Below are positions 1 to 64,000 of a DNA stretch of 64,000 nucleotides, piece after piece. Positions within the stretch are counted from its first letter, which is position 1. Each line of letters starts with the position of its first letter. The position numbers and the translations under genes were made by a program. This stretch comes from Natrialba chahannaoensis JCM 10990 (GTDB lineage Archaea > Halobacteriota > Halobacteria > Halobacteriales > Natrialbaceae). The DNA is taken from the NCBI RefSeq assembly GCF_000337135.1, contig NZ_AOIN01000059.1:62001-126000 (forward strand), in the 5' to 3' direction. The notes under the pieces were generated by a model that did no database searches, was not told the origin of the DNA, and saw nothing but the letters and a program-made list of their open reading frames with translations.

Positions 1-320
1 ACGTCGACACGATCGAACTCGACGGCGCGGTCGGCGGCTGGGAAGGCGTCGCTCCCGACATGATCGCCGGCGAGCAGAACCCGACGATCGTCCTCTTTGA
101 GGGTCAGGAGTACGACTTCACCTGGTACAACGCGGACAACGGTACCCACAACATCGAGATCTGGGACGAGGACGAAGAGGTTGTCGACGACTACGCGACT
201 GACCAGGTTAACGACGACGAGCAGACACTCGAGGGTGTCGTTGCCTCCGAAGAGATGGCCTACTACCGTTGTTACCCACACGACCAGATGCAGGCACCAA
301 TTCAGGTCGAAAGCGAATAA
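1..320 (+). CDS. Halocyanin-like blue copper protein (3' part only)
   Basis: The reading frame is open from the window edge (first full codon at base 3), so the N-terminus and any signal peptide lie upstream. The visible part has the C-terminal half of a cupredoxin fold: a His in NGTHNIEIW, then Cys, His and Met in YYRCYPHDQM. That is the usual His-Cys-His-Met type 1 copper ligand set. By family, halocyanins are membrane-attached or extracellular one-electron carriers in haloarchaeal respiratory chains; that role here is inference. The strongly acidic composition fits a halophile. Confidence 0.85.
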   Translation, partial: VDTIELDGAVGGWEGVAPDMIAGEQNPTIVLFEGQEYDFTWYNADNGTHNIEIWDEDEEVVDDYATDQVNDDEQTLEGVVASEEMAYYRCYPHDQMQAPIQVESE

Positions 321-724
321 GTGGGCCAATTCAACGCCCCTTCCACCACAGCCGACCCTGTGTGTTCCTGGGACATACGCGAACACACAGTCCGGATTCG
401 ATAGCGACGAGAGCACGGTTCCAGTAGGCACCCAGTGTCCATCCACACCAAATCACACCTGCACCCACCCAACACTACCATCCAACCGCGCATCTCGTAC
501 CCGCTATCGTCTTCCTGTCTGCATACCTGCAACCACAGCACACCCACCCTGTACCTTCTTCCCGAATCACACCGCGTAGACAGTCCTCTATCCTGTTAGC
601 CGCCAGTCTTCCGCATATTGGAACCGAATACTTCTCACGAAGCCAAACACACGGCACAATCACCACACCACGCCTGGACAGACCGAACAGACCGAACAGC
701 CATCACACCACCTCTCCAATACCC
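321..724. other. Gene-free stretch, G-poor on the + strand
   Basis: This 404-base gap separates the cupredoxin gene from the convergent thioredoxin-like gene. I see no gene in it: the open frames are low-complexity and unlike any protein. The + strand is rich in C and A and poor in G, with runs of CCAC/CACAC and a 9-base direct repeat GACCGAACA near 680-697. It probably holds the 3' ends of two convergent transcripts. Confidence 0.6.
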
Positions 725-1291
725 CTACGTCTCCACCCACTTGATCGAACAGCCACGCGACGGCTCCCACTCGAGTGCAACCTCCTCACCTGCGAGCACT
801 GACTCGATGGCCTCCCGGATGTGGAACCGGCTCGGATCTTCGTCGGGATTGAGCGCGTCGTCGAGGCGGCCCTGATAGGCGAGAGTGAACTCGCCTGTCT
901 CATCGTTGCGCCGGAACAGGAACGGGTCCGGTGTACAGACCGCGTCGTAGGCCTCGGCGACATCCTGTGACTCGTCCCGAAGATAGGCGTCGTACTGGAT
1001 CGTCCCGTCGTCGACAAGTTCCTGCATCCGCTCGAACGAATCGTCCGGATACTGCTCGGCGTCGTTTGGATTGATCCCGATGACAGCAACGTCGTCGTAC
1101 TCGGCTGCGAGGTCGTTCAGCAGATCGAACTTCGCCTTCGCGTACGGGCAGTGGTTGCACGTAAAGACCAACAGCAGCGCCTCGTTGTCAGCGAACGACG
1201 CAAGTGAGTAGGTTTCGCCGTCGGTGCCCTGGAGTTCGAACGCCGGTGCCGCGTCGCCTGCCGCAAGCTCGGTTTCGGATTCTTTGGCCAT
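725..1291 (-). CDS. Thioredoxin-like (AhpC/TSA, redoxin family) protein
   Basis: A 188-aa thiol-dependent redox protein of the thioredoxin fold. The N-terminal half has a strand followed by the motif TCNHCPYAK, a CxxC pair placed as in thioredoxin-like peroxiredoxins and resA/TlpA relatives. It is followed by VIGINPNDAEQYPDDSFERM and a cis-Pro-like CTPDPFLF segment that contains a third Cys. No signal peptide is seen, so it should be cytoplasmic. Start taken at ATG 1291 (MAKESE); two in-frame ATGs at 1315 and 1318 are possible. The reading frame extends further upstream but loses family-like sequence. The physiological substrate cannot be told from sequence. Confidence 0.85.
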   Translation of the reverse strand: MAKESETELAAGDAAPAFELQGTDGETYSLASFADNEALLLVFTCNHCPYAKAKFDLLNDLAAEYDDVAVIGINPNDAEQYPDDSFERMQELVDDGTIQYDAYLRDESQDVAEAYDAVCTPDPFLFRRNDETGEFTLAYQGRLDDALNPDEDPSRFHIREAIESVLAGEEVALEWEPSRGCSIKWVET

Positions 1292-1432
1292 ACGAACCGT
1301 TTTGTGGAGTGTCATCATATAGCTCTCGCTCCCATCACCTGTTTTCTGGGTCAGAATACCACGATGCAGGGAGGATTGACGGACGGTTCGAACGTCGCGA
1401 CAGTTCGGCGAGCGAGTGTCACACGACGGCCT

Positions 1433-1441
1433 ACATATTTG
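1433..1441 (+). promoter_or_regulatory. TATA-like box of the 1466 gene
   Basis: The AT-rich stretch acatatttg lies about 25-33 nt upstream of the ATG at 1466, the spacing expected for an archaeal TATA box driving a leaderless transcript. This supports the start at 1466 rather than the longer open frame from 1304. Confidence 0.5.
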
Positions 1442-1465
1442 TACCCACCGGCGTATCGATGTGGT

Positions 1466-2095
1466 ATGAAGACGCTCGAGGTCACCGACGAACAGTACGA
1501 GTTCATCCAGCGCCTGCGGGAAGAAATTTCGAAGGACGTCGTCGGCCGCTACGGCTTTGTCCGCGAACAGGACGCCCTCCAGTTCCTGCTCGACAACATC
1601 GATGAGGAGGTCGCGAACGCGATCGATCTCGAGGCTGAGTTCTCCGCGACCGACGACGTGGCGGCCTCCGTCGGCGCGGCAATCGAGGGCGAAGCAGATC
1701 CGCATGCACTCAAGGAAATCACGTACGACGAAGCCGGCGATGTGGACGGGGCGACGGACAAGAAGGCAGCGAGCGAGTCGAGCCTCGATAAATCAGCGGG
1801 TGACTCGAGTAACGTCGGAACCGAGACGGAAGCAGACGGGGACGCTGACGACAAAAGTGGCGACGACAGCGACGGTGACGACGACAACAACAGTGACAGT
1901 GACACCACCAGCGGTGAGGCCGACGATGACGACATGCTGGACGAGATGATGAGCCTCCTCGAAACCCACGACGACAAGTGGGAGGAATCCTCCTCAGCGG
2001 ACTACCGCTACACCGTCACCCTCCCCGACGGTTCGACGGAAGACGTCCAGACAAAAGACGACGTGCGTGCGCTGCTGTTCAAAAATTACCGCTAA
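1466..2095 (+). CDS. Conserved haloarchaeal acidic protein, unknown function
   Basis: A 209-aa protein beginning MKTLEVTDEQYEFIQRLREE. The first ~55 residues look folded and helical and resemble the N-termini of small haloarchaeal DNA-associated or regulatory proteins, but I do not recognise a named domain. Residues ~110-160 are a very acidic Asp/Ser/Gly-rich linker containing short DD and SDSD repeats. The last ~45 residues (WEESSSADYRYTVTLPDGST) form a small beta-rich module. No membrane segment. Start chosen because a TATA-like box sits 25-33 nt upstream; the upstream open frame is poor. Function unknown. Confidence 0.75.
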   Translation: MKTLEVTDEQYEFIQRLREEISKDVVGRYGFVREQDALQFLLDNIDEEVANAIDLEAEFSATDDVAASVGAAIEGEADPHALKEITYDEAGDVDGATDKKAASESSLDKSAGDSSNVGTETEADGDADDKSGDDSDGDDDNNSDSDTTSGEADDDDMLDEMMSLLETHDDKWEESSSADYRYTVTLPDGSTEDVQTKDDVRALLFKNYR

Positions 2096-2146
2096 CGCCC
2101 GTCTCTCCCACGTTGCGCTCTATCACGAAAAACAACAAAGAACAAC

Positions 2147-2156
2147 GTTTTTACAC
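2147..2156 (+). promoter_or_regulatory. TATA-like box of the Lrp/AsnC gene
   Basis: The stretch gtttttacac lies 22-31 nt before the ATG at 2178, preceded by a purine-rich stretch that could serve as BRE. This indicates a leaderless transcript for the regulator and probably for the aminotransferase behind it. Confidence 0.55.
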
Positions 2157-2177
2157 ACGGTCGCGCTTCGCAGTGGT

Positions 2178-2663
2178 ATGAGCGAACGCGAGGTGCTCGA
2201 GTTGCTTCGTGAGAACGCGCGCTATTCGACGGCCGATATCGCGCGAATGACCGACCTTGAGGAAGACGAGGTCGCCGCCGCGATAGACAATCTTGAGGCG
2301 GCGGGCGTGGTGCGGGGCTATCAGGCCGTCATCGACTGGGACGAACTCGAGGAAGAGCGAGTCCGCGCCGAGGTCGAGTTGAACGTCCGACTCGATCGTG
2401 AAACCGGCTACGATGACATCGCAGAGCGTCTCGCCCGGTTCCCGGAGGTCACCGCCCTCCGACTGGTCAGCGGCGACTACGACTTCGATATGGAGGTCGA
2501 GGGCGACTCGATCCGCGAGGTCTCGCAGTTCATCAGCGAGAAGGTCGCACCAGTCCCGGAGATCACGCAGACGGTCACCCACTACGTGATGACTTCCTAC
2601 AAGGAGAATGGCATCGAGTTCGGTGACGGGGAGGAGGACGACCGCCTCTCGTATACCCCATAG
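2178..2663 (+). CDS. Lrp/AsnC family transcriptional regulator
   Basis: A 161-aa regulator. Residues ~1-50 form a winged helix-turn-helix (REVLELLRENARYSTADIAR, then an EDEVAAAIDNLEAAGVVRGY recognition region). Residues ~60-145 form the ligand-sensing RAM/AsnC domain, with the family phrase VRLVSGDYDFDM-like and the closing THYVMTSYKENG. Such proteins are DNA-binding multimers that respond to amino acids. The gene is followed 17 bp later by an aminotransferase on the same strand, a pairing that suggests the regulator controls its neighbour. ATG 2178 fits the promoter at 2147-2156; the longer upstream frame overlaps the previous gene and is not protein-like. Confidence 0.92.
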   Translation: MSEREVLELLRENARYSTADIARMTDLEEDEVAAAIDNLEAAGVVRGYQAVIDWDELEEERVRAEVELNVRLDRETGYDDIAERLARFPEVTALRLVSGDYDFDMEVEGDSIREVSQFISEKVAPVPEITQTVTHYVMTSYKENGIEFGDGEEDDRLSYTP

Positions 2664-2680
2664 TGAGTGTGATTTGAGCG

Positions 2681-3838
2681 ATGCCATTCGACCTTTCAGA
2701 CCGCGTGCAGACGGTGCCACCATCCGGTATCAGACGCTTCTTCGAAATTGCCGAGGAGCGCGACGACGTCATCTCGCTTGGCGTTGGCGAGCCCGACTTC
2801 GCGACGCCGTGGGCCGCCCGCGACGCCGCCATCGCCTCTCTCGAGGCCGGGAAGACCTCCTACACGGCGAACCGGGGCAAGCGCGAACTTCGCGAGCGGA
2901 TCGCCGACTACGTCGCAGACGGCTTCGGCCTGGACTACGATCCAGCGGACGAGATCATCGTTACCGCAGGCGCGAGCGAGGCCGTCGACCTGGCCTTTCG
3001 CGCGCTCGTCGATCCCGGCGACACCGTCGCGATCGCCCAGCCGTCGTACATCTCCTACGAACCGGGCGTGATCTTCGCCGGCGGCGAGGTTCTCTCCGTT
3101 CCGACCAGCAAGGCGGACGAGTTCACACTCACCGTCGAGGCACTCGAGGCGGCCGGCGCGGACGAGGCCGACCTGCTCGTCCTCTGTTACCCCAACAACC
3201 CGACCGGCGCAGTGATGAGCAAGGCCGAACTCGAGCCCGTTGCCGAGTTCGCTCGCGAGCACGACCTGACGGTGCTTTCGGACGAGATTTATGCCGAACT
3301 AACCTATAATGGGTCTCACACATCGATCGCGACACTCGAGGGGATGCGCGAGCGAACCATCGTCTTCAACGGCTTCTCGAAGGCCCATGCCATGACCGGA
3401 CTCCGACTCGGCTACGCGCTTGGCCCTGCGAAGGCGATCAACGCGATGAACAAGATCCACCAGTACACAATGCTCTCAGCGCCGACAACGGCCCAGCACG
3501 CGGCAATCGAAGCGCTCGATTCGTGTGATGAAGAGGTGCGCGAGATGGTCGCCCAGTACGACCGCCGCCGGCAGTTCGTCCTCTCACGATTCCGTGAGAT
3601 CGGGCTCGATGTCTTCGAGGCCAAGGGCGCGTTCTACTGTTTCCCCGAGGTCCCCGACGGCTGGACCGCAGAGGAGTTCGCAGAGGGCGTGCTCCGCGAG
3701 GAAGGCGTTGCGGTCGTCCCCGGGGATGTCTTCGGTGCTGGTGGCGAGGGCCATCTTCGGGTGTCCTACGCAACCGGGCTGAACGACCTCCGCGAGGCAC
3801 TCGACCGGATCGAGACGTTCGTCGAGGAGCACGTCTAA
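2681..3838 (+). CDS. PLP-dependent class I/II aminotransferase
   Basis: A 385-aa fold-type I aminotransferase of the AspC/aromatic aminotransferase group. Visible family features in order are SLGVGEPDF near the N-terminus, YTANRGKRELRERI, ITAGASEAVDLA-type cofactor loop, CYPNNPTGAVMSK, LSDEIYAELTY, and FNGFSKAHAMTGLRLGY, which holds the Schiff-base Lys. Substrate (aspartate, alanine or aromatic amino acids) cannot be decided. It probably shares a transcript with the Lrp-type gene 17 bp upstream and is therefore likely under its control. Length is normal for the family. Confidence 0.93.
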   Translation: MPFDLSDRVQTVPPSGIRRFFEIAEERDDVISLGVGEPDFATPWAARDAAIASLEAGKTSYTANRGKRELRERIADYVADGFGLDYDPADEIIVTAGASEAVDLAFRALVDPGDTVAIAQPSYISYEPGVIFAGGEVLSVPTSKADEFTLTVEALEAAGADEADLLVLCYPNNPTGAVMSKAELEPVAEFAREHDLTVLSDEIYAELTYNGSHTSIATLEGMRERTIVFNGFSKAHAMTGLRLGYALGPAKAINAMNKIHQYTMLSAPTTAQHAAIEALDSCDEEVREMVAQYDRRRQFVLSRFREIGLDVFEAKGAFYCFPEVPDGWTAEEFAEGVLREEGVAVVPGDVFGAGGEGHLRVSYATGLNDLREALDRIETFVEEHV

Positions 3839-4590
3839 GCCGACCAAGTCGATTTTCCTGAGAACAGTCCACGACAAACGACACGTTGTCGTGCACCGAA
3901 GCGACTCAAACACAGCTGGGAGATCGCCCATCGATGCAAGCTGTGCTGTCGGTTTGGGCTGTGGCTCGGCGGGAGGCTCAACTGCCGGTTCGGGAACCCA
4001 GACCGATTGCCAGGAGGCCGCACGCGCACCGCCAACGTCTTTTTTGAGATCGTTCCCGATGTAGTGTAGACGGTCTCGGTTGGACGCGTTCTGAGCACCT
4101 CGAGCGCCCGCTCGAACGGCTCGGGATCTGGCTTTCCCGGGATAGTCGTCGCTGAGCCGCAAAAGACGGTTACATCGAATGTGTCGGCAAGTTCCAGAAC
4201 CTCAAGCTTCGCCGTCTGCATCTCCACGCTTCCCTGTGTAATCAGCCCGATCGGACCTCGTTCGCGAGCGACCCGAAGTGCCTCCTGAGCACCGCTTCTG
4301 AAGCGTACTGGTGGCTCGGTTTCGAGTACTGTTACCGTCGCTTCTGCGAGCTGCGGCGCGTGTGCAGGATCACCGCCAGCAGCGGTCGCGACCGCGTGGT
4401 AGATGTGCTCCCAGAACTCCGTGATCGACTCGGCAGACGGAAGGGCAGCGGGGTCGACAGCGTTCACCGCCTGGGGTCCGAAGAACGGGTCAACATCGAC
4501 GCGGTCGAAGACGGCTTCGTGGAACAACTCATCATCGCGAAAGCAGAGCGTGCCATCCAGATCGAAACAGACGGCTTCGATAGTGTCCAT
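3835..4590 (-). pseudogene. HAD-family hydrolase, frameshifted near its C-terminus
   Basis: The N-terminal two thirds is a normal HAD phosphatase: motif I CFDLDGTLCF with the nucleophile Asp, a helical cap, and motif II GLITQGS. Motif III (PGKPDPEPFERALEVL) is also present. Around 4064-4070 the frame breaks. The motif IV text YIGNDLKKDVGGARAASWQS follows in the next frame on the same strand, where it continues to GDLPAVFESL, a normal HAD ending. In the annotated frame the C-terminus becomes meaningless and runs to 3835, overlapping the aminotransferase end by 4 bp. A net one-base loss (or two-base gain) explains this. It may be a real pseudogene or a sequencing error. Confidence 0.75.
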
Positions 4591-4686
4591 ATAGTTCTTG
4601 TCTGAGTGGGAGAAGTATTAATCTTCTATCACTTACTGACGAACCGAACCACGAACGTTCATCTCGGTCGCTGGACTTCTCTTCAT

Positions 4687-5970
4687 ATGGTCCACTACCG
4701 TCCGCTTCGTGACGGCGAAGCCTTTCACGAGTTCCGCCAGTACGCGTTCAGACCTGCCTCCGGCATCGAACCGTACGATCCAGACGAACACGAGACACCG
4801 CGGGATCGTCGCGGTGGCCGCCGTGCGATCTACGAACACGACCCTGGCGAGAACGAAGACGAGGGCGGGGACAGCGACAACACAAACCCAGACCCGCGGA
4901 GTATCTGCCGACACTACTGGCTCGAAACGCACGTCCGCGGGGACACCCATCCAACCGCCGGCCTCGCCTCTGTTGCAACTCCGCCGGAGTTCCGCCGACA
5001 GGGCTACGTCCGCGACCTCCTCGCCTACTCGCTCGAAGAATACCGCGAGCGCGGCTGCCGGTTCTCCGTCCTGTGGCCCTTCTCCTACAGCTTCTACAAC
5101 ACCTACGGCTGGGACACAAGCAACCAGCTCGCCCGCCACGCGTTCGACCCAGACCTGCTCTCGTTCGCGAGCGCAGCCCTCGACGCGAGCAGCGCCGACT
5201 ACTCGTTCCAGCCACTCGAGTCCAACGCGTTTGTGCGACTCCAGTCGGTCTACGAAGCCCACACTGAGCGATACGCGCTCGCAATCGAGCGCGACGAGTG
5301 GTGGTGGCGTCATCGGGTTTTCGAAGGCCACGACGTGGACCCATACGTCTATGCCGCAGAGCGCGACGGTGACACGGTTGGCTACCTCGTCTACGGCTTT
5401 GACAGCCACGGCGACAGCGAACTCGGCGGACGAACAATGGTCGTCTCCGAACTGGTCGGCGAGGATCACGAGGCGTTCCTGGCGCTGCTCGCGTTCTGTC
5501 ACCGCCACGCCTCGCAAGTCGAGGAGGTGGTACTCGAGTTACCCCCCGAAGCGCCGTTCCGGGAGACAGTTCGCACACCGGGCGAGGTTGAGACGACGGT
5601 GAAGAACGGGCCGATGGTTCGGGTGATCGATGTTGCAGAGACGCTCTCGGCGCTGTCCTACCCGCAGGGTGTGGAGACGACGCGCTTGCTGTCGGTGACG
5701 GACCCGCTCGCCGACTGGAACAATGGGACGTTCGAGTTCGCGGTTCGGGACGGAAGCGCTGCGTGTGAGCGTGTTCTGGATGGAGATGACGAGCACGATT
5801 CTACCGCCGACGCTCGCCTCGACATTGCCACACTCTCCCAGCTCGTTGTCGGCGCTCGCAGTGCCCGCGAACTTGCACGGACGAATCGACTCGAGGCGTC
5901 AGATGAGGTCGTCTCGGAACTCGAGGAACTCTTTCCGAAGACTGGCGTCTACCTGAGTGACCACTTCTGA
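4687..5970 (+). CDS. Eis-like GNAT N-acetyltransferase
   Basis: A 427-aa protein. Residues ~1-150 carry a GNAT domain with the acetyl-CoA binding region VATPPEFRRQGYVRDLL and the following LWPFSYSFYNTYGW typical of the Eis (enhanced intracellular survival) group. The middle holds a second GNAT-like domain (RDGDTVGYLVYGF). The C-terminal ~100 residues resemble the SCP2-like sterol-carrier domain found in Eis proteins (LLSVTDPLADWNNGTFEFAV). Unlike bacterial Eis it has an acidic insert at ~45-75. Substrate unknown; bacterial relatives acetylate amines of aminoglycosides or proteins. The ATG at 4687 begins the conserved region; the frame is open 27 codons further upstream. Confidence 0.85.
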   Translation: MVHYRPLRDGEAFHEFRQYAFRPASGIEPYDPDEHETPRDRRGGRRAIYEHDPGENEDEGGDSDNTNPDPRSICRHYWLETHVRGDTHPTAGLASVATPPEFRRQGYVRDLLAYSLEEYRERGCRFSVLWPFSYSFYNTYGWDTSNQLARHAFDPDLLSFASAALDASSADYSFQPLESNAFVRLQSVYEAHTERYALAIERDEWWWRHRVFEGHDVDPYVYAAERDGDTVGYLVYGFDSHGDSELGGRTMVVSELVGEDHEAFLALLAFCHRHASQVEEVVLELPPEAPFRETVRTPGEVETTVKNGPMVRVIDVAETLSALSYPQGVETTRLLSVTDPLADWNNGTFEFAVRDGSAACERVLDGDDEHDSTADARLDIATLSQLVVGARSARELARTNRLEASDEVVSELEELFPKTGVYLSDHF

Positions 5971-6147
5971 GACGGGAACTAGTATCCTCGGCACAACTAC
6001 GGACAGGTTGCGGTTACCGTCGAATCGGTACTCGGTCCAGATCCAGATGGCGAGCAAGCGCTGGAACCGATCGTGGGAGAGCGCACGGTACAAGGCATAT
6101 TTTAGTTAGCCAACAGGCTTTCCGTCTCGACCACGATTGTTCGACCG

Positions 6148-6987
6148 ATGCGACGGCGCAGGTACCTCACCGGGCTTTCATCGGTCGCGACCGCCGGAAT
6201 CGCAGGCTGTGCAGGACACACCCCGGCGGACGACGACCAGTCAGCACCAGGCATCGGCGGGCGCAGCGATACTGATGTCGACGTCGATATTGTTACCGAA
6301 ACACAGTTCGAGGACGATCTGACGCCGCTTTGCGGAGCCGGCGAATCACTCCCGGCGAATGTCGACGGTGTGAACGCGGCCTTCGTGACCGACCACGAGT
6401 TCGTCCCCGATCACGAACGCGGGCACTACGGCGTTCGTGGCCGGATTGTGCAAGGAGACTCCGAAGAATCCGGAGCTGACGGAGCGCCCAGACGACGCGG
6501 AAACGTCCCCAGCGTCCACGTAGCGTTTTCCGACGGTTCGACCGCATCGGAACGCATCTACGGTCTCGAGTCGGACGAATCGTACGCGTTCACGGTTGTG
6601 ACAGCAGCAGGTGACCTCGACGACATCAAGTCGTACGAGCTCACCGTTCCTGACGGTGCAACCGCTGACATCGGACACGTCCCGGCGGCGTACGCGACGA
6701 TCGACGACGAACAGTGGGGACAGATCGGAACTCACGACGGCGACGCCGTCTACGGCTGCGTCGCATCCGTAAAGAACGACCACGACCGGTCCGTGGAACT
6801 GTATCCGCGGTACAAGGCGTTTCTCGACGAGACGACGGTCGCAGCCAGCGGCACAGCCATCGAGTCGAGCCTCGTTCTCGATCCGAATGAGACGCAAACG
6901 GTCTCCTTCCCGTACCGACGGTGCGATCCGGGTGCAGTCGTCTCCGTCGACACCTGGCTCGAGTGGTCGACGATGTTGTACCCGTGA
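6148..6987 (+). CDS. Secreted lipoprotein, function unknown
   Basis: A 279-aa protein with an N-terminal MRRRRYLTGLSS, a twin-arginine type signal, and the lipobox AGIAGCAG, so it is probably exported by Tat and lipid-anchored to the outer face of the membrane. The mature part is acidic with an Asp/Ser-rich linker. Four further Cys residues (in TPLCGAGE, YGCVAS, RRCDPG and the lipobox) could form disulfides. I recognise no catalytic domain. It stands alone, flanked by the acetyltransferase gene and the convergent reductase gene. Confidence 0.8.
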   Translation: MRRRRYLTGLSSVATAGIAGCAGHTPADDDQSAPGIGGRSDTDVDVDIVTETQFEDDLTPLCGAGESLPANVDGVNAAFVTDHEFVPDHERGHYGVRGRIVQGDSEESGADGAPRRRGNVPSVHVAFSDGSTASERIYGLESDESYAFTVVTAAGDLDDIKSYELTVPDGATADIGHVPAAYATIDDEQWGQIGTHDGDAVYGCVASVKNDHDRSVELYPRYKAFLDETTVAASGTAIESSLVLDPNETQTVSFPYRRCDPGAVVSVDTWLEWSTMLYP

Positions 6988-7056
6988 CTAGCCGGCCGTC
7001 GAACTGCTGGGGCGAATAGGCACGTACTCGAGTGCTACTTCACCAAAATCGATGAC

Positions 7057-7647
7057 TCACCGCTCGCCGGTCGCCTCGATCCGGTACCGGAGTTCGACCA
7101 CCCCGGTTTCGCGCGGTGTCGTCTCGAGTAACTCGAGTGTGCGGTGCGTCCCGTCCTCGGAATCGCCGAACAGTGAGATGCCACTGCCAAGCAGGAACGG
7201 GACCAGCGTCAGTCGGAGTTCGTCGACGCAGTTCGCGCGTAACAGCGACTGTGCGGTGGTTGCACCGCCGACGAGCCAGATGCGATCGTGCTGCCGTTTC
7301 AGCCGTTCGACGAGCGCGGCTGGCTCGTCGTCGACCAGTTTCACGGCATCGGTCGCCAGTGGTAACTCGCGGCTCGTGAGGACGTACGTCGGCCGGTCTT
7401 CGTAGGGCCATTTGCCGAAGCCGAGCACCTGCTCGTACGTCGTGGATCCCATCACGAGGCAGTCGACGCTGGCGAAGAACGCGTCGTACCCATCGTCTGT
7501 AGGTTCGGTATTTTCTGTGGTCGTGGTATCGGCTGCGGACCCATCGGCCTCCGCGTCCGAGACCTCCTCGAGCCACGAGATGCCACCGTCGTCGGTCGCG
7601 ATGAAGCCGTCCACGCTGGCGGCGATGTAGAGGATGCAGTCGGCCAT
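7057..7647 (-). CDS. RibD C-terminal / dihydrofolate reductase-like protein
   Basis: A 196-aa protein of the RibD_C/DHFR-like fold. The N-terminus ILYIAASVDGFIA and the central SVDCLVMGSTTYEQVLGFG, followed by RIWLVGGATTAQSLL, match the NADPH-binding pattern of this superfamily. An acidic/Thr-rich insert (residues ~28-50) is probably a surface loop. It is most like the stand-alone YwjB/YyaP-type reductases rather than true folate enzymes; the substrate is unknown. It is convergent with the lipoprotein gene. The TnpB element lies immediately upstream of its start and may have displaced its promoter. Confidence 0.85.
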   Translation of the reverse strand: MADCILYIAASVDGFIATDDGGISWLEEVSDAEADGSAADTTTTENTEPTDDGYDAFFASVDCLVMGSTTYEQVLGFGKWPYEDRPTYVLTSRELPLATDAVKLVDDEPAALVERLKRQHDRIWLVGGATTAQSLLRANCVDELRLTLVPFLLGSGISLFGDSEDGTHRTLELLETTPRETGVVELRYRIEATGER

Positions 7648-7676
7648 GTGTTGTTATATGCTGAACAGGCGTAATA

Positions 7677-7696
7677 CCATGGCCTGCAGGCCGTGG
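7677..7696. repeat. Strong short hairpin around GGCCTGCAGGCC
   Basis: A perfect 12-bp palindrome at 7681-7692, extended by flanking CCA/TGG to an 8-bp stem (one T-G wobble) with a TGCA loop. It sits between the reductase start and the TnpB element. It could be the left-end hairpin of the element or a regulatory site of the reductase gene; sequence alone does not decide. Confidence 0.5.
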
Positions 7697-7815
7697 ATAC
7701 GCGCCGTCACTCAGTGCCATGTTCCACCGACTTCGACAGGGCTGGATATTCTACTGTTCTCAATCTTAACCTTTACAGATGAAGCGAGTATAAGTAGTTA
7801 TACAGGCGCTTAACG

Positions 7816-9132
7816 ATGCTGGAGGTCCACCGCACCCATCGAGCGAAAATCCGCAACCACGCACAGGTAGCGGAGTCGCTCGACCGGCACGGGTGGAGTG
7901 CCAGCAAGCTCTGGAACGTTGCGAACGATCACTCCCGGGAAGTCTGAGAGGAGACGGGCGAGATTCCTGACCACAAGGAGTTGAAAGACGAGTTGAAGGA
8001 ACATCCAAAATACAAAGGACTACACTCACAGTCCAGTCAGCGGGTTCTGGAGGAACTCGCTGAAGCCTTCAACTCGTGGTACTCAAGTGACGATAACAGG
8101 GACAATCCGCCCGGCTACCGCAAACGCAACTACTACGACGATGAGGGCCGTCGCGTCCACGAAGAACACCCGCGTTCCACCGTGACGTGGAAACAAAACG
8201 GTATCCGCCACGACACCAAACACAACCGTGTCCGCCTCTCCAAGGGTGCGAATCACAAGGAACACCCGAAAGCGTGGGAGTACATCCTTGTCGAATACGA
8301 GACGCGCCCCGGCGTCACGGTCGAGAACCTGCAACAGGTTCGCGCTGTCTACGACCAATCGAAAGAGCGGTGGGAACTGCACCTCGTCTGCAAAGACGAA
8401 ATCGAGACGCCCACTGCGCCCGGTAACGAGACAGCGGGCATCGACCTCGGCATCAGCAACTTCGCTGCTGTCGCGTATAGCACCGATGACGCCGACCTGT
8501 ACCCCGGCAACCGCTTGAAACAGGACGGGTACTACTTCCCGAAGGAAATCGCCAACTGTGACGACAGTGGTGGTGAACGAGCCACACGTCTCCACACGAA
8601 GTGGTCTGGGCGGCGCACCCATTTTTTCCACAGTCTCGCCAAACACATCGTCCAACGATGTATCGAGAGGGGTGTTGGCCGAATCAATATCGGGGAGTTG
8701 GAAGGCGTCCGCGAGGACGAGAACGGCGGCTCGAAGAACTGGGGCAAACACGGCAACCTCGACCTACATGGGTGGGCATTCGACCGCTTCACCTCGATTC
8801 TCGAATACAAGGCGAAAGTCGAAGGTATCGAAGTCGTGGAGGTGGACGAGCGCGACACGAGCAAGACGTGTTGTGTGTGCGGTCGGGAAGATGAGAGTCA
8901 GCGTGTTGAACGCGGGTTGTACGTGTGTGATGAGTGTGATGCGGCGTTTAATGCGGACGTGAATGGGGCGGAGAACATCCGTCTCAACATCAACGGTGAA
9001 AGTAACTCCGAGTCTCCGGCCAGTTTGGGTGGGGATAGGAGTACCGGCTGGTTGGCACAGCCCGGAGTCTACCTGTACGACTTGTCCAGCGGATTCCAAC
9101 CGCAGGAACAAGTGGTAGACTGCAAACCCTAA
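7816..9132 (+). pseudogene. tnpB: tnpB, RNA-guided nuclease gene interrupted by a TGA
   Basis: Translation from ATG 7816 gives MLEVHRTHRAKIRNHAQVAE and continues in one frame to 9132, except for a TGA at 7945-7947 (codon 44). Family members usually carry Trp there (TGG), so this looks like a point mutation. A 383-aa product could restart at ATG 7981 but would lack the N-terminal strand of the RNA-binding domain. Downstream everything is intact: RuvC Asp in AGIDLGISNF, Glu in INIGELEGV, zinc finger CCVCGRED...YVCDECD and the last Asp in FNADVNGAEN. By family it is the IS605-type guide-RNA nuclease; activity of this copy is doubtful. Confidence 0.88.
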
Positions 9133-9149
9133 TATCCCAACCTCGGGAT

Positions 9150-9171
9150 TCCTCCGCCTTCAGGCGGAGGA
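9150..9171 (+). ncRNA. Right-end hairpin of the TnpB element, candidate guide-RNA 3' part
   Basis: A perfect 9-bp stem TCCTCCGCC/GGCGGAGGA with a TTCA loop, 18 bases after the tnpB stop. By analogy with characterised IS605 elements (omega RNA; sense-overlapping transcripts in haloarchaea) this is the scaffold end of the guide RNA. Transcription here is inferred, not shown. Confidence 0.55.
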
Positions 9172-9217
9172 GGATGTCAAGGATAACAGCGAACCGCTCT
9201 CGCAACGCGGTGCCCGC

Positions 9218-10396
9218 TCAGACCACGTTTCGCTCCGTGCGCTCGGCGGCCGCTCCATCATCGTCGTCCTGATCGAAGCGGGTACTCGAGAGCGCTTCGA
9301 TATCGAGCAGCGAGGGCTCGCCATCGAGGGCCAGTTCGGCGACGAGTTGACCGAGTGCGGGCGCGTGCTGGAAGCCGTGCCCGGAGAAGCCGGCGGCCGT
9401 GATGAAGCCCGGAATCGTCTCCTCGACGATCGCGTTGTCGTCGGGTGTGACGGCGTACAGGCCGGCCCAACCGCGCTTGATCGCGGATTCGGGGCCGAAG
9501 TAGCTGGTCCAGTCAGCCGCGGCCTCAAGGGCGTCAACCGCCCACTCGAAGTCCATCGAGCGGGTGTAGCCATCGGGATCGCGGGCAGGGTCCGTCTCAG
9601 CGAAGTGGCCGCCGACGAGTGCGTCGCCGTTGCGTTCGGGGCGGAAGTACGAGCCACGATCGAGGTCGATGGTGAGCGGGTCCGTTTCCGGAACCGGCGT
9701 CTCCGGCTCTGCGATAGCGATCTGTCGACGCTTCGGCGTGATTGGCAAGACGACGTTCGCCATCGCGGCGGCCTCGTGCGCCCACGGGCCGGCAGCGTTG
9801 ACGACAACGTCGGCCTTGAGCCGTTCGTCGGGCGTTTCGACGCCCGTCACGCGCGGATCGCCACCCGAATCGTCACGGAGCACGTCGACGACGGGCGTCT
9901 TCGTTCGCACGTCAGCGCCCGCCGCCGCAGCGGCCTTCGAGTACGCCTGCAGCGCGAGATGGGGGTCGGCGAAGCCGTCGGTCGGCGAGTACGTCGCGGC
10001 AATGAATGTGTCTGCATCGATACCCGGACAGTGCTCCTGTGCGTCCTCGGGGCTCAGGATCTTGCTCGGCACGCCGCAGTCGTTCTGCATCGCAACGGTA
10101 TCCTCGAAGGCCGCTGCGGTCTCCTCGCTGCGCGCGAGAAAGAGATAGCCGTTCTTCCGATAGTCGATATCCGTCCCGAAGCGCTCGTCGAACTCATCCC
10201 AGACACGCATGCTCTCGCGGGAGAGTTCGACGTTGATCGGTGTCGAGAACTGCGCGCGGATACCGCCGGCGGCGCGCTCCGTGCTTCCAGAACCGATCGA
10301 CCCCTTCTCGCAGACAGTCACGTCAGCGCCGCGTGCTGCCAGTTCGTAGGCGCTCGCCAGGCCGACGATCCCTCCACCGATAACGACGACATTCAT
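9218..10396 (-). CDS. FAD-dependent oxidoreductase, DAO/sarcosine oxidase-like
   Basis: A 392-aa flavoprotein of the DAO family (glycine/sarcosine oxidase and relatives). It opens with the dinucleotide-binding motif VVVIGGGIVGLASAYELAARG and has VVNAAGPWAHEAA in the middle. It ends in the C-terminal substrate/FAD segment YAVTPDDNAIVEETIPGF then AAGFSGHGFQHAPALG. The Gly-rich SGSTERAAGGIRAQFS matches the sarcosine oxidase beta type. It likely oxidises a secondary or primary amine. Start at ATG 10396 begins directly at the Rossmann strand. A second DAO-family gene follows upstream on the same strand 66 bp away, suggesting one operon. Confidence 0.9.
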   Translation of the reverse strand: MNVVVIGGGIVGLASAYELAARGADVTVCEKGSIGSGSTERAAGGIRAQFSTPINVELSRESMRVWDEFDERFGTDIDYRKNGYLFLARSEETAAAFEDTVAMQNDCGVPSKILSPEDAQEHCPGIDADTFIAATYSPTDGFADPHLALQAYSKAAAAAGADVRTKTPVVDVLRDDSGGDPRVTGVETPDERLKADVVVNAAGPWAHEAAAMANVVLPITPKRRQIAIAEPETPVPETDPLTIDLDRGSYFRPERNGDALVGGHFAETDPARDPDGYTRSMDFEWAVDALEAAADWTSYFGPESAIKRGWAGLYAVTPDDNAIVEETIPGFITAAGFSGHGFQHAPALGQLVAELALDGEPSLLDIEALSSTRFDQDDDDGAAAERTERNVV

Positions 10397-10462
10397 GTGG
10401 TGTCCAAACACACCACGACGAATAAGGATTCGCTCGCTCGGCTGGCACTACAGCGAGTCCGA

Positions 10463-11683
10463 TCAGAACCGTTCTGGACCCACCCGCTCCAGATGCTCCC
10501 GATCCAACTCGCCCGCAACCGCGTCGGCAACGAGGTCGGCCACCGCCGGCGCGAGCGTAATCCCGAGTCCCGTCAAGCCGCAGGCGACGACGAAGCCCGA
10601 CACCTTCGTCTCGCCGACGATCGGCCGGCCGTCAGGCGTCACCGTCCGGTAGCCGACCCACTCCTCGGTGATCGTCGCATCGTCGAATCCGGACACAAGA
10701 CTGGCGACATCCGGTGCATCGCTTCGGAACGAGTCGGGGAGGTCGCGCTCATCTAACTCGAGTACACTCTCCTCAGCGTACCCGGTGTTGAACTCGCCGA
10801 CGACGGCACGACGTGGTGCCGGTGAGCCGTCTGCGGCACCGGGTCTGACGTAGCGTTTGGACTCGAGGATGGTGAACGGGGTGGCTTTGGGGTTGGAGTT
10901 GGACCTGGTGGTATCGGCGTCCTGGGACGCGGACGAGGGGCACTCGAGTTCAGCCATCGGGCCGACGGTGTGTGCGAGGGGGAGGGAGACGCCGACTGTG
11001 TTGTTCAGTTGCGGTGCCCAGGGACCGGCGGCGTTGATGACGGTGTCGGCGTCAAGGTGGGTGGTATTGGTGACGGTGTTGGTGTCAGTGCTGATGTCGA
11101 CACCGGAGACAGATCCATCTCGAGTTCGGATGTCAGTGACCTCGACGCCGGTACGAACGTCCACACCAGCATCTCGGGCGCAGGCTGCGAACCAGGACGC
11201 GACGGCAGCCGGATTGCATCGCAGGTCCGCGGTGGTGTGTAGCCCGCCGGCGAACTCGTCAGGGACCTGTCCGTCGTCGAAATCCGTCGAGCCGTCGAAT
11301 CCCGTGGGGTCGATACCGTACTCGGTGAGTTCGTCGGACGTTCGAAACGCGGCATCGACACCGTGTTCGGCAAGCGTCGCCGCGGAGCGCTCAAGGCGCT
11401 CGGCGTACGCCGGCGTTTCGGCGAGGTAGAGCGTTCCAATCCGTTCTGCCTCGAGATCACTCTCTTCGAAGAGTCGCTGGTAGGCCTCCCAGGCGCGGTT
11501 CCGGAGCCCCACGTCGAACGGCGTCGGCTCGACCGCGGCGCGCATGACCATCCCCGCGGAGGCCGCCGTCGTTTCGGTTCCGATCTCGCCGCGCTCGACG
11601 AGCGTAACCTCGTGGTCCGTCGGGCCGAGCCGCGCGGCGGTCGCGGTACCGATACTGCCGCCGCCGACGATAACGATCTTCAT
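10463..11683 (-). CDS. FAD-dependent oxidoreductase, DAO family (second copy)
   Basis: A 406-aa DAO-family flavoprotein distinct from its neighbour. It has the N-terminal motif KIVIVGGGSIGTATAARLG, the VINAAGPWAPQL segment, and the C-terminal YRTVTPDGRPIVGETKVSGF then CGLTGLGITLAPAVA. Two hydrophilic Thr/Asn/Asp-rich inserts (near DTNTVTNTTH and the SSASQDADTTRSN region) look like recently expanded low-complexity loops. Substrate unknown; D-amino acids, glycine or an N-methyl amino acid are plausible. It probably forms an operon with the 9218-10396 gene. The ornithine cyclodeaminase-like gene is divergent, 132 bp away. Confidence 0.88.
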   Translation of the reverse strand: MKIVIVGGGSIGTATAARLGPTDHEVTLVERGEIGTETTAASAGMVMRAAVEPTPFDVGLRNRAWEAYQRLFEESDLEAERIGTLYLAETPAYAERLERSAATLAEHGVDAAFRTSDELTEYGIDPTGFDGSTDFDDGQVPDEFAGGLHTTADLRCNPAAVASWFAACARDAGVDVRTGVEVTDIRTRDGSVSGVDISTDTNTVTNTTHLDADTVINAAGPWAPQLNNTVGVSLPLAHTVGPMAELECPSSASQDADTTRSNSNPKATPFTILESKRYVRPGAADGSPAPRRAVVGEFNTGYAEESVLELDERDLPDSFRSDAPDVASLVSGFDDATITEEWVGYRTVTPDGRPIVGETKVSGFVVACGLTGLGITLAPAVADLVADAVAGELDREHLERVGPERF

Positions 11684-11815
11684 GAGATATAGTACCACGG
11701 CATCCGGGAAACGCGCTTCTATTCTGGTAGTCTCGTCGAACACATGGGACCTGACGGATGAACCCGCGCGTCCGACATAGACTGAAGTAGCCACCGAACA
11801 ATGCACCGGTAAACC

Positions 11816-12817
11816 ATGGTTCGCGTCCTCTCTGCCGACGACGTGGCGTCAGTCCTCGAGATTGACGACCTCTTGCCAGTCGTCGCCGAAGCGTTCGAAA
11901 AGCAATACGCCGGCGCGGTCGAACGACCCGACCGTCCGCACTACCCGATCGGTATCGGGCTGGACGCTGACGCGCCCGAAGAGCCAACCAGCACGGGGCT
12001 CTGCATGCCCGCCTACATCCACGGTGCAAACTACGCTGCGACGAAACTCGTCGCCGTCTGCGAAGACAACGCTGAGCGAGATCTGCCGACGGTCACCGCA
12101 CAGCTCTCGCTGACCGACGCCGAAACCGGCCAACCCGTGGGCTATCTCTCCGCCAATCGAATCACCAGCGCCCGGACCGGCTGCATTGGCGGCCTCGCCG
12201 CGCGCGAACTCGCCGCCGACGGCCCCATCGACCTGGGAGTCATCGGCGCTGGCACACAGGCTCGCTGGCAAACCCGTGCCATCGCCGCCGCGACGGACGG
12301 TGCACTCGAGTCTATCCGCATCTACTCGCCGAGCGAGTCGCGGGTCGCCTGCGCAAACGAACTCGAGAAGGAGTTGGGCGTTCCCGCGGAGCCAGTCTCG
12401 AGCCCGCGCGAAGCAGTGTCGGACGCGTCGGTTATCGTGACGGGGACGACGAGCACGGAACCGGTGTTTCCGGGTGACGAACTCGGGCCGGGGACGCTCG
12501 TGATTGCCGTGGGAGCGTACACGCCAGAGATGCGGGAGTTGGACGACGAGACGATCGAAAGTGCAGATCGGATTATCGGTGACGTGCCGGACGAGGCGGC
12601 AGAGACGGGCGACCTCCGAGACCATCCAGATCAGGAGATAGAGCCATTGGGAGCGGTTCTGAGGGACGAGACTGGACGACAGCACGACGATGAACGCATC
12701 GTCGTGAAGAGCGTCGGGTCAGCGGTCCTCGACGCCGCGAGTGCAGAGACGGTGTTCGACCGAGCGGTCTCGGATGGGGTTGGAACGACTGTTCCATTAA
12801 CTGGTGATGAGGTGTGA
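11816..12817 (+). CDS. Ornithine cyclodeaminase / mu-crystallin family protein
   Basis: A 333-aa NAD(P)-dependent enzyme. Family features include NRITSARTGCIGGLAARELA with the conserved Arg-Thr-Gly, and the Rossmann motif GVIGAGTQARWQTRAI. AVGAYTPEMREL, typical of the OCD/mu-crystallin/alanine dehydrogenase (Archaeoglobus type) group, is also present. Members convert ornithine to proline, reduce ketimines, or act as alanine dehydrogenase. The exact reaction is not decidable, but its divergence from two amine-oxidising flavoproteins suggests imine/amino-acid turnover. The 3' end runs into a polypurine tract. Confidence 0.88.
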   Translation: MVRVLSADDVASVLEIDDLLPVVAEAFEKQYAGAVERPDRPHYPIGIGLDADAPEEPTSTGLCMPAYIHGANYAATKLVAVCEDNAERDLPTVTAQLSLTDAETGQPVGYLSANRITSARTGCIGGLAARELAADGPIDLGVIGAGTQARWQTRAIAAATDGALESIRIYSPSESRVACANELEKELGVPAEPVSSPREAVSDASVIVTGTTSTEPVFPGDELGPGTLVIAVGAYTPEMRELDDETIESADRIIGDVPDEAAETGDLRDHPDQEIEPLGAVLRDETGRQHDDERIVVKSVGSAVLDAASAETVFDRAVSDGVGTTVPLTGDEV

Positions 12818-12912
12818 GAAGTTCGAGAGTGGCGAAGGTAATGAGAGTGACGAGAGCGATGAGAGGAGCGAGAGTTGGAAGAGGAGCGAGACGAGTAAGA
12901 GCACTAAGAAAT
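12806..12912. repeat. Polypurine tract with degenerate GAG-type repeats
   Basis: About 105 bases of the + strand are overwhelmingly A and G, built from degenerate units such as GAGAG, GCGAGAG and GATGAGAG. The tract starts at the stop codon of the OCD-like gene and continues into the gap before the PAS protein gene. It codes for nothing plausible. The remaining gap (to 13090) shows no gene. Confidence 0.6.
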
Positions 12913-13090
12913 GTATGAACCGGCACGTATTGACCTCGGCCGCGACACTGAAATATGGGCTTCGATAAGTACCTCTAGAGTAGTTGAGAATGGGCCGCAC
13001 GAGTGTCGATTCTCCGGGAAGGGAATCATGGTGGCGTTGGTGGAATTGGACAGCCGGTTCGGGCTGGCTGAGCACAGCGGGTGAGCAGTT

Positions 13091-15112
13091 GTGACGCTTC
13101 GCTCCGTTCCGGTCGTCGACCGGATCACGGACGCCTTCTTCGCGCTCGATACGGACTTTCGGTTTACATACCTCAACGATCGCGCTGAGACACTACTGGA
13201 GCGCTCTCGGGCCGACCTGATCGGTCGCGTCATGTGGGACGAGTTTCCACAAACCGTCGAGACGCAGTTCCCCGATGGCTTTCACCGGGCGATGGAGAAG
13301 CAGGTCTCAGTCTCCTTTGACATCTACCACGCCCGGCTCGAAACGTGGTTCGAGGCGACGGCCTACCCCTCCGAAACCGGCCTCTCAGTGTACATGCGCG
13401 ATGTCACCGAGCGCAAGCAACAGGAACGCGTGCTCGCACAACACGCCGCCGTCGTCGAGGCTATCTCCGATGGCGTCATCACGCTGAATCGAAATCGCGA
13501 AATCGTCTCGGTCAACGACGCCATGGAGTCACTTCTCGGCGTCGACCGTGAGAGCCTGCTCGGCGAACACGTCGAGATCGTACCCGAACTAGCTGCGATC
13601 GACAACGAGGACGCTGTCGAGATCGGCCGCGCCATCACTGACGTCGACATCGGTACCGCCGACACACGTCACGTCGAAGTCCCGTTTACTGACGCAGACG
13701 GGACGGACCGGATGGTCGAGTTCCGCTTCGTCCCTATCGAGGACAACAACGCAACCGTCGCCGGCATCATTCGTGACGTTACCGACCAGTACGAGTACGA
13801 ACGCGTCGCCGCCTCGCTCCACGAGGTCACGCGCTGGCTACTCGAGTCCGACGATCCCGAGGAGGTCTGCTCAATCGCGGTTCACGCCGGCAGTGACCTT
13901 CTCAACCTGCCGATCAGCGGTATCTGGCTGCTTGATGAGGAGCAGGGGTATCTCGATCCCGTTGCGGGAACGGCGGGTGCATATGAGGAGTTCGGCGGGC
14001 TGCCACGGTTCAACCCGCCGGAGGGTCTCGTCTGGGATGTCTTCGAAGCGGGTGAGGTCGAATACTTTGACGACCTCACCGAGGTCGATGGGTTGTACAA
14101 CGACGAAACGCCGTTGCAGTCAGAAATTATCGCGCCGATCGGCACCCACGGCGTCCTGATGACCGGATCGCTACAGCCAAACCGGTTCGACGAAACCGAT
14201 GTTGAACTGCTCTCGACGCTGGTGGAGAACACCCGTGCGGCGCTCGACCGCGCCGACCGCGAGCAACTCCTTCGTGAGCGTACGAACGACCTCGAGCGCC
14301 AGACCGAGCGGCTCCAAGGCATCGCAGACGTGCTCTCGACTGATCTGAAACACCAGCTCGATGCTGTCTCCGAGGCACTCGAAGACGAGCGCGCAGGGAC
14401 TGATGCCGGAAGCGGAACCCAACACAACACAGGCACCGCCAGCACCGACAACGCCTGGCAGTTCCCGCTCGCCGAGGACTCCGTTGAAACGATGCTCGAT
14501 CGCACGGAACGGCTCGTCGACGATGTCAGAGAGTTCGCCCGGAACGCGACTGCCGTCGGCACGCGAAACCGTATCCTCCTCGAACAGGCAGTCCACACGG
14601 CCGCAACCGCGTCGCGACTCGACGCGGATGCAGTGGCACTCGAGGAGCCCGCCGTCCTCCGGGCGGACGCTGAGCGCTTTGCCCGACTGCTGGAGACGGC
14701 GTTCGACGACATTGCTGCCCGCGTCGATGAGGATGAAGCACCGGCTGGTGGGAGTGGTGATGAGACTGATGGTGCTGATGGCAATCGCACCACCGTTCGC
14801 ATCGAACTGCTCGGCGTTTCAGACGACGGGCAGCCAACACCCACCCAGCCACAGGCTGTGATTGGGAGTGAATTCAACGAGCGCTCGCGTGGATTCGTCC
14901 TCGTCGACACCGCCGCGTCACCACCGATTGAGCCGTCTGATCGCGTGTTCGACGCCGACGCAGACGCCGACGACTCCGAGATGGTCGACGGACTTGGGCT
15001 CGCACTCGTCCGCGCGATTGCTGACGCACACGACTGGACGCTGTCGATCGAGTCAGCAGAGAACGGAACCCGCATCGAAGTTCGAGATGTGACGACGCTC
15101 GAGCCGCTGTAG
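13091..15112 (+). CDS. PAS-PAS-GAF signalling protein with degenerate histidine-kinase domain
   Basis: A 673-aa protein starting at GTG 13091 (a stop lies three codons upstream). Domain order: PAS (~10-115, ending MRDVTERKQQERVL), PAS (~120-235, ending GIIRDVTDQYEYERV), GAF (~240-395, ICSIAV-like to PIGTHGVLMTGS), coiled linker (~395-425), then a kinase-like module. In the HisKA position the usual S-H-D-L reads LSTDLKHQL, with Thr in place of the phospho-acceptor His. The N-box Asn is replaced (LLETAFDDIAARV) and the DxGxG box is missing; only a GLGLALVRAIADAH box survives. It is probably a sensor or scaffold without kinase activity. No membrane segments. The neighbouring HalX regulator is convergent. 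Confidence 0.85.
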   Translation: MTLRSVPVVDRITDAFFALDTDFRFTYLNDRAETLLERSRADLIGRVMWDEFPQTVETQFPDGFHRAMEKQVSVSFDIYHARLETWFEATAYPSETGLSVYMRDVTERKQQERVLAQHAAVVEAISDGVITLNRNREIVSVNDAMESLLGVDRESLLGEHVEIVPELAAIDNEDAVEIGRAITDVDIGTADTRHVEVPFTDADGTDRMVEFRFVPIEDNNATVAGIIRDVTDQYEYERVAASLHEVTRWLLESDDPEEVCSIAVHAGSDLLNLPISGIWLLDEEQGYLDPVAGTAGAYEEFGGLPRFNPPEGLVWDVFEAGEVEYFDDLTEVDGLYNDETPLQSEIIAPIGTHGVLMTGSLQPNRFDETDVELLSTLVENTRAALDRADREQLLRERTNDLERQTERLQGIADVLSTDLKHQLDAVSEALEDERAGTDAGSGTQHNTGTASTDNAWQFPLAEDSVETMLDRTERLVDDVREFARNATAVGTRNRILLEQAVHTAATASRLDADAVALEEPAVLRADAERFARLLETAFDDIAARVDEDEAPAGGSGDETDGADGNRTTVRIELLGVSDDGQPTPTQPQAVIGSEFNERSRGFVLVDTAASPPIEPSDRVFDADADADDSEMVDGLGLALVRAIADAHDWTLSIESAENGTRIEVRDVTTLEPL

Positions 15113-15178
15113 ACGGACACAAAGAGAGAAAGGGAGGAAAAGAGAAAGAGAGTGTATTACTCGGTTTCGCCGGCTGTA
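15113..15178. other. Short purine-rich junction between convergent genes
   Basis: Between the PAS protein stop and the HalX regulator stop, bases 15120-15155 of the + strand are almost only A and G. It may mark the ends of two convergent transcripts; no hairpin is obvious. Confidence 0.4.
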
Positions 15179-15769
15179 TCAGTTCATCTCGTCAGCGTCG
15201 TCCGTCTCGTTCACCTCACGTTCCTCACTCGCCCTGTTCGCTTCGATCGCATCCGCAACCACCGTCGATATCTCCACTCGTGACCCCGCGAGCTGTGCTT
15301 CCAGTCGCTCGTACGCCTCGCTGTCAGCGAGTTGTTCCGGCGTCTTCTCGGTATCGAGCAGCGCCTTCTTCTCCGCAAGTGTAAACAACTCCTGGAGTTC
15401 CTCGTCGTACGTTGCACGCACTTCGAGTCGTTCGACTGCCTGTAACAACTCGTCCTTTGACACTGGCTTGACAAGGTAGTCGTCGAATCCCATGCTGACG
15501 ATATCGAAATCCGGTTCGACTGCAGTCACCATTGCGATGCTGCAGTCCAGCTCGCGCTCACTGATCGTCTCCAGAACGGTGTCGCCAGAGAGTTCGGGCA
15601 TCCGTCGATCGAGCAAGACAACGTCGACCGACTCGTCGATCAACTCGAGTGCCTCGGAACCATTCGAGGCCATTCGAGTGTCGTACTCGTCACCGAGCCA
15701 GACGGTGTAGAGATTCGCAAGATCGGGCTCATCCTCAACGATCAGAACGGTCGGGGTGTCAGTAGCCAT
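15179..15769 (-). CDS. HalX-type response regulator
   Basis: A 196-aa regulator. Residues ~1-120 are a receiver domain: acidic pair in VLIVEDEPDLANLY, the phospho-acceptor Asp in VVLLDRRMPELSG, Thr in IAMVTAV and Lys in DDYLVKPVSKDEL. Residues ~125-190 are a HalX domain, a haloarchaeal helical output module (YDEELQELFTLAEKKALLD). No DNA-binding motif is recognised. Start at ATG 15769 is the family start; the frame is open 25 codons upstream. The phosphorylation site is intact, although the adjacent sensor lacks its own donor His, so its kinase must be elsewhere. Confidence 0.92.
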   Translation of the reverse strand: MATDTPTVLIVEDEPDLANLYTVWLGDEYDTRMASNGSEALELIDESVDVVLLDRRMPELSGDTVLETISERELDCSIAMVTAVEPDFDIVSMGFDDYLVKPVSKDELLQAVERLEVRATYDEELQELFTLAEKKALLDTEKTPEQLADSEAYERLEAQLAGSRVEISTVVADAIEANRASEEREVNETDDADEMN

Positions 15770-15921
15770 GAAGCGAGATCCTCCGGTGTGTCGTTGGGGA
15801 ACGACAGGGTTGTCATGGCAGTTGAACTGAGAATATATCAACATACCGGGACCAGATTCAGAACAGGGCGGTACGTGACGACGCAGTCCGATCGCAGCGA
15901 CACGCGGCGTCGTGTATCGAC

Positions 15922-18126
15922 TTACTCGAGTTCGTCCTCGATCGTCGAGCGCAGATTGCGAATCTCGGTTGCGTCGACCGTGATCGTCTCGTCGTCGACG
16001 GTCAGCGAGAGGGTGCCGTCGGTAGTCGCCGCGCCGAGAGAGACGACCGGCGCAACGTCGTCGAACGCGTCGCGGACGGCTGCAGGCGAGTCGGTCTGAA
16101 TCACTGCGCGGCCGGGCTGTTCGTGGAACAGCGCACCCGCGGGATCGCTCACGTCGGGAATCGAGATGTCGAGACCCGCATCGTCGGTGACCATCTCTGC
16201 GAGTGCAACCACGAGGCCGCCGTGGCTCACATCGTGTACCGCGAGCGTCGCCTCGTCGTCTGCGACAGACGCGAGCGTGCTAACCAGATCGGCTGCCTGC
16301 TCGTCCGATGGAAGTACGGGGAACTGATCGCTGCCGTCGAACTGCGCGAGGTACTCCGACCCGCCGAGCGCGAACGCGTCGGACTCGAGTGCGAGGTCGC
16401 CGACGAGGAGGAGTTCACTGTCACCCTCCGCTGTGGGCTGGGCCTCGAGCGGCGGCGCGTCGTAGCCCGCCTTCGTGCCGACCATCGCGAGCGTCGGCGT
16501 CGGCGGGATCGGGCCGGCGACGGAGTCGTTGTACAGCGAGACGTTGCCGCCGACGACGGGCGTCGAGAGCGTCTCGCACATGTCTGCGAGACCGTCAACG
16601 ATTCCTGTGAAGCCACCGTAGACATCCGGTTTCTCCGGGTTGCCACCGTTGAGACAGTCGACTGCCGCGAGCGGCGTCGCGCCCTTGGCCGCGATATTCG
16701 TCGCGTTCTCGAGTGCGATTGCGCGCGCACCGTCGTACGGTGCGGTGGTCGTCCAGTGTGGGGCTGCGCCGGAGGAGATAGCGAGTCCGGTGTTCGCTTC
16801 TCGAACAGCAACGATAGCCGCGTCGTCGCCCGGCCCGACGCTCGTCCGCACGCCGACTTCGTGGTCGTACTGGCGGTAGACCCAGCGTTTGGAGGCCGTG
16901 TTCGGGCTGGAGACGACCGAATCGAGGGCCTCGGAGAGATCGGCGTCCGGCAGGACGGTGTCGGGTTCCGCGGGGTCGTCCGCCGGCAGATCGTTCATCG
17001 GCGCACCCTCACCCAGGAAGTACGCGTCGACATCGACGACCGTCTCGCCCTCGAAGGTACAGGTGTAGTTTTCCTCGGTGACTTCGCCGATGACCGAGCA
17101 GCCCAGATCGAAGCGGTCTGCGATTTCTGCGACGCGGTCGACGTTCTCGGGTGCGACCTCGTAACACATCCGCTCCTGGGACTCGGCGAGCAGGATCTCG
17201 AGTGCCGACATATTCGGCTCACGCTGATGGACGGACTCGAGTTCGATCGCTGCGCCGAGGCCGCCCTTGGCGACGAGTTCGCTGGAGGCACCGCCCAGGC
17301 CGGCAGCGCCGAGGTCGCGTGCGGACTCGATCAGGCCTTCGTCGACGAGTTGTTCGTTGGCCTCGATGAGGAGCTTCTCGGCGTAGGGGTCGCCGACCTG
17401 CACGGCGGGTCGGTCTTCAGTTTCGGCGTCCTCGGCCAGGTCTTCGCTGGCGAAACTCGCGCCACCGAGACCGTCGCGGCCGGTCGCGTTGCCGACGAGG
17501 ACGAGTTTGTTGCCGGGCTCCTGGGCTTCGGCGGTGACGAGTCGCTCCTCGTTCGTCAGGCCGACGCAGGCGACGTTCACCAGGGGGTTGCCCTCGTAGT
17601 CTGGGTGGAAATCAACGCTGCCCGCGACCGTCGGAACGCCGATACAGTTGCCGTAGTGGCTGATCCCTTCCACGACGCCCTCGAACAGGTACTTCGAGTG
17701 TTCGCGGTCGAACTCGCCGAAGTACAGTGAGTCTGCGAGCGCGATGGGGTAGGCACCCATCGAGAGGGTGTCCCGGACGATACCGCCGACGCCGGTCGCA
17801 GCGCCGTCGAACGGGTCGACGTAGGAAGGATGGTTGTGGCTCTCGATTCCCATCGTGATGTACGTCTGTGTGTCGTCTCCGTTCGTGTCCGCGTCCACGT
17901 CCGTCCCCTCGTCTTCGATCTCGGGCAACGCGACAACCGCAGCGTCGTCACCCGGTCCAATGACGACCTGGTCACCTTCGCTCTCGAACGCCGACAGCAA
18001 CGGTCTCGAGGAGCGGTACGCGCAGTGTTCGCTCCAGAGGTTCTCGAACAGCGCCGCCTCCGCCGGGGTCGGCTCTCGACCCAGTTCCTCGACGACGAGT
18101 TCGTGATCCGAATCGGCAAGGCTCAT
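15922..18126 (-). CDS. purL: Phosphoribosylformylglycinamidine synthase subunit PurL
   Basis: A 734-aa small-type PurL, the ATP-dependent synthetase subunit that makes FGAM from FGAR in purine synthesis together with PurS and PurQ, neither of which is in this window. Family signatures are [15 protein letters not shown] near the N-terminus, [19 protein letters not shown] with [13 protein letters not shown], and [17 protein letters not shown] in the C-terminal half. The two internally repeated AIRS-like halves are visible. An Asp/Thr insert ([13 protein letters not shown]) at ~80-90 is a halophilic loop. It ends with a CTCGAGTAA stop inside an ACTCGAGT site. Confidence 0.96.
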
Positions 18127-18261
18127 TCACCTAGGTGATGAAAGTGCGGTGGTAAATGGGTTTCCATATCCACGTTCGTGTATATCGTCAGCGGCTACGG
18201 TCGTGACCGTGACAGCGCGCGGACCGAGGCGCTTTTGATCAGTCGCCGTGAACACGGAGGC

Positions 18262-18948
18262 GTGCTGTCGGTCGAACTCCACGCCCACTCGGCGCTGTCG
18301 TACGACGGCCGTGACCCGGTCGAACTCATCTTAGAGCAGGCCGACGCCGTCGGACTCGACGCGATCGCCGTGACAGATCACGACGAGATCGACGCAAGCC
18401 TTGAGGCCGCCGAACGCGCCCCCGACTACGGGCTGGTCGGCATTCCCGCCATGGAAATCTCGAGCAAAGCCGGCCACATCCTCGGCTTCGGACTCGAAGA
18501 AGCCGTTCCGCCGGGCCTCTCCTACGAAACAACTCTCCAAGAGATCCACGACCAAGGCGGCCTCGCCGTGATCCCCCACCCCTTCCAGGAATCGCGCCAC
18601 GGTGTCATGGCCCGCATTTCGCGCGAAGAGCTCGCAATGGGTGACGCCATCGAGGTCTACAACTCGCGGCTGCTGACCGGCCGCGCCAATCGGCAGGCCG
18701 AACGGTTCGCTACATCTCGAAACCTCCCCATGACCGCGGGCAGCGACGCCCACATCAGCGAGATGGTCGGCCAGGCCGTCACCCGCGTCGACGCCGACGA
18801 GCGCTCCGTCGACGCCATCTTGCAGGCGATTCGGGAGGGCCGAACCACAGTCGAAGGCAAACGAACGCCCTGGCACATCAGCTTCCGCCAGGCCGCCGGC
18901 GGCGTCTCGCGGCGGGTCCGAAACGGCGTTCTGGGGCTATTTCAATGA
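18262..18948 (+). CDS. PHP-domain metal-dependent phosphoesterase
   Basis: A 228-aa PHP protein. Metal ligands are in ELHAHSALSYDG (HxH), VTDHDEID, GIPAMEIS (Glu), VIPHPFQ and AGSDAHIS, the usual TrpH/YciV-type arrangement. Such enzymes hydrolyse phosphate esters such as 3',5'-bisphosphonucleotides or short oligonucleotides; the actual substrate is unknown. I placed the start at GTG 18262 because conservation begins there; an in-frame GTG at 18178 would add 28 poorly conserved residues. It overlaps the AsnB-like gene by 4 bp (ATGA), so the two are co-translated. Confidence 0.85.
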   Translation: MLSVELHAHSALSYDGRDPVELILEQADAVGLDAIAVTDHDEIDASLEAAERAPDYGLVGIPAMEISSKAGHILGFGLEEAVPPGLSYETTLQEIHDQGGLAVIPHPFQESRHGVMARISREELAMGDAIEVYNSRLLTGRANRQAERFATSRNLPMTAGSDAHISEMVGQAVTRVDADERSVDAILQAIREGRTTVEGKRTPWHISFRQAAGGVSRRVRNGVLGLFQ

Positions 18949-20117
18949 CTCCCACACCTCCATCGTCCCCACCGTCTGCGCCCGCGACCACACCCCAACT
19001 CCGCGGAACCGACCCCGACACAGTCCGGACCGCACTCGAGTCCGGCGAGCCACTGCCCGGCACGTCCGGCTTCGCTGGCGTCGTCGACATCGACGGCCGA
19101 GACCACCTCGTTCGCGACGTTCTGGGCCGCGTGCCGCTGTTCGTCGAGCGCGATCAGGCCCCGACCCCAACACCGACTGACGCGTGGGCGTACACCCCCG
19201 AAGAACTCGACGCTCCACTCCCGTTTCCCGCTGGAGCCGTCGCCACCCCTGACGACAGTGCACCGCAACAGCGGTGGACGCTCCCCGATCCCGACCCCGA
19301 CCCGATCGAGGATGTCGACACAGCGCGGGCTGTACTCGAGTCCGCCATCGAGACGGCGGCGACCGAGGCCGCTGCAACTGACGCGGATATCGCGGTCGCC
19401 TTTTCGGGCGGTGTCGACTCCGCGCTCGTGGCCGAACTGCTCGATGCGCCGCTGTACGTCGTCGGCTTCCCGGATAGCCACGACGTTGAGGCAGCCCGCA
19501 GTGCCGCAGCAGCGATGGGCCGTGAGCTAACCGTGGTCGAACTCAAGCCGTCCGATCTCGAGCGTGCCGTTCCCGAAATCGCGCGTGCGACCGGGCGGGT
19601 GAACGCGATGGATATTCAGATCGCGCTCCCGCTGTATCTGGTCGGCGAACGCGTCGCTGCTGACGGGTTCGACGCACTCGCCGTGGGACAGGGTGCGGAC
19701 GAACTGTTCGGCGGCTACGAGAAAGTGGTCCGACTCGACCACCGCGTCGAGGCCGAGACGACCCGTGGAGCGGTCCGTGAGCAGATTCGAAGCCTTCCCG
19801 AGCAACTTCCGCGAGACGTACGCGCCATCGAAGCCGCCGGCCTCGAACCGATCGCGCCGCTGTTACACGACGAGGTTGTCGACGCGGCGCTCCGCTTGCC
19901 CGACGAGTTGCTCGCCGACGAGGAAACGCGAAAGCGCGGCTTCCGCCAGGTTGCGGTCGAGTATCTGCCGGAGGAAGTCGCGATGCGGGACAAAAAGGCC
20001 GTGCAGTACGGCAGTCTCGTCGCGCGCGAACTCGACCGGCTGGCCCGCCAGGCGGGCTACAAACGCCGGATGGACGACCACGTGTCGAAGTACGTGGACT
20101 CGCTGCTCGACGAATAG
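18945..20117 (+). CDS. Asparagine synthase C-terminal domain protein without the glutaminase Cys
   Basis: A 390-aa protein. Residues ~120-390 form the ATP-pyrophosphatase domain of asparagine synthetase (AsnB): PP-loop VAFSGGVDSALVAELL and GQGADELFGGYEKVVRLDHR. KRGFRQVAVEYLPEEVAMRDKKAVQYG is at the C-terminus. The N-terminal ~110 residues keep a trace of the class II amidotransferase fold (DVLGRVPLFVE). They lack the N-terminal catalytic Cys and contain Pro/Thr-rich low complexity. It may use ammonia or a different amide donor, or have a different acceptor. It starts inside the PHP stop codon, so the two probably work together. Confidence 0.85.
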   Translation: MTPTPPSSPPSAPATTPQLRGTDPDTVRTALESGEPLPGTSGFAGVVDIDGRDHLVRDVLGRVPLFVERDQAPTPTPTDAWAYTPEELDAPLPFPAGAVATPDDSAPQQRWTLPDPDPDPIEDVDTARAVLESAIETAATEAAATDADIAVAFSGGVDSALVAELLDAPLYVVGFPDSHDVEAARSAAAAMGRELTVVELKPSDLERAVPEIARATGRVNAMDIQIALPLYLVGERVAADGFDALAVGQGADELFGGYEKVVRLDHRVEAETTRGAVREQIRSLPEQLPRDVRAIEAAGLEPIAPLLHDEVVDAALRLPDELLADEETRKRGFRQVAVEYLPEEVAMRDKKAVQYGSLVARELDRLARQAGYKRRMDDHVSKYVDSLLDE

Positions 20118-20119
20118 CG

Positions 20120-20458
20120 TCAGGACGGCAACGGACACAGACTCGCCGTGAAGACCACCGTCTCGTCGGTCTCGTTTTTCGCTCCGTGGGCGACACCCCG
20201 CTCGTGGAGCACAGTTCCCGGCGCGTCGATTTGTTCGTGCTCGTCGTCCTGAATCACCGTCACCGTCCCCTCGAGAACGTGAAAGACGTTCGTGCTGTCG
20301 CCGTGTTCGTGTGCCGCCAGTTCAGCACCGGGGCCGAGCGCGAACGCCTTCACCAGCACGTCGTCGGTGACGACGAGTTCGGTGGACTCGAGTTCCCCTT
20401 CGTCTGGATCAAGCGCTGCCAGTGCGTCGTCGTATCGATCGAGTGATTCCGTGGCCAT
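20120..20458 (-). CDS. Small cupin-domain protein
   Basis: A 112-aa single-domain cupin. Motif 1 is visible as AAHEHGDSTNVFHVLEG (two His and a Glu/His pattern for metal) and motif 2 as PGTVLHERGVAHGAKN. Such small cupins bind a divalent metal and serve as isomerases, dioxygenases or ligand sensors; no specific function can be given. Start at ATG 20458; upstream ATGs at 20485 and 20500 would add weakly conserved residues. It converges with the AsnB-like gene, 3 bp apart. Confidence 0.85.
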   Translation of the reverse strand: MATESLDRYDDALAALDPDEGELESTELVVTDDVLVKAFALGPGAELAAHEHGDSTNVFHVLEGTVTVIQDDEHEQIDAPGTVLHERGVAHGAKNETDETVVFTASLCPLPS

Positions 20459-20535
20459 GGCTATCTGGTAGTCGATTCGTACCATGAACAGATAAAACAA
20501 GACGACAGCCTGGCCCTGCCGGCAGCGCCAGTACG

Positions 20536-21627
20536 TCAGTCCTCGAGTTCCGTCGGCAGCTTATCGGCTGGGTCGTCCGACGTGTTCGCATCGACGGTTC
20601 GGCGGTTCGTCTCGCCGATCCGGTCTGCGATGTTGGCGACGACCTCCTCGACGGACTCCTGTACCGGGCTGTCGTCGTCCTTGACGATCGCACCCTCGCT
20701 TCCCTCCGCACCGAAGTCGGGGTGGATCGGGATCTGGCCGATCAGTGGGACATCGTACTTGTCGACGATGGAATTCGCTCCCTCGGTGCCGAACAGACCG
20801 TGCTGGTCGTCACAGCTCGGACAGACGAACGAGCTCATGTTCTCGACGACGCCCAGCACCGGCGTGTCGTGCTTGTTGAACATCTGAATCCCCTTTCGGG
20901 TGTCCTCCAGGGCCATCTCCTGTGGCGTCGTGACGACGACCGAACCCGTCACCGGCATCGACTGCAGCAGATTCAGCGTCGCGTCACCGGTACCCGGCGG
21001 CAGGTCGACGATGAGGTAGTCCAGGCGACCCCACTCGACACCCTCCAGGAATTTCAGCATGAACTTGTTGACCATCGGGCCGCGGAGAATTGCCGGGTCG
21101 TCCTCCTCTTCCATCATGAAGCCCATACTGATGACGCGGACGCCGTCGGACCGGGGCGGAACGATGTCTTCGCTCGGCGTCACACCGGGTTCGCTTTCGA
21201 CCGGCAGAATCTTCGGGATGTTCGGTCCGTGAATGTCGGCGTCGAGCAGCCCGACCATCGCGCCGCGCTTCTCGAGTCCGGCTGCGAGATTTGCTGCGAC
21301 CGTCGTCTTCCCGACACCGCCTTTCCCGGAGGCGACGGCGATAACGTTGCGAACGCGGGGCAGGACCTCGTCGTCGAAGCCGTGTTCCGCGCCGGCGTGA
21401 GCGCGCAGGTCGGCCTCGAGACCGACGTCGTCACAGACCTCTCGAATCCGGTTGCCAAGCTCCATCTCGGAGGGCGCGTACGGCGTGTTGAACGCGAGCG
21501 AGATGCGAGCGGTCTCGTCCTCGATGGTGACGTCGTTGACGAGTCCGAGCGAGATGATATCCTCGCCGATATCCGGATCCTCGATCCCCTCGAGCTTGAT
21601 CTTGAGTTCGTGTTCTGTAATGCTCAT
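20536..21627 (-). CDS. Mrp/ApbC-type iron-sulfur carrier ATPase
   Basis: A 363-aa protein. Residues ~1-85 form a MIP18/DUF59 domain (IEDPDIGEDIISLGLVNDV). Residues ~90-340 form a deviant Walker A P-loop ATPase, with SGKGGVGKTTVAANLA, DADIHGPNIPKIL, LIVDLPPGTGDATLNLLQ and the CPSC pair (ENMSSFVCPSC) that binds a bridging Fe-S cluster in the dimer. By family it transfers Fe-S clusters to apoproteins in the cytoplasm. The haloarchaeal C-terminal tail (TVDANTSDDPADKL) is acidic and disordered. It stands alone with an ordinary start. Confidence 0.94.
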   Translation of the reverse strand: MSITEHELKIKLEGIEDPDIGEDIISLGLVNDVTIEDETARISLAFNTPYAPSEMELGNRIREVCDDVGLEADLRAHAGAEHGFDDEVLPRVRNVIAVASGKGGVGKTTVAANLAAGLEKRGAMVGLLDADIHGPNIPKILPVESEPGVTPSEDIVPPRSDGVRVISMGFMMEEEDDPAILRGPMVNKFMLKFLEGVEWGRLDYLIVDLPPGTGDATLNLLQSMPVTGSVVVTTPQEMALEDTRKGIQMFNKHDTPVLGVVENMSSFVCPSCDDQHGLFGTEGANSIVDKYDVPLIGQIPIHPDFGAEGSEGAIVKDDDSPVQESVEEVVANIADRIGETNRRTVDANTSDDPADKLPTELED

Positions 21628-21935
21628 ACTGAGTCTGTGTGTTATCTAGAGTACGGTTGCGAAGCGGGATACGTGTGATGGTTCACCTGTGGAACGAGTG
21701 TGCAGCATGTGAACCTGTGGACGGTGTAGACGTGCCGCTTGACTGTAGCTAGCAACAACCCGATCGTCGAAACCCGCTGGAACGAGTACACGAGTGGAAC
21801 CGCAGTGACCCACAAAGACAGCGGGCTCGCTGTCAGCTGTGGTGTCGTCAAGAAATGGTGTGTCGGCGGTGCCGGTTGTAATTCGTGTGAACCGCAAGGC
21901 ACCGGACCGGCACCGCAACGGCACTCGAGTGGTCC
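21628..21935. other. Gene-free gap with inverted repeats
   Basis: No gene is seen in these 308 bases. They hold the start region of the Mrp-type gene on one side and the 3' end of the NrfD operon on the other. Two hairpins are visible: ACAGCG-ggct-CGCTGT near 21820, and an 11-bp inverted repeat listed separately. A lone ACTCGAGT site lies at 21923-21930. Confidence 0.5.
21866..21916 (-). terminator. Inverted repeat downstream of the NrfD operon
   Basis: GCGGTGCCGGT (21866-21876) and ACCGGCACCGC (21906-21916) are perfect 11-bp inverse complements separated by 29 bases. They lie 20-70 nt beyond the stop of the last operon gene on the minus strand. It may act in termination or mRNA end stability. 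No U-run follows, so this is only a suggestion. Confidence 0.35.
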
Positions 21936-22244
21936 TTACGGACCAGGTGCCCCGAGTGGTTCCGGCAGGCCGCCATAGAAGACGACGCCGATGATGACGG
22001 TCAGGATGAACATCCCGATCCACATCTGGGCCGTAATCCCGACGAGGTAGGAGACGCCGAGCAGGCCGGTCTTGCTATCGCGGGGTTGTCCGATGAACCA
22101 GGCAGCGACCATCACGTAGACGGGGACGAGGATGACCCCGAAGATGAGGTAGGTCCCGATGTTCGGGAAGCCCGTCACACCCTCGGTCCCATCGTAGCCG
22201 TGATAGAGGATGAACGAGAGCGCAGTGGTAAGCGCTGGGATCAT
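21936..22244 (-). CDS. Small membrane protein at the end of the NrfD operon
   Basis: A 102-aa protein with about three hydrophobic segments: one at the N-terminus, one around GTYLIFGVILVPVYVMVAAW and one around MWIGMFILTVIIGVVFYGG. The start overlaps the NrfD gene stop by 4 bp, so it is translationally coupled and likely a subunit of the same membrane complex. No named family recognised. A role as a small membrane anchor or quinone-site subunit is inference from position. Confidence 0.75.
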   Translation of the reverse strand: MIPALTTALSFILYHGYDGTEGVTGFPNIGTYLIFGVILVPVYVMVAAWFIGQPRDSKTGLLGVSYLVGITAQMWIGMFILTVIIGVVFYGGLPEPLGAPGP

Positions 22245-23656
22245 GCTTCAACCTCCGGCTGCTCTGCACTTTCGTCTACCGATTCGTGGTCGTGGTCGTG
22301 ACCATGGCCGTGATCGCCACGAAGGTGTTCGACCGCGTGGAGTTCGACCACGGGGACGAGCTTCGACAGCACGAGGAAGAACAGAACAACCATACCGATC
22401 GTTCCGACGATCGACAGGAGTTCGATTACGCTTGGGAAGTATTCTCCCGGTGAGCCATCGTAGATGCTGAACGACGGGTACCAGAAGCCAGAGAGGACGA
22501 AGTACGTCTTCTCGACCAGCGTCGCGGTCAGCACGAGCAGGCCAGCAGCGATCGCGCGGCCCTTACTGAACAGCGACGGGCGGATCGTCTGTGCGAAGAT
22601 GTACACCAGCACGCCGAGCACCATCAGCATCGGGACGACGTACATCGGGTGCGAGAACTTCGACGCAGTTGCGTCTGCGTGGTCCGTCGTTGGGTGGAAA
22701 CTGCCCGTGGCGAGCTGCTGGAGCTGCAGCCAGAGGAACAGCAGGCAGAAGAATCCGAGCCACAGGAGCAACCCACGGAAGATGTCGTCAGTGATGATGT
22801 GGTCCCAGTCGTACGCGCGGCGGAACGCGTAGGACAGGAGGATCACGCCACTGATTGCCGACGTGAGTGCGATCGTCAGGAACTGTGGTCCCTGAATGCC
22901 ACCGAACCAGCCAGGGTAGTTTGGCAGGACGGCGAACAGCCACGGAATGACACCGCCGTGAAGCAGCAGTGGTGCCATGATAATGATCGCGAGTGCGACC
23001 CACCAGACCATCCGGTCGATGACCTTGTCTTCGGCCTTGGTGTAGCCGAGGGTCAGCACGTTGTAGACCGGTGCGAGAAGGTCGGGAAGCTGCTTCCCGC
23101 CTACGTTGGGCGAGAACGATGGCAGGTCATCGCGTAGGCGTGCGATGTCGTATCGGAGCGTGAGCCCGAGGTACGTCGCGGTCAGCACGAAGTAGGCCGT
23201 AATGACAGTAACGTCCCACACCAGTGGCGAGTTGTTGACCGTGATGTGGTAGTGACCGAGGACACTCGTGACCATGCGGTCCGGGCGGCCCATGTGCACC
23301 AGAATGTAGAATCCTGCCGCGGAGAGGCCGGCGAGCGTCAGCATTTCTGCGAGGCGGGCGACCGGCATGTATCGATCCATGCCGAGCAGTCGGACCGCAG
23401 CGGAGAGGATAATTCCGCCGTGTGCGATCCCGACCCACCAGATGAACGCGCCGATGTACAGTCCCCAGGTGACACCGCCACCGCTACCCCAGTCGGAGAG
23501 ACCGGTAACGGCCATTCCCTGTTGCAACTGGTACAGCCACCCGACGAGGAACGCGCCAAGGGCCAGTGCCGAGATGACGAACAGGAGGACGTACTTCTTT
23601 GTGAACGTGTGCATCGGCCGCAGGATGTCGTCCTCAGATGGCGTCTTGGTGCTCAT
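22241..23656 (-). CDS. nrfD: NrfD/PsrC-family membrane quinone-interacting subunit
   Basis: A 471-aa integral membrane protein with about ten hydrophobic helices. The pattern WGLYIGAFIWWVGIAHGGIILSA-like with an early Gly-Ile-Ala-His, and later VHMGRPDRM and LHGGVIPWL, matches NrfD/PsrC proteins. These exchange electrons between the quinone pool and a 4Fe-4S partner. The C-terminus carries a His-rich tail (DHGHGHDHDHE), unusual for the family and possibly metal-binding. The start overlaps the Fe-S subunit stop by 4 bp, showing one operon in the order Fe-S, NrfD, small subunit. Confidence 0.9.
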   Translation of the reverse strand: MSTKTPSEDDILRPMHTFTKKYVLLFVISALALGAFLVGWLYQLQQGMAVTGLSDWGSGGGVTWGLYIGAFIWWVGIAHGGIILSAAVRLLGMDRYMPVARLAEMLTLAGLSAAGFYILVHMGRPDRMVTSVLGHYHITVNNSPLVWDVTVITAYFVLTATYLGLTLRYDIARLRDDLPSFSPNVGGKQLPDLLAPVYNVLTLGYTKAEDKVIDRMVWWVALAIIIMAPLLLHGGVIPWLFAVLPNYPGWFGGIQGPQFLTIALTSAISGVILLSYAFRRAYDWDHIITDDIFRGLLLWLGFFCLLFLWLQLQQLATGSFHPTTDHADATASKFSHPMYVVPMLMVLGVLVYIFAQTIRPSLFSKGRAIAAGLLVLTATLVEKTYFVLSGFWYPSFSIYDGSPGEYFPSVIELLSIVGTIGMVVLFFLVLSKLVPVVELHAVEHLRGDHGHGHDHDHESVDESAEQPEVEA

Positions 23657-25299
23657 AGGGACACCCCAGCGTCACCGACCGTCATCTCGTCGAGGACTTC
23701 CTTGCGGTTGTCTGCGAGCGGCACGGAACGCCCGTCAGCGAGGTCAGCTTCCACGTCCTCGTAGGCAACTGGCCCATCAACCTGCTTTGCCTGCGGGCCT
23801 GGCTCGTTACCCAGGTAGATGATGTTCGGGTTGGTACCCATGTCCTGGAGCAGTTGGAAGTTCGATTCTGGCTCTCCGGCTTCGTTCACGAGGACGGTCT
23901 GTGCCGTGCTCTCGCTTGGGCCATCGAACTCCTCGTCCTCGTCTGGTTCGTCAGCGAGGTCAAGCCCAACGAGGACTTCCTCGCTGTCGAGGTCAAGCCC
24001 GTGTGCTTCGAGCGCATCGAAGGCCTCGATGATGTTCTGTTCGTATTCGACGTATTCAGCATCGCCCTCACCGAAGTCCTCGGAGACGATTTCGATCGCC
24101 TTCATGATCCGGAGGTCCTCCTCGTCGAGGTCCTGGGACGCCTCCAGAACGGACTCTAGGTCGTCGTCCGCACCATCGAGGTCGTCCTCAAGTGCGGCCG
24201 CCGATGGAACGGTCATGTCGATATCAGAGAGCGCCCGACCACGAGCCGGGTTGTCGGCGTACCGCTGTGGGTCGCTGTTCTCGTCGAACATATTACCGAA
24301 CTGGATCGCGTCCGGCGGACAGGCGTCCTCACAGGCAGTCGTACCAACCTTCTCTTCGCCGGCTAGACCGTCTTGGAAGGTTGGACACATCGTACACTTG
24401 CTCATGACGCCACGTGGAGCACGACTGTCGACCCAGCGACCACGGTCGTCGGTCATGTGATCGGCCTCGTGACCTTCTCCTTCCATTTCTTCGTGTGCAT
24501 GTGCCTCGATGTCTTCCGTGGAGACATCCGGTTCGTCCCACTGGAAGTAGTTGACACCGTACGGACAGGCGACCTGACAGTACCGACAGCCGATACAGAC
24601 GTCGTAGTCGGTCAGGACGAGCCCGTCCTTGTCACGAGTGTGACGCGCGGTCGTCGGACAGACCTTCTCACATGGTGCGTCAGTACAGTGCTGGCACGGC
24701 CGGACGAGTCGATTCTGACCGATGTCGACGGCGCTATCGTCCTCGTAGTCGAGGACGTACATCCAGTTGACACCACGGTCCAGGTTGTTTTCCTCTGCAC
24801 AGGCCTTGACACAGGAGAGACACCCGTCACAGCGGTCGAGGTCGATCGCCATGCCCCACTGAACATCCTGCTCAGTGTTGTCGCCTTCCTGGGCGGCGGC
24901 GACGTTCGGCTGGCTCTCGCTGCCACCCTCTGCAGCACCGAAGGCACCGAGACCGACGAAGGCTGCACCGGCACCCATCTTCTTCATCATGTCGCGGCGA
25001 CTCTCTTCGCCGTCGCTGTCGACACTTTTCAGCATCTCGGCGAAGCCGCCAGCATTCTTTTGGGCCTCTTCGTAGGCCTCCTCGGTTGGGCGGTCGTCGA
25101 CGCCGAACTCCTCCATCACGTCGTCGTGATACTTCTCGTGGAAGTCGGCTTCAGAGAGTTCGCCCTTCGTGACGCGCATGGCGTCTTCGGCCATCTGCAT
25201 CCCGAGGTCGCTGTCGTACTCGGTATCGTCGAGCATCGTCTCGAGTTCATTCTCCCACTCTTGGCCGAGTGGGTGGAACGATTCGTCTTCCGTACTCAT
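23653..25299 (-). CDS. Four-cluster 4Fe-4S protein, PsrB/HybA/DmsB-like, with long extensions
   Basis: A 548-aa protein. Residues 1-100 form an acidic helical N-terminal region found in haloarchaeal homologues. A Tat-like motif SRRDMMKKMG followed by a hydrophobic Gly/Ala stretch lies unusually deep, at ~100-125. Four Cys clusters follow: C157-C167, C202-C214, C235-C245 and C302-C327, including CDGCLSCVKAC and CIGCRYCQVACPYG. Residues ~340-548 are acidic and not recognised. It should pass electrons between the NrfD quinone subunit and an oxidoreductase, but no molybdopterin catalytic subunit is encoded in this window. First gene of the three-gene operon. Confidence 0.9.
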   Translation of the reverse strand: MSTEDESFHPLGQEWENELETMLDDTEYDSDLGMQMAEDAMRVTKGELSEADFHEKYHDDVMEEFGVDDRPTEEAYEEAQKNAGGFAEMLKSVDSDGEESRRDMMKKMGAGAAFVGLGAFGAAEGGSESQPNVAAAQEGDNTEQDVQWGMAIDLDRCDGCLSCVKACAEENNLDRGVNWMYVLDYEDDSAVDIGQNRLVRPCQHCTDAPCEKVCPTTARHTRDKDGLVLTDYDVCIGCRYCQVACPYGVNYFQWDEPDVSTEDIEAHAHEEMEGEGHEADHMTDDRGRWVDSRAPRGVMSKCTMCPTFQDGLAGEEKVGTTACEDACPPDAIQFGNMFDENSDPQRYADNPARGRALSDIDMTVPSAAALEDDLDGADDDLESVLEASQDLDEEDLRIMKAIEIVSEDFGEGDAEYVEYEQNIIEAFDALEAHGLDLDSEEVLVGLDLADEPDEDEEFDGPSESTAQTVLVNEAGEPESNFQLLQDMGTNPNIIYLGNEPGPQAKQVDGPVAYEDVEADLADGRSVPLADNRKEVLDEMTVGDAGVSL

Positions 25300-25431
25300 C
25301 GCGTTAGAACACCTCTTGACATACGATTCCAGTCACAACGTGAGTACGCAACGGCACCCACTTGAATACGTTCATTTGCGGTTCCTCTAGAACGCACTCA
25401 CAACTAGATATGTAAGAAGAACACAGTCGAT

Positions 25432-25447
25432 TTCCACACCGTGGGAA
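25432..25447. promoter_or_regulatory. Candidate operator TTCC-N8-GGAA upstream of the Fe-S/NrfD operon
   Basis: TTCC and GGAA flank ACACCGTG, about 130-150 bp upstream of the Fe-S gene start. A closely similar site (TTCC-N9-GGAA ending GTGGGAA) occurs at 26217-26233, upstream of the HTH_10 regulator gene. The two sites share the half CG-GTGGGAA. Binding by the regulator is inference. Confidence 0.4.
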
Positions 25448-25453
25448 CCAGGG

Positions 25454-25465
25454 CGAATATATTCG
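25454..25465. promoter_or_regulatory. Perfect 12-bp palindrome CGAATATATTCG
   Basis: Seven bases from the TTCC-N8-GGAA site and between the regulator stop and the Fe-S operon. A perfect AT-cored palindrome here is a plausible second operator, or an overlapping promoter element. Confidence 0.4.
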
Positions 25466-25489
25466 TGTGTATAAGTACTGGCAGTCCCG

Positions 25490-26164
25490 TCAGCTACGTG
25501 CAAGCTGATCTTCGATCGCAGTTTCGGGGTCGGTGTCCGGGACGCGGTCGAGGAATCGCTTGATAATCGCCTCCTCCGCGCGGTGGAGTGTCTCGCTGCA
25601 TGTCGACTTCGCAATGCCAAGATGCTCGGCCAGTTCGGTCAGTGAACTCCGACGCGGCGTATCGTAGTAACCCTGCTCGACGGCAGCAGCGAGCACCTCG
25701 AACTGTCGATCCGAGAGCAGTTGACTCTCGTGTAGCTGCTCAGTGACAGTCTCGATGCGATACTGCAACCCCAGTTGTTCGAACTGCGCTGCGAGTTCAC
25801 CCAGCCGCTCGCGCGAACCGGTCACCTCGACCGTCGCGAGGCCGTCCTGAATCGTCACCGGCAACTCGATCGGCATGCCGGCGTCCCGCGAGGAAAAGAG
25901 CAACAACGGCTTCGTCGTCTCGAAATGCACCGTCGCCTCGCCATCGCTTCGCTGTGTGAGCGTCACCTCCGTCAGCTGCGGATGGTCGTTCATCGTCTCG
26001 AGTACCTGCTCGACGTTCGACCCGGTGATCTGGACGAGCGCGAAGCCGGTGTCTGCATCGGGAACCGCGGCGAGCACCCGGAACGTCGCGTCCGGGTTCG
26101 CGGTCGATACCTGCTGAATCCAGACGTGGTCGGGCAGCGTGATAGTGAGGGTCGCCTGCGCCAT
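25490..26164 (-). CDS. HTH_10 (bacterio-opsin-activator-like) regulator
   Basis: A 224-aa regulator. Residues ~1-150 form a Bat-type sensory beta domain (ITLPDHVWIQQVSTANPD). The C-terminal ~60 residues are an HTH_10 DNA-binding domain: LSDRQFEVLAAAVEQGYYDTP, then SLTELAEHLGIAKSTCSETL and HRAEEAIIKRFL. DmsR, which controls DMSO/TMAO respiration in Halobacterium, belongs to this group. The gene sits directly upstream of the Fe-S/NrfD operon on the same strand and shares a candidate operator with it, so it probably regulates that operon. The signal is unknown. Confidence 0.9.
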   Translation of the reverse strand: MAQATLTITLPDHVWIQQVSTANPDATFRVLAAVPDADTGFALVQITGSNVEQVLETMNDHPQLTEVTLTQRSDGEATVHFETTKPLLLFSSRDAGMPIELPVTIQDGLATVEVTGSRERLGELAAQFEQLGLQYRIETVTEQLHESQLLSDRQFEVLAAAVEQGYYDTPRRSSLTELAEHLGIAKSTCSETLHRAEEAIIKRFLDRVPDTDPETAIEDQLARS

Positions 26165-26216
26165 GGCAATCGTTCATCTGAGTGTTTGGACTGCACAACC
26201 AATAGGCTCAGTCACA

Positions 26217-26233
26217 TTCCTACCGCGTGGGAA
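26217..26233. promoter_or_regulatory. Candidate operator TTCC-N9-GGAA upstream of the HTH_10 gene
   Basis: Located 53-69 bp upstream of the regulator start. It resembles the site at 25432-25447 (spacer 9 rather than 8). Together they suggest autoregulation plus control of the downstream operon. Confidence 0.4.
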
Positions 26234-26342
26234 TGACCGAGCGGGCCGGTCGAGAAGGGAAAATTCAACGAAGGAGGTTTCAGACCGGAGAGGGTCACAC
26301 CTGTCGTGCAGATTGGACTCTCGAGAATTCCCACACACCGTC

Positions 26343-27332
26343 TCACGACGACAGGTGTGCCAGCAACTCCTCGGAGACTAACGCTGATGCCTCGTGTTGG
26401 GCCCAGTGGCTCGCTCCCGAAACCTGCACGAACCGACGTTGGGCACACTGCGAGATACTCCGCTGTGCGAGTTCCGTCGTCAGTGCAACATCCTCGTCAC
26501 CCCAGATGAGAAGCGTGGGCGTTTGGAGTTGGTCGTCGTCGGCCGCGGGCATCGAGGGACCGAGCCTGATTAGCGGGTACCGGCCACTCGCACGGTACCA
26601 GTTGAGCATTCCGGTGAGTGAACCTGGCTGTTGCCAAGCGCGACGGTACAGTGCTCGGTCCGGTTCCGGGAACGTTCCAGTTTGCGCAGTCTCCGTCAGC
26701 GCCCGCTCGAGACGCTCGTACTCGTTCGCCCCGAGCAGTCGTTCGGGAAGCCAGGGGAGTTGAAACAGGAAGGCGTACCAGCTCCGGGCTTGCTGTTCGA
26801 TCGAGGACCGCAACACCCGCTGAAACACCGCGGGATGCGGCGCGTTGATGACCGCCAGGCGGTCGACCAAATCTGGATAGCGGGTGGCGAGATCCCACGC
26901 GACGATGCCGCCCCAGTCGTGGCCGACGACGTGTGCGCGCTCTCGGCCTGCCGCCTCGATCTGATCGACGATATCCCGCGTCAGGTATCGCAGTCGGTAC
27001 GCGCCGACACCCTCGGGCTTCTCGCTGCGGTTGTAGCCGCGCTGGTCCGGCACCACGACACGGTAGCCGGCCTCGAGCAGCGGCTCGAGCTGGTGTCGCC
27101 AGCCGTACCAGAACTCCGGGAACCCGTGGAGCAAGACAACCAGTGGACCCGACTCGTCGCCACCGGTAACCACGTGGAGACGAACTGTTGAGAGCTCGCG
27201 GGTACTCGAGTCCACGTCCACTGCTGGACAGACTGCTGCGTCGGGGGCGGTTGCGTCGTCAGTGGGTGACAGAGGGGACACTATAGGTGTCTGTCTCGAC
27301 CCAGCCCCGTAAATCAAATCTGGGATGAACAT
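26343..27332 (-). CDS. Alpha/beta hydrolase, epoxide hydrolase-like
   Basis: Up to 329 aa. The core has the oxyanion-hole motif LLHGFPEFWYGWRHQL, the nucleophile elbow VGHDWGGIVAWDLA with Asp as in epoxide hydrolases and haloalkane dehalogenases, and the charge-relay segments WGDEDVAL and SGASHWAQHE (catalytic His). The cap region has RSWYAFLFQLPWLPE, typical of epoxide hydrolases. The first ~45 residues are poor in family resemblance. A GTG at 27221 or 27215 would give a ~290-aa protein nearer the family norm, and a palindromic TATA-like element (27277-27292) lies upstream of those. Natural substrate unknown. Confidence 0.88.
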   Translation of the reverse strand: MFIPDLIYGAGSRQTPIVSPLSPTDDATAPDAAVCPAVDVDSSTRELSTVRLHVVTGGDESGPLVVLLHGFPEFWYGWRHQLEPLLEAGYRVVVPDQRGYNRSEKPEGVGAYRLRYLTRDIVDQIEAAGRERAHVVGHDWGGIVAWDLATRYPDLVDRLAVINAPHPAVFQRVLRSSIEQQARSWYAFLFQLPWLPERLLGANEYERLERALTETAQTGTFPEPDRALYRRAWQQPGSLTGMLNWYRASGRYPLIRLGPSMPAADDDQLQTPTLLIWGDEDVALTTELAQRSISQCAQRRFVQVSGASHWAQHEASALVSEELLAHLSS

Positions 27333-27402
27333 GTTCGCCAGTGTTCTTCTGTCTCAAGAATCATCGATGCAGGTGACAAGGAGGAACGCATTTGTACAAC
27401 TG

Positions 27403-27408
27403 AGGAGG
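27403..27408 (+). promoter_or_regulatory. Ribosome binding site of the nirK remnant
   Basis: The purine run gaggag, part of tgaggaggaa, ends about 8 bases before ATG 27416. It fits a Shine-Dalgarno site and fixes that start, unlike most genes here, which look leaderless. Confidence 0.5.
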
Positions 27409-27415
27409 AAGCCCA

Positions 27416-28299
27416 ATGACCCAACCCACGGTACTCGCAAACCGACGACAGTTCGTTCAGGGAGTCGGCGCAGCCGGCGCGATTGCCGTCGCTGGCTGTC
27501 TCGACGACAGCGTGAGGCGGCCTGACGCGTCCGATGTAGAACCGGCTGCGGCTGACCGAGACGACGACGAAGAGCACGAAGACGACGGACTCCCACCAGC
27601 GGAGTCGCCAGATATCGACCACATCGCAGCCGACCCACAGGCACTCCCACCCCCGGTCGACTGGGACGAACCCGAACGCACGAGCTTACACTCGAGACGA
27701 TCGAGGCCACGGTCGAGATCGAACTCTACCACTGTGCGGTGCCGGCGATGGACCAGCACATCAGCCTAGGGATGTTCGGTGCGATCCTCGTCGAACCCGC
27801 TGATGGCCTCCCGGAGGTCGACCGCGAGTTCTACATCGGGCAACACGAACTCTACACTGACGGCGAGACCGGCGAGGAGGGCCACCACCAATTCGACTTT
27901 GACGCCTCCGCGGACGAAGACCCGACCTACGTCCTGCTGAACGGTGAGGTCGGCGCGGTCAGTGCCGACGGCCCACACGGTGCACCTGAGGCCGAGGTCG
28001 GCGAAACCGTCCGCGTCTACTTCGCGAACGGCGGCCCCAACTTCACCAGTGCACTCCACCCGATCGGCAACGTCTGGTCGCGTCTCTACCGGGACGGCGA
28101 CCTGCTCACGGAACCCGCAAAGAACGTCGAGACGACGCCGGTCGCACCGGGGACCAGCGTCGCAGGAGAGATGGAGCTGGTCGTTCCCGGCCCGATCAAA
28201 CTCGTCGACCACGCGCTCTCGCGGGTTGTCCACAACGGTGCACTCGGCGTTATCGAGGTCAGCGGCGACCCCGACCCGGCGGTCTACGACGAGTCGTGA
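27416..28299 (+). pseudogene. nirK: Copper nitrite reductase remnant with internal deletion and frameshift
   Basis: The 5' part encodes a Tat lipoprotein start (NRRQFVQGVGAAGAIAVAGC), an acidic linker and DIDHIAADPQALPPPVDWDE, the usual N-terminus of haloarchaeal NirK. At 27677-27679 the frame shifts: HELTLETIEATVEIE continues one frame on. At ~27723 this joins directly to LYHCAVPAMDQHISLGMFGAILVEP, skipping the rest of the first cupredoxin domain. The second domain is complete to the end (NFTSALHPIGNVW, IKLVDHALSRVVHNGALGVI). Retained ligands are the His-Cys pair, a His, a Met and the late His; the first type 1 and type 2 His ligands are lost. It cannot be a working nitrite reductase. Confidence 0.88.
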
Positions 28300-28357
28300 T
28301 CCAGCGGCTCATCCACACGGTCTTTTTCTACGCAGATCATCGCAAAACACCTCGCAA

Positions 28358-28495
28358 CTACGTCCACACCCGCAAACACTCACTCGAACAGAAGTGCAAA
28401 TCGATCTCCGCCCCGTCGGTTCCCGCGTCGTGCGTCGTCAACGTGTACGCAACGTCTGGTTCTCGACAGTTGTCGCACTCGAGTACAGCAGCCAT
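28358..28495 (-). CDS. Small zinc-finger-like protein
   Basis: A 45-aa protein (MAAVLECDNCREPDVAY...) with CxxC near the N-terminus and CSSEC near the C-terminus. The four Cys could bind one zinc. Short Cys-pair proteins of this kind are common in haloarchaea (treble-clef-like). ATG 28495 begins the conserved part; in-frame codons reach back to 28564 but look non-conserved. No function known. Confidence 0.65.
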   Translation of the reverse strand: MAAVLECDNCREPDVAYTLTTHDAGTDGAEIDLHFCSSECLRVWT

Positions 28496-28626
28496 AGCCG
28501 AGTCGACCGGACAAACAGGCTTGAGTATGCACTCATTAGCACTCCATTCTGTCGAGTAGAACAATCTGGCGCAGCGACGAGCGCCAGTAAATAATTCGTT
28601 GAGTGCACTGCAATCGGCGACTCGAT

Positions 28627-29685
28627 CTACACCGGTGCACCGCTCTCGGCTTCGAGCAGTTCGTGATACCGATTGCGAATCGTCACTTCGGAGATGCTCG
28701 CGACCTCACTGACATCGTTCTGAGTCACTTTCTCGTTCGTGAGGAGTGCGCCGGCGTACACCGCCGCCGCTGCGAGCCCCACCGGTGACTTGCCGCTATG
28801 GATGCCCGATTCCTTGGCCGTCTCGAGTAACTGCCGAGCGCGGCGTTCAGTCTCGTCGGAGAGGTCGAGATCGCTTGCGAAGCGCGGCACGTAGCTCACC
28901 GGGTCCGCCGGTTTGACTTCGAGGCCGAGTTCGCGGATTACGTAGCGGTAGGTGCGAGCGATTTCGTCCTTCTCGACGCGGCTGACGCCCGCGATTTCGT
29001 CGAGACTGCGCGGGGTGCCGGCCTGTCGGGCCGACGCGTACAGCGAGGCGGTCGAAACGCCCTCGATGGACCGACCTGGGAGCAGGTCCTCCTCGAGTGC
29101 CCGCCGATAGATGACGCTCGCGGTCTCGCGGACGTTATCGGGGAGGCCGAGCGCGCTGGCCATCCGGTCGATCTCACCGAGCGCCTGCTTCAGGTTGCGC
29201 TCCTTCGAATCGCGGGTTCGGAAGCGCTCGTTCCAGGTGCGAAGACGCTGCATCTTCTGGCGCTGGCGGCTGGAGAGGGACTTGCCGTAGGCGTCTTTGT
29301 CCTGCCAGCCGATGTTCGTCGAGAGCCCCTGGTCGTGCATCATGTTGGTGGTTGGGGCACCGACGCGGCTCTTTTCGTCCTTTTCGGCGGCGTCGAACGC
29401 GCGCCACTCGGGGCCGCGGTCGATCTCGCCTTCCTGGACGACGAGGCCGCAGTCCGCACAGACGGTTTCGGCGTGTTCCGCGTCGGACATGAGACGGCCG
29501 TCACACTCTGGGCACTGTTCTTGTTCTTGGCTTTGCTCCTGTTCCTGTTCTTGTGCGTGCTCGCGTTCGCGCTGTCGCTGTCGGTCGCCTGTCTGCCCGT
29601 CCTGCTCGTCCGTCTGCTCGCTGGACTCCGCCCGCTCAGTCGTGCGTCGCTCGCCGCTGTGAGTTCGAATACTGGAGTCAGTCAT
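28627..29685 (-). CDS. tfb: Transcription initiation factor IIB (TFB)
   Basis: A 352-aa TFB that recruits RNA polymerase to TBP-bound promoters. After a low-complexity Glu/Gln/Arg N-terminus (~residues 10-55) comes the zinc ribbon (CPECDGR...CADCGLVVQEG) and the B-reader/linker (RGPEWRAFDAAEKDEKSRVG, TNIGWQDKDAYGKSLSSRQR). Two cyclin folds follow (RTWNERFRTRDSKERNLKQA onward and SYVPRFASDLDLSDE onward). Haloarchaea carry many TFB paralogues; this one has an unusually long Gln/Glu stretch before the ribbon. Start at ATG 29685; another at 29733 is possible. Confidence 0.95.
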   Translation of the reverse strand: MTDSSIRTHSGERRTTERAESSEQTDEQDGQTGDRQRQREREHAQEQEQEQSQEQEQCPECDGRLMSDAEHAETVCADCGLVVQEGEIDRGPEWRAFDAAEKDEKSRVGAPTTNMMHDQGLSTNIGWQDKDAYGKSLSSRQRQKMQRLRTWNERFRTRDSKERNLKQALGEIDRMASALGLPDNVRETASVIYRRALEEDLLPGRSIEGVSTASLYASARQAGTPRSLDEIAGVSRVEKDEIARTYRYVIRELGLEVKPADPVSYVPRFASDLDLSDETERRARQLLETAKESGIHSGKSPVGLAAAAVYAGALLTNEKVTQNDVSEVASISEVTIRNRYHELLEAESGAPV

Positions 29686-29952
29686 TGGTGGTGATACCGA
29701 TCGAACCGTCGCTGAAAACGCCCTGTCAGTCATAGTCTAACACTCCGGCGTAACTTAAAAACTGTGATCGTACGGATATCTGAACGCGCGCCTGCGGAAG
29801 TAATCAGCGCTTCAGCCGTTCACACCCGATTCGATAGTCCTCCTCACTCGCCAACGTGCGCCCGAATCGTCGAGGCGAATGCAGGCCACATCACAGCCGC
29901 CAGCTGTCGCCGTATCGAAACGCTTACTCCCGACAGGGCGATTCGAACACGT

Positions 29953-30231
29953 ATGAGCGACGACGCCGTCAACCCCGAGGCAGTCCGCCACGTTGCGGAG
30001 CTGGCCCGCGTCGACCTCGATGACGAGGAGGTCGAGGCGTTCACCGGCCAGTTCGCGGACATACTCGAGTACTTCGAAACCTTAGACGAGGTGCCGGAGG
30101 TCGAGCGCGAGGCTGCCCTGACGAACGTGATGCGCCCGGACGAAGAGCGCGACTCGCTGGACCGCGAAGAGGCGCTTCGGAACGCACCCGAGACCGAGGA
30201 CGGCTTCTTCAAAGGACCGAACGTCTCCTGA
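29953..30231 (+). CDS. gatC: Asp-tRNA(Asn)/Glu-tRNA(Gln) amidotransferase subunit GatC
   Basis: A 92-aa subunit with the GatC pattern VRHVAELARVDLDDEEVEAF, LEYFETLDEVPEVER and the closing MRPDEERDSLDREEALRNAP. By family it stabilises the GatA-GatB complex that amidates mischarged Asp-tRNA(Asn) (and Glu-tRNA(Gln) in some organisms). It is directly followed by gatA, 6 bp apart; gatB is not in this window. A weak TATA-like stretch (gcttac, near 29922) lies about 30 nt upstream of ATG 29953, suggesting a leaderless mRNA. Confidence 0.94.
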   Translation: MSDDAVNPEAVRHVAELARVDLDDEEVEAFTGQFADILEYFETLDEVPEVEREAALTNVMRPDEERDSLDREEALRNAPETEDGFFKGPNVS

Positions 30232-30237
30232 TCGGCT

Positions 30238-31545
30238 ATGGTTGACAACATCTTCATCACGGACGAGCGAATCGAGGGCGACGAAGTCGCGGACGCAGAC
30301 GGCCCACTCGCGGGCCGCACAGTCGCCGTCAAGGACAACATTTCGACAAAGGGCGTCGCAACGACCTGCGGGTCGGCGATGCTCGAAGAGTACGTGCCAC
30401 CGTACGACGCGACGGTCATCTCGCGGCTCAAGGAGGCTGGCGCGACCATCGTCGGCAAGGCCAACATGGACGAGTTCGGCATGGGGTCGACCACCGAAAC
30501 CTCGGCGTTCGGCCCGACGGACAATCCCGCTGCACCGGGCCACGTCCCAGGTGGCTCCTCCGGTGGCTCGGCCGCTGCCGTCGCCGCCGGCGAGGCCGAC
30601 CTCGCGCTCGGCTCGGACACGGGTGGCTCGATCCGCTGTCCGGCCGCCTTCTGCGGCGTTGTCGGCATCAAGCCGACGTACGGCCTCGTCTCGCGATACG
30701 GCCTGGTCGCCTACGGAAACAGCCTCGAACAGATCGGCCCGTTCGGCGAGACCGTCGAGGACGCGGCCGCGCTGCTCGACGTTATCGCGGGACCGGATGA
30801 GCGGGACGCGACAACGCGTGAGGCTGCTCCCGAGGGTGAGCGCTACGCCGATGCCGCAACCGGCGACGTGGACGGCCTCACCATCGGTGTTCCCACCGAA
30901 CTCCTCGAAGGAGCCGACGAGGACGTCGTCGACACCTTCTGGGACGCCATCGCCGACCTCGAAGACCAGGGTGCAGAGTACCACGAGGTCTCCCTGCCGT
31001 CCGTCGAACACGCCGTCGAGGCCTACTACGTGATCGCGATGTCCGAAGCCTCCTCGAACCTCGCCCGGTTCGACGGCGTCCGCTACGGCCCCGAGGCCGA
31101 AACCGAGGGCGACGTCGATACCGGGGGCAACTGGAACGAAACCTTCTCCCAGGTCCGCAAGGACGGCTTCGGCGACGAGGTCAAGCGCCGCATCCTCCTC
31201 GGCACCTACGCGCTCTCGGCGGGCTACCACGACAAGTACTACAAGAAGGCCCAGGACGCCCGCGCCTGGGTCAAGCAGGACTTCGACGAGGCGCTCTCCG
31301 AGGCCGACGTGCTCGCCTCGCCGACGATGCCGGTTACCCCGTTCGAGCAGGGCGAGAGTCTCGACGACCCGCTCCAGATGTACCTCGCCGACGCCAACAC
31401 CGTCCCCGTGAACCTCGCAGATCTGCCCGCAATCTCGGTTCCAGCCGGCGAAAGCGACGCCGACGGCCTCCCCGTCGGCCTCCAGCTTGTCGGCCCCGCA
31501 TTCGGTGAAGAGCGGTTGATTCGCGCGGCAAGTGCACTCGAGTAA
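30238..31545 (+). CDS. gatA: Asp-tRNA(Asn)/Glu-tRNA(Gln) amidotransferase subunit GatA
   Basis: A 435-aa amidase-signature enzyme that supplies ammonia from glutamine for tRNA transamidation. The Ser-cisSer-Lys triad is visible: Lys in TVAVKDNISTKG, cis-Ser in GGSSGGSAAAVAAGE, and the nucleophile Ser in LGSDTGGSIRCPA. The C-terminal part contains DVLASPTMPVTPF and LPAISVPAGESDADGLPVGL as usual. It is shorter than bacterial GatA (about 480 aa) because of reduced N-terminal segments, as in other haloarchaea. Cotranscribed with gatC. Confidence 0.95.
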   Translation: MVDNIFITDERIEGDEVADADGPLAGRTVAVKDNISTKGVATTCGSAMLEEYVPPYDATVISRLKEAGATIVGKANMDEFGMGSTTETSAFGPTDNPAAPGHVPGGSSGGSAAAVAAGEADLALGSDTGGSIRCPAAFCGVVGIKPTYGLVSRYGLVAYGNSLEQIGPFGETVEDAAALLDVIAGPDERDATTREAAPEGERYADAATGDVDGLTIGVPTELLEGADEDVVDTFWDAIADLEDQGAEYHEVSLPSVEHAVEAYYVIAMSEASSNLARFDGVRYGPEAETEGDVDTGGNWNETFSQVRKDGFGDEVKRRILLGTYALSAGYHDKYYKKAQDARAWVKQDFDEALSEADVLASPTMPVTPFEQGESLDDPLQMYLADANTVPVNLADLPAISVPAGESDADGLPVGLQLVGPAFGEERLIRAASALE

Positions 31546-31689
31546 CATCGAGTAACGGTCCGACTCGAACCCGATTTTACGTCCACTCGTGGTGTGGCTG
31601 AGACCGCCGATAGCTGGGAGCGATGCCGCCGGAGCTGGTCACACAGCCAGTCTTGACCCCGAAACCAGTCGTTGAACCGATCATTGGTC

Positions 31690-31699
31690 TGTATACTTA
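31690..31699 (+). promoter_or_regulatory. TATA-like box for the 31726 gene
   Basis: The stretch tgtatactta lies 27-36 nt before ATG 31726 in the otherwise gene-free gap 31546-31725. It supports ATG 31726 and a leaderless transcript. Confidence 0.5.
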
Positions 31700-31725
31700 A
31701 GCTCACAGCTGCTGACGGACGTGCT

Positions 31726-32076
31726 ATGATCGGGGTTGGATCGACGCAGGTCGTCGCCGCGTGCTTTGCGGGGACGATGATCGTCGTGAGTGCAATAGGG
31801 CTGTTAGAGCGGGCGTTCTCACTGGAGTCGGTTGCCGAACGCTACGGTCCGGCGATCGTCGTCGCGGGCTGGGTGCTGCTCGGGACGCTCGGAGTGGCGA
31901 TGGCTGGGCAGTTGCTGGCCGGCGAGACCGTCTCCGTCACCGTGGCGTTCACCGGCTTCGCGGCGACGCTCGCCTGGGTGTTCGTCGAACAGAGCGTGAC
32001 GCAGTCGCCCGAGAATCCGACGACGCCCCTCGGGCGCTGGCTACTGAGACGGCTCTCTACGAGTTCGAAGGAGTGA
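31726..32076 (+). CDS. Small membrane protein, unknown function
   Basis: A 116-aa protein with about three hydrophobic segments (VVAACFAGTMIVVSAIGLL, YGPAIVVAGWVLLGTLGVA, VSVTVAFTGFAATLAWVFV) and a short basic/polar C-terminus (GRWLLRRLSTSSKE). No family recognised. The longer frame from 31672 lacks a matching promoter and is rejected. Confidence 0.7.
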   Translation: MIGVGSTQVVAACFAGTMIVVSAIGLLERAFSLESVAERYGPAIVVAGWVLLGTLGVAMAGQLLAGETVSVTVAFTGFAATLAWVFVEQSVTQSPENPTTPLGRWLLRRLSTSSKE

Positions 32077-32133
32077 GAAATCGGGCGGCTGCTTGCTGTG
32101 TTCGTCTGCGGTTCGGTTGCTGTTTCCCGCTCG

Positions 32134-32493
32134 CTACTCCTCGTAGGCGAGGTTCATAATCCACTGCGAGAAGGCGTCACTGTTCGGATCGACCTCCTCC
32201 TCACCGATGAACGGCGAGAGCATGTCGCCAGCCATCAACAGTGTAAAGTCAAGATCGCGTGCGGTCGGCGTGATGTAGTAGGTGTTGTGTCCGTTGTACA
32301 CCGTATCCTCGCGGTTGACGAGGTCGTACTCGACGAGCGACTCGACGATTCGACTTCCCTTGCGCGAGGAGACATCGAGTTCCTTCCAGAAGTCGCTCTG
32401 GTGGATACCGCCGGTCTCTCGAACGAGTTCGAGACCGGCCCGTTCGTCCTCCGTGAGCTCCGATTCGGCCGCAGAGACGCTCACGGCAACCAC
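32134..32493 (-). CDS. Winged-helix (MarR-like) DNA-binding protein
   Basis: A 119-aa protein with a winged helix in its first ~75 residues: RAGLELVRETGGIHQSDFWK, SSRKGSRIVESLVEYDLVNRE and the wing VYNGHNTYYITPTARDL. The C-terminal ~40 residues (LLMAGDMLSPFIGEEEVDPN) are less conserved. It is one of the many small haloarchaeal helix-turn-helix regulators; target and signal are unknown. Its start faces the TANGO2-like gene end with 94 bp between them. Confidence 0.82.
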   Translation of the reverse strand: MVAVSVSAAESELTEDERAGLELVRETGGIHQSDFWKELDVSSRKGSRIVESLVEYDLVNREDTVYNGHNTYYITPTARDLDFTLLMAGDMLSPFIGEEEVDPNSDAFSQWIMNLAYEE

Positions 32494-32587
32494 CCCTCCG
32501 TGCTCGTACTCGTCGCGACAGCCAGGTGTGCGTCCATGTGCGTATGAGAGGCAGGGAGCCGCTTAAATGTGCCCTTCGACGCCAGTG

Positions 32588-33502
32588 TCATTCGTTTCGA
32601 CGAGTCCATTCTTCGAACGTGAACTCGGCACCCGTCGTAGGGTCAGTTGGCCCGCCGGAGTCTGATTCGGGTTCGAACGTGAACTCGGACGCAGACTCGG
32701 AGCCGGAGTCGGACTCGAGTGCAAGCGCAACCGGCTGATATGCCGTCTCGCAGGGTGGGCCGGACGCGAACCAATAGGTCGCGCCGGCGAGTCCGTTTGC
32801 CCCGTCCGAATCCGGGGCGATCGCGAGCAGTGAGGACGACCGCGTGCCGTACCCGTCGCCGTGGATACAGACACCGAACTCGTGGTCACCGAGGACGGTG
32901 CCGGCGCGTGCGAGCCAATCTGGGGCGGATTCGTCCGTCTCGGCTGCGAGTTCGGCGCGAACCGCTCGTGCGTTCTCGGCCTGCGCGCTCGCAACCTCGG
33001 TCCGGAACGACGGGAGGTCCACCTCGTCGTCCGCGGCAACGTTGACCACGACGTGGACGCCAGGGTCGAACTCGGTAACCGAGAGGTCGCCGTCCCACTG
33101 ATAGCAGTATGCGTCGGTCGCATCGGCGATCACGAGCCAGAAGCCGTCGTACTCGTTCCCATCTGTCGCCTCCTCGACGATATCGGCTGCGTCCGACGCG
33201 GAGCGGGCCTCGAGGACGTCTGCGACGAGCAGTCCCCGAGAGCGGTCACCGGCGAGGTCGGCGTCGATCCACTTGTTGGTGATGCCGGCGAAGAGGCCGT
33301 GTTCGTTGAAACCGATCCACGTGCCGCCGGCTTCGGCGTCCTGCGGGGCGACGACAAGCGGGCCCTCACTGTAGATGGCGGGTGGGTGTGAGTCGCGGTC
33401 GACGGCTTCATCCCGGTTCGCGGCGACAGCAACCGGCACGTCATCGAAGACCTGCCAGGCGAGCGTCAGTGTGCACACGTTCGAAAAAAGGCGGTCAAGC
33501 AT
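32588..33502 (-). CDS. NRDE/TANGO2-family protein
   Basis: A 304-aa protein of the NRDE (TANGO2) family. The catalytic-looking N-terminus NVCTLTLAW is followed by the diagnostic AANRDE motif, then GGTWIGFNEHGLFAGITN and CVCIHGDGYGTRSSS-like C-terminal text, the Ntn-hydrolase-like pattern. Eukaryotic TANGO2 has been linked to heme and lipid handling; the archaeal role is unknown. The C-terminal ~45 residues are a low-complexity Ser/Asp/Glu stretch in which EFTFE occurs twice, encoded by near-identical DNA at 32614-32628 and 32674-32688. Confidence 0.88.
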   Translation of the reverse strand: MLDRLFSNVCTLTLAWQVFDDVPVAVAANRDEAVDRDSHPPAIYSEGPLVVAPQDAEAGGTWIGFNEHGLFAGITNKWIDADLAGDRSRGLLVADVLEARSASDAADIVEEATDGNEYDGFWLVIADATDAYCYQWDGDLSVTEFDPGVHVVVNVAADDEVDLPSFRTEVASAQAENARAVRAELAAETDESAPDWLARAGTVLGDHEFGVCIHGDGYGTRSSSLLAIAPDSDGANGLAGATYWFASGPPCETAYQPVALALESDSGSESASEFTFEPESDSGGPTDPTTGAEFTFEEWTRRNE

Positions 33503-33572
33503 CTTAAGTGACGGTCTGCCACTCTGTGCCCGGGTTCAAAGAACGGACGGCACTGAGAACAATGCGGACCCG

Positions 33573-33728
33573 CTACTCGATCGATTTCGCGCGGTTCTGA
33601 AAGTCACCGCCACACAGCTCACACTCTCCCGGGTTCGTCCTGGCTTCGACGATTCGACCGCACTGAAGACACTCATACGCAGACGTTAGCTCCGAGGTGT
33701 CGTCTTCGACATCTTGCCCGTGTGGCAT
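33573..33728 (-). CDS. Rubrerythrin-like zinc ribbon small protein
   Basis: A 51-aa protein ending in a zinc ribbon: CLQCGRIVEA then CELCGGDF, two CxxC knuckles 16 residues apart, as in the rubredoxin-like part of rubrerythrins. A TATA-like box lies 23-28 bp upstream of ATG 33728, so the transcript is leaderless and the longer frame to 33785 is not needed. Function unknown; proteins of this kind are very common in haloarchaea. Confidence 0.75.
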   Translation of the reverse strand: MPHGQDVEDDTSELTSAYECLQCGRIVEARTNPGECELCGGDFQNRAKSIE

Positions 33729-33750
33729 ATGATAGCATTCGATCTCAGCG

Positions 33751-33756
33751 CATAAA
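33751..33756 (-). promoter_or_regulatory. TATA-like box of the rubrerythrin-like gene
   Basis: Read on the minus strand this is tttatg within atctttatgcgc, 23-28 bases upstream of the ATG at 33728. Confidence 0.45.
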
Positions 33757-33826
33757 GATTGTTTGAGGCACCAGATGTTTGACACGCTATCGTTTTATAA
33801 TTGCTGTGTCGTGCCTGTGACCGGAG

Positions 33827-35533
33827 TTAGCGGGCTGTCGTCAGGTCGACACCGACTGCGAGCAACCGCTCGCGGGCCGCTTCTCGATCGACCGTGCCCG
33901 AGTGTGTCCGCGGGAGTGCATCGACCACACCGATCGTCTTCGGACACTTGAATCCCGCCAGGTTGTCGTCACAGTGAGCACGGACGGACTCGAGTATCTC
34001 CGAGTCCGAGTCTAATTTCGTCCCGCTCGCCTCGGCGGGGACGATCAGCGCGCTCACGCGCTCGCCCCATTCTGGATCCTCGAGACCAACGACGGTAGCT
34101 GTCTCGATGGCCGGGTGGGCGCACAACACGTCGATCACCTCACCGGGGTCGACGTTCTCGCCGCCGGTGACGATGCGGTCGCTGCGCCGGTTGAGGATCC
34201 ACAGCCGGCCACCCTCGTCCCGGTAGCCCACGTCACCGGTCCGAAGGCCGCGGTCGCAGAACGCGTCCGCCGTGCGTGTCTCGTCGAGGTAGCCCGGCGT
34301 CACAGTTGGTCCGGAGACGACGATTTCGCCCGCCTCACCTGCCGGAACCGGTTCGCCGTCGTGACCCACGATCGACACATCTGTGACGATGAGCGGCTGG
34401 CCGACTGTCCCCTCGTGTCGCGCTGCCTCTGCCGGTGTCGCGGTCGTGATCTGCGAGGCCGTCTCCGTCATGCCGTAGGTCGGGTAGGCCGGCACACCCG
34501 CTTCACGGCAGCGCGTCAGAAGTTCCGTGGAGGCGGGTGCGCCACCGAGGAGAACGAACCGGAGCGCATCAGCCGGCTCCCAGTCGGCGTCGAGCAGGCG
34601 CTTGCACATCGTCGGGACCAGTGAGACACCCGAAATATCGTACTCGTCCAGCACGCGGCCCGTCCCGTGCTCGTCGAACGCCCGCTGGATCACCGTGGTC
34701 GTCCCGTACAGCGTGGACCGGATGACCGGCGCAATGCCGCCCATGTGATACATTGGGAGACAGCAGAGCCACCGGTCTGACGGCGCTACGCCCAGTCGGA
34801 ACGCAGAGGCCGTCGCGCTCGCGACCAGATTACCGACGGTCAACTGGACGATCTTCGGCTCGCCAGACGTCCCTGACGTGAACATGAGCAGTTGCACGTG
34901 GTCGGACTCGAGTACAACTGGTTCGATGGCAGATTCTTCAGCAACCGGGTCGGCGTCGGTTTCTGTGCCGATTCCGTCGTCGGTGTCCAGGCCAACGGCC
35001 GACGGGAGTGAGGAGAGCGACACGACGCGGTCTCCCTCACTCGTCGGCTCGTCGACCGAGTAAACCGGCGGCGCGGACTCGCCGCCAGTCGTACACGCCA
35101 CTGCGACCGCTTCGGTATCCCGCTCACAGAGCAGCACGTCGAGGTCGAGTCGGTCAACCTTCGAGGTCAGCTCCCCCGTCGTCTCACGGACGTTCAGCGG
35201 CGCAACCGTCGCTCCGAGGCGCATCGCGGCGAAAAAGAGCGTCGCGAAGACAGGTCGGGTGTCCATCAGGATACCGATGCGGTCGCCGCAGTTGACGGAG
35301 GGGCCTGACTCGAGTTCCGGCACGGATCCAGATGCAGCTTCGGTTTCGGACTTAGACTTGGACTCGGACTTGAGTACCCCCGCGAGTCGATCCACCCGCC
35401 GGTCGAACTCGGCGTAGGTCCATTCGGTGTCGGTATCGACGTCGACCAGTGCCGACCGCTTGGGCGTCGCGGCCGTGCGATGTGAGAGGAGGTCCCGTGT
35501 CGGCCACTCGTGCGTGCCGATCATTCGTGCCAC
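33827..35533 (-). CDS. menE: o-Succinylbenzoate-CoA ligase (MenE)
   Basis: A 568-aa ANL-superfamily adenylate-forming ligase. The AMP-binding P-loop MFTSGTSGEPKIV, the YGMTETASQI motif, the LRTGDVGYRDEGGRLWILNRRSDRI hinge and the C-terminal KTIGVVDALPRTHSGTVDR Lys region are all visible. It activates o-succinylbenzoate with ATP and CoA in menaquinone synthesis; this substrate assignment comes from its position next to menC and menA. Two hydrophilic inserts (SKSKSETEAAS and DTDDGIGTETDAD) are halophile loops. Its start overlaps the menC stop by 13 bp. Confidence 0.92.
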   Translation of the reverse strand: MARMIGTHEWPTRDLLSHRTAATPKRSALVDVDTDTEWTYAEFDRRVDRLAGVLKSESKSKSETEAASGSVPELESGPSVNCGDRIGILMDTRPVFATLFFAAMRLGATVAPLNVRETTGELTSKVDRLDLDVLLCERDTEAVAVACTTGGESAPPVYSVDEPTSEGDRVVSLSSLPSAVGLDTDDGIGTETDADPVAEESAIEPVVLESDHVQLLMFTSGTSGEPKIVQLTVGNLVASATASAFRLGVAPSDRWLCCLPMYHMGGIAPVIRSTLYGTTTVIQRAFDEHGTGRVLDEYDISGVSLVPTMCKRLLDADWEPADALRFVLLGGAPASTELLTRCREAGVPAYPTYGMTETASQITTATPAEAARHEGTVGQPLIVTDVSIVGHDGEPVPAGEAGEIVVSGPTVTPGYLDETRTADAFCDRGLRTGDVGYRDEGGRLWILNRRSDRIVTGGENVDPGEVIDVLCAHPAIETATVVGLEDPEWGERVSALIVPAEASGTKLDSDSEILESVRAHCDDNLAGFKCPKTIGVVDALPRTHSGTVDREAARERLLAVGVDLTTAR

Positions 35534-36612
35534 ACCCCCTGGATGCCGAGCCCCTTCGCCTGCGGGACGACGGCAGCGCCGTTCTCGAGAAGGACTGGAT
35601 CGCGGCCCAGATCATCGGCGAGCAGGTCGCCCGTTGCGAGACCGCACGCGGGGAGTTCCGGGATGGCCGCGGCGAGGTGGACGGCACCGGTCCGGGCGAC
35701 GACGCCGTCGATGGTCGTCGTCACGAGCGGCCTGATGCCGAGTTCGGTCACCCAGGCGGCGATCTTGCGCGCGATGTCGATTCCGCCGAGTGCCATTGGC
35801 TTCAGGACGAGGATATCAGCAGCCTGTGCCTCACATACCGCGTCAAGGCCGTGCTCGAGTAGTCCCTCGTCGAGCGCGATGGAGAGTTCACCCGCCGCGC
35901 GCTCGCGAAGATCGGCGTGGCCCTCGAGCGCCCCCGCCGGAAGCGGCTGCTCGACGATCGACACACCGAGCTCATCGTCGACGAACGTGTCGATCGCCTG
36001 TCCGGCCTCGTCGAACGTCCACGCCTCGTTCGCGTCGACGCGCAACTCGACCTCGGGGCCGACGACCTCACGGGTTCGCCGAACGCGTTCGATGTCCGCC
36101 GAGACGGGACGGCGACCGACTTTGAGTTTGCAGCAGTCGAAGCCGCGCTGGACGGCGTCCGCAGTCTGGTGTGCCGTCTCCCTGGGATCGCCGTCACCGA
36201 TCGTCGCATTCACCGGTACGCGGCCAACCATCGGCCCCTGCCCGATGTACCGATACAGCGGCGTCGCCTCGCCCGTCGCTCGGCAGTCCGTAATCGCGAG
36301 CGAGACGCCGTGTCTGGCCGCCGAAGCGCCCGCAGCCGCCTCGAGTGCGTCCTCCAGATTCCCACCATCGCGGAGTGCCCGACTGGCACGCTCGAGTGCA
36401 TCCTCACAGTCCGCAAACGGCTCCGTCCAGCCCGAAAGCGGCGTCGCCTCGCCGTACCCGACTGTTTCGTCTCCGCCCGCTCGGTCCACAAGTCGGAGCA
36501 GAAATCCCTCGCGTGCGTCGATCGACCCCGACGCCGTCTCGAGTGGCTCTCTGAGAGGGAGCGAAAACCGTCGGTACTCGAGTTCGAACCGTGAGGCGTC
36601 ACCACCGGACAC
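35521..36612 (-). CDS. menC: o-Succinylbenzoate synthase (MenC)
   Basis: A 363-aa enolase-superfamily enzyme that dehydrates SHCHC to o-succinylbenzoate. Catalytic Lys in CCKLKVGRRPV, metal ligands in LRVDANEAWTF (Asp), IVEQPLPA (Glu) and ALDEGL (Asp), and the second Lys in DILVLKPMALGGID are all in place. An N-terminal capping domain (RRFSLPLREPLETASGSI) precedes the barrel. The gene lies between menA (end 36613) and menE (13-bp overlap), so the three are one transcription unit. Confidence 0.93.
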   Translation of the reverse strand: MSGGDASRFELEYRRFSLPLREPLETASGSIDAREGFLLRLVDRAGGDETVGYGEATPLSGWTEPFADCEDALERASRALRDGGNLEDALEAAAGASAARHGVSLAITDCRATGEATPLYRYIGQGPMVGRVPVNATIGDGDPRETAHQTADAVQRGFDCCKLKVGRRPVSADIERVRRTREVVGPEVELRVDANEAWTFDEAGQAIDTFVDDELGVSIVEQPLPAGALEGHADLRERAAGELSIALDEGLLEHGLDAVCEAQAADILVLKPMALGGIDIARKIAAWVTELGIRPLVTTTIDGVVARTGAVHLAAAIPELPACGLATGDLLADDLGRDPVLLENGAAVVPQAKGLGIQGVWHE

Positions 36613-37551
36613 TTAGATCACCATCCCTGCGGCGAACAACGCTGCATACAGTGCGAGCAGTTTGCCGGTCGCCTCGAGCGCCGGGTTGAGCGCCTCGCCG
36701 TCGGTTCTGGTCCAGATCGTCTGTGCGATCATGGCCGCGTAGGGGAGCGAGACGAGCGGGAGCAGCACACTCACGGGGAAGCCCTCGCCGAGCCAGAGCC
36801 AGACGGGGACGAGATATGCGAGCGCAAGCATGGCAGTGTACTCGATTCGACTCCCGCGATAGCCGAGTCGGACAGCGAGCGTTCGTTTGCCGGTCTCGGC
36901 GTCGGTCTCGCGGTCGCGGACGTTGTTGACGATGATGATCGCCGTCGAGAGTGCGGCGATCGGGAGACTGGCGAGGAACGCACCCCAGGTAATCGTGCCG
37001 GCGGGAATCGTCGTAATGAACGGCTCGACCGCCGCGGCGGCCTGTACGTAGTAGGTGCCGACGACGGCGACGATACCGAAGAAGACGAACACGAAGAGAT
37101 CACCGAGGCCGTGGTAGCCGAGCGGGTAGGGGCCGCCGGTGTAGGCCCAGCCGCAAAAGACACTCACGAGGCCGATGACGAGAATCGGGAGGCCGCCGAT
37201 ATAGACGAGATAGGTGCCAGAGAGAATCGCCAGGGCGAACGTGACCGCGGTCGCGAGTTTGACCTGTTCAGGGGGGATAATTCCTGCCTGCGTGACGCGG
37301 GTGAACCCCTCGCGGTCGTCGGTATCTGCGCCCTTAATCGCGTCGTAGTAGTCGTTCGCAAAGTTCGTCCCGATCTGGATCAACGCAGCGCCGACGAACG
37401 CCATCAGCGCTGGTCCGGGTGCGAAGACGCCGTCGTGGATCGCGAGTCCCACGGCAACGATGATCGGGGCTGCGGCCGCGGGCAAGGTCTGGGGGCGGGC
37501 GGCCAGCAGCCATGCCTTCGTCCGGGACATATCGACCTCAGCCGTACTCAT
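36613..37551 (-). CDS. menA: 1,4-dihydroxy-2-naphthoate polyprenyltransferase (MenA)
   Basis: A 312-aa UbiA-family membrane prenyltransferase that attaches the polyprenyl chain to dihydroxynaphthoate. First Asp-rich motif NFANDYYDAIKGADTDDREG, second NNVRDRETDAETGKRTLAVRL, and about eight to nine hydrophobic helices. Haloarchaeal product would be menaquinone (MK-8 type) for respiration. Start at ATG 37551 begins MSTAEVDMSRTKAW; an upstream ATG at 37566 is possible. Directly upstream of menC on the same strand. Confidence 0.94.
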   Translation of the reverse strand: MSTAEVDMSRTKAWLLAARPQTLPAAAAPIIVAVGLAIHDGVFAPGPALMAFVGAALIQIGTNFANDYYDAIKGADTDDREGFTRVTQAGIIPPEQVKLATAVTFALAILSGTYLVYIGGLPILVIGLVSVFCGWAYTGGPYPLGYHGLGDLFVFVFFGIVAVVGTYYVQAAAAVEPFITTIPAGTITWGAFLASLPIAALSTAIIIVNNVRDRETDAETGKRTLAVRLGYRGSRIEYTAMLALAYLVPVWLWLGEGFPVSVLLPLVSLPYAAMIAQTIWTRTDGEALNPALEATGKLLALYAALFAAGMVI

Positions 37552-37663
37552 GCATCGAGTGTCCAACTCGAAAGAGTGTCAACGTTGGCATTGCAGCCGA
37601 CCGCGTGGGGAAGCCCCATACCGTGAGTATCGGCCGCGACACTGCGCAACACGTCAGCTACCG

Positions 37664-38386
37664 TCAGTCGCGGCGTTTCACAACTGCCGCAAGCGCGAGC
37701 GCAGCCAGTACGCCGAGTGCAGCAATACCCGTGAAGCCGGGGACGCCGTCTGCGTCACTCGCACCCGCCGCAGCCGAGCCATCGATCTGCACATGCGCGT
37801 CACGGTCAAAGGTCCCCTGCGGGTAGTCACTAATGAGAATCGCCTCTGCATCAGTAATCTCGATCGTCTCGTTGCCACTCGGGGCATCCGACGCAACCTC
37901 GAACGTAACCGTTGCCATCGGCCCCGTCGTCCGCGCACCGTCACCCGACGGCTCGCGCTCCTGCTCGATCGTCACCGCCCCCGAATCCTCGTCAATTTCC
38001 TCGTGCTCGTGTATCTCGACAGCCGAATCGCCGTCAGCCAGCATCCGCTCGTGCTCGATCGCTGTGACTGTGAAGATCTCGCTGTTGTACTCGAGTGTCG
38101 CCGCCAGTTCGTCGACGCCGTCACCCACGAGGTCGCCGTGGGTACTCGCGACGAGCTCGAGTTCGAGCGTGTCACCGGCGGCAGCCTCGGTGTCTTCCGG
38201 ATTGAACCAGAAGCTGGCGATGTTGTCGCCGGCACCGACGGGTGCGGGGACGAACGCGACGGCCACGAGGGCGAGACAGCACGCGGCGACGAGGGTGGCA
38301 ACGCGGAGCTCGCGCCGCCTGCCATTGTCGTCGCCATCGCCGTCGCCGTCACCGTCAGTCACTGCACTCGAGTGTAGCGCCGTCAT
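37664..38386 (-). CDS. Cohesin-like surface protein with PGF-CTERM anchor
   Basis: A 240-aa protein. After a charged low-complexity start and a signal-like hydrophobic helix (VATLVAACCLALVAVAFVP), residues ~50-195 form a beta-rich domain of the cohesin/CBM-like type (SFWFNPEDTEAAAGDTLEL ... VTFEVASDAPSGNETIEIT). The C-terminus GVPGFTGIAALGVLAALALA then KRRD is a PGF-CTERM sorting signal. By family it would be processed by archaeosortase ArtA and lipid-anchored at the cell surface. Its start overlaps the stop of the His-rich lipoprotein gene by 4 bp, so it belongs to that cassette and might dock or scaffold it. Confidence 0.85.
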   Translation of the reverse strand: MTALHSSAVTDGDGDGDGDDNGRRRELRVATLVAACCLALVAVAFVPAPVGAGDNIASFWFNPEDTEAAAGDTLELELVASTHGDLVGDGVDELAATLEYNSEIFTVTAIEHERMLADGDSAVEIHEHEEIDEDSGAVTIEQEREPSGDGARTTGPMATVTFEVASDAPSGNETIEITDAEAILISDYPQGTFDRDAHVQIDGSAAAGASDADGVPGFTGIAALGVLAALALAAVVKRRD

Positions 38387-39813
38387 TGCTCGGGAACGGT
38401 GAACTCAACCGGGGGCATCTCGAGGAAGGCTGTGTCGTACCCCTGGTGGCGCGCGACCTGCGGTGGTGAGTCGATCGTGACCGTTACTGAGTCACCGGCT
38501 TCGATCTGTGCATCGTTGACCACCAGTCCGTAGTGGATGCCGTACTCGCTATCGAGCGTTTCCGCGAGCACCGCGTCAGGACCGGCGATTGTGTCGTCGC
38601 CGCGCTCGACGGTGACGCTAAGTGCGGCGTCGGCGAGCGGGACACGGTTGTACGGCGTTCGTGGGGAGACGAGGAGGTACTGGCCAGCGGTAACGTCTCC
38701 ATCTCCGTCGTCAGAGAGTCGTTCCGCGTCCGCGGACCCGTCCTCGAACAGCGCTGCGAGGATCGCCGCGTCGTCGCTCCGTGGGAGCGAGTCGTGGTCG
38801 GTTGGAACGCCGTCGGCACCAGACTCGTCGTCGGCGGTAGCCAGAATCGTGCCGTCGTACTCCTCGACCTGGGGGAGAGCGGAGTAAGGGACGTGTGCGT
38901 GGTCGTCGTGGCCGTTGTGATCATGCTCGTCCCCGTGGTCCTGTTCGTGACCGTCGTGATCGCCGTGGTCGTGGCCGTCGTCGTGTTCATCCTCGTGGTC
39001 GTGATCGTCGTGACCATCGTGGCCTCCATGCTCACCGTGATCACCGTGATCCATCGGCTCCAGCGCGCCACGGTCGCCCCACTCCGCTTCGTCGAGATAC
39101 TGGACGCCGCCAATAACCTCGTGGCGGAACTCGTCATCGTACTCGAATTCGAAGGTCGCGCTCACGCGCTCGTCGAGTCGGCCCACAAGGTCGCCGGTCT
39201 TTCGCACCGAAACCGGCGGGATCGTCACTTCGACGGTGTACGTGCCGTCTTCGGGAAGGGTGACGTTATCGCCAAAGTGAAAGCCCATCTCCTGGGAGAT
39301 CATCGACCACGGTGAGACCGGTGACCCAACCTGCTCGTCGCCGTCGTAGACGCGGATCTGAACGCCGTCGTCGACTGGCAACACAGTTCCCGTCTGCTGG
39401 TCCCAGAGCGTGAACATCATGTGGACGCCGCGCCCGCTATTGGGACTCTCACGTTCGACGGCGTCCTCGCCGGTGCCCGCGATGGTCCAGAAGTCGTGCG
39501 GATACGAGAGCATCGGTCCGAGCATGATGTCGCCGGCTTCGACCGGGTCGAGCATCCGCATGGCCTCGCGGTGGGTCGGGAGATAGACCGCGTTCGGCGG
39601 GTCCTCCACTTCGATCGTCGGCCGACCGTCGCCGTAATCCTCGCCGGCACCGTTCTCGTCGCCGTTTTCGGCGTCCGGATCGTCTTCGTCTTCCTCATCG
39701 TCACCGCTGAAACAGCCGGCGAGTGCGAGCACCCCCGTCGCTGCGCCCGTCTGGGCGACGAACGTTCGTCGGTCGATCTCGGTTTCGTCTGTGGTCGGCG
39801 TGAAGTCCTGCAT
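38383..39813 (-). CDS. P19/Tp34-like metal-binding lipoprotein with His-rich insert
   Basis: A 476-aa protein. The N-terminus has a Tat-like start (DRRTFVAQTGAATGVLAL) and the lipobox AGCF, so it should be exported and membrane-anchored. Residues ~65-235 resemble the P19/Tp34 iron-transport family (AVYLPTHREAMRMLDPVEAG, LSYPHDFWTIAG). Residues ~254-308 are an extraordinary His/Asp/Gly/Glu stretch with repeated HDGH, DHGD and HDHE units, an obvious metal-binding segment. The C-terminal ~150 residues form a second beta domain (YLLVSPRTPYNRVPLADAAL). It sits between the Dyp-like and cohesin-like genes; a role in iron (or copper/zinc) capture is inference. Confidence 0.82.
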   Translation of the reverse strand: MQDFTPTTDETEIDRRTFVAQTGAATGVLALAGCFSGDDEEDEDDPDAENGDENGAGEDYGDGRPTIEVEDPPNAVYLPTHREAMRMLDPVEAGDIMLGPMLSYPHDFWTIAGTGEDAVERESPNSGRGVHMMFTLWDQQTGTVLPVDDGVQIRVYDGDEQVGSPVSPWSMISQEMGFHFGDNVTLPEDGTYTVEVTIPPVSVRKTGDLVGRLDERVSATFEFEYDDEFRHEVIGGVQYLDEAEWGDRGALEPMDHGDHGEHGGHDGHDDHDHEDEHDDGHDHGDHDGHEQDHGDEHDHNGHDDHAHVPYSALPQVEEYDGTILATADDESGADGVPTDHDSLPRSDDAAILAALFEDGSADAERLSDDGDGDVTAGQYLLVSPRTPYNRVPLADAALSVTVERGDDTIAGPDAVLAETLDSEYGIHYGLVVNDAQIEAGDSVTVTIDSPPQVARHQGYDTAFLEMPPVEFTVPEQ

Positions 39814-39901
39814 GGTGTATCTGTCGTGTCTGCTGGTTCGCGTCTCGTGTTTCGTGTCCCATTGACGTTTCGCGTTTCTTGTCTCTCGAGAGACCGTCTG
39901 A

Positions 39902-41218
39902 TCAGGCGTCCGGATTCGCCGCCGGCAACGCGCGCAACTCCCGCGGCGGGAGCAGGTAGTTCCCGCGCCGGTTGACGAAGATGTAGTGGAGGATCCCGTT
40001 GTTCGCCGAGGCAACGTCGAGATCCGCACCCGTCATTGCCTCGCGGACTCTGACAAAATCCTCGATTTCGTGCTGGAGCGAAACGAAGTGCAACCCCGGC
40101 CGGTCGCCGTCGATCGTGTTGAAATCGCGGCGCAAGAGTGGCGGGTCGCCGTCCTCGCGTCCGCGTGCTGCCTTCTGAGCGTGGCCGACGACCCCTTCCT
40201 GTCGAGCATCCGCAGCCGTCGCCTCGATCCGCTCGTCACTCAGCCCGCTGTCAGCCCCAAGTTCCTCGCCGACGTCACCAACAAGATCCTCTGCAGCGTG
40301 TTCGGGGCTGAACATCTTCGAGACGCGCTGGTAGTGGTTCTCCTGCTCGAACCAGACCTCAAGCTGAATGTCCATCGAGGAGACGTGCTGTGTCGTCCCA
40401 TCGGCGAACGGCCCAGAATCGATGGTCACGTGGTCCTCACTCGCCTGCGTCCGGTCGAATCCCGAGCGAAAGCCCATGAAAAACGGCGCGTCCTCAGGGA
40501 CCGCGTCGGGGACGCCAGCGACATCCGTGTGTTCCACCGGCAGACCATCACCGACGAACCCAGTTCGCCGATTCTCGTCGACGCGCTCGAAAACTTCTGT
40601 GAGATCGGACTCGAGTACAACGCCGTTACGTTCCGGCTCCTCCTGGTCGCCGAACAGTCCCTCCTCGACTTCGAGGACGACCTCAGGATGATTGCTCGCG
40701 AGGTGGAGCAGGGCGTCGAACTCGTCGAAGGAGGGGTCTTCCCGTGACGTGAGTGCCTCTGGTTCGGGGAGATCAACCACCTCGGGGAGGTCTTCGTCGA
40801 ACCGCTCGAAGTACGCCGGCGTGTAGCCGAGCGTGAACAGGAGTCCGTCGGTGCTCCACTCGTAGGCGCGTTCGAGCGTTCGGAGGGCGGACTCGGTGAC
40901 CTCGCGGGCGTCAGCAGTCGGTTCTCCGTTGGCGGTCGCACGCTCAGTCAGCGCCAGTGGGAGCAAGACGTGGTGTGCCGGCGGCTGGACGTTTCCGTTG
41001 TCGTCACGCGGCGCGAACTCGTTCCATGCGTACTGGCGAGCGGGCAGCGAGTCAAGGTCGTCGGTTCCCGAGGGAACGTTGTTTTCCTCGCCGTTCTCGT
41101 CGCTACTCGCGTCGAGACACGCACTGAGTGCCGTCGCGCCGCCAACGGCGACGAGCGAGCGGGCGTACTCCCGGCGGGACAGCGTGGACCGATCGGGGAG
41201 CGTCACTAGTACCACCAC
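39902..41218 (-). CDS. Dyp-type-peroxidase-like Tat lipoprotein
   Basis: A 438-aa protein. It opens with LSRREYARSLVAVGGATALSAC, a Tat signal plus lipobox (ALSACL). The body resembles the ferredoxin-like fold family of dye-decolourising peroxidases and EfeB relatives, with FFMGFRSGFDRTQASEDHV and LRRDFNTIDGDRPGLHFVSLQ near the C-terminus. I cannot confirm heme ligands by eye. It lies 88 bp upstream of the P19/Tp34-like gene on the same strand. That pairing recalls the bacterial EfeUOB iron-uptake arrangement in which a peroxidase, a cupredoxin/M75 protein and a permease act together; no permease is present here. Confidence 0.75.
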   Translation of the reverse strand: MVVLVTLPDRSTLSRREYARSLVAVGGATALSACLDASSDENGEENNVPSGTDDLDSLPARQYAWNEFAPRDDNGNVQPPAHHVLLPLALTERATANGEPTADAREVTESALRTLERAYEWSTDGLLFTLGYTPAYFERFDEDLPEVVDLPEPEALTSREDPSFDEFDALLHLASNHPEVVLEVEEGLFGDQEEPERNGVVLESDLTEVFERVDENRRTGFVGDGLPVEHTDVAGVPDAVPEDAPFFMGFRSGFDRTQASEDHVTIDSGPFADGTTQHVSSMDIQLEVWFEQENHYQRVSKMFSPEHAAEDLVGDVGEELGADSGLSDERIEATAADARQEGVVGHAQKAARGREDGDPPLLRRDFNTIDGDRPGLHFVSLQHEIEDFVRVREAMTGADLDVASANNGILHYIFVNRRGNYLLPPRELRALPAANPDA

Positions 41219-41421
41219 TGGATCGGATGCTCCAAAACGTTACTCTTTGTGACGAGTCTACCGTTATCGTCGACAGAACGTGTTCGGGTTTCAACGGGAG
41301 CAGTCGCGGGAACTCGACACAACACCATCGTTTCGGGGACGGACTCGAGTACCCACGGCTCGTAGCTTGCGGCAAAGATTGCGATTGTCATGTGAGAAGT
41401 CACCAGCACCGAATTTCCTGG

Positions 41422-42324
41422 TCAGTAGTGCCACGGATAGTCGTCGAACTCCGGATCGCGGCCCTCGACGAACGCGTCGCGGCCCTCCTTCGCCTCGTCG
41501 GTCATGTACCCAAGTCGGGTTGCCTCGCCGGCGAACACCTGCTGGCCGATCATGCCGTCGTCGGTCATGTTGAACGCGTATTTCAGCATCCGCATCGCCG
41601 TTGGGCTCTTCGCGTTGATGCGCTCGCCCCACTCCAGCGCCGTCTCCTCTAACTCCTCGTGGGGCACCGCCTCGTTGACCATCCCCATCTCAGCGGCCTC
41701 CTCGGCGCTGTAGGTCTTCCCGAGGAAGAACACCTCGCGGGCCTTCTTCTGACCGATCTGCTTGGCGAGGTAGGCCGAGCCGAAGCCGGCGTCGTAGCTC
41801 GCCACGTCGGGATCGGTCTGGAGAAACTTCGCGTGTTCCTCGCTCGCGAGCGTCATGTCACAGACGACGTGCAGCGAGTGACCACCGCCGACGGCCCAGC
41901 CGGGGACGACGCAGACGACGACCTTCGGAATGTGGCGAATGAGGCGCTGCACTTCGAGGATGTGGAGTCGACCCTGCTCGGATGCGCGGGCAGTCTCGTT
42001 CTCCTCGTCCTCACCCGTGTACTGGTAGCCGTCGTCGCCGCGGACCGTCTGGTCGCCGCCGGAACAGAACGCCCAGCCGCCGTCCTTCGAGGAGGGGCCG
42101 TTGCCGGTCAGCAGGATACAGCCCACGTCGGTCTGGCGCTTTGCGTGATCCAGCGCGTCGTACAGTTCGTCGACCGTCCCCGGGCGGAAGGCGTTACGAA
42201 CGTCGGGGCGGTCGAACGCGATGCGAACCGTCCCAGAGTCGACCGCGCGGTGATAGGTGAGATCACGAAAGTCGAACTCGTCGACCGGCTCCCACCGGTC
42301 TGCGTCGAAGCATTCCGAAACCAT
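41422..42324 (-). CDS. menB: 1,4-dihydroxy-2-naphthoyl-CoA synthase (MenB)
   Basis: A 300-aa crotonase-fold enzyme that cyclises o-succinylbenzoyl-CoA. Typical text: RPDVRNAFRPGTVDELYDAL, then GGWAFCSGGDQTVRG, VPGWAVGGGHSLHVVCDMTLA with the oxyanion hole, and DVASYDAGFGSAYLAKQIGQ holding the MenB-specific Tyr/Asp segment. The C-terminus ends EFDDYPWHY as in MenB proteins. It is separated from menA by the metal-related cassette (37.7-41.2 kb) and from menD by the ArsP/DnaJ segment, although all men genes share the strand. Confidence 0.94.
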   Translation of the reverse strand: MVSECFDADRWEPVDEFDFRDLTYHRAVDSGTVRIAFDRPDVRNAFRPGTVDELYDALDHAKRQTDVGCILLTGNGPSSKDGGWAFCSGGDQTVRGDDGYQYTGEDEENETARASEQGRLHILEVQRLIRHIPKVVVCVVPGWAVGGGHSLHVVCDMTLASEEHAKFLQTDPDVASYDAGFGSAYLAKQIGQKKAREVFFLGKTYSAEEAAEMGMVNEAVPHEELEETALEWGERINAKSPTAMRMLKYAFNMTDDGMIGQQVFAGEATRLGYMTDEAKEGRDAFVEGRDPEFDDYPWHY

Positions 42325-42392
42325 TGGCCGACTGTCGGGGGCGAATCCTGATATAGGTTCTCGTCGTCCAGTCTCGGAGGATCCGGTACCGG

Positions 42393-43346
42393 TTAAACGA
42401 TGAGGGTGTTGAATACGACACCAACGAGTATGCCTATTGTTACGACGGTCCCCGCGTAGACGAACAACAGCCTGCGCTTGAACAACGTATTTAGCAGAAC
42501 CAGATTTGGAATGCTGACGCCGGCACCGCCGATAACGAACGCCAACACGGTTCCAATAGCAATTCCCTGGTCGCTGAGTGCTGCTGCGATCGGTAACATT
42601 CCACTAAGACTGATATAGACAGGTGCGCCTGCCAGCGCAGCTAACGGAACCGCAAGCGGATTCTCCTGGCCAAGTACTGTATGGAGAAGTTCAACCGGGA
42701 TGACACCATGAATGAGTGCACCGATTGTCATGCCAAGAACGAGGTATGGGACCGTATCGGTGAAGAACGACCACGCTTCACGGGCCGCAGTCTCAACGCG
42801 GTTTCGGTGTGTGGTTGTCGACGTTGCTCCAGCACAGCAAGAGTTTGCTCCGCCATCCGTAGCAACTGCTTGTCCCTGTTGATCCTCGATTCGAACGTCC
42901 TTCACGTAGTCTGTAAGCCCAAGTCGTCCGATGATGAGCCCGCCAACGATTGCCGCGAGAAGCGTGAGTATGACGTACCAGACGGTGATTTCGATGCCAA
43001 ATAGTCCGAACAACAACAGGATTGCAATCCAATTAACGAGTGGCGACGCGAGCAAGAACGAAAACGCCAGTCCAAGTGGTGCACCTGCTTGAAGCAGCCC
43101 TGCCAATACAGGAACAGTCGAACAGCCACAAAACGGTGTCACCGCACCGAGACCAGCGGCGGCAACGTTGCCTGATCCCTCGTCGTAACCGCGAAGTTTC
43201 CGTTCAACTTTTTCTGGAGGAAGATACTCCTGTGCAAGCGCAACGAGGAATGATGCGCCAATGAACAATGGGACGAGGATGACAGCAAGGTAAAGAAAGT
43301 AGTTCCAGGACTCGAGGAGTGCACTGGAAAGACCCGGCGAGAGCAT
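42393..43346 (-). CDS. arsP: ArsP-type permease (DUF318 family)
   Basis: A 317-aa membrane protein with about eight helices. The ArsP/YraQ (DUF318) pattern [20 protein letters not shown] and [20 protein letters not shown] in the first half recurs as [19 protein letters not shown] in the second half. A Cys pair ([10 protein letters not shown]) lies in the central loop. Characterised ArsP proteins export trivalent organoarsenicals; other members may carry other substrates. It is the third gene of an operon that starts at the CC-repeat protein, 2 bp after the ArsR-type gene. AT-richer wording and codons than neighbours suggest transfer. Confidence 0.85.
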
Positions 43347-43348
43347 TT

Positions 43349-43732
43349 TCAGTCGTCCTCCTGGACCGCGTTGGCGAGGTCAAGGAGTTCAAAGACGGCG
43401 GTGTCAGCGATGCGGTAATAACTCCATTTCCCTTTCTTGCGGGACTTGACCAATCCTGCGTCTTTCAGTTTCCGGAGATGCGTCGCAACCGTTGATTGTG
43501 GAGCATCGAGAATTACCTGTAACTCACAGCCACAGCACTCAGATTCACGGAGCGCATTGAGAACTCGGAGTCGATCTGTATTCCCGAGGGCCTTGAAAAC
43601 GTCCACTTGGCCGGTAACGTCCTGCTCAGATGGTTTGATTTGTTGTAAGTCAGCGACTCGTTCGTCTGGATTATCGTAGAGGCGATCAAGTGCGTCGTAG
43701 GCGTCGTCCGGTGGTGATGTGTTTCCAGTCAT
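43349..43732 (-). CDS. ArsR/SmtB-family regulator
   Basis: A 127-aa regulator. The winged helix is clear: [20 protein letters not shown], then [20 protein letters not shown] and [20 protein letters not shown] and [14 protein letters not shown]. The Cys cluster ECCGCEL at the start of the DNA-binding region is a candidate metalloid or metal sensing site, like the CxC of ArsR. It sits 2 bp before the ArsP-type gene and 21 bp after the CC-repeat gene, and probably autoregulates this three-gene operon. Confidence 0.88.
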
Positions 43733-43753
43733 ATCGTGTGTTTCTGAGTTGAA

Positions 43754-44005
43754 TTATTCACAGCAACGATCCGATCCGTCGGCTCCCGATGCAGATTCTA
43801 CGTCTTCGGTTTGAGAGCCACAGCAGTCCGATCCACTATCTGATTCAGAACCTACGTCTTCGGTTTGGGGACCACAGCAATCCGATTCACCGCTCGATTC
43901 AGATCCTATTTCTTCGATATGAGGCCCACAGCAATCCGACTCACTATCTTGCTCGTAACGATTTGAAAGGCGATTCCAGAGGCGTTCGGGTAGGCTTTGA
44001 GCCAT
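43754..44005 (-). CDS. Small CC-repeat acidic protein (candidate metal/metalloid binder)
   Basis: An 83-aa protein. A helical, slightly amphipathic start (MAQSLPERLWNRLSNRYEQD) is followed by three imperfect repeats, SDCCGPHIEEIGSES, SDCCGPQTEDVGSES and SDCCGSQTEDVESAS, and a last RCCE end. It thus has four Cys pairs in an acidic Ser/Asp background and no other Cys. It is the first gene of the ArsR-ArsP-type operon, behind a clear leaderless promoter. I know no named family. A role as soft-metal or arsenic buffer or as donor to the permease is inference. Confidence 0.75.
   Translation of the reverse strand: MAQSLPERLWNRLSNRYEQDSESDCCGPHIEEIGSESSGESDCCGPQTEDVGSESDSGSDCCGSQTEDVESASGADGSDRCCE
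43800..43960. repeat. Threefold imperfect tandem repeat inside the CC-repeat gene
   Basis: DNA units containing CTTCGGTTTG then CCACAGCA(A/G)TCCGA recur about every 60 bases (around 43801, 43858 and 43913). They encode the DCCG-type repeats. The similarity at DNA level indicates recent internal duplication. Confidence 0.7.
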
Positions 44006-44312
44006 TACATCAAATTGTATTTCTACGATCTGTATAAGGCTTTGGGTAATGGGATGCCAACCAATTTGCTATGTGAAAACATGCAACACTAATTTGTAGT
44101 TAGCACCTCGTGACCTCCGTCACAGCACCGAGCTCGTCATAGATTCACTAGTATTCGCAACGCTAGGCACCCCAATTCAATATAGCACTATCTGGTTTAC
44201 TAGGTCTAAACTGAACACTGCTTCCAATCGAACAACAACAAAACAATTCAGGACAACAACACTTACCACCCAAGATATTGTTCTACTCCGATAGACGACT
44301 GGCTGATAGCCG
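44006..44312. other. AT-rich gene-free gap between divergent genes
   Basis: This gap is AT-richer than most of the window and has no plausible gene. It contains the promoter of the CC-repeat operon at its left end, a small hairpin GTGAC-ctcc-GTCAC near 44110, and presumably the DnaJ gene promoter at its right end. Confidence 0.55.
44031..44037 (-). promoter_or_regulatory. TATA-like box of the CC-repeat/ArsR/ArsP operon
   Basis: On the minus strand the sequence reads agccttataca, centred about 29 nt upstream of ATG 44005, the expected spacing for a leaderless transcript. It is the only promoter needed for the three-gene operon. Confidence 0.6.
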
Positions 44313-45311
44313 ATGGGTGAAACGTACTACGACGTGCTCGATGTCGAGCCAACCGCCACACAGGACGAACTCGAGTCCGCCTACCGCGAGCGCGTCCTCG
44401 AGACCCATCCGGATCACAACGACGCCCCCGACGCGACCGAGCAGTTCCAGCGTGTCTCGACTGCACGCGAGGTGCTAACCGACGAGGCCGAACGAGCGCA
44501 ATACGATCGCCTCGGGCACGATGCATACGCTCGCTCCCAAGATAGCGGTCCCGAAACGCAGGCAGGGTACGCGAGTACGAACGCCGCGACAACAGCAGAG
44601 CAGCAAACGAGACAGGAGACGAATCGCGGCCGCCGAGCGGGGCAGCGGCGGACTCGCGACTGGTCGTTCGAGGAGATTCGCCAGGAGGCTGAACGGGAGC
44701 AGGCGCGGTCCCAATCTGGGTCGCGGTCCAGTTCTCGGGCCGGCTCTCGGTCTCGATCCCGGTCTGGTTCCCATAGTCAGCACACGAACGACACCCAGCA
44801 CAGCAAACAGACACAGCACCAGCACGACCAGACCCGAACCACCACAGGAACAACGAGCACAGGACCTGAATCAGGAGGATCAGCAACTCAGACGGACAGT
44901 ACAGCCGACGCCGACACCAATGTCGACTTTCAGTATGCCGTCCACGACTGGAACGACGAGGTGGAACTCGAGTGGCAGGGACGAACGCTCGACCACCAGA
45001 CTGTCGTCGGGCTCGCCTGCATCTGGTTACTCTACCCGGCGTTCATCTATGCGAGCCTGACGCCGACGTTTCCAACGAGTGCCAATGCAATCGTCGCCGT
45101 CTGTACGCTCGGACTCGTCGCCTACCTGCTGACACTGCCCCGAATCGCAGCCGGCATCTTCGGTTCGTGGAGTCTGCTCGTGTCAGTTGCGCTTCTCACG
45201 ATCGAGGCGATTCCGATCGCCGTGCTGTCGATCTACGGCTTTCTCACGCTCGCGGGTGTCTGGGTGCCGTTCGGGTATGCGCTCGCCGTCTGGTGGGTGT
45301 TGCGGCCCTGA
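44313..45311 (+). CDS. DnaJ-domain membrane protein
   Basis: A 332-aa protein. Residues ~4-68 form a J domain (YYDVLDVEPTATQDELESAY, HPD motif in ETHPDHND, ending AQYDRLGHDAYARS). Residues ~75-200 are a long low-complexity linker rich in Gln, Arg, Ser and Thr (SRSRSRSGSHSQH). The last ~110 residues hold about four hydrophobic segments (GLACIWLLYPAFIYA, AIVAVCTLGLVAYLL). It therefore looks like a membrane-anchored J protein that recruits DnaK at the membrane. It is the only + strand gene in the men region and separates menD from the ArsP operon. Confidence 0.85.
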   Translation: MGETYYDVLDVEPTATQDELESAYRERVLETHPDHNDAPDATEQFQRVSTAREVLTDEAERAQYDRLGHDAYARSQDSGPETQAGYASTNAATTAEQQTRQETNRGRRAGQRRTRDWSFEEIRQEAEREQARSQSGSRSSSRAGSRSRSRSGSHSQHTNDTQHSKQTQHQHDQTRTTTGTTSTGPESGGSATQTDSTADADTNVDFQYAVHDWNDEVELEWQGRTLDHQTVVGLACIWLLYPAFIYASLTPTFPTSANAIVAVCTLGLVAYLLTLPRIAAGIFGSWSLLVSVALLTIEAIPIAVLSIYGFLTLAGVWVPFGYALAVWWVLRP

Positions 45312-45341
45312 CCCTGCACATCAGAATTCTAAAATTACGCG

Positions 45342-47192
45342 CTAGTCGTCATCTGCGCCGACCGCAGCCCGAACCGCCGCATCTAGCTCCTCGCGCCGCC
45401 GGTGGCTCGCTGCCGAGTCGAACTCGACCGAAAGCACCTGCGTTCCCTCACTCGCGAGCGACTGCCGATACGCGTCCTCGAAATCCGTCGTCGTCACGCG
45501 TTCGAACTCGAGTTCGTACAGTTCTGCGAGCGCGTCGAACTCGAGTCCGTGGGGCGTTTTGAACTGCGACGTAAACGGCGGGTCGAACTCCTCGACGGGG
45601 AGTTTGTGGAAGATTCCACCGCCGTCGTTGTCCAACAGGACGATTGTTGCGTCGACGCCGCAGCGCTCCAGTGCCAGCAGGCCGTTCGAATCGTGGTAGA
45701 ACGCGAGGTCGCCGGTGACGAGCACGAGCGGCTCGTCGGTCGCGCTGCCGGCTCCGAGTGCCGAACTCGTGATGCCGTCGATACCGCTCGCACCGCGGTT
45801 TGCGAGAACCGTGAGATCCGCTTCGCGTGGGCGACCGAAACGGTCGCCGTCCCGGATCGGCATGCTGTTCGAAACGAAAACCGTCGCCGGGTCCGGAGCC
45901 GCCTCGAAGACGGAGGTGAGGATCGCGCCCTCGAACGGCGTGGACTCGAGTGCCTCATCCGTGCACGCGTCGTCGCGGTGGGTCCAGTGGATGTGTTCGG
46001 CCTCGGCGAAGCGGGTTCGCCAGCCACTCTCGCTGGCGGCAGTGCTGGTGGTACTGGTGCTAGTTCTGGTACTGGTATCTACGAGTTCGTCGGCTAGCGT
46101 CCCGAAAACCGCACCAGGTTCGGCAGCGACCAGATCAGTGGTGGTGAACGTCGCCTCGCGCCACGCACCAGCGGGATCAAGCAGGAACTGCCGCGTATCG
46201 GCATCTCGGAGGAAGTGCCGGAGCCGTTTCGAGGTTGGTGAGGCACCGAATCTGAGGACGGCGTCAGGTGCTGGCAGTTCGTCGATGTAGCCGTCGTAGC
46301 CACCGTAGATCGGCTGCGTGTCGGAGGCAGATCCGTCAGGGGCGACGTGCGGACCAAACCGAAGATTCGAGAGTGGATCCGCGAGCACCGGCGCACCGAC
46401 CGCATCCGCGACGGCGACGACGTCGGCGGGGTCCAGCTGAGACAGTGACAGTGTCACCGGATCCGCAGGCCCCGCGACGATAAGCGGGCGCGCGGCCGAC
46501 TCAAGTACCGCCCGAAGCGAGTCGACATCGGTGGCGTTGACCGTCCCCCGCTCTAGCTCCCGTGTCTCGACGAACGCACCGTCGCGACCGCGTCCAGCAA
46601 GCGTCTCGGAGAACGCATCTGGAACGGACTCGAGTCCGTCAGTTTCGATCGGCTCGAGTGGCTTCCGGAAGGGGCAGTTGAGGTGGACGGGGCCGGGTTC
46701 GGAGACAGTCGTCTCGAGGAGCGCGCGTGCGGCGCTCGTCCGAAGACTGCGAACGGTTCGCTCGCTCGCTTCGGGAACGGGGAGTTCGGCGTGCCAGCGG
46801 ACGGCGTCACCGTAGAGGTCGAGCTGGTCGACGGTCTGATTTGCGCCGCTGTCGCGTAGCTCTGGCGGGCGGTCGGCCGTGAGTACGAGCATCGGGACGC
46901 GGGCCTGGTCGGCCTCGATGACGGCGGGATGGAAGTTCGCCGCCGCCGTGCCCGAGGTGCAGACGAGCGCCGTTGGCTCGCCGGTTCGGCGCGCGCGTCC
47001 GAGTGCGAAGAAGGCTGCCGAGCGTTCATCCAGGTGCGAGAAGACCTCAATCCCCGGGTGCTCGGCGAATGCGATGGTCAGCGGCGTCGACCGGCTCCCC
47101 GGTGCGAGACAAACCGCCTCGAGCCCGCCCGCCGCGAGTTCGTCGACGAGAATGCGACCCCAGAGCGTCGCGCGATTTGGGTGAGTCGTCAT
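45342..47192 (-). CDS. menD: SEPHCHC synthase (MenD)
   Basis: A 616-aa ThDP-dependent enzyme that adds succinic semialdehyde to isochorismate. N-terminal pyrimidine-binding domain (VCLAPGSRSTPLTIAFAEHP, LVCTSGTAAANFHPAVIEA), central domain (LSQLDPADVVAVADAVGAPV), and C-terminal diphosphate-binding domain with LVTGDLAFYHDSNGLLAL and LLDNDGGGIFHKLP. A Ser/Thr-rich insert (STRTSTSTTSTAAS) near 46030-46080 lies between the second and third domains. Its start overlaps the menF stop by 4 bp. Confidence 0.95.
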   Translation of the reverse strand: MTTHPNRATLWGRILVDELAAGGLEAVCLAPGSRSTPLTIAFAEHPGIEVFSHLDERSAAFFALGRARRTGEPTALVCTSGTAAANFHPAVIEADQARVPMLVLTADRPPELRDSGANQTVDQLDLYGDAVRWHAELPVPEASERTVRSLRTSAARALLETTVSEPGPVHLNCPFRKPLEPIETDGLESVPDAFSETLAGRGRDGAFVETRELERGTVNATDVDSLRAVLESAARPLIVAGPADPVTLSLSQLDPADVVAVADAVGAPVLADPLSNLRFGPHVAPDGSASDTQPIYGGYDGYIDELPAPDAVLRFGASPTSKRLRHFLRDADTRQFLLDPAGAWREATFTTTDLVAAEPGAVFGTLADELVDTSTRTSTSTTSTAASESGWRTRFAEAEHIHWTHRDDACTDEALESTPFEGAILTSVFEAAPDPATVFVSNSMPIRDGDRFGRPREADLTVLANRGASGIDGITSSALGAGSATDEPLVLVTGDLAFYHDSNGLLALERCGVDATIVLLDNDGGGIFHKLPVEEFDPPFTSQFKTPHGLEFDALAELYELEFERVTTTDFEDAYRQSLASEGTQVLSVEFDSAASHRRREELDAAVRAAVGADDD

Positions 47193-48814
47193 CGGGGGTA
47201 TGGTCGTTCGCCACCGGTTTCGGTGGCGGCCGAGTCAAGCTGCGTTTCGGACTGGTCCGAACTGGCTTTCTCTGGGCGCAATTCGTCCAGAATCGGCCGG
47301 AACTTGAGCTGTACTTCGTCCCACTCGTCGTGTGGATCACTGTCTGCGACGAGGCCGCTTCCGGCAAACAGCGTCACGCGTTCGTCCGTTGCGACGCCGG
47401 ATCTGAGCGCAACGGCGAACTCACCGTCGCCGTTGCCGTCGAACCAGCCGATCGGCGCAGCGTACCAGCCCCGGTCGAACGGCTCGGTTTCGTGGATCGT
47501 CTCCCAGGCCTGGTCCGGGGGCATGCCGCCAACTGCGGGCGTCGGATGCAGCGCTTCGACGAGTTCGAGCACGTGCGTCACCTCGTCGTCGAGCGTCGCC
47601 TCGATCGGCGTCCGGATGTGTTGGATGGTCGCCAGCCGGCGAATCTGCTGGTCGTCGGTCGTCAGACTGCTGGTCACCGGCGTCAACTGGTCGCGGATCG
47701 CCTCCGCGACGAGGACGTGTTCGTGCTGAACCTTCTCGCAGTCACGGAGCTGGTCGGCGAACTCCTCGTCCGCTTCAGGTGTCTCGCCACGCGGGGCAGA
47801 GCCCGCGAGCGCCTCGGTTTCGACATGCTCTCCGCGTTTCGAAACCAGTCGTTCCGGCGGCGCGCCAAAGAACGTTCCGCTGGCGTCGTGGGAGCCAGCG
47901 TGGCTGTGGTCGATCAAAAACCGATAACAGTTCGGATACCGCCGTCGCAGCCGTTCAAGCGTCGCCGGCACGTCGATCTCGGCGTCGAGCCCAACTGACA
48001 GCGACTGGGCGAGTACGACCTTCCGAAGCGTCGTCGTCTCGATGCGCTCGATCGCGTCTTCGACCTGCTCGACCCACGCCGCGCGCGAGGTCGTCCGTTC
48101 GGTGTCGGTGACGCCCGGCGGCGACCCACTCGAGCGCATCGCGGGGAAACTCGAGTCCGCCAGTCGATCGTGCCAGTCGTCTAGGCGCTGGGTTGCGGTG
48201 TCGGCGTCCAGGCTGACTGCCGTGAGCCACGTCGTCTCGTCGCTCCGGACGACGAGCACCTGCGGAACGACGAACGAGGCGGCGGTGAAGCCGTGCCACG
48301 GCGCGGTGGTGGGTGTGGCGTCTGTGGCGGAGTCCGACTCTCTATCTGTATCTGAGTCTGTAGCTGTATTGGCACTACTCTCGAACGAATCGTGAAACGA
48401 CAACCCACCGAACGCTCGCGGGCGGGCCACTGCCGGCCCGTCGTACTCGAGTGCCTCGAACGTTCGGGCGGCCTGTTCGCGAACGTCGTCGAATCGGGTC
48501 GGACCGGTTGCGGTGAATCGGGCGGCGACGCCGCGGCCGACGATCTCGAGTCCGTCGGGGGTGGCCCACTGGATGCGGGGCTCGTGGCGGGTGTGAGTGG
48601 CAGTGTCAGTGTCCGTATCGGTACCGATGTCAATATCGATATCCGCGTCCAGCAGTGCCCCAAAGGAGATGTCCGCAGCCGCGTCAGTAAGTTCGCGACT
48701 CCGACTGCAGAGGGACGATGGGATTGGGGGTGTGCGGTCGTGATCATGATCGCGATCACGATCGTGAGACGGTGCAGTTCCCGCCAGTTCCCCCTCGCCC
48801 GGCGTACGATTCAT
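47189..48814 (-). CDS. menF: Isochorismate synthase (MenF)
   Basis: A 541-aa chorismate-binding enzyme converting chorismate to isochorismate, the first committed menaquinone step. The C-terminal catalytic part shows [54 protein letters not shown] and [16 protein letters not shown]. The N-terminal third holds three low-complexity insertions ([28 protein letters not shown] and [18 protein letters not shown]) made of repeated DNA. It is cotranscribed with menD. It is longer than bacterial MenF (about 430 aa) mainly because of these inserts. Confidence 0.93.
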
Positions 48815-48846
48815 CGAGCACAGTTCAGGACCGACGCGCCTTCAGC

Positions 48847-49485
48847 CTAACTATATCGCTCCTCTTGCCACGGGTTCGCCGTCTCGGAGTAGCCGCGTCG
48901 TTCCCAGTAGCCGAGTTCGGGTTCAGTAAGGAACTCGACTCCGTCGACCCACTTCGCGCCCTTGTAGGCGTACTTGTGCGGGGTGACGACCCGGAGCGGG
49001 CCGCCGTGGTCGGCAGGGAGGGCCTCGCCATCGTACGCCCACGCGAACAGAACCTCCTCGCGCATGCAGTCCTCGAGTGGCAGGTCCGTCGTGTAGTTAT
49101 CGAGTGCGGAGAACATAATGTGGACGGCGTCGTCGTCGACACCGGCCAGGTCGGCGAGAGCGGGGAATGGAACGCCGGTGAACTCGCAATCGAACTTGCT
49201 CCAGCCGGTGACACAGTGGAAGTCCTGACGCTGGGTTTCACTCGGTAGGTCGCGAAACTCGCCCCACGACAGCGAGAGTTCGGTCTCGACGGCACCGGTG
49301 ACGGTGAACTCCCAGGTATCAGGGTCCCAGTCAGGCGTGCCGCTCTTCGAAAGGACGGGGAAGGCAGTCGTTTCGCGCTGGCCGGCAGGGAGTCGGTCGT
49401 CGCCAAACTCGTGGTAGAGGTCGGTTACGTCTCGGACGGACGTGTTGGCGTCGCCGTCTGTCGTCTCGGTCGACTCCGTGGTCAT
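48847..49485 (-). CDS. Molybdopterin-dependent oxidoreductase, sulfite oxidase family
   Basis: A 212-aa Moco-domain protein. The presumed molybdenum-ligating Cys is in DFHCVTGWSKFDCEFTGVPF, followed by LPLEDCMREEVLFAWAYDGE and ADHGGPLRVVTPHKYAYKGAKWV, typical of the sulfite oxidase/YedY fold. It lacks the dimerisation domain and, unlike MsrP (YedY), shows no Tat signal, so it is cytoplasmic. Substrate unknown; relatives act on sulfite or methionine sulfoxide. Start at ATG 49485. Confidence 0.9.
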   Translation of the reverse strand: MTTESTETTDGDANTSVRDVTDLYHEFGDDRLPAGQRETTAFPVLSKSGTPDWDPDTWEFTVTGAVETELSLSWGEFRDLPSETQRQDFHCVTGWSKFDCEFTGVPFPALADLAGVDDDAVHIMFSALDNYTTDLPLEDCMREEVLFAWAYDGEALPADHGGPLRVVTPHKYAYKGAKWVDGVEFLTEPELGYWERRGYSETANPWQEERYS

Positions 49486-49733
49486 GGCTGACTCTTCGTG
49501 GCGAGCTACGTAGGTGTGACGCCACGCGGACAGGCATCGACAGGGAAGGCCGACTCAGTTCGCGCTGGCGGCAACCAAAAGCAAGGGACACCGTGGGTGG
49601 ATTAGAGATGACAGCAGGCCGTACGAGCAGCCGGACGAAAACAGAGATTTCCAGGCAGGGAGCGCGGTCGAAACAGTCTGAAACGACGCACGTCGCAGGC
49701 AAGTCGGAGCCTTCCGTTCGAAACCCTCGCCAG

Positions 49734-49757
49734 CACTTAGTACAGTCTCGTCGAGAC
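49734..49757 (+). promoter_or_regulatory. TATA-like box and palindrome before the 49767 gene
   Basis: acttagtac (49734-49742) lies 25-33 nt before ATG 49767. It is followed directly by the inverted repeat GTCTCG-t-CGAGAC (49745-49757), which would cover the transcription start. This could be an operator site. Confidence 0.4.
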
Positions 49758-49766
49758 CATATCCGT

Positions 49767-50066
49767 ATGGCGAGCAAACAGCAAATGACAGAACGGGACG
49801 TCTCCAAAGAGTCAGCAGAGGCAGTTGGCGAACAGGCCCTTGGGCCCGCGTTCCTCGCGGCAGCGGCGTCCGTCGGCCTCTCGTGGTACTATTTCTTCAT
49901 GCGCGGGGACCGCGAGCGAGGACTGTTTGTCGGCCTCTGGCCGCCAACGATCCTCGCGTTCGCGAGCTACTTCAACCAGCGGAAGATGCGCCAGCAACTC
50001 AACAGCATCACGCAGCCAGGAACCACAATCAAGAACGCCCTCGATTCGATGATGGGCAACCGATAG
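49767..50066 (+). CDS. Small membrane protein, unknown function
   Basis: A 99-aa protein with a hydrophilic start (MASKQQMTERDVSKESAEAV), two hydrophobic segments (ALGPAFLAAAASVGLSWYYFF and LFVGLWPPTILAFASYF) and a polar tail (RKMRQQLNSITQPGTTIKNA). No family recognised. The upstream frame to 49593 lacks a promoter and is rejected. Confidence 0.75.
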   Translation: MASKQQMTERDVSKESAEAVGEQALGPAFLAAAASVGLSWYYFFMRGDRERGLFVGLWPPTILAFASYFNQRKMRQQLNSITQPGTTIKNALDSMMGNR

Positions 50067-50219
50067 CCTGGTAGCTCACACCTCGACGCTCGACGACCCG
50101 GCCGACCGTCGACTTCCCGATTTTCACACACTCGAACGCCGTTCGACTACCCACTGACACGCTTCTTTCGATACTCGACAGTCCTCTCAGCTAAATCAAC
50201 GCGTACCTGAACCGTCAAA

Positions 50220-50236
50220 AATAGTCGAAAACTATT
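50220..50236. promoter_or_regulatory. Inverted repeat AATAGT-N5-ACTATT
   Basis: A perfect 6-bp inverted repeat with a 5-base spacer, 33-49 bases upstream of the TATA box of the ribbon-helix-helix gene. Its position suggests an operator, perhaps for autoregulation by the encoded RHH protein. Confidence 0.4.
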
Positions 50237-50268
50237 GTTGTGTCGGTCGCTGCAGAGTCCCCGTCAAA

Positions 50269-50277
50269 CCTAAATAC
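50269..50277 (+). promoter_or_regulatory. TATA-like box of the RHH gene
   Basis: cctaaatac lies 24-32 nt before ATG 50301, consistent with a leaderless transcript. Confidence 0.55.
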
Positions 50278-50300
50278 CCCCTCACCGAAAGCCGAATCAG

Positions 50301-50525
50301 ATGCCGAAAGTAGAGATCACAATCCCCGAACACCTCGAGATGCAGATCGCCCAGATGGTCGAGCGCGGCGAGTTCGTCAACCGTGAGGAGGCAATCGAGG
50401 ACCTCCTCTCGACGGGCATTAAAGCCTACAAGACCAGCGGGCCGATGGACGAAGAGGAAGCAGCCGGCGGTACCGGCCTCGAAGACGACGGAATGATGGG
50501 ACACGACGACGAGTACGTCTTCTAA
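50301..50525 (+). CDS. Ribbon-helix-helix (CopG-like) small protein
   Basis: A 74-aa protein. Residues 1-45 form a ribbon-helix-helix: strand KVEITIPEHLEMQIAQMV, then REEAIEDLLSTGIKAY. The remaining ~30 residues are an acidic Gly/Met-rich tail (EEEAAGGTGLEDDGMMGHDD). It is expected to bind DNA as a dimer. A palindrome upstream (50220-50236) is a candidate target. Partner toxin genes are not apparent, so it is probably not an antitoxin. Confidence 0.85.
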   Translation: MPKVEITIPEHLEMQIAQMVERGEFVNREEAIEDLLSTGIKAYKTSGPMDEEEAAGGTGLEDDGMMGHDDEYVF

Positions 50526-50788
50526 TTTCAGTTCGATCATCGACCGAGTGTCAGACGGATAGCAATTCGAACGGTTCGATCCGCGGCTTGCCGCCGACAG
50601 TCACCCGTCTCCTGTTTCGTCTTTCGTGTTCCGCGCTGGTCGCGGATCCACCAACGCACCAAGAGCGATCGGTAGGTGCCGAAGAACAGTTGATGAACAG
50701 GAACAGGAACAGTCAGTGAGCACTGGCAAGTGGCGTTCTACCTGTCAAACTCACCGACCACCATCTCTGAGTCGGCACACCCGTGTTC
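50526..50788. other. Intergenic stretch between convergent small genes
   Basis: About 260 bases without a recognisable gene or strong hairpin. Confidence 0.5.
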
Positions 50789-50986
50789 CTACAGTCCCAT
50801 CGCGACCAGTGGAATCCCAAACGAGATCACGACGCCGACGACCATGACGAGAAAGCCGATGCCAACCGAGCGCGAGGAGTAGTCACTCATCGGTGCAGTC
50901 GTCCGATCGGCTGCGAGGTCGTGGCCGACATCTGCGGCCGAGTCGTGGTCCGCAGCGGGTTCCGTGTCGTCCGTATCGTCTGCCAT
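50789..50986 (-). CDS. Small single-pass membrane protein
   Basis: A 65-aa protein with an acidic Asp/Ala-rich N-terminal half (DDTEPAADHDSAADVGHDL) and one C-terminal hydrophobic helix (SVGIGFLVMVVGVVISFGIP). It resembles uncharacterised haloarchaeal short membrane proteins. An ATG inside at residue 33 (MSDYSSRS) is an alternative start. Function unknown. Confidence 0.7.
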   Translation of the reverse strand: MADDTDDTEPAADHDSAADVGHDLAADRTTAPMSDYSSRSVGIGFLVMVVGVVISFGIPLVAMGL

Positions 50987-51142
50987 ACCTTTGCGTTTCC
51001 GCCTCAGTTCCTTAAAGACAGCTATCGAATTCGTTATTGACGGACCGCTGACCGACCTGCTCCAACAAATCCGAACACGGTCGCGTTACCTGATCCAGTC
51101 TCCTTTACTACGCTGGGTGCAAAGGCTCGGACAAGACCAGCA

Positions 51143-51958
51143 ATGGCACTGACAAAGCGAATCATCCCGTGCATTGACGTTGATCTCGATGAGGACGGGA
51201 ATCCGGCGGTCTACACCGGCGTCCACTTCGAGGACCTGCAATACACTGGCGACCCCGTCGAGATGGCCAAGGCGTACAACGAGTCGGGAGCCGACGAGTT
51301 CGTCTTCCTCGACATCACCGCCTCTGCAGAGGGGCGCGAAACCATGCTCGACGTCGTCAAGCAGGTCGCAGACGAGGTGTTCATCCCGCTTACCGTCGGT
51401 GGCGGCATCCGAACCACCGAGGACATCAAAGAAACCCTCCGCGCCGGCGCGGACAAGGTCTCGATCACGACGGGTGCACTCGAGCGCCCCGAACTCATCA
51501 ACGAGGGTGCGCGCGCGTTCGGCAGCCAGTGTATCGTGATCAGCGTCGACGCCAAACGCCGCTTCGACGAGGGCGGCGAACACTACGTCGAGATCGATGG
51601 CGAATCCTGCTGGTTCGAGTGCACGAAGAAGGGCGGCCGCGAGGGAACCGGAATCGACGTAATCGAGTGGGCCAAGGAGGCCGAATCCCGCGGCGCTGGC
51701 GAGTTGTTCGTCAACTCGATCGATAAGGACGGCACGAAGGACGGCTACGATCTGGCGCTGACGGAGGCGGTCTGTGAGGCTGTCGACACGCCGGTGATCG
51801 CCTCATCCGGCTGTGGCGGCCCGGAAGATATGTACGACGTGTTCACGGAAGCCGGCGCGGACGCTGGTCTCGCAGCGTCAATCTTCCACTTCGACGAGTA
51901 CTCGATCGAGGAGACGAAAGACTACCTCGACGACCACGACGTGCCGGTCCGGTACTGA
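51143..51958 (+). CDS. hisF: Imidazole glycerol phosphate synthase cyclase subunit HisF
   Basis: A 271-aa TIM-barrel enzyme that makes imidazole glycerol phosphate and AICAR in histidine synthesis, with ammonia from HisH (not in this window). The N-terminal [15 protein letters not shown] with the first catalytic Asp, the phosphate-binding [13 protein letters not shown] and the second half with [17 protein letters not shown] (second Asp), then [12 protein letters not shown], are all present. Length is slightly above the bacterial norm. A TATA-like tttacta stretch lies near 51100. Confidence 0.95.
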
Positions 51959-52004
51959 ACGCGCAGCGCCAGTACCAACGCCAACGCCGCTCGCGTTCAA
52001 TACG

Positions 52005-52012
52005 CTTATATC
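52005..52012 (+). promoter_or_regulatory. TATA-like box supporting the GTG start at 52036
   Basis: cttatatc lies 24-31 nt before GTG 52036, matching a leaderless transcript and so supporting a GTG start codon. Confidence 0.5.
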
Positions 52013-52035
52013 ACCGCGGTCCTGCCCTCCTACCA

Positions 52036-52875
52036 GTGAAGTGGCGGTGCACCTGGTGTGGAAAACCACACGCCGAGAACGACCCTCCCTGTGACAGTTG
52101 CGGACACAATACCTTCGAAGAGGCAGTTGTCCGGCAGGACGAGGCTGGCCAGAGCGCCCAATCGGCCATCCAGACCGTCGACACCGGCACCACCTACGTC
52201 TGGGTCTGCTCGAACTGCGGCCGCCAGCACGTCAAGAACAACCCGCCCTGCGCTCGCTGTGGCGAACACAACCTGGAGAAAACCGAACAGCACTACGACG
52301 AACTCGAGACCGAACTCGAGACGCCGAGCTGGTTCGAGGTCGCCAAACCGTACCTACCGGTGTTCGGCGTCATCGGCATCGTCTTGTTGCTGTTTGGAAC
52401 CGGTATTATCTCGCCGTCGATCATCCCCGGGATCGGCTCACCAACGCCGCCAGAGGCACCCGGAAACAGCACTGAAGCCGCCGGAATCGATCTCGACGCC
52501 GTCGAGTCGCAGGTCGTTGACCAGCTCGCAGTCGACCGAGGGGGAAATAGTCTGGACACCGACGACGCGCTCATGGCGTACGCGACCTACCACAACCGCG
52601 TCTTTATCGAGGACGAGTACGGCGACGGCAGCCACAGCCCCGAGCGTCCGAGTGAATTCGACGTCAGTTGTCAGTCCGACCTCGTCAGCACGCCGCTGTC
52701 GCCGTTCGAGGGCGACATCCACAGCTACACCGACGAGGACGAGCTCGCGGCGGGCGTGACCGAGGTGCTGGTCGAACTCGACTCGGTGACGGAAGAGTAC
52801 GACGTGGCGTCCGACGGCTTTGACCTTCACGTCGCGCCCGACGGGACGATTTACGTCTTCTACGCGGCGTGTTAG
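52036..52875 (+). CDS. Double zinc-ribbon membrane protein with CAP/SCP-like C-terminal domain
   Basis: A 279-aa protein started by GTG. Two zinc ribbons stand at the N-terminus: CTWCGKPHAENDPPCDSCGH and CSNCGRQHVKNNPPCARCGE, internal duplicates of each other. A single membrane helix follows (LPVFGVIGIVLLLFGTGII, residues ~112-132). The C-terminal ~120 residues resemble a CAP/SCP-1 domain (AYATYHNRVFIEDEYGDGSH), which would face the outside, while the zinc ribbons stay in the cytoplasm. Function unknown. Convergent overlap of 4 bp with the next gene. Confidence 0.78.
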   Translation: MKWRCTWCGKPHAENDPPCDSCGHNTFEEAVVRQDEAGQSAQSAIQTVDTGTTYVWVCSNCGRQHVKNNPPCARCGEHNLEKTEQHYDELETELETPSWFEVAKPYLPVFGVIGIVLLLFGTGIISPSIIPGIGSPTPPEAPGNSTEAAGIDLDAVESQVVDQLAVDRGGNSLDTDDALMAYATYHNRVFIEDEYGDGSHSPERPSEFDVSCQSDLVSTPLSPFEGDIHSYTDEDELAAGVTEVLVELDSVTEEYDVASDGFDLHVAPDGTIYVFYAAC

Positions 52876-53318
52876 GCCCGCGAGGCAGGTACCAGTTCGT
52901 CGACCGGCGGAACGACGCCCAGTTGCTGGAACAGTCCCAGCACGTCGTAGCTCGTCCACAGTTCGACCATGGCACCGTTCTCGACTCGATACAGTTCCAT
53001 GCCGGTAACCGAGACCTCGGTTCCGGTCGGTTTGATGCCGAAGAACTCGCCCTTGTGAGTGCCATGGGCAGTGTACCTGAGGGAAACGAACTCGCTTTCA
53101 GCAACCAGTGAATCGACCTCGTAGGTCACGTCGGGGAACACCTCGCGGTAGGTTTCGACGTACGCCCGGTAGTCGTCGCGGTCTCGTGGCTCGTCGGGTG
53201 CAGCAGGGTCGTGCAGGACGAACTCCTCGGCGAACACCTCCGAAATCGTATCGAGGTTTCCCGCCGACCAGATCTCTTCGGGATCACGCCGGACCAGTGT
53301 CTTGTTTGCTATTGACAT
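52872..53318 (-). CDS. SnoaL-like ester-cyclase family protein
   Basis: A 148-aa protein of the SnoaL/NTF2-like fold: VRRDPEEIWSAGNLDTISEV, then EFVLHDPAAPDEPRD, YREVFPDVTYEVDSLVAE and VSVTGMELYRVENGAMVEL. Such proteins act as polyketide cyclases or small-molecule-binding enzymes; the specific substrate is unknown. Start ATG 53318 (MSIANK); another ATG at 53330 and the frame to 53405 are less likely. It converges with the zinc-ribbon gene. Confidence 0.8.
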   Translation of the reverse strand: MSIANKTLVRRDPEEIWSAGNLDTISEVFAEEFVLHDPAAPDEPRDRDDYRAYVETYREVFPDVTYEVDSLVAESEFVSLRYTAHGTHKGEFFGIKPTGTEVSVTGMELYRVENGAMVELWTSYDVLGLFQQLGVVPPVDELVPASRA

Positions 53319-53405
53319 TGTAATTGTCATTGTCATGTGCCTCACGTTCGTATTCGTGCCGTTCCGAAGCGTGACGAAAAGCGGCAACACAAAATCAGTG
53401 CGCAC

Positions 53406-53639
53406 GGATCGCCTCGAAACGACACCACCAGTAGCACCGCCAGCGATCTAATGCTATCTCTCGGGGTACTCGAGTACGTGACTGTCGCGGACAGGATCGG
53501 TTCGAGTCGGATTCTGCACGGAGTGATAGTATAATGGGGGTACGACGGCAGTATTGAGACAGGTCACCCCGGTTCGACTGTACCCCTGGCTTCGGGGTTG
53601 AAGCGACGTAGCAGCGAAGCGTAAGTGGGAGAACAGTGG
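53406..53639. other. Intergenic region with nested inverted repeats
   Basis: No gene seen. It carries the 12-bp palindrome GTACTCGAGTAC (53467-53478, containing an ACTCGAGT site). An inverted repeat GGGGTAC/GTACCCC spans 53537-53586 with 36 bases between the arms, and a hairpin GCTTC-GGGGTT-GAAGC sits near 53589-53604. It was tested as a tRNA and rejected. Confidence 0.5.
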
Positions 53640-53924
53640 TTACGCGGCCGCTTCGAACGCCTTGCGGAACGCGACTGCCTTCTCGCGTACGTCGACTGCT
53701 GCCTCCTCGAGTGCATCGAGGGGGTCGACGTCGTTTTCGGTCTTGATCGTCAGAATTGGTTCGGTCTGTCCACCCGACTGCTCGGGGTTCACGTCGTACG
53801 TTGCTGCGCTGATGTCGTCGTGTTCGAGCAGTGTGCCCTTGAGGACGTTCATAAAGGTGTGATCCTCGCCGGCGATTTCGATCGAGAGTTCGTCCTCGCT
53901 GCTCTCGGTGACCCGCAGTTCCAT
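53640..53924 (-). CDS. rpo11: DNA-directed RNA polymerase subunit L (Rpo11)
   Basis: A 94-aa subunit that pairs with Rpo3 in polymerase assembly. Family text: [40 protein letters not shown] and [20 protein letters not shown]. Length is normal. A weak promoter-like stretch lies in the 238-base gap upstream (53925-54162), which has no gene of its own. Confidence 0.95.
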
Positions 53925-54162
53925 GCCACGTCATCCGTTCGTCGGGCGCTTGTACCTTTCGAAGCCGTTTCCGGTTCTCGCTGCGACGCGTCGCCTGAAG
54001 TAGGCGTCTCTTTGAGAGTAGGTGGGTTTCTGGGGACGGGGTATCTGGTGTGTCTCTGCGGGCAGACATGTCTCTATGGGTGTCGAGTCGAGGAAAGAAC
54101 AAACGCGGGCGACTGGGTGGTGCGTAGCTGACCATTCGTGGCCGCCCCCTCCAACGTTCGTC

Positions 54163-54624
54163 TCAGGCCCGCGTCCGAGCGCGTTCGGGTGCCTCTGTCC
54201 TGTTGTTCTCGTAGGCGCTGTAGGCCGACAGAATGGCGACGACGAGGCCGGAGAGCATGGTACTCGTCGCGAGGTCAGTACTCCCCATCTCGATCGCAAA
54301 CGGCGAGACGAGCGCCCAGAGGCCGAGCAGGACGGTGAGTGAGGCGACGCTGACGTTCGCAAGGCGATTCCTCGTGAGTCGGTAGAAGTTGTAGCCGGCG
54401 AGCAGGAAGATCGCCGTCCCAACGAGCGTGTTGTTCCAGATCGCCGCTTCCGTGGACTCGATGAGGAACGGCGATGCGACGAGCCACAGGCCGACGAGCG
54501 CGGCAAGCGCGCTCACCCACTGCATCACGTCTGTATTGATCACGTCGCGGTCAGTTTGGGACGTGCTACGGTCGGTCCCGCCGGTATCAGTGTCTGAACG
54601 ATCGTCTGATGGAGTTGTGCTCAT
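54163..54624 (-). CDS. SPW-repeat membrane protein
   Basis: A 153-aa protein with four hydrophobic helices in two tandem halves, each with the SPW signature: LWLVASPFLIES near residue 48 and LWALVSPFAIEM near residue 102. The first 30 residues are a polar Ser/Thr/Asp-rich tail and the C-terminus is basic. SPW-repeat proteins are found in bacterial and haloarchaeal membranes; their function is not established. Confidence 0.88.
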   Translation of the reverse strand: MSTTPSDDRSDTDTGGTDRSTSQTDRDVINTDVMQWVSALAALVGLWLVASPFLIESTEAAIWNNTLVGTAIFLLAGYNFYRLTRNRLANVSVASLTVLLGLWALVSPFAIEMGSTDLATSTMLSGLVVAILSAYSAYENNRTEAPERARTRA

Positions 54625-54809
54625 AATTCACATGGATTAATTCGACCGACGAGTAAAACGACAGTGCCTGCGCCTGTCGGGATGAGAATCCGGGCCAGAC
54701 GCCGTTGAAGCGAGCGCTCACGGACGGAAAGCAAAAGACAGGGACGGCACCGACGTACGGGTCGATAGCGACAGAAATCCCTATACGCCCGCGGGCGAAC
54801 CAGTCCCAC

Positions 54810-56813
54810 ATGCGCCCGGTTACAGCCCTCTTTGCGGCCATTATTGTCACTACGTTTGCGCTCTCGGTAGCCGTGGTGAGTCGTCTCCACCGACCGGGCA
54901 CGCGCTGGCGAAATATCACACGGCAACGGCTGCTCTTTGGCGTCCCGTGGGGTTCGCTCGTCGTCATCGGCACCGTGATCGCCGTCTACCTCTTCGTCCA
55001 GGACGGGATCACGAACCTCACAGAGCCCGTGACGATTCCGTACCGGGCCTGGTCGTACTTCACGCCGCTTGGCATCGCGACCGCCTCGTTCTCTCACGCC
55101 AGTCTGGGCCACCTCACCGGCAATCTCGCCGGCGCAGCGGTCGCCGCGCCGATTGCAGAGTACGCGTGGGGCCACTACCCCAGCCGCAACCGGACAGACG
55201 AACCCCGCTCACGCGATGACGAGCGAGGCCGCGTCCGTTCCCGACTCGAGTGGCTCCGCACAACGCCCTGGATTCGAGCGTTCATTCTCTTCCCACTCGC
55301 AGTGATCGTGCTCGGTCTCGTCACAAGCCTGTTCGGACTCGGACCTGTCATCGGCTTCTCGAGTATCATCTTCGCGTTCGCCGGCTTCGCCATCGTCCAC
55401 TACCCGATCGCGACGCTGATCGCGACAGTCGCCGTCCAGAGCGCACTCCTGACGGTCTCGCGGGCGCTGCAGGACGCGGTGAGCGTCTACGTCGCGACAC
55501 CGAGTCCGGCGACGGCTCCGTCCTGGGCCGGTATCGCGATCCAGGGACACGCGCTCGGCTTCTTCCTCGGGCTCGTGCTCGGGCTACTCGTCCTCGAGCG
55601 CCGCAACGAGCGGCCGAACCCGTTTCACCTCTGGCTGGCCGTCCTTCTCTACGCCTTCTCGAAGGGGTTGTGGCAGATTTACTGGTTCGGCGAGGGGAAC
55701 TCCTACCTGCTCTTTCGAGGACCCGGCGTCGCCATCGTCGTCGTGCTCGCGCTCGTCATCACGCTCGCGAGTGCCGCCCCGGATCGACCGGTTCCGAAGC
55801 GACCAGTTCGATCGCTTCTTCGGCGGCTGACCAGCTCTGGTAGCCGCAATGGCCGGCGGACCTCCAAATCGAGTTCCGTCAGCAACGGCGGCCCAGACGC
55901 AACTCACCGCTCGCGAATCGAGCGGGTACTCGAGTTGTCTGGGGCCGGAGCCAAAGGCGGAAGCGAAGACGGAAGCGAAGACGAGTTTAATCCCTCATCG
56001 CCGGACATAACGGGTGACCGCAGGGATCGGATTCGGGAGCTGTCAATCGGCGCGACTCCAGACAGCGGAGAGAAGCCACACACGCAGACAGTAGCAGGAA
56101 CCACAGCGTCGAGGATGACCCAGCGCGGCGTCGCGTTTCTGGCCGTGGCACTCGTGCTTGCGGTGCTCGCGGGGATGGCGATTCCCGTCAATCTGGCAGT
56201 CGTCGAGTCCACAAGCGACGGAGCAGCACCGGGTGCGATCGAAGTCGGCGGGTACATCGTCGAGTACGACGAGAACGCGTCGAACGAACTGGTTTCGGGG
56301 ATCGGACTCGACGTGGCGATCAACGATTCTGGACTGGCCGGAAGCGGCGTGATTGTCTCAAACGAACGCCACAGCATCTGGTTGGAAGCGGTGACGAAAG
56401 AGCAACTCGAGGCGACTGGCTCCGAGACGGTGACCGTGGGCGAGCCCGGCTGGCGAGAGACGGTCCACGTCGAGCGGACGGGTTGGGAGCCGGTCGGCGG
56501 TGAGAGTGTCTATCAGGTCTGGCTGTGGCTCGAGGGCGACGAGGAGAACCGCCAGCTGGCCTACGAGTCCGAGGAGTCGATTGCGGAAGCGATTATCAAC
56601 GGCCGGACGGTGACGCTGGGGTCCGACGCCGGCGAGTTCGTCCTCGAAGTCGAGGAAATCGAGACGGAAGCGACGAGTACGACGGCCGTGCCGGGCGAGA
56701 ACGAGGCGGTCGAAGCCGGCGGTGTGGTCTTCGAGCGAACTGAGGACGTACTTGTGGCCTCGTCGGACGGAACCGAGGTCGTGATCGCGACGATGGAAGA
56801 TCACGAGTACTGA
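54810..56813 (+). CDS. Rhomboid-family intramembrane protease with large C-terminal extension
   Basis: A 667-aa protein. The membrane half (residues ~1-330) contains the rhomboid pattern FSHASLGHLTGNLAGAAVAA (His and Asn of the oxyanion region). The Ser motif follows as VIGFSSIIFAFAGFAIV (GxSx) and the catalytic His as IQGHALGFFLGLVLGLL. The remaining ~300 residues are a basic linker (RRLTSSGSRNGRRTSKSS), a single helix (RGVAFLAVALVLAVLAGMAI) and an acidic extracellular beta domain (IEVGGYIVEYDENASNE) of unknown type. Start at ATG 54810; the upstream frame is open but not rhomboid-like. Confidence 0.85.
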   Translation: MRPVTALFAAIIVTTFALSVAVVSRLHRPGTRWRNITRQRLLFGVPWGSLVVIGTVIAVYLFVQDGITNLTEPVTIPYRAWSYFTPLGIATASFSHASLGHLTGNLAGAAVAAPIAEYAWGHYPSRNRTDEPRSRDDERGRVRSRLEWLRTTPWIRAFILFPLAVIVLGLVTSLFGLGPVIGFSSIIFAFAGFAIVHYPIATLIATVAVQSALLTVSRALQDAVSVYVATPSPATAPSWAGIAIQGHALGFFLGLVLGLLVLERRNERPNPFHLWLAVLLYAFSKGLWQIYWFGEGNSYLLFRGPGVAIVVVLALVITLASAAPDRPVPKRPVRSLLRRLTSSGSRNGRRTSKSSSVSNGGPDATHRSRIERVLELSGAGAKGGSEDGSEDEFNPSSPDITGDRRDRIRELSIGATPDSGEKPHTQTVAGTTASRMTQRGVAFLAVALVLAVLAGMAIPVNLAVVESTSDGAAPGAIEVGGYIVEYDENASNELVSGIGLDVAINDSGLAGSGVIVSNERHSIWLEAVTKEQLEATGSETVTVGEPGWRETVHVERTGWEPVGGESVYQVWLWLEGDEENRQLAYESEESIAEAIINGRTVTLGSDAGEFVLEVEEIETEATSTTAVPGENEAVEAGGVVFERTEDVLVASSDGTEVVIATMEDHEY

Positions 56814-57197
56814 TCGACTTGGAGCTGCGTGTTCCGATTCTTACAGTCATACTCATACTCACACTCACACTTACACTCACACTTCACATCACGAGCGCAA
56901 CCCGCCCCCATGTTTCGGGCTCACTGAGACTCTGTTTCGTTGAACACTCGGTTCCGCAGAACACTCGCTCGTACGTTGACGTTTCACGCTGTTGCGAGCG
57001 CCTACACTGTTCGTTCGCCGGCGGTAACTGGCACAACGAGGGCGAATACGACAGTAGGTGGGTGGTATCGTTCGGGTCTGGGATGACAGAGAAACCGACG
57101 AATCGGCCACACCGTTAACCGCCACATGGCAGACGGAAGCCGGACAGAAACAATGGCCCGGTGATCCGTCTTCTCGACCGAGTTGAGCGCTGCACAG
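56814..57197. other. Gene-free gap with hexanucleotide repeat
   Basis: No gene is supported. Contents seen: an ACTCAC-type hexanucleotide repeat (56851-56886), a 9-base direct repeat GAACACTCG (near 56942 and 56960), and presumably the promoter of the ABC transporter operon near its right end. Confidence 0.5.
56851..56886. repeat. Hexanucleotide microsatellite (ACTCAC-type)
   Basis: Six successive six-base units, ACTCAT ACTCAC ACTCAC then ACTTAC ACTCAC ACTTCA, directly after the rhomboid gene. Confidence 0.7.
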
Positions 57198-57962
57198 ATG
57201 ATCCACCGCGTACTTGGAAGCCTGGCGTCGTCGGCGGCACAGACTGCGGACGACCACCGGACACCGTCTGCTGTCCGACTCGCGGACGTGACACACGAGT
57301 ACGGGACGGGCGGGAGCCGATTTCGAGCGGGCGACCGCCGAACCGTCACCGCGCTCCGGAACGTCTCGGTCGATATCCAGCCCGGCGAAATCGTCGGCCT
57401 CGAGGGACCGAGTGGCAGCGGTAAGTCGACGATTCTCCACCTCGTCGCCGGGCTGCTCGTGCCGACCAGCGGCACCGTCCAACTTCACGGCACGGAGCTC
57501 TCTGCGCTCTCGAACCGGAAGCGAACGCGCGTGCGCCGCCAGCACGTTGGGATCGTCTTCCAGCACTTCCACCTGCTTCCCTCGCTCTCCGCGCGAGCGA
57601 ACGTCGCACTGCCGCTCGTCCAGACCGGCGTCTCGAAGCGCAAACGTCGACGACGCGCCACAGCATTGTTGGAGCGAGTCGGCCTCGGCGACCGAACGAC
57701 GCACCTCCCCAGCGAACTCAGCGGTGGCGAGTGCCAGCGCGTCGCCATCGCCCGCGCACTCTCGACCGACCCCGACGTCGTCATCGCCGACGAGCCCACC
57801 GGCGAGCTCGACACCGCGACCGGCGAGACCGTACTCGAGTTACTGACCGAGATTGGTCGTGAGCGGGCGGTCATCCTCGCCTCGCACGACGAGGCGACAC
57901 TCGCAGTCGCGGACCGGGTACTCACGTTGCGGGACGGACGGGTGGTTTCGGATGGTGGGTAG
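57198..57962 (+). CDS. ABC transporter ATP-binding protein (MacB/LolD type)
   Basis: A 254-aa ATPase. Walker A EGPSGSGKSTILHLVAGLL, Q-loop GIVFQHFHLLP, signature LSGGECQRVAIARALS, Walker B DVVIADEPTGELD and the H-loop ASHDEATLA are all intact. The type is that of MacB/LolD exporters, which pair with FtsX permeases such as the two that follow. Substrate unknown (lipoprotein, peptide or toxin). ATG 57198 is preferred over an upstream TTG. The end overlaps the next gene by 11 bp. Confidence 0.92.
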   Translation: MIHRVLGSLASSAAQTADDHRTPSAVRLADVTHEYGTGGSRFRAGDRRTVTALRNVSVDIQPGEIVGLEGPSGSGKSTILHLVAGLLVPTSGTVQLHGTELSALSNRKRTRVRRQHVGIVFQHFHLLPSLSARANVALPLVQTGVSKRKRRRRATALLERVGLGDRTTHLPSELSGGECQRVAIARALSTDPDVVIADEPTGELDTATGETVLELLTEIGRERAVILASHDEATLAVADRVLTLRDGRVVSDGG

Positions 57963-59346
57963 CCGTGGGCCGTCGGATGAGCGGGGAGATGGTGGAGAGC
58001 GCGGAGAGAGTGGGGAAGATGGAGAACGCGGTGGACGTGAGGACAGCGACCACGAGAACGACCCAGTAGCCGAAGCGTTCGACGCGCGCGAGACGAGTCG
58101 AACGCGCTGGGTCGGACTGCTCAGGCTCTCGGTTGCCAGACTCTGGCGGCGAGCGACGAAGGCGACCTCGGGCCGGATCGTCGCGACCATCGCCGCCGTC
58201 GCGATGACCGTCGCGCTGCTCGTGCTCGTAACCGGCATCGCGCTCGCGCTCGCCGACGGCGGCACGACGAGCGAGAACGATGCTACCGCCCAGATCATGC
58301 CCGAGTCGACGGACCTCCTCGCCTCCGTCAACGGCGTCGAAGGAGCCCGACTCGGTGAGACGAACGAACGCGCGGCGACCATCCGCGAGGAACCCGGCGT
58401 CGACCACGCGAGTCCGGTTCTCATCGAACCGGTACGACTCGAGCACGACGGCGGCGAGGATAGCCCCCAGACCGTCCTCCTCGTCGGCGTTGTCCCAGAC
58501 GACGAGTCCCGGACCGTCGCCGGCCTCTCGACTGGGGCACTCGAGTCCGGTGATCCGCACTACGCGGACGGCTCCTACACCGGGCCACAACGCGGCGAGA
58601 TCGTCCTCTCGAGTGCCGCGGCCGACCGTCTCGACGCAACCCAGGACGACGACCTGGCCCTCTCGAGTTCGCAGTTCGAGGCGATGGGCGTCGAGAGTCC
58701 GGCGATAACGGTCACGGCAGTCGAGGAGCCGTCCGGCGAAAGTGACGACGAGGGCACCCCTGTTGCGCTCGTCCACCTGAGCGAGCTCCAGACGTTCGCG
58801 GGCGCGAGCGAGGGCGAACTCGCAGACCAAGTGCTTGTCTGGGGCGAGGACGACGCCGCGACGGCCGCCGCGAATGGGGCTTATCCCGACGAAACCGTCG
58901 ACGCGCCCGACACCACCCACCCGTCGCTCCTGTTCGACGACGGACTGGCGTTCGTCACCAGCGCCCTCGCGCTGCTCGTCGGCGTCACCATCTGCGCCGC
59001 CTTCGTTGCGACGACCGCCGGCATGACCGTCAACGAAGACCGGCGTATGCTCGCTGTACTCGAGTCCGTCGGCTTCCCGACCCACAGTCGCCTCGCGGTT
59101 GTCGCTATTTCGACACAGGTGTTGACGCTGTGCGGAGCGGTGCTTGGCGGCGTGCTCGGGATACTGGCGATTCACGGCGTCAATGCCGCCGCGAGCGCGG
59201 GCGGCGCACCGGGAGCCGTCGCGCAGGCCCACACCCTGTTTGTCCCCTACGCCGTCGCCATCGCGTTTGTCGCCGGGTTGATCGCGATTCCGTATCCGCT
59301 CGTCGTTGCGGCCCGGACGTCGGTGCTCGCAGAGGTGAGTCGCTGA
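57952..59346 (+). CDS. FtsX-like ABC permease subunit 1
   Basis: A 464-aa membrane protein with an early helix (GRIVATIAAVAMTVALLVLV, ~residues 75-100), a large extracellular MacB-like periplasmic domain (~100-330) and three C-terminal helices (LAFVTSALALLVGVTICAAF and following), the FtsX topology. The first ~45 residues form an acidic Gly/Glu/Asp-rich tail. ATG 57952 overlaps the ATPase end by 11 bp and its stop overlaps the next start by 1 base, so all three are one operon. Confidence 0.88.
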   Translation: MVGSRGPSDERGDGGERGESGEDGERGGREDSDHENDPVAEAFDARETSRTRWVGLLRLSVARLWRRATKATSGRIVATIAAVAMTVALLVLVTGIALALADGGTTSENDATAQIMPESTDLLASVNGVEGARLGETNERAATIREEPGVDHASPVLIEPVRLEHDGGEDSPQTVLLVGVVPDDESRTVAGLSTGALESGDPHYADGSYTGPQRGEIVLSSAAADRLDATQDDDLALSSSQFEAMGVESPAITVTAVEEPSGESDDEGTPVALVHLSELQTFAGASEGELADQVLVWGEDDAATAAANGAYPDETVDAPDTTHPSLLFDDGLAFVTSALALLVGVTICAAFVATTAGMTVNEDRRMLAVLESVGFPTHSRLAVVAISTQVLTLCGAVLGGVLGILAIHGVNAAASAGGAPGAVAQAHTLFVPYAVAIAFVAGLIAIPYPLVVAARTSVLAEVSR

Positions 59347-60578
59347 TGGGACTGCTCTCGCCATTCGTCCGGACGCGGGCCGTCATCGGTATCGCGCTTG
59401 CACAGCTACGGCGGTCGCCCGGGAGAACCGTCCTCGCCGTTCTCGCAGTTACCCTCTCGGTGCTCGCGATCACCCTGCTCGCGAGTCTTGGCGTTGGCGT
59501 CGTCGAGGTCGGCGAAACCGGTCTGGACAACGCCGACCGGGACATCTGGGTCACCAGCGATCCAGTCGATCCATCCGCGAACGGGGCCGAGAACCCGATC
59601 CCCGACGCACACGGCACGTCCGCCGCGCTCACTGAACGCGACGACATCAGTTCGGCCGCACCGCTCGCGATGCACCAAGTGTACATCGGGACGGAGCCGG
59701 ACCAACTCGAGCGCACCACTGCCGTCGGCGTTCAGGAGACACACGACGGCTTCGACTTCGAGGCCGGCTCAGGGTTCGATCATGCGGAGCTGCCGGACGA
59801 AGGCGAGCGGCCGACTGAGCCACAGACTGCCGAAATCGTTCTCGATCCGCAGGTTGCGGAAGACGCTGGCGCAGACGTCGGCGACACAGTCTACGTCGGA
59901 ACGAGTCGCCAGACCGCGCCGGAGTACGAGTTTACCGTGGTCGGCATCGCGTCCTACTACTCGCAGTTCCTCGGAACGCCCGCGGCGACGGTGCCGCTGC
60001 CGGACCTGCAGATCGTTGCCGGGACGACGGGAACGGACCGCGCGACGTTCATCACCGCCGACGTAGAGGACGGGACCGATCAGGAAGCTGTCCGCGACGA
60101 CCTGGCGACGGAATACCCCGAGTACGACGTGCGGACCAGCGACGAGCAGATCGAAGCGATGGTCGCCGAACAGCCGCTCGTCCTCGCAAGCGGGATGACG
60201 CTGGTCGGGCTGGCCGTCGTGGGCGGTTCGGTGCTCACCATCAACCTGTTCGCGCTCATGGTCACCCAACAGCGCCGCGAGCTCGCCGCACTCCGGGCTA
60301 TCGGACTCTCTCGCGGGCTTCTCTCGGGGATGATCGCCGCACAGGGACTCGTTATCGGACTACTCGGCGGTATCGTCGGCGTCGCCGCGACACCACTACT
60401 CGCGGACGGGCTGAACCGCGTCGCGCTCTCGTTGGTCGGCTTCGAAAATCTGCTTCGAACGCCCGTCGAGGTCTACGCCGCCGGCTTCGCGCTCGCACTC
60501 ATCGTTGGTACAGTCGTCGCCGGCATCACCGGCTGGCGCGTCGGACGCACGCTGAAACTCGAGCATCTCGAGCAGTGA
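59346..60578 (+). CDS. FtsX-like ABC permease subunit 2
   Basis: A 410-aa protein of the same topology as its neighbour: N-terminal helix (SPGRTVLAVLAVTLSVLAIT), extracellular domain (~60-280), then three helices, with the family text TQQRRELAALRAIGLSRGLL between the first two. Two different FtsX subunits suggest a heterodimeric permease working with the ATPase encoded first. The start (A of ATG shared with the previous TGA) indicates coupled translation. Confidence 0.9.
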   Translation: MGLLSPFVRTRAVIGIALAQLRRSPGRTVLAVLAVTLSVLAITLLASLGVGVVEVGETGLDNADRDIWVTSDPVDPSANGAENPIPDAHGTSAALTERDDISSAAPLAMHQVYIGTEPDQLERTTAVGVQETHDGFDFEAGSGFDHAELPDEGERPTEPQTAEIVLDPQVAEDAGADVGDTVYVGTSRQTAPEYEFTVVGIASYYSQFLGTPAATVPLPDLQIVAGTTGTDRATFITADVEDGTDQEAVRDDLATEYPEYDVRTSDEQIEAMVAEQPLVLASGMTLVGLAVVGGSVLTINLFALMVTQQRRELAALRAIGLSRGLLSGMIAAQGLVIGLLGGIVGVAATPLLADGLNRVALSLVGFENLLRTPVEVYAAGFALALIVGTVVAGITGWRVGRTLKLEHLEQ

Positions 60579-60609
60579 GTGTCGTCCAGCCAGCACGGTA
60601 GAAACCGCA

Positions 60610-61251
60610 TCACGCCCACTCGATCCGAAAGACCTCCGCCGCGAGTTCCTCGCTCTCCGAGGTATGGAACTCGAAGCGGCGCTCGATCGGAAATGCGGCC
60701 CGAAACGCGTGGGTCACCGTCCCGCCCTCGTCGGCCGCGTAGGACTCGACGAACTCCTGGCTTCCTTCGTTGTGAATCGTGTAGGAAACGGCCGCGAGCG
60801 AGCGAGCGGCTTCGAGAAACTCCCGATCTGCGTGTCGATTACCACGCTGTGCACCGAACGGTGGGTTCGAGAGCACGGTTGCAGATCCTGCGGAACGTGA
60901 GAACGAGAAGGGCAGCGGCTGTCGCGAGACATCTGCCCGAACCCAGTCTGTCTGCGAATCTGCCCGGACGCGCGCTGCGTTCTCCCGAGCGAGTGCGAGC
61001 GCGTCAGGATCGAGATCGACGCCGAGAACCTGCTTGGCACCCGCGAGTGCGGCCGCGCTTGCCAGCATACCGGTGCCGGTGCCGAGATCGATCACCGGCC
61101 CCTCGAGGTCGTCCTGCAACCCAGCTAGATGCGCAATATGGGCCGCAATCTCCGGCGGCGTGAGATACTGCTCTAACGATGGCGACGGCGATTCAAAATC
61201 AGCGATCGACTCGAGTTCACGCGCGAGCGTCCGCCGGGAACGACCTGCCAT
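60610..61251 (-). CDS. METTL5-like adenine methyltransferase
   Basis: A 213-aa SAM-dependent methyltransferase. Motif I VIDLGTGTGMLASAAALAGA, then VLGVDLDPDALALAREN, and motif IV VLSNPPFGAQRGNRHADREF. The NPPFG form marks N6-adenine enzymes, and the overall order matches METTL5, which modifies small-subunit rRNA adenine. Nucleic-acid substrate here is inferred. It is 9 bp downstream of the next gene on the same strand, so they are probably cotranscribed. Confidence 0.87.
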   Translation of the reverse strand: MAGRSRRTLARELESIADFESPSPSLEQYLTPPEIAAHIAHLAGLQDDLEGPVIDLGTGTGMLASAAALAGAKQVLGVDLDPDALALARENAARVRADSQTDWVRADVSRQPLPFSFSRSAGSATVLSNPPFGAQRGNRHADREFLEAARSLAAVSYTIHNEGSQEFVESYAADEGGTVTHAFRAAFPIERRFEFHTSESEELAAEVFRIEWA

Positions 61252-61260
61252 GCGGACAGC

Positions 61261-61680
61261 TCAGTCGTCGAGCGTGAAGGAACCCTCGGACCCGTTCTCG
61301 TGGTCGAGATCGAACACGAGGCCCTCGCGCTCAGCGCGTTCGGCACAGGCGGCGAGAGCGGGACGGACCTTCTCCGGGTTCGCAACGTCGTCGATGGCGA
61401 CCGTGACGGTTCCCGCCCCGAGGAACGACGCGGCGCGGACGTAGTCGCGAACACGGTTGATTTCGTCCTGAGTCGCGAGCGAGCAGTCCTCGTCGAAGCA
61501 CGCCTCAACCGTCAGTTCGACAGGCGAGAACCCTTCGGCAGCGAACTCGCGCTTGAGATCGCGGAGGTGGCCGGGCGCGGTGGACTCGAGTGCACTGGCT
61601 TCAACGGAGACGGGGCTAACATCGGCTGGTCGACAGCAGTCGATCGTGGTCGGGTGGTCGGCGGATGACGTGGTGCTCAT
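61261..61680 (-). CDS. Conserved haloarchaeal protein, unknown function
   Basis: A 139-aa protein. A polar start with a Cys pair (TTIDCCRPADVS) is followed by DLKREFAAEGFSPVELTVE, ACFDEDCSLATQDEINRVRD and AGTVTVAIDDVANPEKVRPA, with a second Cys pair in CFDEDC. I do not recognise the family. ATG 61680 begins at MSTTSS; the frame continues upstream but that part is AT-rich promoter DNA with several GTATG repeats. Likely cotranscribed with the methyltransferase. Confidence 0.72.
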   Translation of the reverse strand: MSTTSSADHPTTIDCCRPADVSPVSVEASALESTAPGHLRDLKREFAAEGFSPVELTVEACFDEDCSLATQDEINRVRDYVRAASFLGAGTVTVAIDDVANPEKVRPALAACAERAEREGLVFDLDHENGSEGSFTLDD

Positions 61681-61839
61681 ACAACCACATACATGAGTTG
61701 CATACAAAAACCTTTGTAAATGTTCAGTAGTAATACGCAAGTGGCAGTAAGTCGCGATTTCGGCGCTCCAGTCGGGTTACACGCTTCATGATGGAAATGC
61801 AGAAAGTTCGAATAGAGTTAAGGAGTGGCCGTGAGAGTA

Positions 61840-62013
61840 ATGAGTATGGAGTGTCCACGGTGTCAGAGCTCGCTCGAAGAACTCTCTCTGGGGGAGGTGT
61901 CGACCGTCTCCTGTCCACACTGTGCGTACGCGGATATTCCGGTCGAGCACGAGCGCCCACCCGAGGAGCGTGAATCCTGGCGCGACGCGTTCAACCGATT
62001 TTATGACGACTGA
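61840..62013 (+). CDS. Zinc-ribbon small protein
   Basis: A 57-aa protein with CPRCQSSLEELSLGEVSTVS then CPHCAYADI, a CxxC-CxxC zinc ribbon, followed by an acidic tail (PPEERESWRDAFNRFYDD). Start at ATG 61840 or 61846; a TATA-like stretch (atagagttaa) lies about 20-30 nt upstream. Function unknown. Confidence 0.78.
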   Translation: MSMECPRCQSSLEELSLGEVSTVSCPHCAYADIPVEHERPPEERESWRDAFNRFYDD

Positions 62014-62204
62014 GCGGTTCTAACGGAGTTCAATGCAAGTCCCAACGCCAACAGCCAGCTAGTTGGTTCCGAGTTCCATTGAGACGCAAGGCTTTGATCT
62101 GTCTATCATCCACATTGGATTGACAGTTCCACTCCTGGACTGGCACTACGGCTCTCTCTGTACTCGAGTACGTGCGCAAAAAATCGAGTGACTGAAACTG
62201 ACAG

Positions 62205-62225
62205 TCGATGTTCGATGTTCGATGT
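62205..62225. repeat. Three tandem copies of TCGATGT
   Basis: Three exact 7-base units in the gap between the zinc-ribbon gene and the 3' end of the salactin-like gene. No gene lies in 62014-62269. Confidence 0.7.
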
Positions 62226-62269
62226 TCGGCGTCCGGACAGTGGAGTCCGAAGCTCGAACAACGGTCAGC

Positions 62270-63292
62270 TTACTCGTTTGCGGCTGCGGCTTCTGCTTCG
62301 TCGTCGTGGTCGATGTCTTCGTCCGAGCGGGCTGCGACGAGGCCACCGCGGGCCACGCTGTACAGCGGCTCGTTCGCGTGCGTCACGTCGCTGATCGAGA
62401 ACGGGATGCTCGCGTCCTCGAGATGGTCACGGAACAGCGCCTCGAAGCCGCTTGGGCTCGAGGTACCGCCGGTGACGACGACAGGAACATCGAGACCTTC
62501 CTCGACGTCTTCCTCGTCGACTTCCGAGACGATGTTGTCGATGACGTAGTCGAGCAGGTTCTCGTAGTAGATCGAGAGCGCGCCCTCGACGCCGCCGACG
62601 TCCGTCGTGAAGTCCAGTTCGAAGTCGTCCTCCTTGATGGAAGTGACCTTGTCGACGGGCGTGCCCGTCGCGCGGGCGGCCTGCTCGTCGACCCAGTCGC
62701 CACCGCGGGCGACGGAGAACTTCATCACGGGGACTGCGTAGTAGGACAGACAGACGTTCGTCATCCCGGCACCGAAGGAGATGCCGAGCCCAGTGAAGTT
62801 GTTGTCCGCGAGTTCGCTGTAGATGACGGACATCCCCTCGTTGATCGGTTCGGAGTCGTATCCCATGTCGTCAAGGAACGACTCGATCGTCTTCTGGTGG
62901 TACAGTGTCGAGAGATCCGAGTCGATCGGATCGGCCGGCGAGGAGAAGTAGAGCTTCTCGTCTGGGTAGGCCGGCTCACCGACGACCTGTTCGATGATGA
63001 GCTTCATCATCGGGATCGCGCTCTGCTCGTCGTTCGAGAGGATCCCGTGTTTCATCGGCCGGCGGGTCTCCTTGTTGAAGATGTTTGCAAAGTTCAGGGC
63101 ATCGTCGCCGACGACGTACACCTTGTCGTCCTTGCGGATGTGCAGAACTTCGCTCCGCGAGAGCATCTGCTCGGCCATATCCGAGTACTCGATCTCTACG
63201 AAGGAATTACGCTGTTGCACGAATACCGTGTCGTTCCCATCCTGTTGTGCAGACAGGATGTTCATGGTTCCGACGTCTAGGCCTTTCGCCAT
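62270..63292 (-). CDS. Actin/MreB-like ATPase, salactin homologue
   Basis: A 340-aa actin-superfamily protein. Phosphate-1 loop [17 protein letters not shown], phosphate-2 region [16 protein letters not shown] and adenosine motif [17 protein letters not shown] are all visible. The order and wording match salactin, the dynamically unstable actin filament described in Halobacterium, rather than MreB, crenactin or FtsA; this match is from memory and not verified by search. The C-terminus is an acidic tail ([18 protein letters not shown]). The start is flanked by a TATA box buried in a 17-bp inverted repeat. Confidence 0.8.
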
Positions 63293-63310
63293 GGTTGGGC
63301 AAGGCGGCCG

Positions 63311-63327
63311 ATAGATTATAAATCTAT
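63311..63327. promoter_or_regulatory. Palindrome over the promoter of the salactin-like gene
   Basis: ATAGATT-ata-AATCTAT, a perfect 7-bp inverted repeat with a 3-base centre, whose middle reads TTATAA and sits about 20-35 nt upstream of ATG 63292. It can therefore be both the TATA box and a binding site for a dimeric regulator. Confidence 0.5.
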
Positions 63328-63387
63328 GTACCTAAAACCTATAGACGGAAATTCACAAAGGATTTAGTGTTAGAGCGCTCGAAACGC

Positions 63388-63960
63388 CTATTCTCGTCGA
63401 ACAGCGGACCGAACCCGTTCAAGTACTGCGGTGAGCGGGGACAGCAGGCCATCGCCGGACCGACGTCTACCCGTAGTTTCGGTCGGCCCCTCGGTTTCCC
63501 CCTGCCGCTGCTCGCGCAGTTCCTTCAACTTCGCCGTCTGATCGTCGACCGTCGATTGCGAGGTCGTCGTCTTCGTCTCGCCACCTTTCAACCCCTTGAG
63601 ACCTTCGACCTGCGCGTCAACGCCGGTCGAGCGAGTTTTCTTCGTCCCCGCATCGGTATCGACTGAGACACTGTCGAACTGATCCTCGGAGAAACTCAGG
63701 CGTTTGTGCTCGGTCTTCTCGACACCACCCCAGGAGAGTTCGACACCGTCCATCGCCTCGTCGATGTCGCGTTCGATATCCGCGTCCGTGTATTCGGGGC
63801 CGGACTTTTCGTTCTCATCTTTGCCCACCTCAACCGTCTCGACCTGGCGAGCCAACTCGAGATAGTGGGCGACGAGCGCGGCTCCAGTGGAGGCCGTGAT
63901 GCCGGCCAGTCCGACCGCGTAGGTCGCCGTTACCTCGACGGTGTAGTCGGTCTCGCCCAT
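63388..63960 (-). CDS. Uncharacterised protein upstream of the salactin-like gene
   Basis: A 190-aa protein. A hydrophobic segment near the N-terminus (YAVGLAGITASTGAALVAHY, residues ~14-34) is followed by acidic and polar text (DADIERDIDEAMDGVELSWG), a Gly/Lys/Thr-rich middle (GLKGLKGGETKTTTSQSTVD) and a basic helical C-terminus (PLTAVLERVRSAVRRE). No known domain. It precedes the actin-like gene by 95 bp on the same strand, but that gene has its own promoter, so co-function is only a possibility. A promoter-like CCTATACG lies upstream in 63961-64000. Confidence 0.7.
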   Translation of the reverse strand: MGETDYTVEVTATYAVGLAGITASTGAALVAHYLELARQVETVEVGKDENEKSGPEYTDADIERDIDEAMDGVELSWGGVEKTEHKRLSFSEDQFDSVSVDTDAGTKKTRSTGVDAQVEGLKGLKGGETKTTTSQSTVDDQTAKLKELREQRQGETEGPTETTGRRRSGDGLLSPLTAVLERVRSAVRRE

Positions 63961-64000
63961 GAAGTTCCAGCTATCGGGATAGGCGTATAGGAACCCAGCC

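Follow-up and report, generated by a model that had tools for sequence, protein, structure and literature searches.

What does a very small protein with paired cysteines do at the head of an operon for a regulator and a permease? The reverse strand of the window (the whole stretch of 64,000 nucleotides from Natrialba chahannaoensis JCM 10990 analysed here) carries such an operon: its first gene (43754-44005) encodes a small dithiol protein of 83 aa, recognised from its ORF and the family alignment, and is followed by genes for an ArsR/SmtB-type metalloregulator of 127 aa (43349-43732) and an ArsP_1 permease of 317 aa (42393-43346). The ORFs confirm these coordinates, and with them the trio of small protein, ArsR and ArsP-like permease described in an earlier reading made from the letters (the sequence-only reading). 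The trio is not a chance arrangement, since dozens of genomes share the small gene, in the same order and with its dithiol; the small protein is unnamed up to now.

The inserted cassette and its predicted promoter

The trio lies in an inserted cassette (approximately 42370-44175) between menB and a gene for a DnaJ-like protein, with a GC content of 0.46-0.55 versus 0.61-0.67 in the flanks. In two congeneric genomes menB and the DnaJ-like gene are ~90 bp apart, so ~1.8 kb was inserted in the window genome (or lost in the congeners); Natrialba taiwanensis has the trio elsewhere in its genome, adjoining arsM. The cassette breaks a menaquinone gene neighbourhood (window 41422-48814), with menB before it and the DnaJ-domain gene after it, and beyond the latter there are ORFs that by eye resemble menD and isochorismate synthase.

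The regulator scored 94.7 bits against NF033788 (cut-off 55) and 53.4 against PF01022 (cut-off 22), which places it in the ArsR/SmtB winged-helix family. Its residues 64-71 read SECCGCEL, and ECCGCEL aligns with CVCD of CadC (1u2w) and Lmo1102 (9t6t), where the classical LCVCD metal site lies; the ArsR-type regulator with ECCGCEL that had been proposed is thus borne out by the family models and the metal-site alignment.

A TATA-like TTATA (44033-44037, reverse strand) lies ~30 bp 5′ of the small gene's start codon, at about -32, and is consistent with a leaderless transcript. Between this box and the start sits an operator-like element, CAGATCGTA-GAAA-TACAATTTG (44011-44032, reverse strand; -27 to -6 relative to the start codon), which belongs to a conserved upstream motif: of 53 loci, 47 have AT[CT]G-N8-[CT][AG]AT upstream of the small gene, against 0.4 expected from shuffles, and the motif stands at -20 (mainly in type II; both types are described below) or at -24/-25 (mainly in type I). 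The element fits autorepression of a leaderless promoter by ArsR, which would bind there. Palindrome scoring was also tried as operator evidence and was rejected (means of only 5.9 vs 5.3 in shuffles); since these scores barely exceed shuffles, the operator claim rests on the conserved element at its fixed position.

The permease matched PF03773 (ArsP_1) with 196.1 bits, the gathering cut-off being 32.3, and carries TPFCGCS at residues 70-76 and SCC at residues 169-171. Its AlphaFold2 model (mean pLDDT 82) shows two halves linked by a disordered loop, with TPFCGC at a helix break; CC170-171 falls within this loop (residues 153-177), so an ArsP-like permease with a CC pair in its central loop had been read correctly. 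The CxC motif reads CGC in the window permease and CSC in nearly all relatives. The ArsP motif is C(S/T)C, preceded by tPF in cluster 2 (PMC4435449); both cysteines and TPF are present in the window permease, but the middle residue is G instead of S/T. The permease loop of type I loci also bears CC; most type II permeases are without it, so a relay through the loop is not universal and the loop is accessory at most. A fold search with the model returned nothing at E<=0.001; the best similarity, to CNT/DASS elevator transporters, was weak (elevator-type transporters are the class of ArsB; PMC13381914), and the solved structures searched gave no match. Among phage records, only permeases of 30-35% identity were found.

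The small dithiol protein as partner of the permease

The window copy of the small protein consists of an N-terminal helix, SLPERLWNRLSNRY, followed by three DCCG units and a terminal RCCE, and its eight cysteines thus form four CC pairs; with 21 D/E vs 4 K/R (pI 4.05) it is the acidic, CC-repeat protein of 83 aa that the sequence-only reading had described. The DCCG units are encoded by a 54-bp tandem repeat of 3.0 copies (TRF; 43787-43949, reverse strand). The repeat had been taken as a sign of recent growth, which does not stand: any two units share only 36-38 of 51 nt (71-75%), and the DNA therefore gives no sign of it. Among 22 type I proteins collected, extra units occur in the window copy only, and the remaining 21 have no repeats. 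The triple repeat is specific to the lineage of the window copy, and repeats are not the essence of the family, whose ordinary members carry one or two dithiols.

A first search of 100 relatives led to unrepeated homologues of 47-49 aa, and across the family members are normally 34-49 aa long: behind an N-terminal helix come one or two dithiols, as CC or in rare cases CxC, and a motif resembling I-E-E-V. There are two types, with the consensus 'xxxxLxRIWNRLxxRYxxDxxSDCCGxxIEExQS...CCE' (type I) and 'MSILDRLFG...DDSCCxVxIEEV' (type II), related to each other by profile comparison (E 3.7e-7). The window protein has the three family features, namely an N-terminal helix, CC or CxC, and a gene adjoining an ArsP_1 permease. 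The window, type II, methanogen and Cupriavidus small proteins had no Pfam or NCBIfam match above cut-off, and the type I homologues, scanned against NCBIfam only, had none there. For a 47-aa homologue, AlphaFold2 predicts a single helix (residues 2-17) and an unstructured tail (mean pLDDT 62); the type I helix is amphipathic (mean moment 0.81 vs 0.49 shuffled). At L129, the reading frame of a CxC small protein 5′ of the permease runs on into a longer C-terminal part (frame of 133 aa), which may be a fusion. A match in a congener (L005; E 0.003) was dropped, being inside a longer unrelated frame, and weak A4 matches near E 0.01, in frames of 780-1100 aa, were taken as chance.

To survey the class without bias, we started from the permease, which is present at E<=1e-60 in 64 of the 392 class genomes searched. 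The small protein is found in 57 of these 64 genomes and in 0 of the 328 permease-less ones. We compared 68 loci (67 permease regions and the window; the named haloarchaeal loci were taken from a second collection). A CC-bearing small gene lies upstream of the permease in 54 of the 67 regions and in the window; counting all versions, a small gene is present at 62 of the 68 loci (55 with CC, six with CxC at L087, L088, L116, L123, L126, and L129, and one interrupted, at L101), and none is recognisable at the other six. Conversely, small-protein profiles gave 61 matches at E<=1e-6, and 59 of them are located 25-617 bp from a permease. The other two are on separate contigs: the L138 contig was seen to end after its arsR, and the second probably ends before a permease could follow. 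The search for the repeat protein near other arsP genes, which the sequence-only reading had suggested, thus upheld the link, and the two outcomes named there as refuting it (homologues without conserved CC pairs, and loss of the permease link in other genomes) did not occur, two close cysteines being kept throughout, mostly as CC. Together these data support the small protein as a real partner of the permease. The type I gene is unlisted in annotated plasmid records that contain it, and is therefore easily missed.

A function restricted to haloarchaea is not supported, as similar proteins occur at methanogen permeases and at one Cupriavidus permease. Of 19 methanogen loci inspected, 14 have a small CC/CCC protein directly before the permease; several are surrounded by ACR3, ArsC-like, and LCVC-type ArsR genes, and the small proteins show modest similarity (E 4.4e-5). 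In a plasmid of Cupriavidus basilensis, the permease is immediately followed by a gene whose product has a helix and three CCAxRIE(E/K)V units (E 2.7e-6 against type II), a triple unit that arose independently of the window repeat. In E. coli and Pseudomonas plasmids (L135, L185) the central loop of the permease is very cysteine-rich and the neighbouring regulator ends in ECCAGVRI; in Cereibacter and Aulosira a thioredoxin-family gene stands beside the permease instead of a CC peptide. We consider it possible, and propose tentatively, that TPFC-type ArsP permeases, archaeal and bacterial, rely on a thiol feeder of their own, a role in which a CC-x2-I(E/V) peptide, a thioredoxin-family protein or a cysteine-rich loop would be interchangeable, the CC module being mobile and tripled independently in Natrialba and Cupriavidus.

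Three side observations concern these loci. The E. coli/Pseudomonas plasmid permease is mobile. Three methanogen loci (L163:2457-3797, L174, and L175) have a second, cluster-1-like ArsP (LAVCSC) behind the permease, and also a CCAAEALRR protein of ~89 aa with no Pfam or NCBIfam match. Four loci (for example, L172:3259-3564 and L165:3217-3522) contain a 101-aa protein starting KSCCC(C)G near the permease and ArsR, with no family match.

These arrangements bear on what the small protein may do. It might act as a co-sensor that delivers the arsenical to ArsR or gates the permease, and not as a carrier of cargo; this agrees with its position directly before arsR and the permease in nearly all haloarchaeal loci, and with the similar ECCAGVRI end of the plasmid regulator, but at L088, at L123 and in Cupriavidus the small gene's neighbour is the permease and not arsR, and in methanogens it directly precedes the permease, so the permease is the constant partner and we regard a signalling role as very unlikely. 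A redox role, in which the vicinal dithiol would reduce ArsR, the permease or the arsenical (e.g., As(V) to As(III)), is suggested by the thioredoxin-family genes that replace it in some bacteria; the model of the small protein shows no redox fold, however, and several islands have separate arsC-type genes, which makes a redox partner highly improbable. Alternatively, the protein could be a thiol sink, a metallothionein-like buffer of free arsenical that is merely co-expressed, without direct transfer to the permease. It is indeed small and acidic, with a mostly disordered tail, and the window and Cupriavidus copies have each tripled the dithiol unit independently, as expected if capacity counts; but most members have a low capacity of just one or two dithiols, the gene is never apart from the permease in 392 genomes, and a sink does not require the conserved helix. 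We therefore consider a sink unlikely.

Arsenic context and proposed mechanism

In the 64 permease-carrying genomes, the counts within 10 kb of the permease are 7 for arsA, 6 for arsM and 10 for ACR3 (expected 0.14, 0.17, and 0.29, respectively), although several of the linked loci come from related Halorubrum genomes, so the events are not independent and kinship inflates the counts. By locus, 22 of the 68 have arsA, arsM or ACR3 within 10 kb, and about two thirds have none. In six genomes arsM lies 88-159 bp behind the permease, and in annotated plasmids the trio is accompanied by arsM (Natrinema), ACR3, arsC-type phosphatases, arsD, arsA, HcsL, and HcsS. No ars gene adjoins the window trio (the nearest ACR3 of the same genome is ~75 kb off, on the same contig), and arsenic is therefore assigned from relatives: since these adjoin arsM, arsA/arsD, ACR3, and arsC, arsenic is the best-supported candidate substrate.

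In a Natrinema plasmid (L132:7112-8002), the arsenite methyltransferase directly behind the permease has an acidic, CC-rich N-terminal extension (GCCESS...GCCTNDE), like the tail of the small protein. Two further loci (L133:10176-10807 and L137:10457-11088) have arsA followed by HcsL (YlbF-like, ending in GGGCC) and HcsS (ending in DDDGCC), which are further CC-tailed proteins of haloarchaeal ars islands.

The same architecture could serve a soft metal ion (Cu, Zn, Cd or Hg), the small protein then being the metallochaperone of a metal-efflux permease. ArsR/SmtB proteins and dithiols are able to bind many metals, PF03773 also includes proteins named after other metals, and L003 has a heavy-metal-domain protein resembling a P-type ATPase near the trio. 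The best NCBIfam relatives of the permease include the equivalogs SO_0444 (Cu/Zn efflux; 113.6 bits) and SaoE (121.4 bits), but both scores are far under the curated cut-offs (300 and 325, respectively), and the very strong enrichment of arsA, arsM and ACR3, with arsM so close behind the permease, also speaks against a metal cargo, which we judge unlikely.

We thus favour, at about even chances, a mobile, self-regulated arsenical-efflux cassette in which a dithiol microprotein captures the arsenical and hands it over to the permease. ArsR would bind trivalent arsenic, either As(III) or, where arsM adjoins, methylarsenite, through its cysteines and would then leave the putative operator that separates the TATA box from the start codon. 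Of the three proteins, the microprotein would be made first; its N-terminal helix may dock on the membrane or on the permease, while its flexible acidic tail would grip the arsenical between two adjacent cysteines. The arsenical would then pass to the permease, to the CC of the central loop where present and then to the CxC of TPFC(S/G)C, presumably for export, and the tripled dithiols of the window copy may raise the capacity for capture. The sequence-only reading had suggested an arsenic or soft-metal buffer or donor; to this we add the permease partnership and the arsenic context, and either of these roles is still plausible.

According to a review (PMC3600143), ArsB has no part in arsenite exit from Halobacterium NRC-1, for which an unknown transporter has been proposed. 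With the small protein, a widespread family of transporters gains a partner that deserves a name; if the hand-over is true, this partner would be a minimal metalloid chaperone, 34-49 residues long, that could readily be produced and assayed.

Comparison with known systems

Among very small, cysteine-containing proteins, the haloarchaeal C(P)XCG zinc-finger micro-proteins need two C(P)XCG motifs (PMC11241148), whereas the small protein has adjacent CC pairs and no such motif. The halo-CC-star proteins HcsL and HcsS (NCBIfam names) are also short CC proteins of haloarchaeal ars islands, but their CC is at the extreme C-terminus and HcsL is a YlbF-like protein; the small protein did not match the NCBIfam models of either, and our literature search found no paper on halo-CC-star proteins. 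The thioredoxin-family protein of Cereibacter and Aulosira is likewise a small dithiol protein adjoining a TPFCSCS permease, but it has CxxC, unlike the CC peptide with its N-terminal helix.

The permease resembles ArsP cluster 2 (PMC4435449) in its PF03773 score well above cut-off, the 'tPF' before CxC and the ars-operon context of its relatives, and differs from it in having CGC instead of C(S/T)C and a central-loop CC. The defining activity of ArsP is the export of trivalent organoarsenicals, and an obligate small dithiol partner of ArsP is not described in the literature searched. The small protein has no ArsD homology (profile comparison probability 1.5%), and ArsD occurs separately, beside it in the same islands. 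The arsenite metallochaperone ArsD is nevertheless alike in its vicinal cysteines and in the proposed dithiol capture of As(III) with hand-over to an exporter, but the partner of ArsD is the ArsA ATPase, whereas that of the small protein is the permease.
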